Positions 1-36,744 of a stretch of 36,744 nt of DNA are shown in pieces; within the stretch, counting starts at the first letter, position 1; each line of letters starts with the position of its first letter. The notes beneath the pieces were generated by a model. That model saw only the letters and a list, made by a program, of their open reading frames with translations. It did not search any database and was not told the DNA's origin. The DNA is from Actinobacteria bacterium 13_1_20CM_4_69_9 (GTDB taxonomy: Bacteria; Actinomycetota; Thermoleophilia; Gaiellales; Gaiellaceae). Position numbers and translations under genes: made by a program. The stretch is taken from NCBI GenBank assembly GCA_001920085.1, contig MNJC01000071.1, positions 1 through 36,744 on the forward strand, written 5' to 3'.

Positions 1-1574
1 TGGTGCGCGTCCGTGTTGACGGCGATCCTGACGCCCGCTTCGCCCGCCATGCGCGCGTGTGAGTCGCGCAGGTCCAGCCGGTTCGGCTGCGAGTTGATCT
101 CGAGGAACGTGCGCGTCTCGAGCGCCTTCTCGACGACGCGCTCGATGCTCACGTCGGCGGGGTTGCGGATGTTGATCTTGCGCGCGGTCAGGTGGCCGAT
201 CATGTCCACGTGCGGGTTGTCCATTGCCACCAGCACGCGTTCGGTCGGATTGCGGTCGAACGCGGCGTGCAGCGAGGCGATCACCCAGTCACGCTCGGCA
301 AGCACCTCGTCGGGCAGTGACAGCGAGCCGTCGATGCGGATGTTGACCTCGACGCCCTTGAGCAGCCTGAACGGCTTCAAGCGCTCGTTGAGCGCATCGA
401 TCTCCAGGTTCTGCTCGGCGAGCGTGCCGCGAGGATGGTCGGTGATCGCGAGGTACGCGTAGCCTCGCTCACGCGCGGCGAGCGCCATCTGCTCGAGCGA
501 GTCACGACCGTCGGAGTACGTCGTGTGAGAGTGCAGGTCGCCCTTGATGTCTCCGAGCTTCACGAGCGCCGGCAGATCCCCGCGCCGCGCCGCGTCGAGC
601 TCGCCCGCGTTCTCGCGCAGCTCCGGCGGGATGAACTGGTAGCCGAGCCGCTCGTACACGTCGGCTTCAGCGGCGTACGTCAGCTCGTCGCCGCTCTCGA
701 CGACGGTGATCGAGTACTCGGACACCGACAGGCCGTCCTTCACTGCCCGCTCGCGCAGTGCGAGGTTGTGATGCTTCGAGCCGGTGAAGTGCTGCAGGAG
801 ATTGCCGTACGACTCGGGCGGAACCACTCGCAGGTCGAAGCGCAGGCCCTCGTTCGAAAGGACCGTCGCCTTCGTCGGCCCCTTCGCGACGACCTCGATC
901 ACCCACCTCAGCTTCGTGAAGTAGTCGACGAGCGCGGCGGGATCCTTGGCCGTCGCGATGATGTCGAGATCGCGGAACGTCTCCTTGCGCCGGCGGGCGC
1001 TGCCCGCTTCGGAGACCTCCACCGCGGCCGGATGGTCGCGCAGCACCGACACGACAGCGAGCAGCGCGCCGAGACCGTCGCCGAGCAGGCGGCGGTCCGA
1101 AGGCGCCTGCTGCTTCTCCGCGAGCGCCTTGAGGATGCGCTCCTCGGTCTTGGCGCCGAGGCCCGTGAGCGTCCGGAGCTGCTCCTGCTCCGCGGCGTGC
1201 TTGAGCTCCTCGACGGTCGTCACGCCGAGCTCCTTCCAGATCCTCGCCGCAGTCTTCGGGCCGAGCCCCGGCAGCCGCATGAAGGAGACGACTTCCGCCG
1301 GGATGATCTGCTTCCGCTTCGTCAGCGCGTGCATCTCGCCGTCCTCGACGACCTGCACGATCTTCTCCTCGATCGTCTTGCCGATGCCCTGCAGGTCCTT
1401 GGCGCGACCGTTGAGCGCGAGCTCGGCCACGCTGCCGGCGGTCTCGCGGATACGCGTCGCCGCCTTGCGGTACGCGAGCACGCGGAACGAGGCTTCGCCT
1501 TCGATCTCCAGCAGGTCGGCGAGAAGGTCGAGCTGGTCCGCCACGTCGACGTTGCGGGGCAGCGCTCGAGCCAT
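1..1574 (-). CDS. polX: DNA polymerase/3'-5' exonuclease PolX (Pol beta-like + HhH + PHP domain), C-terminus cut by window edge
   Basis: Minus-strand translation from ATG at 1574: MARALPRNVDVADQLDLLADLLEIEGEASFRVLAYRKAATRIRETAGSVAEL...LPGLGPKTAARIWKELGV...GSARRRKETFRDLDII...GDLHSHTTYSDGRDSLEQMALAARERGYAYLAITDH; typical PolX plus PHP motifs. Open to window start. Confidence 0.93.
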   Translation of the reverse strand, partial: MARALPRNVDVADQLDLLADLLEIEGEASFRVLAYRKAATRIRETAGSVAELALNGRAKDLQGIGKTIEEKIVQVVEDGEMHALTKRKQIIPAEVVSFMRLPGLGPKTAARIWKELGVTTVEELKHAAEQEQLRTLTGLGAKTEERILKALAEKQQAPSDRRLLGDGLGALLAVVSVLRDHPAAVEVSEAGSARRRKETFRDLDIIATAKDPAALVDYFTKLRWVIEVVAKGPTKATVLSNEGLRFDLRVVPPESYGNLLQHFTGSKHHNLALRERAVKDGLSVSEYSITVVESGDELTYAAEADVYERLGYQFIPPELRENAGELDAARRGDLPALVKLGDIKGDLHSHTTYSDGRDSLEQMALAARERGYAYLAITDHPRGTLAEQNLEIDALNERLKPFRLLKGVEVNIRIDGSLSLPDEVLAERDWVIASLHAAFDRNPTERVLVAMDNPHVDMIGHLTARKINIRNPADVSIERVVEKALETRTFLEINSQPNRLDLRDSHARMAGEAGVRIAVNTDAH

Positions 1575-1591
1575 GCGTTGAATATACGTCC
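1575..1591. promoter_or_regulatory. Compact bidirectional promoter between polX (-) and glycosyltransferase (+) with overlapping -10 elements
   Basis: 17-bp spacer gcgttgaatatacgtcc: minus-strand TATATT-N6-ATG and plus-strand GAATAT-N6-GTG overlap on the same bases (1580-1586). Confidence 0.6.
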
Positions 1592-2302
1592 GTGCCTGCC
1601 GCCGTCGTCTGTCTCCCGACGTACAACGAGCGCGAGAACCTCGAGGCGATGCTGCGCGCGCTCGGCGACAAAGGCGCGCGCGTGCTCGTGATCGACGACA
1701 GCTCACCGGACGGCACCGGCGAGCTCGCCGACTGCCTCGCCGAGGAGCTCGACTACGTCAGCGTGCTGCACCGCCCCAGCAAGGAGGGACTGGGGCCGGC
1801 GTACCTCGCCGGCTTCCGCCGAGCACTCGGCGACGGCGCCGAGCTCGTTCTCGAGATGGACTGCGACTTCTCGCACGACCCGAACGACGTGCCGCGGCTG
1901 ATCGCAGCTGCCGGCGACGCCGACGTCGTGCTCGGCTCGCGCTACGTCGCCGGCGGCGGCGTCAAGAACTGGGGCCTGCTGCGCCGATTCATCTCCGCCG
2001 GCGGCTCGTGGTATGCGCGCGTGCTGCTGCAAGCGCACGTACGCGACCTGACGGGCGGCTTCAAGTGCTATCGCCGTGCGGTCCTCGAATCGATCGACCT
2101 CGACGCGATTCACTCGAAGGGCTACGCCTTCCAGATCGAGACGACCTACCGCGCCCTGCGCGCTGGCTTCCGCGTAGTGGAGGTGCCGATCACGTTCGCG
2201 GACCGCGAGGCGGGCGGCTCGAAGATGTCGCGCGCAATCGTCGCGGAGGCGATCTGGAAGGTGCCCGCGTTGCGGCTCGCGGCGATCACAGGTCGTCTGT
2301 AG
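1592..2302 (+). CDS. Family 2 glycosyltransferase, polyprenol-phosphate mannosyltransferase-like
   Basis: ORF MPAAVVCLPTYNERENLEAMLRAL...VLVIDDSSPDGTGELAD...LEMDCDFSHDPNDVPRLI...DVVLGSRYVAGGGVKNW...DLTGGFKCYRR; GT2/DPM1 motifs. Confidence 0.92.
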   Translation: MPAAVVCLPTYNERENLEAMLRALGDKGARVLVIDDSSPDGTGELADCLAEELDYVSVLHRPSKEGLGPAYLAGFRRALGDGAELVLEMDCDFSHDPNDVPRLIAAAGDADVVLGSRYVAGGGVKNWGLLRRFISAGGSWYARVLLQAHVRDLTGGFKCYRRAVLESIDLDAIHSKGYAFQIETTYRALRAGFRVVEVPITFADREAGGSKMSRAIVAEAIWKVPALRLAAITGRL

Positions 2303-2319
2303 CGCGCTACCCTGGCGTC

Positions 2320-2643
2320 GTGTTCGAGGTGACCGACGAGACGTTCGAGCGCGACGTGCTCGAGTGCGACGTGCCGGTCGTCCTCGACTTCTGGGCGCCG
2401 TGGTGCGGGCCGTGTCGCGCGGTCGAGCCGATCCTGCAGCAGCTGGAAGCGGAGACACACGGCAAGGTCGAGTTCGCGAAGCTGAACATCGACGAGAACC
2501 CGCTGACGGCCGCGCGGTACGACGTCCTCTCGATCCCCACGGCGATCCTGTTCGACGGCGGCGAGGCGAGGGCGACGGTGATCGGCGCCCGGCCGCGCTC
2601 GCATTACGAGCACGCGCTAGCGGAAGTGCTCCCAGCCGCCTAG
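2320..2643 (+). CDS. trxA: Thioredoxin
   Basis: GTG start; VFEVTDETFERDVLECDVPVVLDFWAPWCGPCRAVEPILQQL...LNIDENPLTAARYDVLSIPTAILFDGGE; WCGPC active site. Confidence 0.95.
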   Translation: MFEVTDETFERDVLECDVPVVLDFWAPWCGPCRAVEPILQQLEAETHGKVEFAKLNIDENPLTAARYDVLSIPTAILFDGGEARATVIGARPRSHYEHALAEVLPAA

Positions 2644-3432
2644 CTCGTACGGCTCGCCGTCGAGCGTCAGAGCGACTCCCTCTCCCTCCTCGCAGCGGCC
2701 GATCTCGGTGAAGCGCGTCGGCCCCGGAACCGCCGCGAGCAGCTCGTAGTCCTCGCCGAAGCCGACATCGTCCAGCTCGGCGCCGACTGCGATCGGGACG
2801 CGCTCGAGCTCGACGGCGAGCCGGCAGCCCGAGCGCGCTGCGACGTGCGCGGCGTCGACGGCGAGCCCGTCGGACAGGTCGAGCAGCGCGTGCGCGTTCC
2901 GGGCGAGTTCCTTGCCCTCCCCGAGCCGCAGCGGCGGGCGCACGAACGCCTGGCGGCGGAACGCCGCCCCGGCGGCGCCGAGCGGGCCGGTGACGACCAG
3001 CGTGTCCCCCGGCTTCGCGCCGGCGCGTCCGGGCACGCGTGTGGAGCGTCCGACGGCGCTCACGCTGAGAAGGAGCTGCTCGGCCCTCGTCGTGTCGCCC
3101 CCGAGCACGGCGACATCCGTCTCCGCCATGCCGGCGTAGAGCTCGAGCACGTCCTCGACGTTCGTGTCGCCGGGAGCGGCGAGCGTGACGATCAACCCCT
3201 CGGGGTCGGCGCCTGAGGCCGCGAGATCGCTCAGGTTCACGGCCGCCGCCCGCCAGCCGAGGTCACGCCAGGAGATCCAGTCGAGGCGGAAGTGCACGCC
3301 TTCGACCAGCGCGTCCTGCGTGACGACGACGCCGCCGGCGAGCGCCGCGGCGTCGTGCTCGATGTGCTGCGCGAGCCCGCGCCGCTCGAGCTCGGCCAGA
3401 AGCCCCAGCTCGCCGAGCTCAGAGAGCCGCAT
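2617..3432 (-). CDS. thiL: Thiamine-monophosphate kinase
   Basis: ORF MRLSELGELGLLAELERRG...VVTQDALVEGVHFRLDWISWRDLGWRAAAVNLSDLAASGADPEGLIVTLA...VLGGDTTRAE...LDLSDGLAVDAAH; ThiL motifs. Confidence 0.93.
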   Translation of the reverse strand: MRLSELGELGLLAELERRGLAQHIEHDAAALAGGVVVTQDALVEGVHFRLDWISWRDLGWRAAAVNLSDLAASGADPEGLIVTLAAPGDTNVEDVLELYAGMAETDVAVLGGDTTRAEQLLLSVSAVGRSTRVPGRAGAKPGDTLVVTGPLGAAGAAFRRQAFVRPPLRLGEGKELARNAHALLDLSDGLAVDAAHVAARSGCRLAVELERVPIAVGAELDDVGFGEDYELLAAVPGPTRFTEIGRCEEGEGVALTLDGEPYELGGWEHFR

Positions 3433-3979
3433 CGATCGCCCGGCGCAGGGCCGCGGCGTCGCGCGCGGCTCGGATCACCGCCACGCCGGCGGCTCCGGCG
3501 CGGATGCAGTCGCCCGCGTTCAGCTGGTCGACGCCTCCTATGGCGACGACCGGTGTCGCCACCCCGGCGCAGATCTCCCCAAGGCCGTCGAGCCCGATCG
3601 CCGGATCCGCGTCGGGCTTCGACGGCGTCGACCAGACCGGCCCGGCCCCGATGTAGTCCGCACGCCCCTCGGCGGCCCGCGCCTCGTCGGGCGTCGATGC
3701 TGACAGCCCGAGCATCAAACCCTGGTCCCTCGCCGTCTCCGCGCCCTCGTCGTCGCGGCCGAGGTGAACGCCGTCGGCGCCGAGCATCAACGCGCCCTCG
3801 ACGTCGTCGTTGACGACGAACGGGACGCCGTGGCGCGCGCACAGGCTCCGCGTCGCCCGGCCGCGCTCCACGACGTCGACGCGCGGAACACCCTTCAGCC
3901 TCCACTGCACGACGGTCGCGCCGCCTTCGATCGCGATGCGCGCCGTCTCGAGATCGTCGACGAGGACGTGGAGCTTCAC
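3419..3979 (-). CDS. thiE: Thiamine-phosphate synthase
   Basis: MKLHVLVDDLETARIAIEGGATVVQWRLKG...FVVNDDVEGALMLGADGVHLGRDDEGAE...LMLGLSASTPDEARAAEGRADYIGAGPVWSTPSKPDADPAIGLDGL...VVAIGGVDQLNAG; GTGA overlap with thiM. Confidence 0.92.
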   Translation of the reverse strand: MKLHVLVDDLETARIAIEGGATVVQWRLKGVPRVDVVERGRATRSLCARHGVPFVVNDDVEGALMLGADGVHLGRDDEGAETARDQGLMLGLSASTPDEARAAEGRADYIGAGPVWSTPSKPDADPAIGLDGLGEICAGVATPVVAIGGVDQLNAGDCIRAGAAGVAVIRAARDAAALRRAIDAAL

Positions 3980-4770
3980 GAGATCCGCGCGCGGCCGTCG
4001 AGCGTCTCGGGGTCGAGCGCCGCGAGCGCGTCGTAGAGGTTGGCGTGAAAGGTGCCCGGCCCCTTCGCGTCGCGCGCTGCGTCCTCGGCCGCAACGCCGA
4101 AGGCCGCGAGCGCCTCGGCTGCCGCCTCGAGCGACTCGTCATGCTTCGCCGCGAGGAAGCAGCCGGTCACCGCGCTGGACATGCAACCGGTGCCGGTCAC
4201 CGTCGCCAGCAGCTCGTGCCCGTTGGCGACCGCGAGCACGCGCGTGCCGTCCGAGACATGGTCGACGACACCCGTGACGGAGGCGATCAGCGCGAGGCTC
4301 CGGGCCGCAGTCCGCGCGAGGTCGGCACCATCGCCGGCAGCGCCGATCGACTCGACCCCCCGCACTTCCGCGTCGGCGCCGACGAGCGTGGCGACCTCGC
4401 CCTGATTCCCGCGCAGGACCGTGACGCCGACCTCCGAGAGAATGCGCCGCGTCGTCTCGGTGCGATACCGCGTCGCGCCCGCGCCGACCGGATCGAGAAC
4501 GACGGGAATGCCGCCCGCGTTCGCCGCCTTGCCGGCGGCGATCATCGCGTCGACCCACCTTGGCGAAAGCGTGCCGATGTTGAGCACCAGCGCACCCGCG
4601 AGCCCGACCATCTCCTCGACCTCTTCCAGGGCGTGCGCCATCACCGGCAGCGCGCCCAGCGCGAGCGTCGCATTCGCGGTCTCGTTCATGACGACGTAAT
4701 TCGTGATCTGATGGACGAGCGGCTTGCGGTCTCGCAGCACCCGCAGCGTCCGGCCGGGCGAGACGCTCAC
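3976..4770 (-). CDS. thiM: Hydroxyethylthiazole kinase
   Basis: LRDRKPLVHQITNYVVMNETANATLALGALPVMAHALEEVEEM...LDPVGAGATRYRTETTRRIL...LRGNQGEVATLVG...ATVTGTGCMSSAVTGCFLA; ThiM motifs. Confidence 0.95.
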   Translation of the reverse strand: MSVSPGRTLRVLRDRKPLVHQITNYVVMNETANATLALGALPVMAHALEEVEEMVGLAGALVLNIGTLSPRWVDAMIAAGKAANAGGIPVVLDPVGAGATRYRTETTRRILSEVGVTVLRGNQGEVATLVGADAEVRGVESIGAAGDGADLARTAARSLALIASVTGVVDHVSDGTRVLAVANGHELLATVTGTGCMSSAVTGCFLAAKHDESLEAAAEALAAFGVAAEDAARDAKGPGTFHANLYDALAALDPETLDGRARIS

Positions 4771-5570
4771 GCAGTCAGACCCAGCACGTCGACAGGCCCT
4801 TCACCCGCGCCGAGCTCGACGAGCCCCAGGCGCACAGCATCGCTCGCCGCGCGCGCGGCCTCCCGGGCGGCCATGTCCAGGGACTGTCCCGAAGCCAGGG
4901 CCCCTGCGAGCGTGGCCGAATGGGTGCAGCCCGCCCCGTGAGTCGCGGGAACCGCGTAGCGCACGACGGGAATCTCGATGTGACGCTCCCCGTCGAAGAG
5001 ATGGTCGATCGGGTCGGCGCCGTGGCCGCCGGTGACGATCACAGCCGCCGCGCCGAGCTCGTGGATCCGCTCTGCGAGGTCGCGACGCGACGCGGACATC
5101 CCGGCGAGGGCCTCGGCCTCGTTCAGGTTCGGTGTCACGACCGTCGCCAACGGAAACAGGCGCGACACCAACGTCTCGACCGCGTCGTCCTGCAGTAGCC
5201 GAGCACCGGAGCTCGCGAGCATCACCGGGTCGACGACAAGTGGAACGCGGTGCTGCTCGAGAAAGTCGGCGACCGTCTCGATCGACTCGCGCGAGAACAA
5301 CATCCCGGTCTTCGCGGCATCGACGCCGAGATCCGTGAACACCGCTTCTAGCTGCGCACGGATGAAGTCCGGCGTCGCCTCCTGCACGGCCGTCACCCCG
5401 ATCGTGTTCTGGGCCGTCAGCGCGACGATCGCGCTCATGCCGTAGCAACCGGCCGCGGCGAATGCCTTCAGGTCGGCCTGCACTCCTGCGCCGCCGCCCG
5501 AATCCGAGCCGGCGATCGTGAGACACCTTGGAACCAACTCTCTCCCTTCGCTCAACGCGGGGGAACCCAT
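4767..5570 (-). CDS. thiD: Hydroxymethylpyrimidine/phosphomethylpyrimidine kinase
   Basis: CLTIAGSDSGGGAGVQADLKAFAAAGCYGMSAIVALTAQNTIGVTAVQ...AAKTGMLFSRESIETVADFL...VVDPVMLASSGARLL...VVTPNLNEAEALAG...THGAGCTHSATLAGALASG. Start uncertain: ATG 5570 or TTG 5537 (the latter has AAGGGAG upstream). Confidence 0.94.
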   Translation of the reverse strand: MGSPALSEGRELVPRCLTIAGSDSGGGAGVQADLKAFAAAGCYGMSAIVALTAQNTIGVTAVQEATPDFIRAQLEAVFTDLGVDAAKTGMLFSRESIETVADFLEQHRVPLVVDPVMLASSGARLLQDDAVETLVSRLFPLATVVTPNLNEAEALAGMSASRRDLAERIHELGAAAVIVTGGHGADPIDHLFDGERHIEIPVVRYAVPATHGAGCTHSATLAGALASGQSLDMAAREAARAASDAVRLGLVELGAGEGPVDVLGLTA

Positions 5571-5582
5571 CGTTCCCCCGCG
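5556..5582 (-). promoter_or_regulatory. 10-bp perfect stem-loop enclosing the thiD ATG (candidate riboswitch expression platform)
   Basis: Minus-strand CGCGGGGGAA-CGATGGG-TTCCCCCGCG; the ATG candidate start lies in the loop and purine-rich GGGGGAA is in the 5' arm. Confidence 0.6.
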
Positions 5583-5675
5583 CACCCCCTCCTTCTCGGC
5601 ACGCGACCCAATGCCGCAGCGAGCCTCCGGCGGGCGAAGCCCGCCTGCGGCGTCGATGCGTTACGACTCTCGAGC

Positions 5676-5756
5676 GTCTGCTCCTCCCTTCGCCGGTGCT
5701 AACCGGATCAGGTTCGACGGGTGTGATCTCAGCCCGTTGGGCACCCCGGTGAGCCA
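5676..5756 (-). promoter_or_regulatory. TPP (THI-element) riboswitch upstream of thiD
   Basis: Minus-strand GGCTCACCGGGGTGCCCAACGGGCTGAGATCACACCCGTCGAACCTGATCCGGTTAGCACCGGCGAAGGGAGGAGC carries the THI-box blocks GGGGTGC, CTGAGA, ACCCG, GAACCTGATC.GGTTA, ACCGGCGAAGGGA. Confidence 0.95.
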
Positions 5757-5773
5757 AGGGTACCGTGTCGCCG

Positions 5774-6166
5774 ATGGCCGACGTGAGAGAGCTCCGGCTC
5801 GTGTTGACCGTGCAGGACTTCGACGGCGCACTGAGCTTCTACCGCGACGCGCTGGGCCTCGACGTCGAGGCGGTATGGGCCAGCGAGGGGGGACACGTAA
5901 CGCTCCTCTCCGCCGGCCGCGCGACGCTCGAGCTCGTCGACGAGGCGCATGCGGCGGAGATCGATCGCCTTGAGGTCGGCCGACGCGTGGCCGGCCCGGT
6001 CCGCGTCGCCTTCCAGGTGCCGGACAGCGGCGCTCTGGCCGACACGCTCGAGGGGGCCGGAGCGACCCGCATTGCGGGGCCGGTGACGACCCCGTGGAAC
6101 GACCGCAACGTGCGCCTCGAGGCGCCGGACGGAACGCAGCTGACGCTGTTCACGCCCGTCGAGTGA
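5774..6166 (+). CDS. VOC/glyoxalase-bleomycin resistance family protein
   Basis: MADVRELRLVLTVQDFDGALSFYRDALGLDVEAVWASEGGHVTLLSAGRATLELVDEAHAAEID...ATRIAGPVTTPWNDRNVRLEAPDGTQLTLFTPVE. Confidence 0.88.
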   Translation: MADVRELRLVLTVQDFDGALSFYRDALGLDVEAVWASEGGHVTLLSAGRATLELVDEAHAAEIDRLEVGRRVAGPVRVAFQVPDSGALADTLEGAGATRIAGPVTTPWNDRNVRLEAPDGTQLTLFTPVE

Positions 6167-8409
6167 CGACCGCCGGCGCCGCCACCTGGGACGACCTGCT
6201 CGACGGCGAGGAACTCGCACACGTCGAGACGGTCCCGGCGACGGACGCACGCATCGCGCCGCTACCGGAGGACCTGCACCCGCGGCTCCGCGAGATCCTG
6301 CCGTTCGACGGCTTGTACGAGCATCAACGCGCTGCGTGGGACGCAGCGGCAAGCGGCGAGCACCTGATCCTCGCGACGGGGACGGCGTCCGGAAAATCCC
6401 TCGCGTTCAACCTGCCGGTGCTCGACGCGATCGCTCGCAACCCCAAGGACCGCGCGCTCTACCTTTACCCGACCAAGGCGCTCGCGCAGGACCAGGCACG
6501 GGCGCTCGGAGAGCTGCGAGCGCCGAACGTCCGCGCCGCGATCTACGACGGCGACACGCCCGGCGAGCGCCGCTCGCAGATCCGCCGCTGGGCGAACCTC
6601 ATCCTCACGAACCCCGACATGCTGCACGTCGGCGTGCTGCCGCACCACGACCGTTGGGCGGACGTCCTGCACAACCTGCGCTACATCGTCGTCGACGAGG
6701 CACACGTGTACCGAGGCGTGTTCGGCTCCCACGTCGGCAACGTGCTGCGGCGCCTGCGGAGGCTCGCCGGTGTGTACGGCGCCGAGCCGCAGTTGCTCTT
6801 CGCATCCGCGACGATCGCGAATCCCGGGGAGCTCGCCGCAGCGCTCGGCGGCGTCGACGCGACGGTCGTCGACCGCGACGCCGCGCCGCGAGCGGAGCGG
6901 ACGATCGCCCTGTGGAACCCGGAGCTGCTCGACGCCGAGCTCGGACTGCGCGCGAGCCCCCTCGGCGAGGCATCGCGACTGATGGCAGCCCTCACGACGC
7001 GCGGCCTCCGCACGATCTGCTTTGCCAAGAGCCGCAAGGCGGCCGAGCTGATCCACAAGTTCACCGTCGACCGGGTCGACAGCGCGACGGGAAAGCGGCT
7101 CGCACCGTACCGCGCCGGGTATACGCCGATTCAGCGACGCGAGATCGAGCGGCGGCTGGTCGAGGGCGAGCTGCTCGGCGTCTCGGCAACGGATGCGCTC
7201 GAGCTCGGCATCGACATCGGTCTGCTCGACTGCGCCATCTCCGTCGGCTTTCCGGGAACCGTCGCGTCCCTACGTCAGCAATGGGGACGCGCAGGTCGTC
7301 GCGGGCACGGCCTCGCGGTACTGATCGCGAGCGAGGACGCTCTCGACCAGTACTTCATGCGCGAGCCGGCGATGCTCCTCGAGCGCCGCGTCGAGGCCGC
7401 GATCCTCGACCATGCGAACCCGCGCGTCCTCGACGGCCACGTGCGCGCGGCGGCGTTCGAGGCACCCGTCGACGACGCCGACCGAGCGACGCTCGGCGAC
7501 GAGGCGCTCGAGCGCGCGGCCCTGCTCCCCGACCTGAAGCACACGAAGAGCGGCTACGTCTGGGCGGGTCGCGACTATCCCGCCGGGCGGTTCGGCCTGC
7601 GTTCGACGACGCCCGACACGTTCACGGTCGTGGAGGCGCAGAGCGGGACGGTGCTCGGGCTCGTCGAGCGCGAGCGCGCCTACTCGACAGTGCACGAGGG
7701 CGCGATCTACCTCCATCTCGGCGAGAGCTACCTCGTGCGCGAGCTCGACCTGCAGGCGCGCACCGCCGTCGTCACTCCGTACAGCGGCGACTACTACACG
7801 CAGGCGAAGAAGGACACGAACACGGCGATCGAGGAGACACTGCGCACGGAGCGACGCTGCGGCCTCGACCTCTCGTTCGGACGCATCTCCGTTACCGAGC
7901 AGGTGGTCGCCTACCAGAAGAAGTCGGTCCGCGACCAGTCGACGCTCGAAACGGTCGACCTCGACCTGCCGGAGACGAGCTTCGAGACGGAGGCGATCTG
8001 GTATCTGCCCGAGCGGGCGCAGCTCGACGGGCTCGAGAAAATGCCGACGCTGCTCGGGACGCTGCACGCGGCGGAGCATTCGATGATCGCGTTGCTGCCG
8101 CTCTGGGCGATGTGCGACCGCTGGGACATCGGCGGCCTCTCGACGAACGTCCACTTCCAGACGAACCGGCCGACGGTGTTCATCTACGACGGGCACGCCG
8201 GCGGCGTCGGGATCACCGAGCGCGGCTTCAACGCCTTCGAGGGGTGGGTCTCGGATACGGCGCGGATGCTCGAAGGCTGTCCGTGCAACGACGGGTGCCC
8301 GTCGTGCGTGCAGAGCCCGAAGTGCGGCAACCTGAACGAGATGCTCGACAAAGGCGGGGCGCTGACCCTTTTGCGTCGGCTGGTGGCGGCATCGACATCC
8401 GCGACCTGA
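6163..8409 (+). CDS. DEAD/DEAH-box helicase with DUF1998-type C-terminus (YprA/MrfA-like)
   Basis: GTGA overlap start; LYEHQRAAWDAAASGEHLILATGTASGKSLAFNLPVL...YLYPTKALAQDQ...VVDEAHVYRGVFGSHVGNVLRRLRR...LFASATIANPGE...GRAGRRG...YDGHAGGVGITERGF...CPCNDGCPSCVQSPKCGNLNEMLDKGGA (Cys cluster). Confidence 0.92.
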   Translation: MTTAGAATWDDLLDGEELAHVETVPATDARIAPLPEDLHPRLREILPFDGLYEHQRAAWDAAASGEHLILATGTASGKSLAFNLPVLDAIARNPKDRALYLYPTKALAQDQARALGELRAPNVRAAIYDGDTPGERRSQIRRWANLILTNPDMLHVGVLPHHDRWADVLHNLRYIVVDEAHVYRGVFGSHVGNVLRRLRRLAGVYGAEPQLLFASATIANPGELAAALGGVDATVVDRDAAPRAERTIALWNPELLDAELGLRASPLGEASRLMAALTTRGLRTICFAKSRKAAELIHKFTVDRVDSATGKRLAPYRAGYTPIQRREIERRLVEGELLGVSATDALELGIDIGLLDCAISVGFPGTVASLRQQWGRAGRRGHGLAVLIASEDALDQYFMREPAMLLERRVEAAILDHANPRVLDGHVRAAAFEAPVDDADRATLGDEALERAALLPDLKHTKSGYVWAGRDYPAGRFGLRSTTPDTFTVVEAQSGTVLGLVERERAYSTVHEGAIYLHLGESYLVRELDLQARTAVVTPYSGDYYTQAKKDTNTAIEETLRTERRCGLDLSFGRISVTEQVVAYQKKSVRDQSTLETVDLDLPETSFETEAIWYLPERAQLDGLEKMPTLLGTLHAAEHSMIALLPLWAMCDRWDIGGLSTNVHFQTNRPTVFIYDGHAGGVGITERGFNAFEGWVSDTARMLEGCPCNDGCPSCVQSPKCGNLNEMLDKGGALTLLRRLVAASTSAT

Positions 8410-8828
8410 GGGACGCCGAAGTCGACCGGATCGGCGACCGGCTGCCGCTCTCCCGGTTCCCGGGTCACCAGACCTACCTGGTCGCGTGGGACGGCGACGA
8501 GCCGGTCGCGCAGGCGCACATCGCCTGGGTGCGCACGATGCTCGGCGTGCCGGAGGCCCAGGACGTCTTCGTTCGGGAGGAGCGCCGGCGCGAAGGCATC
8601 GGCGAAGCGGTGATGCTGGCGGTGGAGCGCGCCGTCACCGGCCGCGGCCACCGGCAGGTCAGCTTGAGCTACGGGATCGCGAACACGGCCGCGCGGAGGT
8701 TCTACAAACGCCTTGGCTACCGCCACGCCGGCATCGAGCCGCAGCGCGTTCAGGGCACGATCATCGTGCGCAGCGGCCCGCTCGAGGTAGACGACACGCT
8801 GATCTATCTCGTCAAGGACCTCGCGTGA
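8406..8828 (+). CDS. GNAT-family N-acetyltransferase (no ATG/GTG/TTG start upstream of core; candidate CTG start)
   Basis: Frame encodes ..RDAEVDRIGDRLPLSRFPGHQTYLVAWDGDEPVAQAHIAW...VFVREERRREGIGEAVMLAVERAVTGRGHRQVSLSYGIANTAARRFYKRLGYRHAGIE; CTG at 8406 overlaps the helicase TGA as CTGA. Confidence 0.75.
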   Translation: MRDAEVDRIGDRLPLSRFPGHQTYLVAWDGDEPVAQAHIAWVRTMLGVPEAQDVFVREERRREGIGEAVMLAVERAVTGRGHRQVSLSYGIANTAARRFYKRLGYRHAGIEPQRVQGTIIVRSGPLEVDDTLIYLVKDLA

Positions 8829-8875
8829 AGGTCACGCCGTCGACATCCGGCATGTGACGAGTTAGCGTCCGGGGC

Positions 8876-10513
8876 GTGGGTCTCGCAGCCGTCGTGGCTG
8901 CGGCAGCCGTCGCCGCAGCGTCGGGCCCGAACCCGATCCAGGCCGAGAACGCCCTGGGCGGGAGCCAGCCGTCCGCCTGGTTGCAACCGGCCGTGCCGCC
9001 CACGGCGATCGAAGGCTGGTCGTCGGAGATCAGTGTGCTCCCGGGCGAGCAGGTCCACCTGCACGTCAGCACGGACGACGGCGACCGGTACCGGGTGGAG
9101 ATCTACCGCCTTGGCTGGTACGGCGGGCTCGGCGCCCGGCTCTACCTCTGTCTTCCGAGCTGCGGCGGAGACGAGGAGGGGCACAAGTACGGCGCGACCG
9201 TGCAGTCCGGCTTGATCCGCGCCGACTGGCCCGTCACCGATGCCCTCACGGTGCCTGCGAACTGGGTCAGCGGCTACTACTACGCGCTGCTGCGCCTGAC
9301 CGACGCCGGCGACGAGACCGACAGCCGGGGTTACGTGCCGTTCATCGTGCGTGCACCGCCGACGCGCCACGCGCAGATGCTCGTGCAGGTCCCGGTCAAC
9401 ACCTGGCAGGCATACAACCCGTGGGGCGGCAAGAGCCTCTATCCGTTCGACAGCACCGATCTGGCTCCGGCGCAGCGCGTCTCCTTCGATCGGCCACTCG
9501 CGTTCTCGGCCCAGGGACCGTTCGACTGGGAGTACAACCTGGTGCGGTTCCTCGAGCGCGAGGGATACGACGTCTCGTACCAGACCGACCTCGACACCGA
9601 CGCACATCCCGAGAGCCTGCTCGAGCACCGGCTCGTGATCGTCGCCGGGCACGACGAGTACTGGACGAAGGGAATGCGGGATGCGTTCAACGCCGCGCGC
9701 GCCGCGGGAACGAATCTGGCGTTCACAGGCTCGAACGCCGGCTACTGGCAGGTGCGATACGAGAACAACCGCCGCACGATCCGCTTCCGCGCGCTGACAC
9801 CGCCCCGGCCCGAGTGCGCGCTGATGGGCGTGATGTTCCTGCGGCTGCGCGAGCACGAGTCCGGGCCCGTGGATTACACGGTGCCGAATGCAGCCTCGAC
9901 GGATCCGTGGTTTCGCAACACGGGCTTCAACCCCGGCGACAAGGTGCTCGACGTCGTCGGCAACGAGTGGGACTCGCTGCCCGACCCGCCTCCGCCGCCA
10001 AGCTGCGTCAAGCCGCAGCTGAAGGTGCTGTTTCACTTCGAGGGCCAGCCGGCGAACGCCGACGCGGTCCGATACACGGCGACGTCCGGCGCGCGCGTGT
10101 TTGCCGGCGGGGCGCAGCAGCTCTCGTGGTCGCTCGACATCTTCAACCTCACGCGTTTCGGGCGCACGCTTCCTCCCGACACCCGGCTGCAGCAGTTCAT
10201 GCGCAACGCGCTCGACGATCTCGGACGCCCCGCCAAGCCGACGTCGATCGACGTCGCCGTGCAGGGGCACACGGTCACCTTGAAGGTCCAGGGTCACGCA
10301 GACACGCGCGTGAAGTTCCAGAGCTTCAAGCACGCCGGCGTCGGAAGCTTCACGCTCGACTCCGCCGGCGTCAGCCCGCTTTGCAAGAACAAGACCGGCA
10401 ACTGCATCATCAGGAACGTCGCTCCCGGCACGTATCGCTACGCCGCGGTGAGCGTCGACGAGTGGACGCGGTCGACGCCGATCTTCACCGCCAAGGTCGT
10501 CGTCCCGACGTGA
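8876..10513 (+). CDS. Predicted secreted N,N-dimethylformamidase beta-subunit-like protein
   Basis: Hydrophobic Ala-rich N-terminus, then IQAENALGGSQPSAWLQP...GEQVHLHVSTDDGDRYRVEIYRLGWYGGLGARLY...YYYALLRLTDAGDE...YVPFIVRAPP...VQVPVNTWQAYNPWGGKSLY...VSFDRPL...WEYNLVRFLEREGYDVSYQTDLDTDAHPESLLEHRLVIVAGHDEYWTKGMRDAF. Confidence 0.82.
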   Translation: MGLAAVVAAAAVAAASGPNPIQAENALGGSQPSAWLQPAVPPTAIEGWSSEISVLPGEQVHLHVSTDDGDRYRVEIYRLGWYGGLGARLYLCLPSCGGDEEGHKYGATVQSGLIRADWPVTDALTVPANWVSGYYYALLRLTDAGDETDSRGYVPFIVRAPPTRHAQMLVQVPVNTWQAYNPWGGKSLYPFDSTDLAPAQRVSFDRPLAFSAQGPFDWEYNLVRFLEREGYDVSYQTDLDTDAHPESLLEHRLVIVAGHDEYWTKGMRDAFNAARAAGTNLAFTGSNAGYWQVRYENNRRTIRFRALTPPRPECALMGVMFLRLREHESGPVDYTVPNAASTDPWFRNTGFNPGDKVLDVVGNEWDSLPDPPPPPSCVKPQLKVLFHFEGQPANADAVRYTATSGARVFAGGAQQLSWSLDIFNLTRFGRTLPPDTRLQQFMRNALDDLGRPAKPTSIDVAVQGHTVTLKVQGHADTRVKFQSFKHAGVGSFTLDSAGVSPLCKNKTGNCIIRNVAPGTYRYAAVSVDEWTRSTPIFTAKVVVPT

Positions 10514-12078
10514 CGCGCCGCGTCGTGCTCGTGCTCGTCGGCGCGCTGGCGCTCGTGCAGGCTGCCGGTTCGGCGCCGGCGTGGCAGACGCCGGCCCGCC
10601 TGTCGCCGTCGGATCGGGCGCTCGGCCCGGAGCTGGGAGTCAACCCCGCCGGAGATGCGGTCGTGGTGTGGGACCACGAACAGGGCAGCGACTGCCCGAC
10701 GCAGCCCGCGTCGCTTTCGTGCATCCACATCGTCGAGGCGGCGAGCCGCTCGCACGGCGCAACGGCGTGGCAGCCGCCGGTCGAAGTGGCGCGGCCCGGC
10801 ATCGGCGCCGCCCCGAAAGTCGCGCTCGACGCGAACGGCGCCGCCGCCATCATCTGGGTGCACGACATCGGCGAGCGGCGCGTCCTCCAGGCGACGATCC
10901 GGCCGCCCGGAGCGGCGGCCTGGCCGAACGCCAACGACCTCTCGGGCACGCCGTTTCGGATTCAGAACCACCAGGTCGGCATGGACGCGAGTGGCAACGC
11001 CGTCACGGTCTGGGCGCAGCGCGACGACGCAGACCACTTCTACGTCGTCGGCGACCTCCGCCCGGCCGCAGGCGGTTTCTGGCTCGCTCCTGTCGCCCTC
11101 TCGAGCCCCGGCTCGAATGCAACGAGCGGCCCGAGCCTCGCGCTGCTCCCGAACGGAGAAGCCCTGGCCGCCTGGATCGACGGCGGCGCCGTGCGGGTCG
11201 CCCGCGGGCAGGCCGCAGCGGGCACGTGGGATCCGACGCTCACGCCCGCCACCGGGGGCGTCGGCGGCGACACGGACGTGGACGTCGCGATGAACGCGGG
11301 CGGTGACGCGGTCCTCGCGTGGTCCTGGCGTCGCAGCGCGACGGGCCCGGCAATCGGGCAGGCCGCGTTCAGGCCGGGCGGCGGGAACTGGGGGGCAGCG
11401 GTCGACCTGGGGACGGCCGGTACAGGGCACAGCCGTGTCCAGGCAGCGATCAACGACACCGGCGCCGCCGCCGTGGTTTGGCTGGACGGGACCGCGCTAC
11501 GCGGCGAAGGGCGCGCGCGCAGCACGGGCGCCTGGTCGCCTGCGACGACCATCGCCACGAACGTCGCGGACGCCGGCGCCCGCCTCGCCATGAGCCCGGC
11601 CGGTAACGCCGTCGCAGTCTGGGCCAACAAGGCGACCGGTGCGATCCGCGCCGCGATCCGGCCCGCGGGCGCCGCATGGCAGGCGCCCGTACGCATCTCG
11701 TCGCCGGGCAGCTCCGAGCCACGCGTCGCGCTCGACGCGGCAAGCAGAGCGATCGCCGTGTGGAACCGGACGGCGGCTGCACCCGTCGTGCTCGCGGAGG
11801 CTGCCGACCTCAGCGCGAACGGCCCGGTGCTGACGGCCGTGACGGTGCCGGCGACGGCCCGGGCCGGCACGACGGTGGCCTTCGCGCTCGCCCGCCGCCC
11901 ATGGGCGTCCCCGCTCGCGGGCGCACCGCTCTGGCACTTCGGCGACGGCAAGAACGCCACCGGCACGCACGTGGCACACGTCTATCAGGCGACAGGCACC
12001 TTCACGGTCACCGTCTCGCAGAGCGACGCGACCGGCGCCAAGTCGACGGCCGTCCGCCACATCTCCGTTCACTCGTAG
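10510..12078 (+). CDS. Secreted repeat protein: eight N/D-x-x-G-x-A-V-x-V-W repeats (beta-propeller-like) plus C-terminal PKD-like domain
   Basis: GTGA overlap start, signal-peptide-like N-terminus VTRRVVLVLVGALALVQAAGSAPA; repeats NPAGDAVVVW, DANGAAAIIW, DASGNAVTVW, LPNGEALAAW, NAGGDAVLAW, NDTGAAAVVW, SPAGNAVAVW, DAASRAIAVW; then LWHFGDGKNATGTHVAHVYQATGTFTVTVSQSDATG (PKD). Confidence 0.83.
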   Translation: MTRRVVLVLVGALALVQAAGSAPAWQTPARLSPSDRALGPELGVNPAGDAVVVWDHEQGSDCPTQPASLSCIHIVEAASRSHGATAWQPPVEVARPGIGAAPKVALDANGAAAIIWVHDIGERRVLQATIRPPGAAAWPNANDLSGTPFRIQNHQVGMDASGNAVTVWAQRDDADHFYVVGDLRPAAGGFWLAPVALSSPGSNATSGPSLALLPNGEALAAWIDGGAVRVARGQAAAGTWDPTLTPATGGVGGDTDVDVAMNAGGDAVLAWSWRRSATGPAIGQAAFRPGGGNWGAAVDLGTAGTGHSRVQAAINDTGAAAVVWLDGTALRGEGRARSTGAWSPATTIATNVADAGARLAMSPAGNAVAVWANKATGAIRAAIRPAGAAWQAPVRISSPGSSEPRVALDAASRAIAVWNRTAAAPVVLAEAADLSANGPVLTAVTVPATARAGTTVAFALARRPWASPLAGAPLWHFGDGKNATGTHVAHVYQATGTFTVTVSQSDATGAKSTAVRHISVHS

Positions 12079-12141
12079 GCGCATGTCGATTCAGGCCGCC
12101 CCCGTTCGTCGTACTCTCGACAGCGACGAAGGAGGCAAGGA

Positions 12142-12489
12142 GTGAAGGTCTTGGTCCTCATCTACGGCGACGAAGAGAAGTGGGATGCGCTCACCCCCGA
12201 GGAGGCCGAGGACGTGCACACCCACCACCGCGCTTTCGCGGCGGTCGCCGCGGCGAAGCTCGTGAACGGCGCCGAGCTCGCCGCGACACAGACAGCGACG
12301 ACGGTTCGGGTGCGCGACGGCCAGACAGTCGTGACGGACGGCCCGTTCGCGGAAACGAAGGAAGTCCTCGGCGGCTTCTACCTGCTCGACTGCAACGACC
12401 TCGAGGAAGCGGCCGAGCTCTCGTCACAGTTGATCGAGGCACGCACCGGCGCGATCGAGCTGCGTGCGGGCCGGGAGGAGGCAGCATGA
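12142..12489 (+). CDS. YCII-related (DGPF) domain protein
   Basis: MKVLVLIYGDEEKWDALTPEEAED...[54 protein letters not shown] upstream. Confidence 0.88.
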   Translation: MKVLVLIYGDEEKWDALTPEEAEDVHTHHRAFAAVAAAKLVNGAELAATQTATTVRVRDGQTVVTDGPFAETKEVLGGFYLLDCNDLEEAAELSSQLIEARTGAIELRAGREEAA

Positions 12490-12854
12490 AATACCTCCTC
12501 CTCCTGAACAACGCCGCGGAGCAGTGGGCCGAATGGCAACAGCTCAGCGCCGATGAGGCGCACGAGCGCCGCGAGCAGATGCTGCCGCGTTGGGCCGCGC
12601 TCATGGAGTGGATGGGCGAACAGGGCATCGAGGCGAGCGGCCTCGAGCTCGACGACCCGGCGAAGGCCCGCGTCGTCCGCGTTCGCGACGGCGAAACCGT
12701 CGTGACCGACGGGCCCTTCCTCGAGACGAAGGAAGTCCTGGGCGGCTACTTCCTCGCCGACTGCAAGGACCTTGACGCCGCAATCGAGCTGGCGCAGCGG
12801 GTACCGCTCGTCGGCAGCGGGTCGGTGGAGATACGGCCGGTCGTGACGCACTGA
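12486..12854 (+). CDS. YCII-related (DGPF) domain protein, paralogue
   Basis: ATGA overlap; [36 protein letters not shown]...[44 protein letters not shown]. Confidence 0.88.
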
Positions 12855-14044
12855 CGGTCGACGCGGTCTTCCGCGAGGAGTGGGGTCGTGCCGTGGCGAT
12901 CCTCATCCGCGTCCTCGGTGACTTCGAGCTCGCCGAGGACGCGGTGCAGGATGCGTTCACGACCGCGCTCGAACGCTGGCCGCGCGACGGCACTCCGCGC
13001 AATCCGGGCGCCTGGATCGTTGCCACGGCGCGCAACCGTGCGATCGACCGGATCCGGCGCGAGCGCACGCTCGCACGCAAGACGGAGCTGCTCGCCCGGC
13101 TCGAGGCGCTCCCCACCAACGAGGAGGACGACGTGAGCTCGATCCCCGACGACCGGCTCAGCCTCGTCTTCACCTGCTGCCACCCGGCACTCGCGACGGA
13201 CGCGCAGATCGCCTTGACGCTGCGCGAGGTCGCCGGACTACAGACGCAGGAGGTGGCGCGCGCCTTCCTCGTGCCGGAGGCGACCCTCGCGCAGCGACTG
13301 GTTCGAGCGAAGCGGAAGATTCGCGACGCCGGCATCCCGTTCCGCGTGCCGCCCGACCACCTGCTGCCGGAGCGCCTGCGCGCCGTGCTGGCCGTCCTCT
13401 ATCTCGTCTTCAACGAGGGCTATTCGGCGACGAGCGGCGAGGCGCTCACGCGGCGCGACCTCTGCGAGGAGGCAATTCGCCTGGCCAAGCTGCTCGCGGT
13501 GTTGATGCCCGACGAGGCCGAGGCGCTGGGCTTGCTCGCGCTGATGCTGCTGCAGGATTCCCGGCGCGACGCACGCACCGGTGGCGACGGGGAGCTCGTC
13601 CTGCTCGAGGACCAGGACCGAGAGCTGTGGGACCGCGAGCGCATCGACGAAGGGCTCCGCGTGCTCGACCGGGCACTCGCGCTGGGCTCGCCCGGCGCTT
13701 ACCAGCTGCAGGCCGCGATCGCCGCGCTGCACACGGAGCCGGAGACCGACTGGGCGCAGATCGCGGCGCTCTACGGGCAGCTCGCCCGGCAGACGGGGTC
13801 GCCGGTCGTCGAGCTGAATCGCGCGGTCGCCGTCGCGATGGCCGACGGCCCCGAGCACGGGCTCGCGCTGATGCGCGATCTACACCTGGACGAGTACCAC
13901 CTGTATCACGCCGCGCGAGCCGATCTCCTGCGCCGCCTCGCGCGCATCGACGAAGCCGCGGACGCATACCGGCGCGCACTCGAGCTTGCCCGGACGGAGC
14001 CCGAGCGCCGCTTCCTCGCCCGCCGGCTGGCCGAAATCTCGTAG
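12851..14044 (+). CDS. ECF sigma factor, ECF42-type with C-terminal helical/TPR extension (candidate CTG start; first canonical start is GTG 12893)
   Basis: [72 protein letters not shown]...[63 protein letters not shown]...[14 protein letters not shown]; adjacent YCII/DGPF genes fit the ECF42 context. Confidence 0.9.
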
Positions 14045-14054
14045 AACACCCAGG

Positions 14055-15305
14055 ATGGCCGAGGCCCTGGGCGGAACGCTCGTGCTCGGCGGCGGTTTCG
14101 CCGGCGGCTATGTCGCGCGTCTGCTCGGCAAGCGCGGCGCGACGATCGTGTCGCCCGAGAACTTCATGCTCTACACGCCGATGTTGCCGGAGGCGGCGTC
14201 GGGAACGCTCGAGCCGCGTCACGTGGTCGTGCCACTGCGCATGATGTGCCCCCACGCAGAGCTGCTGCTCGGTCGCGCGACGGAGCTCGACGCCGAGCGT
14301 CGGCGCGCGCAGGTCGAGACCGACGACGGCGTCGTCTCGTTGGACTACCAACACGTGGTCGTCGCGCTCGGCGCCATCTCGCGCACGCTGCCGATCCCGG
14401 GGCTCGCGGACCACGCGATCGGCTTCAAGACGCTCGCCGACGCGATCTTCCTCCGCAACCACGTCCTGCGGCGGCTGGAGGCAGCGGTGGCCGCGCAGAG
14501 CGAGGGACACCGGCGCCGGGAGCTGACGTTCCTCTTCGTCGGCGCCGGCTATGCGGGCGTCGAGGCACTCGCCGAGCTGTCCGACCTCGTCCGCGACGCG
14601 CTCCGCTATTACCCGACACTGCGCGACGAGCCGCAGCAGTGGGTGCTCGTCGACGCGGCGCCGAAGATCCTGCCCGAGATCCCCCGCAGCCTCGGCGACT
14701 ACGCCGCGCGCCAGCTCGCGGGCCGGGGCGTCGACATCCGCGTGAGCACGACGCTCGAATCGGTCGAAGCACACGCCGCGGTCCTCTCCGACGGCGACCG
14801 CATCCCGACGAACACCGTCGTGTGGACGGCAGGCGTCCGCGCGAACCCTATGAACGAGCGCTTCGGCCTCCCCCTCGACGAGCGTGGGCGGATCAAGGTC
14901 CAGCCGACCCTGCAGGTGGAAGGCCTGGAGAACGTCTGGGCGCTCGGCGACGGGGCGCGCGTGCCGAACCTCGCAACGCCCGGCGCCTTCGATCCGCCCA
15001 CGTCCCAGCACGCACTCCGACAGGCGCGGCGCCTGGCCAGGAACCTCGCCGGCGAGCGGAAGCCGTACCGCTATCGGATGCTCGGACAGGTCGCAACGCT
15101 CGGCCGCTACAAGGGGATCGCCCAGGTGCCCGGCGCATTGCTGCGCGGCTTCCCCGGCTGGTTCGTCACGCGGACGTATCACCTGTACCAGCTGCCGCTG
15201 CTCACGCGGAAGCTGCGCGTCGTCGCCGACTGGACGACCGCGCTCTTCTTCCGCCGCGACATCGCCGAGCTCGGCACGCTCGGACACCCGGAGCGACTTG
15301 AGTGA
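14055..15305 (+). CDS. Type II NADH dehydrogenase-like FAD/NAD(P)-dependent oxidoreductase
   Basis: GGTLVLGGGFAGGYVARLLGKRGATIVSPENFMLYTPMLPEAASGTLEPRHVVVPLR...YQHVVVALGAISRTLPIPGLADHAIGFKTLADAIFLRNHVL...LTFLFVGAGYAGVEALAEL...VVWTAGVRANP...VWALGDGARVPN. Confidence 0.92.
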   Translation: MAEALGGTLVLGGGFAGGYVARLLGKRGATIVSPENFMLYTPMLPEAASGTLEPRHVVVPLRMMCPHAELLLGRATELDAERRRAQVETDDGVVSLDYQHVVVALGAISRTLPIPGLADHAIGFKTLADAIFLRNHVLRRLEAAVAAQSEGHRRRELTFLFVGAGYAGVEALAELSDLVRDALRYYPTLRDEPQQWVLVDAAPKILPEIPRSLGDYAARQLAGRGVDIRVSTTLESVEAHAAVLSDGDRIPTNTVVWTAGVRANPMNERFGLPLDERGRIKVQPTLQVEGLENVWALGDGARVPNLATPGAFDPPTSQHALRQARRLARNLAGERKPYRYRMLGQVATLGRYKGIAQVPGALLRGFPGWFVTRTYHLYQLPLLTRKLRVVADWTTALFFRRDIAELGTLGHPERLE

Positions 15306-15924
15306 CGTCGAGGCGCTCTGGGAGATCCGGCTGCGCACGCCGCGGCTGGAGCTCCGGCTGCCGACCGAGGGCGAGCTGGTCGAGCTCTACCGCGTCGCCG
15401 AAGGCGGGATCCATCCGCCGGAGGAAATGCCGTTTCTCGTGCCGTGGACCGACGATCTCCGCCTCGATGCGTTCCTCGCCTTTCACCGTGGCTGCTGGGA
15501 GGCATGGACACCCGAGCGGTGGTCTTTGAACCTCGTCGCGTTCTTCGAGGGCCGCCCGATCGGGACGCAGGGAATCGAGGCGGAGAACTTCACCGCGACC
15601 CGGACGGTGACGTCCGGGTCGTGGCTCGGCGCCGCGTTTCAACGTGCCGGGTTGGGCACGGAGCAGCGAGCGGCGATCCTCGAGCTCGCGTTCGTGGGTC
15701 TCGGGGCAAACACGGCGATCAGCGGCGCGCAGACCCACAACGTCAGCTCGCAGTGGGTCTCCGCGAAACTGGGTTACCGGCAGAGCGGCTCGCACACGGT
15801 GGCGCCGCGCGGCGAGCCCGTGGAGCACTACGACTACAGCCTTGAGCGCGGCGAGTGGCGCTGCCCTGTCGAGGTCGAGATCACGGGGCTCGAAACCGCG
15901 CTTCCGCTCTTCGGCGCGGCGTAG
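15298..15924 (+). CDS. GNAT-family N-acetyltransferase
   Basis: TTG start overlapping upstream stop (TTGAGTGA); WEIRLRTPRLELRLPTEGELVELYRVAEGGIHPPEEMPFLVPW...LNLVAFFEGRPIGTQGIEAENFTATRTVTSGSWLGAAFQRAGLGTEQRAAILELAF...QWVSAKLGYRQSG. Confidence 0.88.
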   Translation: MSDVEALWEIRLRTPRLELRLPTEGELVELYRVAEGGIHPPEEMPFLVPWTDDLRLDAFLAFHRGCWEAWTPERWSLNLVAFFEGRPIGTQGIEAENFTATRTVTSGSWLGAAFQRAGLGTEQRAAILELAFVGLGANTAISGAQTHNVSSQWVSAKLGYRQSGSHTVAPRGEPVEHYDYSLERGEWRCPVEVEITGLETALPLFGAA

Positions 15925-15960
15925 TTCTCACCCGTTCGGGGCAGGCACGGAGCCCGCTTC

Positions 15961-17427
15961 GTGCCGATTGTGTCTCTTATGCGGCTGCTTCTCCGCGAGC
16001 GGATCTTCCCGCTCGCCGTACTGCTGGGCATCGGTGGCGCCCTCCCCGTCGGGCTCCTGCTCGGCGTCGGCCACCACATGGTCATGTTCGGCATGGCCGT
16101 GCACTTCGTCGGCGTCGGCGTCAGCGCGCTTGCCGCGACCGCGGTCTCGCTCGCGCTGACGATCGTCGGCGTGCGACGCAACGACGGCCGCGTCGTCTTG
16201 ATCGGCACCGGCTTCACGGTGATGTCTGCGCTGCTCGCAATCCACGGGCTCGCGACCCCGGGCGTGATCATCGGCATGAACGGCGTGCTCGCGCTGACGG
16301 GCGCGGCAACGCTGCCCGCGGGCGCCGCCGTGCTCGCCCTGTCGGCCGCCCCGCCCCTGCGCCGGCCGCGCAGCATGGGCCCGCTCCTCGCACTGCAGGC
16401 CGTCTCGTTTCTCACCGTCTTCTTTCTCGGCTTCATCGGGCTGGCCGTGCCGGAGGTCGTCCCGAGCGTGCCGGCGCCCGGGAGCACGACGGCTTGGGTC
16501 GCGCTCGTCTTCGGCGCGGCGTTGTTCGCGGTCCTGCTCGTGCGCGCGCTCAAGACCTATCTGCTGACGCATCGCGGCGCCGACCTGGTCGTCGTGATCG
16601 GCATCGCCTGGCTGGCCGCCGCGCTGCCGCCCGCCCTGCTGATGAACTACATGCAGCTCGGCTGGTGGCTCGGCCATCTGTTCGAGCTGGTCGGAATCAT
16701 CTCCGTCGGCGTCGCCGTCGCTGTCGACCTCTTCCGAACAGCGCAGTCGCGGTCGCTCGTCGGCGATCTGCGCCCCGGCGACCTCGTGGCGCAAGAAGAA
16801 GCGTTCCTCGGCGCGCGCGTGCGCGCGCTCACCCGCCTCCTTGCGGAAAAGGACGAGTCGACGGAGGAGCACACGCGGCGCGTCGCGATGCGCGCGGTAC
16901 AGGTCGGCGAGGAGCTCGGCCTCGCGCCGGGACGCCTCCGCGACCTCGCGATCGGCGGGCTGCTCCACGACATCGGCAAGCTCTCCATCCCGGAGCGGAT
17001 CCTGAAGAAGCCGGGCGCGCTCGACGACGACGAGTTCGCGGCGATCAAGCTACACCCGGGTCGCGGCGTGAAGCTGCTGCGGGAGCTCGGCGGCTTCGGC
17101 CCTGCGATCCACGACCTCGTGCACAGCCACCACGAACGGCTCGACGGCACGGGCTATCCCTTGGGGTTGAGCGAAGGGGAGCTGAGCCTCGACATACGCA
17201 TCATGACGGTGTGCGACGTGTATGACGCGCTCGTCTCGCCGCGCGTCTACCGTGACGCGTGGTCGCACGAGGACGCGCTGGCGCTGCTGCACAAGGACAC
17301 GGGCACGGCGTTCGACGAGCGCTGCGTCGCGGCCCTCGAGCGCGTGCTGGCCCGCGAGGACGCGCAGGTTGTTCAGATGCCTAGCCGAGCGCTTTTAGTG
17401 CGTCCGTCAGCCGCTGCCGCGTCGTAA
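15961..17427 (+). CDS. Multi-pass membrane HD-GYP/HDIG domain phosphodiesterase
   Basis: Several hydrophobic helices, then ALTRLLAEKDESTEEHTRRVAMRAVQVGEELGLAPGRLRDLAIGGLLHDIGKLSIPERILKKPGALDDDEFAAIKLHPGRGVKLLREL...HHERLDGTGYPLGL...RIMTVCDVYDAL. Confidence 0.9.
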   Translation: MPIVSLMRLLLRERIFPLAVLLGIGGALPVGLLLGVGHHMVMFGMAVHFVGVGVSALAATAVSLALTIVGVRRNDGRVVLIGTGFTVMSALLAIHGLATPGVIIGMNGVLALTGAATLPAGAAVLALSAAPPLRRPRSMGPLLALQAVSFLTVFFLGFIGLAVPEVVPSVPAPGSTTAWVALVFGAALFAVLLVRALKTYLLTHRGADLVVVIGIAWLAAALPPALLMNYMQLGWWLGHLFELVGIISVGVAVAVDLFRTAQSRSLVGDLRPGDLVAQEEAFLGARVRALTRLLAEKDESTEEHTRRVAMRAVQVGEELGLAPGRLRDLAIGGLLHDIGKLSIPERILKKPGALDDDEFAAIKLHPGRGVKLLRELGGFGPAIHDLVHSHHERLDGTGYPLGLSEGELSLDIRIMTVCDVYDALVSPRVYRDAWSHEDALALLHKDTGTAFDERCVAALERVLAREDAQVVQMPSRALLVRPSAAAAS

Positions 17428-19711
17428 GCACTCCCTCGAACAGGTCGCCGTGCTTGCGGATGCGCTCGCGTACGACCGGCATCGTGAACGAGAGCGGATC
17501 CAGGCCGTCGTTCACCTCGCTCCAGCGTAAGGGCGTCGACACCGGGGCCCCGGGACGCGGCCGCACCGAGTAGACCGAGGCGATCGTCTTGCCCTCCCCG
17601 TTCTGGTTCGAGTCGATCAGGACGCCGCGCCGCTTCGACTTCGTCCACTCGGTCGTCGCCAGTCCACGGTTCGTGCGTGCGATCGCGCCGGCGACGATCT
17701 CGGCGAACTGGCGCGTGTCGTCGTACGTGTAGCGCCGCTCGACCGGGACGAGGACGTGCATCCCCTCGGCGCTCGACGTCTTCGGATAGCCGACGAGCCC
17801 GAACGCGTCGAGCGCTTGCTTCACGAGCAGCGCCACCTGCACCGTCTCCCGGAAACCGACGTCCGGTGACGGGTCGAGGTCGAAGAGGACGAAGTCCGGA
17901 CGGTCGGGCTTGTCGACGCGCGAATACCACGCGTTCATGTCGATGCAGCCCATGTTGACCATCCAGAGCAGCGCGAGCTCGTCGTTGACGAGCGGGAAGT
18001 TCACCCACTTCCTCCTGCGCGGCGACTCGCGCGTCGAGACGAGCGCACGATACGTCGGGATCCAGTCAGGCATGTGCGAGGGCGCGTCCTTCTGGAAGAA
18101 GCGCCCCGCCTCGATCCCGTCCGGCCAGCGCACCATCGTGAACGGACGGTCGCGCAGATGCGGGAGCAGCACCGGCGCGACGGCGCGGTAGTACTCGAGC
18201 AGATCTCCCTTCGTGATGCCCTCGACCGGGAAGAAGACCTTGTCGAGGTTCGAGAGCTTCAACTCGCGCGAGCCCTTGACGATCCGGTCGGCGATCGCGA
18301 CCTCACGGCGCACCTCTTCCGCTGCCTTGTCCTCGCGAAGCCCCTTGTACGACGGGGCGCGCAGCCGGCCGTCGTGCGTCCATTCCGCGAACTCGACCTC
18401 ACAGACGAGCTTCGGCTCGACCCAGATCACATCGCTCTTGCGGACCTTGGGCATCTTCGGCACCTCGCGGAACGGCGACGTGTCGCGCCTGAGCGGACGC
18501 AGCTTGTCGAGCAGCTTGTCGATCTCCTTGCTGTTGAAGCCCGTGCCGACGTTGCCGACGTAGACGAGCTCGTCGCCCTCGTACACGCCGAGCACGAGCG
18601 AGCCGAAGCTGGACGCGCGCCGGCCGGTGCCCTTCGTGTAGCCGGCGATGACGAACTCCTGCTCGCCGTGCGTCTTGATCTTCAGCCAGTCGCGCGTGCG
18701 CTTGCCCTGCACGTACCGCGAGTCGAGGCGCTTGGCCATGATCCCCTCGAGGTGCTGCTCGGTGGCGGCCTGCAGCAGCGCGTTGCCGTCGTCGAACGTC
18801 TCGGACAGGCGCACCGTGCGGTTGCGCTTGTCGAGCAGCGACTCGAGGCGCTTGCGACGGTCGACGAGCGGTAGGTCGACGAGCGGCTCGCCCTCGATCT
18901 CGAGCACGTCGAAGACGTAGTAGACGATCGGCGTGCCGGACTTGCCCTGCTGCATCGCCGAAAAGCTCGAGCGGCCCGTGTCGTCGAGGGCGCAAACCTC
19001 ACCGTCGAGCACGCAGTCCGGCGTCTTGACCGCCTTCGCGATCTCCTTCGCCACGTGCTCGAAGCGCGCGGTGAGGTCGTTGCCGTTGCGACTCGTCAGC
19101 TCCGTCTCGCTCTGCGACACGGTCGCGATTGCGCGATAGCCGTCCCACTTGACCTCGAACTCCCACCCCGTCCCGCGCGGAACCTCGTCCGTGAGCGTCG
19201 CGAGCATCGGCAGGTACCGCTTTGTCGGCCGCCCCGCCGGCTTGGCGTCGTCCTTCTTCCTGAGCAGCAGCCAGTTCTTCTCGTCGCCGCTCAAGTGCGC
19301 CGGGATGAGCGCCCAGGTGCCGTCGAGCCGCTCGCCCTTCAGCCGCACGGTCAGACCGCCGTTCTTCTTCTCCTCCACGAGCTCGTACGTCCCGTGGTCC
19401 CAGATCTCGACCGTGCCGGCGCCGTACTGGCCCGCGGGGATCTCGCCCTCGAAGGTCGCGTAGTCGAGTGGATGGTCCTCGACGTGGACGGCCAGGGCCT
19501 GCTGACCGGGCTCGAGCGGAACGCCCTTCGGCACCGCCCAGCTCGCGAGCGCGCCGTTTCGCTCGAGGCGGAAGTCGTAGTGCAGGCGCCGGGCGTCGTG
19601 GCGCTGGACCACGAAGATGGGCGCCTTCGCCTCATCCTGCTTCGCCCCGAACGGCTCCGGTGTCTTCTTCGGATCCCGCTTGCGCCGATATTCGGAGAGC
19701 TTCTGGGCCAT
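17381..19711 (-). CDS. ligD: Multifunctional NHEJ DNA ligase LigD (3'-phosphoesterase - ligase - polymerase order)
   Basis: N-term FVVQRHDARRLHYDFRLERNGALASWAVPKG (PE); MLATLTDEVPRGTGWEFEVKWDGYRAIA (ligase); LSNLDKVFFPVEGITKGDLLEYYRAVAPVLLPHLRDRPFTMVRWPDG...VLFDLDPSPDVGF (polymerase). Confidence 0.95.
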   Translation of the reverse strand: MAQKLSEYRRKRDPKKTPEPFGAKQDEAKAPIFVVQRHDARRLHYDFRLERNGALASWAVPKGVPLEPGQQALAVHVEDHPLDYATFEGEIPAGQYGAGTVEIWDHGTYELVEEKKNGGLTVRLKGERLDGTWALIPAHLSGDEKNWLLLRKKDDAKPAGRPTKRYLPMLATLTDEVPRGTGWEFEVKWDGYRAIATVSQSETELTSRNGNDLTARFEHVAKEIAKAVKTPDCVLDGEVCALDDTGRSSFSAMQQGKSGTPIVYYVFDVLEIEGEPLVDLPLVDRRKRLESLLDKRNRTVRLSETFDDGNALLQAATEQHLEGIMAKRLDSRYVQGKRTRDWLKIKTHGEQEFVIAGYTKGTGRRASSFGSLVLGVYEGDELVYVGNVGTGFNSKEIDKLLDKLRPLRRDTSPFREVPKMPKVRKSDVIWVEPKLVCEVEFAEWTHDGRLRAPSYKGLREDKAAEEVRREVAIADRIVKGSRELKLSNLDKVFFPVEGITKGDLLEYYRAVAPVLLPHLRDRPFTMVRWPDGIEAGRFFQKDAPSHMPDWIPTYRALVSTRESPRRRKWVNFPLVNDELALLWMVNMGCIDMNAWYSRVDKPDRPDFVLFDLDPSPDVGFRETVQVALLVKQALDAFGLVGYPKTSSAEGMHVLVPVERRYTYDDTRQFAEIVAGAIARTNRGLATTEWTKSKRRGVLIDSNQNGEGKTIASVYSVRPRPGAPVSTPLRWSEVNDGLDPLSFTMPVVRERIRKHGDLFEGVLTTRQRLTDALKALG

Positions 19712-19833
19712 CTCAGCAGAGCTTTGCCGATTACCGGCGGCCTGGGCGTTTCAACTCTCCGCCGATCGGCTAAGCGTTACTTCAAAGGAGGGCTGATGTC
19801 CTCCAAAAAGCTTCTCCACCCAGCGGGGGGGTC

Positions 19834-19865
19834 GACTCTTCGGGCCGGATTTCCGGCCCGAAGTC
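19834..19865. repeat. GC-rich inverted repeat/hairpin in ligD-accA intergenic region
   Basis: TTCGGGCCGG-ATTT-CCGGCCCGAA perfect arms; no T-tract for an intrinsic terminator. Confidence 0.55.
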
Positions 19866-19899
19866 GTTCCGGGGTCGGGGGAAAAGGCTGTGGATATTG

Positions 19900-19920
19900 T
19901 GGAGAGGTGTCACCTGTCCA
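19900..19920. promoter_or_regulatory. 21-bp near-perfect odd palindrome, candidate operator upstream of ligD
   Basis: TGGAGAGGTG-T-CACCTGTCCA; arms match at 9 of 10 positions. Confidence 0.45.
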
Positions 19921-19981
19921 TGCTCCAAAACTACCGAAAGCTCCGCGAAGCTTCCGCACTATCCACAGGTCGGCCGTTGGC

Positions 19982-20914
19982 TCAGGCGTAAACGCCGAGG
20001 GAGCGAAACTTGGCTCGCCGCCTGCGCTTGAGGTCGTCCGCCGGCACCGATTCGAGCTCTTCGAGCGCTTCCTCCAGCGATTCCCCCAGCAGCTTGGCGG
20101 ACTGGTCCGGATCGGTGTGGGCGCCGCCCTCCGGCTCGGGCACAATGCCGTCGATCACGCCCAACTCGAGGCAGTGCACCGCGTCGGGCTTGAACGCCGC
20201 CGCCGCCTTCTTGGCCTCGGCCGCATCCCGCCAGAGAATCGCGGCGCAGCCCTCCGGCGAGATGACGGTGTAGATCGCGTTCTCCTGCATCAGCACCTTG
20301 TCGGCGAGCGCCGTGGCGATCGCCCCGCCCGACCCGCCTTCACCGATGACGCACGCCACCGTCGGCACGTCCAGCCTCGACATCAGCGCCTGCGCGCGCG
20401 CGATGGCGCCTCCCTGGCCGTGCTGCTCGGCGGCGACGCCCGGATACGCACCGGGAATGTCGACGAGGCTGACGAGCGGGAAGCGGTGGCGGTCCGCAAG
20501 CTCCATCAGGCGCATCGCCTTGCGGTAGCCCTCCGGGTACGCCATGCCGAAGTTGCGGTGCGTGCGCTCTTTGATGTCCCGGCCTTTCTGGTTCCCGAGC
20601 AGGGCGATCGTGCGACCGTTGAACTTGCCGAGCCCGACCACGAGCGCCGCGTCGTCGGCGCGGCCGCGATCACCGTGGAGCTCGACCCAGTCGTCGAGCA
20701 GCCGCTCGACGTAGTCGAGCGTGTACGGGCGATCCTGGTGCCGCGCGAGCTCGACGGAGCGCCAGATCTCCTCGTCCGTCGGCGCGGTCTGGATGCGGTC
20801 GAGCTGGCGCTGCAGCTTCTCTAGCTCGCCCGACAGGCGCACCCCGCCGAGCAGGTTGAGGCTGCGCAGCCGCGTCAGCCGGTCGCGGAGATGGAGCTCG
20901 TGGTCAGTCGCCAT
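19982..20914 (-). CDS. accA: Acetyl-CoA carboxylase carboxyltransferase subunit alpha
   Basis: RLTRLRSLNLLGGVRLSGELEKLQRQL...VELARHQDRPYTLDYVERLLDDWVELHGDRGRADDAALVVGLGKFNGRTIALLGNQKGRDIKERTHRNFGMAYPEGYRKAMRLMELADRHRFPLVSLVDIPGAYPGVAAEQHGQGGAIA. Confidence 0.96.
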   Translation of the reverse strand: MATDHELHLRDRLTRLRSLNLLGGVRLSGELEKLQRQLDRIQTAPTDEEIWRSVELARHQDRPYTLDYVERLLDDWVELHGDRGRADDAALVVGLGKFNGRTIALLGNQKGRDIKERTHRNFGMAYPEGYRKAMRLMELADRHRFPLVSLVDIPGAYPGVAAEQHGQGGAIARAQALMSRLDVPTVACVIGEGGSGGAIATALADKVLMQENAIYTVISPEGCAAILWRDAAEAKKAAAAFKPDAVHCLELGVIDGIVPEPEGGAHTDPDQSAKLLGESLEEALEELESVPADDLKRRRRAKFRSLGVYA

Positions 20915-21749
20915 TGCGCGCGAAGAGGCGAAGGAGCCGGGACACGTACGGCTTGAGCTCGGGTCGCGGGACGATCGCGTCGATGTGGCCGAAGCGAAGG
21001 TTCTGCTCCGCGAGCCCGAAGTCCTCGGGGAGCTTCTCGCGCGTCGTCTGCTGAACGACGCGCGGGCCGGTGAAGGCCACCAGGGCGCCGGGCTCCGCGA
21101 CGATCACGTCGCCGAGGCTCGCGAAGCTCGCGAGCACGCCGGCGGTCGTCGGATGCGTCATAACGCTGATCAGCGCCTGGCCGGCGTCGTGGAGGTCCTC
21201 GACGGCGCAGACGGTCTTCGGCAACTGCATCAGCGACAGGATCCCTTCCTGCATCCGCGCCCCGCCCGACGCCGTGACCGACACGAGCGGAACGCCGCGC
21301 TCGGCCGCGCTGTCGCAGGCGCGCGAGAACTTCTCGCCGACGACGCTCCCCATCGAGCCGCCCATGAAGGAGAAATCCATGACGGCGAGCTCGCAGGACG
21401 TCCCCTCGATCGAGGCGTGGCCGATCACCATCGCCTCGCCGAGCCCGGTCTTCATCTCCGCTTCCGCAAGGCGCTCGGTGTACGGGCGCAGGTCGAAGAA
21501 TTGCAGCGGGTCTTCGGAGCGCAGCTCGGCCGCCTCCTCGACGAACGTCCCCTGGTCCACGAGCGATGCGACTCGCGCGCGCGCGCGCATCGGGAAGTGG
21601 TGGCCGCAGTGCGGACAGACCCAGAGCGCCGCCTCGAGCTCGTCGTCCCGGTAGTGCGACTGGCACTCGGGGCACGTGTTCGGATGTTGTTTGCCCGGCG
21701 GCTCTGGGACGTTCCGGTGCTCGATGGAGACGTCGATCCGGGAAGACAT
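20904..21749 (-). CDS. accD: Acetyl-CoA carboxylase carboxyltransferase subunit beta
   Basis: CPECQSHYRDDELEAALWVCPHCGHHFPMRARARVASLVDQGTF...ASIEGTSCELAVMDFSFMGGSMGSVVGEKFSRA...VSVTASGGARMQEGILSLMQLPKT; zinc ribbon and AccD core. Confidence 0.96.
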   Translation of the reverse strand: MSSRIDVSIEHRNVPEPPGKQHPNTCPECQSHYRDDELEAALWVCPHCGHHFPMRARARVASLVDQGTFVEEAAELRSEDPLQFFDLRPYTERLAEAEMKTGLGEAMVIGHASIEGTSCELAVMDFSFMGGSMGSVVGEKFSRACDSAAERGVPLVSVTASGGARMQEGILSLMQLPKTVCAVEDLHDAGQALISVMTHPTTAGVLASFASLGDVIVAEPGALVAFTGPRVVQQTTREKLPEDFGLAEQNLRFGHIDAIVPRPELKPYVSRLLRLFARNGD

Positions 21750-21787
21750 GAACTGTCGAGTTTAGACTCGCCCCACCGCCGGCCCAG

Positions 21788-22564
21788 TTACAGCCCGAGG
21801 GCGGCGGCGAAGGCCGCGAGCGGCTCGATGTTCGACGGCTCGAAGGTCAGCCCTGTGAACCCGGCCCCGAGCACCTTCGTGCGGCCGGCCACGTCGCCGA
21901 GAATCCGCTCGATCTCGGCGCGGGAAGGGCCTCCGGGCTCCGGCATGAAGACCGACATCTCCGACGGCTCGAGCACGTCGACGTCGAGGGCCACGTACGT
22001 GCAGCCGACGCCGTCGAGCGCCTGCGCAACGCCCTCCTCGCCGATGTGAAGCCCGCTCGCACGGATGAACTCCTCCTCGGGCGGGTCGAGGTTCCGCGCA
22101 CCGACGAGCGCGACGTCGGAGGCCTCGACGGCGCCCGAGTCGAGCAGCATCCGGAGCGGCATTCCCCACTGGTTCCCGGACGGCGAGCTCTCCGGCGTGT
22201 TCAGGTCGCCGTGGGCGTCGAGCCAGACGAGAGCGATCCGTCCCTGGCGGGCTGAGAGCCCTTCGATCGCGCCGACGTGCGAGCAGCAGTCGCCGCCGAG
22301 CACGAGCGGTCGCTCGGGAAGGTCGGCGGCGAGCGCGAGGTTCTGCTCCTCGAGCGTCTCCGCCTCCACGATCCCGGCCTCCGGGAACGGCACCTCCAGC
22401 CACGCAGACTCGGCCATCGCCTCGCCGCCGTCGCCCCAGGCCTGCGGCACGCGCACCAGGCCCGAGTGGAAGACGCGGCCGCACGAATGGCACTCGTAGT
22501 CCGGACCGATGGCGACGGCCGTGTAGGTCTTGCACTCCGGGCACTTCGCGCGCAGCCGGCTCAT
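21788..22564 (-). CDS. Arginase/agmatinase-family protein with N-terminal zinc ribbon
   Basis: N-term CPECKTYTAVAIGPDYECHSC zinc ribbon; core VLGGDCCSHVGAIEGL...VWLDAHGDLNTPESSPSGNQWGMPLRML...YVALDVDVLEPSEMSVFMPEPGG...GFTGLTFEPSNIEPLAAF. Confidence 0.88.
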   Translation of the reverse strand: MSRLRAKCPECKTYTAVAIGPDYECHSCGRVFHSGLVRVPQAWGDGGEAMAESAWLEVPFPEAGIVEAETLEEQNLALAADLPERPLVLGGDCCSHVGAIEGLSARQGRIALVWLDAHGDLNTPESSPSGNQWGMPLRMLLDSGAVEASDVALVGARNLDPPEEEFIRASGLHIGEEGVAQALDGVGCTYVALDVDVLEPSEMSVFMPEPGGPSRAEIERILGDVAGRTKVLGAGFTGLTFEPSNIEPLAAFAAALGL

Positions 22565-23478
22565 CGCAGCTCCTTACCGTACGCGACCGCCTCGAAGGCG
22601 ACCTGCATGCCGGCGCGCTCGTACAACCGGGTCGCACCGGTGGGATTCTCGGCATCGACGCCGAGCGCCACACGCCGCTTCCCGCGGCGGTAGAACTCGC
22701 CGAACGCGTGCTGGAGGAGCGCGAGCGCGATCCCGCGCTTGCGCCACGGCTTGCGCACGCCGAGCGCCCCGACGAAGCCTGCGCCCGACCGGTCCGGCTC
22801 GTTGCGCATCACGGCGGCGATCTCTTCACCGTCGCGCACGACGAACCACAGCGTCGGATCGAAGTCGGGATCCTGCACGAGCCGTAGCTCGCGCCACTGG
22901 TCGAACGGCATCGCGACGAAGTTCCACTCATCCTCGAATGCCTCGATCAGCGCATCGTGGAACGCCCTCGCCTCCCCCGGCTCGAACGTCTCGAGCTTCA
23001 GCCCGTCGGGAAGCCGTGCGGGCAGCGGCGCTTCTTCCAGCTCGATCATCATCCGGTAATAGCGGCGCAGCTCGCGCATGCCGAATTGCTCGAAGAGACG
23101 ATGCGCGCGGTCGTCCGCGGCCAACGAGAACGTCTGGAGCTTCGGCTTTCGGAGCTCGCCGGCGCGATTCTCGCCTCGCGCAAGGAGCCAGGCGCCGAGC
23201 CCGCGACCCTGATGATCCGGGTGGACGAAGCCGTCGAGCTCGAAGTTGTCGCCGTGAGCGAAACCGGCGGCGTACGCGACGATCGATTCCTCGTCGTGCA
23301 GCACCCATGAGCTGTGCTCGAGGTCCATCAGCCGCCACCAGCCGAGCAACTCGGGTACCGACGACTCGGACCAGCCCTGCACCGCGACGTCGGCGGCGGT
23401 GATCAGCTCGTCGATCGCCGGCGCGTCGTCGACGGTCGCGCGGCGGGCTCCGAGGCCGTCAGGCGGGGGCGAGCTCAT
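22561..23478 (-). CDS. Tandem GNAT-domain acetyltransferase
   Basis: GLGARRATVDDAPAIDELITAADVAVQGW...ELDGFVHPDHQGRGLGAWLLARGENRAGE... and second half LETFEPGEARAFHDALIEAFEDEW...VGALGVRKPWRKRGIALALLQHAFGEFYRRGKRRVALGVDAENPTGATRLYERAGMQV. Confidence 0.88.
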   Translation of the reverse strand: MSSPPPDGLGARRATVDDAPAIDELITAADVAVQGWSESSVPELLGWWRLMDLEHSSWVLHDEESIVAYAAGFAHGDNFELDGFVHPDHQGRGLGAWLLARGENRAGELRKPKLQTFSLAADDRAHRLFEQFGMRELRRYYRMMIELEEAPLPARLPDGLKLETFEPGEARAFHDALIEAFEDEWNFVAMPFDQWRELRLVQDPDFDPTLWFVVRDGEEIAAVMRNEPDRSGAGFVGALGVRKPWRKRGIALALLQHAFGEFYRRGKRRVALGVDAENPTGATRLYERAGMQVAFEAVAYGKELR

Positions 23479-24088
23479 CCAGCGTGTCGGGCAGGCGCGA
23501 CAGGTCCGGCAGCTCGCGCGTCGGCGCAGGCTCTCCGCCCTCGCCGTACCGGTTGATCCAGACCGTGCGGAGGCCGAGCGCGGTCGCGGGCACGACGTCG
23601 TGGAAATGGCTCTGAGCCACGTGCACGTGCCGCTCGCGCGGAACGTCGATCCGTTGGAAGAAGTGCTCCCAGTGCTCGCTCGCCGGCTTGTACGAGCCGA
23701 TCTCGGACGCGACGATCGCGAGCTCGAAGGGCACGCCGATCCGCGCCATCGACGCGTCGATGAAGTCGCGATCGGTGTTCGAGAGGATCGCGAGCTTCCA
23801 CCCGCGCGACCGCGCGTCCTCGAGCGACGCACGGACCTCGGGGAAGGGCTCCCACGACGGCAGCAAGCGGGCGAGCCTTTCTCCGTCGTCGATGCCGAGC
23901 CTCCGAGCGGCCTCTGTCATGACGTCGCGGTACGAGCGGTCGGGATTCTCCGCCTGCACCTCTGGCTCGACCTCGTGATAACGCCCGAGCAGCTCGTCGC
24001 TCCCGAGCGCACGGCGAAGCCCGCCGTTCCAGTCGATCAGCGTGCCGTAGCAGTCGAATGTCGCCCAGCGGTCTTGTCCGGAGACCAC
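23459..24088 (-). CDS. HAD-superfamily hydrolase, haloacid dehalogenase type II-like
   Basis: WATFDCYGTLIDWNGGLRRAL...YHEVEPEVQAENPDRSYRDVMTEAARRLGI...ILSNTDRDFIDASMARIGVPFELAIVASEIGSYKPASEHWEHFF...HVAQSHFHDVVPATALGLRTVWINRYGE. Confidence 0.9.
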   Translation of the reverse strand: MVSGQDRWATFDCYGTLIDWNGGLRRALGSDELLGRYHEVEPEVQAENPDRSYRDVMTEAARRLGIDDGERLARLLPSWEPFPEVRASLEDARSRGWKLAILSNTDRDFIDASMARIGVPFELAIVASEIGSYKPASEHWEHFFQRIDVPRERHVHVAQSHFHDVVPATALGLRTVWINRYGEGGEPAPTRELPDLSRLPDTLDELAPA

Positions 24089-24097
24089 GGCCGCGAG

Positions 24098-25351
24098 CTA
24101 TTCGTCGAAACGCTTGAGGACGATCGACGCGTTGTGACCACCGAAGCCGAAAGAGTTGGACACGCCGACCCGCACGTCCGCGTCGCGCGACTCGTTCGGG
24201 ATGTAGTCGAGGTCGCACTCGGGGTCCGGCACCTCGTAGTTGATCGTCGGCGGGAGCTTCCCGTCGCGGATCGCGAGCGTCGTGAAGATCGCCTCGACCG
24301 CGCCGCCGGCACCGAGGCAGTGCCCCGTTGCGCCCTTGGTCGAGGAGATCGGCGTCTTGCCCGCCTTCTCCTCGCCGATCGCGAGCTTGATCACCCGCGT
24401 CTCGGCGGCATCGCCGAGGGGCGTCGACGTGCCGTGCGCGTTGATGTAGTCGATCTCCTCCGGCTCGATCCCCGCATCGCCGAACGCCATCTTCATTGCG
24501 CGCGCAGGATTGGTGCCGGTCGGGTCGGGCTCGGTCACGTGCTTCGCGTCGGACGACAGGCCGTAGCCTGCGAGCTCTGCGTAGACCTTCGCCCCGCGTG
24601 CGCGCGCATGCTCGAGCTCCTCGAGCACGACGACCGCGCCTGCCTCGCCCATGACGAAGCCGTCGCGACCGGCATCGAACGGCCGGCTCGCCCGCTTCGG
24701 GTCGTCGTTGCGTCGGGAAAGCGCACGCATCGCAGCGAAGCCCGCAATGCCGACCTGGTTGATCGCAGACTCGGTGCCGCCGCACAACATGACGTCGGCG
24801 CGACCGAGGCGGATGTCGTCGAGCCCTTGGCCGATCGCCATGTTCGACGCCGCACATGCTGTGCACTCCGACGACAACGGGCCGCGCGTGCCGAGCTCCA
24901 TCGAGACCCAGCCGGCGCCCATGTTCGGGATGATGCAGGGGATCGCGAACGGGTTGACGCGGTCGGGCCCGCGCTCCTTCAGCGTGTCGTAGCAGTCCTG
25001 GAACGACTTGATCCCGCCGATGCCCGTGGCGATCGAGGCGCCGATCCGGTCGGCCTCGGCCGCGATGTCGATGCCCGCGTCGGCCTCGGCCTGGCGCGCG
25101 GCGGCGAGGATCAGCTGCGCGAAACGGTCCATGCGCCTGGCCTGCTTGCGGTCGATGTACCGGGCGGGGTCGAAGTCCTTCACCTCGCAGGCGAAGTGGA
25201 CGAAGTAGTCGGACGAGTCGAACTGCGTGATCTCGGCGGCGCCGGACTCGCCGGCGAGCAAGTTCTTCCAGGTCGTCTCGACGTCGTTTCCGAGCGGGGT
25301 GACGGCACCCATGCCCGTGATCACGACTCTGCGCCGGCCGTTCTGTGACAT
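24098..25351 (-). CDS. fabF: 3-oxoacyl-ACP synthase II (KAS II)
   Basis: RRVVITGMGAVTPLGNDVETTWKNLLAGESG...STACAASNMAIGQ-type active site (ECTACAASNMAIGQGLDDIRLGRADVMLCGGTESAI)...INAHGTSTPLGDAAETRVIK...SSTKGATGHCLGAGGAVEAIF...NSFGFGGHNASIVLKR. Confidence 0.96.
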   Translation of the reverse strand: MSQNGRRRVVITGMGAVTPLGNDVETTWKNLLAGESGAAEITQFDSSDYFVHFACEVKDFDPARYIDRKQARRMDRFAQLILAAARQAEADAGIDIAAEADRIGASIATGIGGIKSFQDCYDTLKERGPDRVNPFAIPCIIPNMGAGWVSMELGTRGPLSSECTACAASNMAIGQGLDDIRLGRADVMLCGGTESAINQVGIAGFAAMRALSRRNDDPKRASRPFDAGRDGFVMGEAGAVVVLEELEHARARGAKVYAELAGYGLSSDAKHVTEPDPTGTNPARAMKMAFGDAGIEPEEIDYINAHGTSTPLGDAAETRVIKLAIGEEKAGKTPISSTKGATGHCLGAGGAVEAIFTTLAIRDGKLPPTINYEVPDPECDLDYIPNESRDADVRVGVSNSFGFGGHNASIVLKRFDE

Positions 25352-26082
25352 CACATCCCCAGTCCGCCGTCGACGAGCAGCACTTCACCGGTGATGAAGG
25401 CGGCCTCGTCGGAGGAGAGAAACCGTACCGCGCCGGCAACGTCCTGCGGCGTGCCGAAACGGCCGAGCGGCGTGTTGGCGAGCATGAGCTGTTTCATCTC
25501 GTCGGCGATCACCTCCGTCAGACGCGTGTCGACGTACCCGGGTGCGACGACGTTTGCACGCACGCCGCGATTGCCGAGCTCACGCGCGAGCGCCTTGGTG
25601 AAGCCGATGATGCCCGCCTTCGACGCGGAGTAGTTCGTCTGGCCAGGATTCCCGTGCAGGCCGACGATGCTGGAGATGTTCACGATCGAGCCGCTGCGGC
25701 GCTTCATCATCCCGCGCGCCGCCGCGCGGCAGGTGTGGAAGACACCGCCGAGGTTCGTCGCGATGACGTCGCTCCAGTCGTCGTCCGGCATGCGTGCGAG
25801 GAGCCCGTCGCGCGTGATCCCGGCGTTGTTGACGAGGATGTCGAGCTCGCCCGCTGCATCCACGAGCGCCTTGGCCTCGTCGGCGTCGGCAACGTCGGCA
25901 TGGACCGCCTTCGCACCCGCCTCCCGTGCGACGGCTTCGGCCTCGTCCTTGCCCGACCGGTAGCTCAGGGTCACGGTCGCACCCGCGCCTGCCAGCTCCA
26001 GCGCGATGGCGCGGCCGATCCCACGCGAGCCTCCCGTGACGAGGGCGGTCTTGCCCTCGAGCGACGCGAAGGGGTCAGGCAG
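25351..26082 (-). CDS. fabG: 3-oxoacyl-ACP reductase (candidate CTG start overlapping fabD stop)
   Basis: From CTG 26082: LPDPFASLEGKTALVTGGSRGIGRAIALELAGAGATVTLSYRSGKDEAEA...ILVNNAGITRDGLLARMPDDDWSDVIATNLGGVFHTCRAAARGMMKRRSGSIVNISSIVGLHGNPGQTNYSASKAGIIGFTKALARELGNRGVRANVVAPGYVDT. ORF track start (25974) would delete the TGGSRGIG motif. Confidence 0.94.
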   Translation of the reverse strand: MPDPFASLEGKTALVTGGSRGIGRAIALELAGAGATVTLSYRSGKDEAEAVAREAGAKAVHADVADADEAKALVDAAGELDILVNNAGITRDGLLARMPDDDWSDVIATNLGGVFHTCRAAARGMMKRRSGSIVNISSIVGLHGNPGQTNYSASKAGIIGFTKALARELGNRGVRANVVAPGYVDTRLTEVIADEMKQLMLANTPLGRFGTPQDVAGAVRFLSSDEAAFITGEVLLVDGGLGM

Positions 26083-27004
26083 AGGCGAGTGTCTCCTCGA
26101 GCTTGTCGAGTGCGTCCGGGGTCGAGACCGAGATCGTCTTCACGTCCCGGTCGATGCGCTTGACCAGCCCCGAGAGCACGTTGCCGGGCCCAACTTCGAC
26201 GAATGTGTGCGCGCCCTCGCGGAGCAGAGCCTGCGCGGCCTGGGTGAAGCGCACCGGTGCGGTCAGCTGCTCGACGAGCAGCGGCCCCATCCGCTTCGCG
26301 TCCTCGACCCGCGCCGTGACGGTCGACATGAAGGGGGCCGTCGGCTCAGAAAACTTCACCCGCTCGAGCGCGGGCCGCAGCCGGTCGGCGGCGCGCGCCA
26401 CCAACGGGCTGTGGAACGCCCCGGAGACTCGGAGCTTGACGGCGCGCCGCGCTCCTTCCTGCTCGGCGAGCTGGCATGCCTCGTCGACCGCCGGGTTCTC
26501 GCCCGAGACGACGATCTGGCCCGGACAGTTGTAGTTCGCCGGCCACACGTTGAGGATGCGCCGGCAGATCCGCTCCACGACCTCGTCGTCGAGACCGAGG
26601 ATCGCCGCCATCGACCCGGGGTTCCGCTTCGCCGCATCGGCCATCGCGAGGCCGCGTTCGCGCACGAGGCCGATTGCCTCCTCGACCTTCAGCGCACCGG
26701 CCGACGCGAGCGCCGCGAACTCGCCCACCGAGTGGCCCACAACGAAGTCGGGCTTGATTCCCCGCGCACGGATCGCGGCCAGGACCGCGAGGCTCGTGGC
26801 GACGAGCGCCGGCTGCTGCACCTCGGTCTGGACGAGCTCGTCCTCGGGCCCCTCGAAGCAGAGGTGCACGAGGTCGAGGCCCGAAGCCTCGCTGCCGCGC
26901 GTGAATACATCCATCGCCTCCGGGACCGCCTCCGCGATCTCGCGCCCCATGCCCACCTCGAGCGAGCCCTGGCCCGGGAAGCAGAAAGCGACGCCGCCCT
27001 TCAC
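26075..27004 (-). CDS. fabD: Malonyl-CoA:ACP transacylase
   Basis: GTG start (GTGA overlap with fabH); VKGGVAFCFPGQGSLEVGMGREIAE...VVGHSVGEFAALASAGALKVEEAIGLVRERGLAM...GAFHSPLVARAADRLRPALE...VEVGPGNVLSGLVKRID. Confidence 0.95.
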   Translation of the reverse strand: MKGGVAFCFPGQGSLEVGMGREIAEAVPEAMDVFTRGSEASGLDLVHLCFEGPEDELVQTEVQQPALVATSLAVLAAIRARGIKPDFVVGHSVGEFAALASAGALKVEEAIGLVRERGLAMADAAKRNPGSMAAILGLDDEVVERICRRILNVWPANYNCPGQIVVSGENPAVDEACQLAEQEGARRAVKLRVSGAFHSPLVARAADRLRPALERVKFSEPTAPFMSTVTARVEDAKRMGPLLVEQLTAPVRFTQAAQALLREGAHTFVEVGPGNVLSGLVKRIDRDVKTISVSTPDALDKLEETLASA

Positions 27005-27990
27005 AGAGTCCACTTCATGAGGCCGGATCCCCACGTGAGGCCCGCTCCCATGCCCGTCATCAACACCAGATCTCCCTTCTTCAACCGCCCGTCCCGTTGC
27101 GCCTCCGCGAGCGCCAGCGGGATTGAACCAGACGACGTGTTCCCATAACGGTCAACATTCACAACCATCCGCTCCCGCGGGATCCCGAGCTTCTGGGCCG
27201 CGTGATCCATGATCCGCACGTTCGCCTGGTGCGGAACGTAGACGTCCACCTCGTCGACCGACACCCCGCAGCAGTCGAGAACTGCCTCTGCGGACGACAC
27301 GAGTACCCGCGTCGCGAACCTGAACACCTCACGACCGTTCATGTGGACATAGCCGTTCCCGGTCGCGTCCTCGATACGGCGCGAGCCGCTGCCGGGCAGC
27401 GAGAGGTGGATCCCGCCCCCGCCGTCGGCGCCGAGCTCGAAGCCGAGGAAGCCTCGCTGCGGCGTCCGCTCGAGCACGACGGCGCCGGCTCCATCGCCGA
27501 AGAGGACCAGCGTCGAGCGGTCGGTCCAGTCGAGGATGCGCGAGAGGACGTCGCCGCCCACGACGAGCGCGCGTTCCGCGAGGCCCGCCGCCATCATCCC
27601 GTACGCCTGCGCGAGCGCGTACATGAAGCCCGTGCAGCCGGCGAGCAGGTCGTACGCCCCGGCGTCCGGCGCGCCGAGCACGTCGGCGAGCAGCGCGCTC
27701 GAGGTCGGGAACATCATGTCCGGCGTCACGGTCGCGCAGACGAGCAGGTCGACGTCCCTGGCCTCCACCCCGGCCTGCGCGAGCGCGGCTCGGGCCGCGG
27801 GAAGCGCGAGATCCGTGAGCGCCTCCTCGGGCGCGGCGATGCGCCGCTCCTTGATGCCGGTGCGCTCGGTGATCCACTCGTCCGTCGTGTCGACGAGCGT
27901 GGAGAGCTCCTCGTTCGTCAGCACGCGCTTCGGTGCATACGCGCCGAGGCCTGTGATGGAGATGGGGTCGCCCTGCGCCTTGCCGAGCAT
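27001..27990 (-). CDS. fabH: 3-oxoacyl-ACP synthase III (KAS III)
   Basis: ITGLGAYAPKRVLTNEELSTLVDTTDEWITERTGIKERRIAAPEE...DLLAGCTGFMYALAQAYGMMAAGLAERALVVGGDVLSRILDWTDRSTLVLFGDGAGAVVLE...VPHQANVRIMDHAAQKLGIP...NTSSGSIPLALAEA. Confidence 0.96.
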   Translation of the reverse strand: MLGKAQGDPISITGLGAYAPKRVLTNEELSTLVDTTDEWITERTGIKERRIAAPEEALTDLALPAARAALAQAGVEARDVDLLVCATVTPDMMFPTSSALLADVLGAPDAGAYDLLAGCTGFMYALAQAYGMMAAGLAERALVVGGDVLSRILDWTDRSTLVLFGDGAGAVVLERTPQRGFLGFELGADGGGGIHLSLPGSGSRRIEDATGNGYVHMNGREVFRFATRVLVSSAEAVLDCCGVSVDEVDVYVPHQANVRIMDHAAQKLGIPRERMVVNVDRYGNTSSGSIPLALAEAQRDGRLKKGDLVLMTGMGAGLTWGSGLMKWTL

Positions 27991-28409
27991 CAGCGCTCCA
28001 CCGCAAAGGTCAGCGTCGCCTTGCACGCGAGCTCCCCGTCGACGCGCGCCTCGGCCTTGCCGCGACCGATCGGGCCCCGCACACGGTCGAGCTCGCAGCG
28101 CAGCTCGAGCACGTCACCCGGCTCGACGATCCGCTTGAAGCGGCACTCGTCGATGCCGGCGAAGAACGCGAGCTTCCCGCGATTCTCCTCCTCGCTCAGC
28201 ACCGCGACTGCGCCCGTCTGCGCGAGCGCCTCGACGATCAGGACACCCGGCATGATCGGCCGCCCGGGAAAGTGCCCCTGCAAGTACCACTCGTCTGGAC
28301 GCACCGTCTTTCGCGCCACGGCGCCGACCCCCGGCGTGACTTCCAGCACCTCGTCGATCAGCAGGAACGGCTCGCGATGCGGGAGGATCTGCTCGATCGC
28401 GACCGTCAT
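27990..28409 (-). CDS. fabZ: 3-hydroxyacyl-ACP dehydratase FabZ
   Basis: [103 protein letters not shown] overlap with upstream sigma gene. Confidence 0.95.
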
Positions 28410-29014
28410 CCGACGTCGGAAAGCTTGTCGCGCAACCGGTTCCGGCCGCGATGCGCATAGCACTTCGCGGTGCCGACGGGCATGTCGGAAACCGCCGCGA
28501 TCTCCTCGAAGGACAGCCCGAGCGCGTCCTTGAGCACGACGACCCGTGCCTGGTCCGGCGCGATCTCGGCGAGGCAGCGGCTCAACTCGCTGCGCAGCTC
28601 GCTGCGGTCCGCCTCGTGGACGGGATCGGCGTCGGTCGCCGCGCGGCGATCCTCGAGCAGCGGCTCGCAGGCCCGGGCACGCTGGCGGTTCGCGACGTCG
28701 CGGCACGCGTTGATCGTGAGCCGGTGCAGCCACGTCGCGAACTGAGCCTCGCCCCGGAACTGCCCGATTCGCGTGCAGAGCTTCGCGAGCGCCTCCTGGG
28801 CGGCGTCGCGCGCATCCTCCGGATCGCGCAGGATGTGGAACGCGACCTTGTCCACGCGCGCGGCGTGCCGTTCGCACAGCACCTCGAGCGCGCGCGTGTC
28901 GCCGTCTTTTGCCCTTTTGACCAGGATCGGATCGCTCAGCCGTGCATAGACCAGTGGCCCTTCGGGTCGGAAGGACTGCTGAATTGGACGGCGGCGGCTT
29001 CGCGGCAGTTGCAT
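28406..29014 (-). CDS. ECF-type RNA polymerase sigma factor, first gene of the FAS-II operon
   Basis: [87 protein letters not shown]...[51 protein letters not shown]. Confidence 0.92.
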
Positions 29015-29036
29015 CTCGCGGTTCTAGTCTAGGAGG
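29015..29036. promoter_or_regulatory. Compact bidirectional promoter between ECF sigma/fab operon (-) and birA (+) with overlapping -10 elements
   Basis: 22-bp spacer contains ctagtctag (odd palindrome): plus TAGTCT-N6-GTG (29025-29030) and minus TAGACT-N11-ATG (29031-29026). Confidence 0.58.
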
Positions 29037-29630
29037 GTGGCGGATTCGCTCGCCCCGGACGTCGTGCGGCCGCTGCTGAGCGGCCGCTTCGGACACGTCT
29101 ACCGGTACGAGGAGCTCCTGGAGTCGACCCAGCGGCTCCTTCGGCCGGACGACCCGGAGGGGGCGGTCGCCGTCGCCGAGGAGCAGAGCGAGGGTCGTGG
29201 GCGCCTCGACCGCAGGTGGCATGCACCCGCGAGAACGAGCGTGCTCGTCTCGATGCTGCTGCGACCGGCTGTCGAGTCCCCGCGCCTGCCCGAGCTGTCC
29301 CTGGTGACGGGCGGCGCCGTCGCCGAGGCGATCGCAGAGGTGACGGGGCTCGAGCCTGCGATCAAGTTCCCGAACGACGTCTTGCTCGGCGGGAAGAAGG
29401 TGGCGGGGATCCTGGCCGAGTCGAGCGAGGGCCGTGTCGTGCTCGGGATCGGCGTCAACGCGAACCAGACTGCCGACCAGCTCCCCACCGACGCCCAGAC
29501 CGAGCCCACGTCCCTTCGGCTCGAGCTCGGCGAGCCCGTGGACCGCGCCGAGTTGCTGGCCGCGATCCTGCGCCACGTCGAGCGCGCCTACGACGCCTGG
29601 ATCGTTACGGGAACTTCAGCGTCCGGCTGA
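29037..29630 (+). CDS. birA: Biotin--[acetyl-CoA-carboxylase] ligase, short form
   Basis: [56 protein letters not shown]...[58 protein letters not shown]; ends shortly after catalytic core. Confidence 0.92.
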
Positions 29631-31626
29631 GATTGCCGGCTGAGTCGCGGGCAACGATGCGCACGGAGCGCACGCGACCATGGGCGTAGGAGAACGTCCC
29701 TGCGCGGACGGAGCGCACGACGCGCGCGCCGTTCACGATCAGAGTGACCTTCGCCGGCTCACTGACCCAGAAACGCAGTGCGCGAAACGACCTGGCGCGC
29801 AGCGCGGGCGGCGTCGTGTCGATGCGGAACAGCACGGTTCGTGTGGCGCTGCCCACCTCGCCGCTCGTCGTCAGCGCACCGGCGTACGTGCCGTCGTTCG
29901 TGCCCGCCGCGCTCCAGCCGACGCTCTGCTGCCCAGGCGGGAGCGTCGCCGAGAAGACGGGAGCGACGGTCTTGCCGGCACGCTGGACGTCGAGCTTCAC
30001 CGCGGCGACCCGCAACACCTCGAACGAGAACGTCACGTCGCCGTTCGTGACGGCGGGCGCGACGGCGAACCGCGTCACCGTCCGGTCGATCACGACGGGG
30101 ACGCTGGCGGACACACTCGTCTTGGCGTTCGCGGCGGTGAGGACGAGCTGAAAGTGACCTTCGGGGATGTTCGTGGCAGTGAGCTTGAACGCCTGCTTCC
30201 CCGGCTGGTGCCGCTGAGTGAAGAGCGTGGCGACATCGACGCCACCGGCGTCGCGAAGCGTGGCGGTCACCGTCGCAGCCGCGGTGAGCGTGTAGGAGAT
30301 CTGCGTCGAGTCGTCGATCGTGCGCGGCGTCGCCGTCAGCGACTTGATCGCCAACCGAGCCGCCGCCGACCCGATCACACCGGTCGCCGGCCGCACGTTT
30401 CCGGCGGAGATCGTCCACGTGTAGGAGCCCTGCGGCGCGACCGACGCGTCCCATGTCCAGTCGATCACGCTGCTCGTCCCGGTCCCGCTCGCCACGACCG
30501 CGCCGCCGGCATCGGTGACGCTCACAGTCCACGGCAACGTCGTCGACAGCCGTCCCTGAAAGCGGATCAGCCCGCCGAGCTGCCCTTGCACGGCCGGCGC
30601 GTACAGCTTCGGCAGCCCGGTCGTCGCGGCCTGTCGCGCCAGTGCGCCTAGCTGTGCATACAGCACTGCGCCGGGACAGGTCGTGAAACCGGTGTCGCGG
30701 TGACCCGAGACGGCGCGCAAGAAGACCGGCGTGCCGACGGGGAAGCGCGCATTCCCGCCCGAGTCGAATGTCAACGTCGAGAGCGGGTCGACATGCGAGA
30801 GGTCGAGCCGCCACGCCAGCAGGTTGACGAGTGCCGCCTTCTCCGCGGCCGTCGGCGCAGTCGTCTGGTAGGTCCCGATCAGCGCGACCCCGACGGAGCC
30901 GGTGTTGAAGCCCTCCGCGTGGGCACCGATCACGTTCTTGTCGACGCCGCCGTAGCGGCCCTCGAAGACCTGGCCGTACTTGTCGACGAGAAAGTTGTAG
31001 CCGATGTCGTTCCAGCCGTTGCCCTTGACGTGGTACACCTCGATCCCGCGCACGATCGCCGCGGACTGCGCGGCGGTGTACGAGTTCGAGCCGGCGGTGT
31101 GGTGCACGATGGCAAGCTGCACGGTGCGGGCGTAGCTCGGCGCGGCACGGCGGATCGATTCGTTCGCACTCCACGCCGCGCGCGAGATCAGCGGCGGCGA
31201 GCCGGTCATGGAGATGCGGCGCAGCGGGATGCGCTCCTCGGAGCTCGCGACGAAATAGGCGCGCAGGCGCGTGACCCGGCCGTGCAAGCGGTACGCGATC
31301 CGGTCCGACGAGCCGACCCAGTACGGGTTGCCGAGCCGCCAGCCGTGCGCGGCCCGCCCCTCCGCCGTTTCGACGTTCGGCAGATCCTCCGCCTCCGGCG
31401 CCGCGCGTTGCCAGCCAGTCCAGCCACGGGTCAGTGAGCGCGTGCGGAAATCGACCGTGCCGGGGCCGCGCCAGTGCAGGCCGACCATGTCGAAGCGCGC
31501 GGGCGGCGCCGCCGCGAGCGTGCGCTCTCCGTGGAGCGGCACCTCGCGCATCGTGATCGACGCCTCGCCGAATGCAGCAGCGGGCGCAGCGAAAAACATG
31601 GCGACGGCGACCAGAGCCAACTTCAC
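29605..31626 (-). CDS. Secreted N-acetylmuramoyl-L-alanine amidase (PGRP domain) with C-terminal Ig-like/FlgD-like repeats
   Basis: Signal peptide [127 protein letters not shown]...[14 protein letters not shown]. Confidence 0.92.
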
Positions 31627-31654
31627 TGCACTTCAGGGTGCCTGCGGCGCCTGT

Positions 31655-31678
31655 CGGCCTCAAGGCCGCTGATAGAAT
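31655..31678 (+). promoter_or_regulatory. Candidate nfeD promoter: inverted repeat CGGCCTCAAGGCCG just upstream of -10 TAGAAT
   Basis: Palindrome 31655-31668, TAGAAT 31673-31678, TTG start 31688. Confidence 0.45.
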
Positions 31679-31687
31679 CCTTACGAG

Positions 31688-32971
31688 TTGAAGAACGCCG
31701 TTTTGCGGGGACTTTTACTCCTCGGAGCGATCTTGGCGTTCGCGTCGCCGGCCGATGCGGCCACGCCGCGCGTCCTCGCGATCCACTTCGACGCGGACGT
31801 CAACCCGGTGACGCAGAACTACATCTGCCACCAGCTGAAGCAGGCGGCGAAACAGCATTACGACGCGGCGGCGATCGTGCTCAACACGCCCGGGGGCCTG
31901 CTGCAGTCGAAGGACAAGATCGTGCTCTGCGAGCTCAGCTCGAAGGTGCCCGTGCTCGTCTGGGTCGGGCCGAACGGCTCGTTCGCGGGGTCGGCCGGCG
32001 TCTGGCTCGCCCAGGCTGCCGACTACCTCGCGATGGCGCCGGAGACCAACATCGGCTCGTCGACCCCGATCGACTCGAGCGGCGGCAACATCGGCTCCGA
32101 CCTCCGGCGCAAGCTCGTCAACCACGAGGCAGCCTCGCTCCGGGCGCTCGCCGAGAGCCACGGCCGCAACGCCAGGTGGGCCGATCGCGCCGTCCGCGTC
32201 GCGACGAACGCCACCGCCCGCGAGGCGAAGGCGATGAACATGATCGATGCGATCGCGCCGACGCTCCCGGCGCTGCTGCGCGAGTCCGACGGGGTCAAGA
32301 CGAAGCCGCGCGGCTTCGTGCTCCACCTCGCCGGCGCGCAGATCCACGATGTCCACCCCGGCTTCTTCACGCGGCTGCTGAACACGCTGATCGATCCGAA
32401 CATCCTGACGCTGCTGTTCCTCGCGGGCCTCGCGGGGATCGGCTACGAGATCTTCCATCCCGGCGTCGTGCTGCCCGGAGCGCTAGGGCTCGTCGCGCTG
32501 ATCACCGCGCTCTTCGGGTTCTCCGTGCTCCCGGTCAGCTGGGCCGCGTTCATCCTGCTGCTCGCGGGTGTCGCTCTACTCGTGCTGGACGTGCACGTGA
32601 CCTCGCACGGGGCCCTGACCGTGGCCGGCCTGATCGCGATGGCGGTCGGCGCGATCTTCCTCTTCCAGAACGCGCCCGCGCCGTATCACACGTCGACGCC
32701 GCTCGTGGTCGCGGTCGCCGTCGTGCTCGGCTCGGCCTGGGCGTTCGCCGTCGGCAAGGCATGGCAGGTTCGCCACAAGCCCGTCGAGGTCACGCCCGAA
32801 CGGATCGCGGGCTCGGTCGGCGAGGTTCGCCGCGACGGGCTGGTCTTCGTCAACGGCGAGCTCTGGCAGGCTCGCACCTCCGACGGTGGGCAGCTGCGGC
32901 CCGGCGACCGCGTCCGCGTGGAATCACTCGACGGGCTCGTCTTGACCGTCAAGCCGGAAGGGAGCGCATAG
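31688..32971 (+). CDS. NfeD-family membrane protein with ClpP-class serine protease domain
   Basis: TTG start; ATPRVLAIHFDADVNPVTQNYICHQLKQAAKQHYDAAAIVLNTPGGLLQSKDKIVLCELSSKVPVLVWVGPNGSFAGSAGVWLAQAADYLAMAPETNIGSSTPID; four or more TM helices; NfeD C-terminal domain GSVGEVRRDGLVFVNGELWQAR. Confidence 0.92.
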   Translation: MKNAVLRGLLLLGAILAFASPADAATPRVLAIHFDADVNPVTQNYICHQLKQAAKQHYDAAAIVLNTPGGLLQSKDKIVLCELSSKVPVLVWVGPNGSFAGSAGVWLAQAADYLAMAPETNIGSSTPIDSSGGNIGSDLRRKLVNHEAASLRALAESHGRNARWADRAVRVATNATAREAKAMNMIDAIAPTLPALLRESDGVKTKPRGFVLHLAGAQIHDVHPGFFTRLLNTLIDPNILTLLFLAGLAGIGYEIFHPGVVLPGALGLVALITALFGFSVLPVSWAAFILLLAGVALLVLDVHVTSHGALTVAGLIAMAVGAIFLFQNAPAPYHTSTPLVVAVAVVLGSAWAFAVGKAWQVRHKPVEVTPERIAGSVGEVRRDGLVFVNGELWQARTSDGGQLRPGDRVRVESLDGLVLTVKPEGSA

Positions 32972-32974
32972 GAT
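32969..32974 (+). promoter_or_regulatory. Candidate -10 TAGGAT for slipin, embedded in the nfeD stop codon
   Basis: TAGGAT-ccgttc-ATG; TAG of nfeD forms the first three bases. Confidence 0.45.
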
Positions 32975-32980
32975 CCGTTC

Positions 32981-33748
32981 ATGAGCGCTGCGCTGATCGC
33001 CGTTGCGATCTTCCTCTTCCTGATCGTCCTGTTCCTCTTCTCGGCGATCAAGGTGGCGCGCGAGTACGAGCGCGGGATCATCTTCCGGCTCGGCCGGCTG
33101 CTGGCGAACCCGAAGGGACCTGGTCTCTTCATCCTCATCCCCATCGTCGACCGAATGGTCAAGGTCGACCTGCGCACCATCACGCTCACCATCCCCCCAC
33201 AGGAAGTGATCACGAAGGACAACGTCCCCGTCCGGGTGAACGCCGTGGCGTACTTCCGGATCGTCGATCCGAAGTCGGCAATCGTGCAGATCGAGAATTA
33301 CATGGTCGCGACGTCGCAGATCGCGCAGACGACGCTGCGCTCCGTGCTCGGCCAGCACGTGCTCGACGAGCTGCTGTCCGAGCGCGAGAAGATCAACTCG
33401 ATCCTGCAGGGAATCATCGACGAGGCGACTGCGCCGTGGGGCATCAAGGTCTCGATCGTCGAGGTCAAGGACGTCGAGATCCCGAGCAGCATGCAGCGCG
33501 CGATGGCGCGCCAGGCCGAGGCCGAGCGCGAGCGGCGCGCAAAGATCATCAACTCCGAGGGTGAGTACCAGGCCGCCGAGCGGCTGAAGGACGCGGCCCT
33601 CGTAATCGGCGGGCACCCGGTCGCGCTCCAGCTCCGCTACCTGCAGACGCTGCTCGAGCTCGGTGCGTCCCAGTCGACGACGATCGTCTTCCCCGCGCCG
33701 ATCGACCTCATTGCGCCCTTCATCGAGAAGGCGAACGGCGGCAGCTGA
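32981..33748 (+). CDS. Slipin (stomatin/SPFH-family protein)
   Basis: [117 protein letters not shown]. Confidence 0.96.
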
Positions 33749-34545
33749 GCGGCGAGCTTCGCCGCGAGCCCGAGTCGGGCCGGATCGCAGTGATCGCTCC
33801 GGGACGAGCGAAGCGTCCCGGAGCCGCACGCGCGTCGCTCGAACCTCCGACGCCGGAGGAGCTCGAGTCGTGCCCGTTCTGCGCGGGGCACGAGGACATG
33901 ACGCCACCGCAGACGCTCGTGCTCCCGGAGGACGGCGACTGGCGCGTGCGCGTGGTGCCCAACTTGTATCCCGCGCTCGAGCGTCAGGAAGTCGTCGTCC
34001 ACAGCCGGCGCCACGTGCGCTCGCTCGCCGAGCTCGAGGGCGACGAGCCGGAGCTGGTCGCGGATGCATGGCGACGCCGGGTGGCGGCACATCCGGGGTA
34101 CGTCCACGCACTCGTCAACGAGGGTCGCGAGGCTGGCTCCAGCCTGCCGCATTCACACTCGCAGCTCGTCTGGCTGCCGGAGCCGCCGCCTTCACGGGCG
34201 CGGCCGCGCCTCGAGGAGTTCGCAGCGCCGGCCGGATTGGTCGCGGGCTGCCCGTGGGCGAGCCGCCTGCCGTACGAGACGGTGATCGCTCCGGCGGACC
34301 ATGATGCGGCGGGCTTCGAGAGCGAGCTGCTCGCTCCCGCAGTGCGCCTGCTCGCCGACGTCGTCCGGCGGCTGCACGCCGCCGAGGGGCCCGTGCCGCT
34401 CAATGCCTGGCTCGAACACGACGGGCGTGACTGGCGACTCGTCCTGCTCCCGCGCCTCACGATCCTCGCCGGGCTCGAGCTCGGCGCCGGAATCTTTGTG
34501 AACACCCTGCCGCCCGAAGAGGCGGCCGGCCGGCTCGGCGGCTAG
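33745..34545 (+). CDS. galT: Galactose-1-phosphate uridylyltransferase-family protein (candidate CTG start)
   Basis: From CTG 33745: [78 protein letters not shown]...[15 protein letters not shown]...[25 protein letters not shown] (HxH-type site). First canonical start GTG 33790 would cut the [10 protein letters not shown] block. Confidence 0.87.
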
Positions 34546-34856
34546 ACCGACTCCTCCGGCCTCGGTGCGGTAGGGCCCTGCTCGCGGAAGCGCCGCGCCG
34601 CATCGATTGCGGCGCCGAGGTTGAGGCCCTTGTCCTTCGCCTGCTTGATCAGCATCACCGTCTCGAGCGCGTCGATGTCGTAGATCCGCTGCTTCCTGCC
34701 CTTCGTGGGGATCTGCGCCTTGTTCGTCCAGTAGTCGAGCTGCATCTTCGAGATGCCGGCGATCTGGCAGACCTGGCCGAGGTAGAGCTCGACCTTGCCG
34801 AGGTGCTCGGCGAGGTCGATCGGCTCGAGAAGATCTACTTGTCGACTGGCTGCCAT
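34542..34856 (-). CDS. MerR-family transcriptional regulator
   Basis: MAASRQVDLLEPIDLAEHLGKVELYLGQVCQIAGISKMQLDYWTNKAQIPTKGRKQRIYDIDALETVMLIKQAKDKGLNLGAAIDAARRF; GAGG SD before ATG 34856. Confidence 0.85.
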   Translation of the reverse strand: MAASRQVDLLEPIDLAEHLGKVELYLGQVCQIAGISKMQLDYWTNKAQIPTKGRKQRIYDIDALETVMLIKQAKDKGLNLGAAIDAARRFREQGPTAPRPEESV

Positions 34857-34986
34857 GTCGTCCTCGTTTCCTTCGGAGGTGGAACCCCGGGTTTCAAAGG
34901 TATACAGCGCTGGTTCTCGGGAAGGAAGGGGTTCTTTCAAAATCTCACCCTTTAGAGGCAGTAATCCCGCAGATTTGTGGCAGGTC

Positions 34987-36744
34987 TTAGGCTTCGGCCG
35001 GCCCGGTCCCGTTGCTCTCGGCGACAGCGTCGGCCTTGTCGTCGGCCGACTCGACCACCGGCGCGAGGCTCGATACGTGCTCGCCCTCGCGCAGCCGCAT
35101 GACGATCACGCCCTGCGTCGAACGCCCGGAGCGCTTGATGTCGTCCACGGACATGCGGATGACAGTGCCGCCGTCCGAGATCAGCATCACCTGGTACCCG
35201 TCGCGCACGACACGCGCGCCTGCGAGCTGCCCCTTCGTCTCGGTCAACTGCACCGTTTTCACGCCCATTCCGCCGCGGCCCTTCACGGGGTATTCCGACA
35301 CACGCGTGCGCTTGCCGTACCGCGCATCGCCTGCCCCTTGCGGGACACCATCAGCACGTCGTCGTTGCCCGACGAGTGCCGGACGCCGACGAGCTCGTCG
35401 CCGTCGCGCATCTTGATCGCGATGATCCCGTCGGAGCGGAGCGGCGTGTTGTAGGCGGCGAGCTTCGTCTTCTTGACCACGCCCTTCTTGGTGGCGAACA
35501 CGAGGTACTCGGCCTCCTCGAAGTTCCGGGTCTGGATCACCGCGCGCACCTGCTCGTCCTGGCGGAACGGCAACAGGTTCTGGATCGCGCGGCCCTTCGA
35601 CTGCCGCGAGCCGAGCGGCAGCTCGTGCACCTTGAGCCGGTAAACCTTCCCGACGTTCGTGAAGAACAGGATGTAGTCGTGCGTCGAGGCGACGAAGAGA
35701 TGCTCGATGTAGTCCTCGTCCTTGAGGTCCATGCCCATCACGCCGATCCCGCCGCGGCGCTGCTCGCGGTACGTCGTCACGGGTAGTCGCTTGATGTAGT
35801 TCGAGCGCGTGATCGCGATGACCATGTCCTCTTCGGCGATGAGGTCCTCGAGCTCCAGCTCGTCCTCGGCCTGCACGATCTCGGTGCGACGCTCGTCGGA
35901 CTTGCCGTAGATCCCCTTCAGCTCGAGCAGCTCTTCCTTGATCACGCCGTCGATGCGCGCGGGGTCGCCGAGGATCGCGCGCAGCTCCGCGATGCGCTCC
36001 TGCAGGTCGTCGTACTCCGTCTGGATCTCGTCGCCGGCGAGGCGCGTCAGCCGCGACAGCCGGAGGCCGAGAATCGCCTGCGCCTGGATCTCGGACAGTT
36101 CGAAGGTGCTCATGAGACCTTCACGCGCCGAATCGGTGTCCGCAGCGGCGCGGATCAGCGCAATCACCTCGTCGAGCCGGTCGAGCGCCTTCAGGTAGCC
36201 CTCGAGAACGTGTGCGCGCTTCTCGGCCTGCCGCAGCTCGTACTTCGAGCGACGGGTGACGACCTCACGCTGGTAGTCGAGGTAGTGCCGGATCAGCTCG
36301 AGCAGCGACAGCGTCTTCGGGACGCCGTCGACGAGTGCGACCGCGTTGTACCCGAACGTCGTCTGCAGCGGGGTCAGCTTGAAGAGCTTGTTGAGCGCAA
36401 CTTGCGGCACCGCCTCGCGCTTCAGCTCGACGTAGATGCGCATGCCGTCCTTGTCGGAATGGTCCTGCAGCGCGTCATCCGACATCGGCACTTCCGTGAG
36501 CGTTCCCGCCTTGACGAGGTCGGCGATCTTCTCGATCACACCGCCCTCGCCCGCCTTGCGTACGGCGTATGGAAGCTCGGTGATGATGATCGCGTTCTTG
36601 CCGCCGCGCAGCTGCTCGATGTGCGCGCGGCCGCGAACGGTGATGCGTCCGCGACCCGAGCGGTACGCGTCGCGAATCCCGCCGCGGCCGACGATCGAGC
36701 CGCCGGTCGGGAAGTCGGGGCCTTTGACATGCTTCGAGAGGCGC
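34987..36744 (-). pseudogene. gyrA: DNA gyrase subunit A, N-terminus beyond window; C-terminal domain carries an apparent internal deletion plus frameshift near 35320
   Basis: KHVKGPDFPTGGSIVGRGGIRDAYRSGRGRITVRGRAHIEQLRGGKNAIIITELPYAVRKAGEGGVIEKIADL...YREQRRGGIGVMGMDLKDEDYIEHLFVASTHDYILFFTNVGKVYRLKVHELP (GyrA box). The frame ends ...VSRKGQAMRGTASARVCRNTP*; the other frame continues YGKRTRVSEYPVKGRGGMGVKTVQLTETKGQLAGARVV. Confidence 0.85.

Follow-up and report, generated by a model that had tools for sequence, protein, structure and literature searches.

Bidirectional promoters of bacteria reportedly arise from symmetry of the -10 element, as set out by Warman et al. in Nature Microbiology in 2021. 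The divergent transcription start sites (TSSs) of such promoters lie 18 bp apart, or alternatively 10 or 23 bp, and the 18-bp class, in which -7T and -11A are reciprocally paired, is their commonest form; a -18T with the initiating A on the other strand is frequent without being obligatory (PMC10268837, PMC12825309). At five bidirectional promoters of E. coli, basal activity is too low for competition, which appears only on activation of one direction (PMC12825309). In Actinobacteria, the accumulation of TANNNT before start codons is the signature used to infer leaderless genes (PMC3160421). In the titles and abstract openings of open-access articles, no combination of bidirectional promoters with leaderless genes is described. 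Biotin or fatty-acid genes are also linked at the level of transcription by the BirA repressor, FapR and FasR.

The Gaiellales are a little-studied group of soil actinobacteria. The window analysed here, meaning the whole 36,744-nt stretch of contig MNJC01000071.1 from Actinobacteria bacterium 13_1_20CM_4_69_9, carries birA facing an operon that begins with an ECF-type sigma factor gene and continues through the fab genes (Table 1). The spacer CTCGCGGTTCTAGTCTAGGAGG, at 29015-29036, is bounded by the sigma ATG, read as CAT at 29012-29014 (minus strand), and by the birA GTG at 29037-29039 (plus strand). This spacer is very probably one bidirectional promoter core serving both birA and sigma-fabZHDGF, leaderless or nearly so on either side. 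The earlier note had placed 22 bp between birA (+) and the sigma-fabZHDGF operon (-), which the coordinates bear out, and its reading of the element as TAGTCT-N6-GTG for birA and TAGACT-N11-ATG for the sigma gene is confirmed in both hexamers and both distances.

Table 1. Coordinates of the shared element and of the genes on either side of it in the window
Feature	Position	Strand	Basis or remark
Symmetric core TAGTCTA (TANNNTA)	29025-29031		Two overlapping -10 hexamers, 1-bp offset; conservation in homologous spacers
Predicted birA -10, TAGTCT	29025-29030	+	N6 to GTG; predicted TSS 29037, leaderless
Predicted sigma/fab -10, TAGACT	29026-29031	-	N11 to ATG; predicted TSS near 29019, leader ~5 nt
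birA, biotin-protein ligase, 197 aa	29037-29630	+	TIGR00121 (above cut-off), PF03099
ECF-type sigma factor, first gene of fab operon	28406-29014	-	PF04542, PF08281, TIGR02937 (Sigma70_r2/r4_2)
fabZ, overlapping the end of the sigma gene	27990-28409	-	NF000582, PF07977
fabH	27001-27990	-	TIGR00747, NF006829
fabD	26075-27004	-	TIGR00128
fabG	25351-26109	-	TIGR01830; coordinates are the searched interval, start approximate
fabF	24098-25354	-	TIGR03150

Within the spacer, CTAGTCTAG occupies 29024-29032. Since the two hexamers of its core are offset by 1 bp, -11A/-7T of one strand stand opposite -7T/-11A of the other, and the overlapping -10s with their reciprocal pairing at 29025-29031 give the symmetry of the Warman/Grainger type. 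With 6-nt discriminators, the predicted TSSs fall at 29037 (+) and 29019 (-), an 18-bp distance that follows from geometry only. The locus resembles the Warman/Grainger promoters in its -10 TANNNT on both strands, its 18-bp register, its reciprocal -7T/-11A and its divergent mRNA pair, with TSSs that are here predicted. Unlike those promoters, it has each predicted TSS at a start codon or only a few bases from one, and its arrangement has been kept throughout an order. The -18T/initiating A pairing of E. coli bidirectional promoters is also missing at the window's predicted TSSs, where 29019 is C and 29037 is C on the minus strand.

The likeness to leaderless promoters of Actinobacteria (PMC3160421; Cortes et al. 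2013, PMC3898074) lies in TANNNT about 12 bp upstream of the start, in an uninformative middle triplet and in an unneeded Shine-Dalgarno sequence; those promoters were described for single genes, whereas the birA/fab element would serve two divergent ones. On the birA side, TAGTCT-N6-GTG places the hexamer at this distance of about 12 bp. The sigma/fab side of the window, at N11, falls outside the leaderless N6-N9 range of the lineage, which predicts a leader of about five bases. What the locus adds to the known type is this apparent leaderless or near-leaderless geometry on both sides, together with order-wide conservation. When 28400-29700 was scanned for sigma-70 promoters, no pair of -35 and -10 was detected. 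Two further candidate signals were discarded: AGGAGG at 29031-29036 as a Shine-Dalgarno sequence for birA, with 0-nt spacing to the GTG and missing in most relatives, and GGTTGCAY as a birA -35, because it is the beginning of the sigma coding sequence and lies about 10 bp from the -10.

The birA product of the window lacks both the N-terminal HTH domain and the C-terminal domain, as judged by domain search, alignment and the lengths of its relatives. Proteins of about 170-204 aa are found in many Gaiellaceae of the window's clade, and others of the order have 238-257 aa with a C-terminal domain; the catalytic motifs of the short form are intact. At its 3' end, birA overlaps a convergent amidase gene (29605-31626) by 26 bp in the window. 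On the other side, 60 of 61 sigma loci have fabZ as the neighbour of the sigma gene and in the same orientation, and the minus-strand genes of the window are tightly spaced from sigma through fabF to accD and accA at 19982, which makes one long operon including the carboxyltransferase subunits of acetyl-CoA carboxylase plausible. The fab direction of the promoter may also drive accD and accA, which encode these subunits. Both lie downstream of fabF, likewise on the minus strand; three other genes intervene, and neighbouring genes overlap or are separated by small gaps (19982-28409). By position, acpP lies neither between fabG and fabF nor elsewhere in the fab cluster (24098-28409).

Homologues of birA and of the sigma gene were gathered across the order, and spacers were extracted between the aligned coding parts. 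At 80 loci birA is divergent from the sigma gene or from fabZ; many come from incomplete metagenome assemblies, with predicted start codons. The earlier note had named conservation of the spacer in relatives as a check on its proposal, and such conservation is found: TANNNTA occurs in the spacer of 75 of the 80 divergent loci, where dinucleotide shuffling of these spacers would give 4.6, the loci sharing ancestry and therefore not being 80 independent events. Counted by genus, the motif is present in 27 of 29, where 1.4 would be expected, over three families (f1-f3). Upstream of birA genes with a different neighbour, TANNNTA is absent from the 60 bp in 25/25 loci (Fisher p = 1.5e-19). Seven loci read from another order of the class (f6) have a birA with an N-terminal HTH and no fabZ neighbour. 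As a word, CTAGTCTAG occurs three times in the 1.86-Mb assembly, with about four expected from composition and no enrichment; the support against chance lies in conservation of the site rather than in word frequency.

Where birA and fabZ are direct divergent neighbours, with the sigma gene missing from between them, 18 of 19 loci still have the element, which makes the operon's own ECF sigma factor an unlikely reader. Such a reader would autoregulate the operon together with birA, a proposal suggested by the position of the sigma gene directly downstream of the element and by the frequent autoregulation of ECF sigma factors. Promoters of this class usually require a -35, but with the loci stacked on TANNNTA no conserved -35 is seen on either strand; moreover, the same type of -10 precedes many unrelated genes. 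Reading by the ECF factor is judged very unlikely.

The pattern of conserved columns bears on another proposal, that CTAGTCTAG is a palindromic operator through which a transcription factor co-regulates birA and fab, in the logic of FapR or FasR, rather than a promoter core. The sequence is nearly palindromic and lies between two genes of related pathways. Stacking on TANNNTA renders the four TA positions constant by construction; no column outside the core approaches their conservation, the flanks are near background, and the outer C/G of CTAGTCTAG vary. The middle triplet takes ten forms (TAGTCTA 34, TAGTGTA 16, TACTCTA 7, TATCGTA 7 and six others), a variability that fits two TAnnnT-type -10s better than one operator sequence. 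The operator reading of the core was rejected on this column conservation, only TA-N3-TA being kept. Further points against it are the distances to both start codons, which fit -10 spacing, the unenriched word, the doubled copies of one relative (L058, below), which lose opposite halves, and the missing HTH domain of the window's BirA. In contrast to control by the BirA repressor, FapR or FasR, the locus combines a BirA that has no repressor domain with a spacer in which operator-like conservation was not found. An operator at this site is considered extremely improbable.

Under the preferred reading of two overlapping -10s, the distances to both start codons are informative. The birA start lies at N6-N9 in 50 of the 75 loci, and 12 more show a birA start codon at N2, in most cases followed in frame by another at N8 or close to it. 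Towards the sigma gene or fabZ, the distance is N6-N12 in 66/75 loci, with a mode of N9; N10-N11 prevails in most of the window's genus and N6-N9 in most other genera. Comparison among relatives brings out an element that is conserved, that depends on the divergent arrangement, and that keeps a constrained distance to both start codons.

The two strands are nevertheless not identical in the strictness of their conservation, which raises the proposal that the element is used in the fab direction only, birA being driven from a promoter inside the sigma gene and the second half being incidental. The fab-strand TANNNT is present in 80/80 loci and the symmetry-giving A in 75; full symmetry is missing in five, three of which (L018, L048, L052) lose the birA-strand -12T only. 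On the birA strand, the core mostly has T at its centre; this brings the fab hexamer TAGACT one base nearer TATAAT than the birA hexamer, and the fab direction may be somewhat stronger. Ordinary leaderless promoters of the lineage were surveyed in 400 kb of one genome (G027) plus contigs of the genus, with a home-made gene caller whose starts are imprecise. There, TANNNT is concentrated at -12 to -15 of start codons and occurs almost nowhere else. The base that follows it is A in only 4 of 65 sites before genes with a same-direction upstream neighbour, against 75 of 80 birA spacers (p = 1e-29); the symmetry thus tracks the divergent pair and is not a by-product of the lineage's -10.

Natural variants of the locus bear on the same proposal. 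In f3 genomes, which belong to the loci lacking the sigma gene, birA keeps TATCGT-N6-GTG with fabZ about 47 bp away. The L058 spacer, CCAGTCTAATCCGGGCGCTCTAGTCTGATCGTGCATG, contains an apparently doubled element, in which the CAGTCTA copy by sigma keeps TAGACT (-) only and the TAGTCTG copy by birA keeps TAGTCT (+) only. In L086, where birA is about 100 bp away, the old element CAGTCTA keeps the sigma half only, and TATGTT precedes birA. Both states presumably arose by duplication or separation. In L022, L088 and L098, birA lies 60-200 bp away, yet the symmetric form is still present, which would need inertia or leadered birA transcription as an explanation. These distant birA genes, with the occasional loss of the birA-strand T, agree with use in the fab direction only; the rarity of the A at ordinary promoters, the N6-N9 position of the birA start in most loci, the f3 arrangement, and the TANNNT that birA has of its own once separated (L058, L086) speak against it, and one-way use appears quite unlikely.

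The sharing of one -10 element by birA and the fab operon is well supported by these comparisons. RNA polymerase with the housekeeping sigma factor would bind TAGTCTA in either orientation, as TANNNT on both strands in the 18-bp register suggests. In one orientation, birA transcription would start at or beside the GTG and yield a leaderless mRNA; in the other, transcription of sigma-fabZHDGF would start a few bases before the ATG. Two-way transcription, housekeeping-sigma reading and the leaderless birA mRNA are thus predictions from sequence. The earlier note held that the two genes "compete for, or share" the element: sharing is upheld by the 75/80 loci, whereas competition between the two orientations is unproven, the tested E. 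coli promoters competing only on activation.

Similar spacers occur between other divergent pairs. Across 41 genomes, the pattern CAY-N5-TANNNTA-N5-RTG, with N6 on both sides, has 66 matches and its reversed form 23; the N9/N6 form (CAY-N8-TANNNTA-N5-RTG) has 76 on both strands, compared with 19. The window's assembly holds four N9/N6 matches (L227-L230), each between two open divergent frames, and three of them look like real genes on both sides by sequence. Going by names read from the sequence, the first pair presumably sets a 225-aa frame against a rhomboid-like one, the second what we take to be murA-like and HD-domain-like frames, and the third presumed aldehyde dehydrogenase-like and thiolase-like frames; in L228, a frame assumed to be phosphopentomutase-like faces one of 37 aa. 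Strings like these spacers recur in relatives of the genus. Elsewhere (L148:1917-1939, G003:C109), a 17-bp spacer CGCCGTATCGTAGGCGG with TATCGTA has N6 to both start codons, a two-sided leaderless geometry.

The earlier note had likened the birA element to the spacer between polX and GT. This spacer, GCGTTGAATATACGTCC, lies at 1575-1591 (1572-1594 with the start codons). The likeness stands for the register, the 18-bp geometry and the polX side, where TATATT-N6-ATG is a good leaderless -10; it fails on the GT strand, where GAATAT-N6-GTG has no -12T, a loss that the window shares with one relative. The same register is seen in G003. It is conceivable, if doubtful, that minimal bidirectional promoters, leaderless on both sides, are standard for divergent pairs in Gaiellales, and that the single-site geometry of birA/fab is kept as the orientation choice of RNA polymerase ties biotin-ligase to fatty-acid-synthase output.

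The birA/fab element appears to be a well-conserved example of a kind of promoter described only recently, with no new mechanism. It gives a bidirectional promoter an order-wide evolutionary record, which allows selection for symmetry to be told apart from selection for one -10 alone: the symmetry is present when the genes face each other, gone upstream of birA otherwise, and split where the element appears doubled. One site would join the enzyme that biotinylates acetyl-CoA carboxylase and the FAS-II operon, which predicts their co-expression or a trade-off between them.
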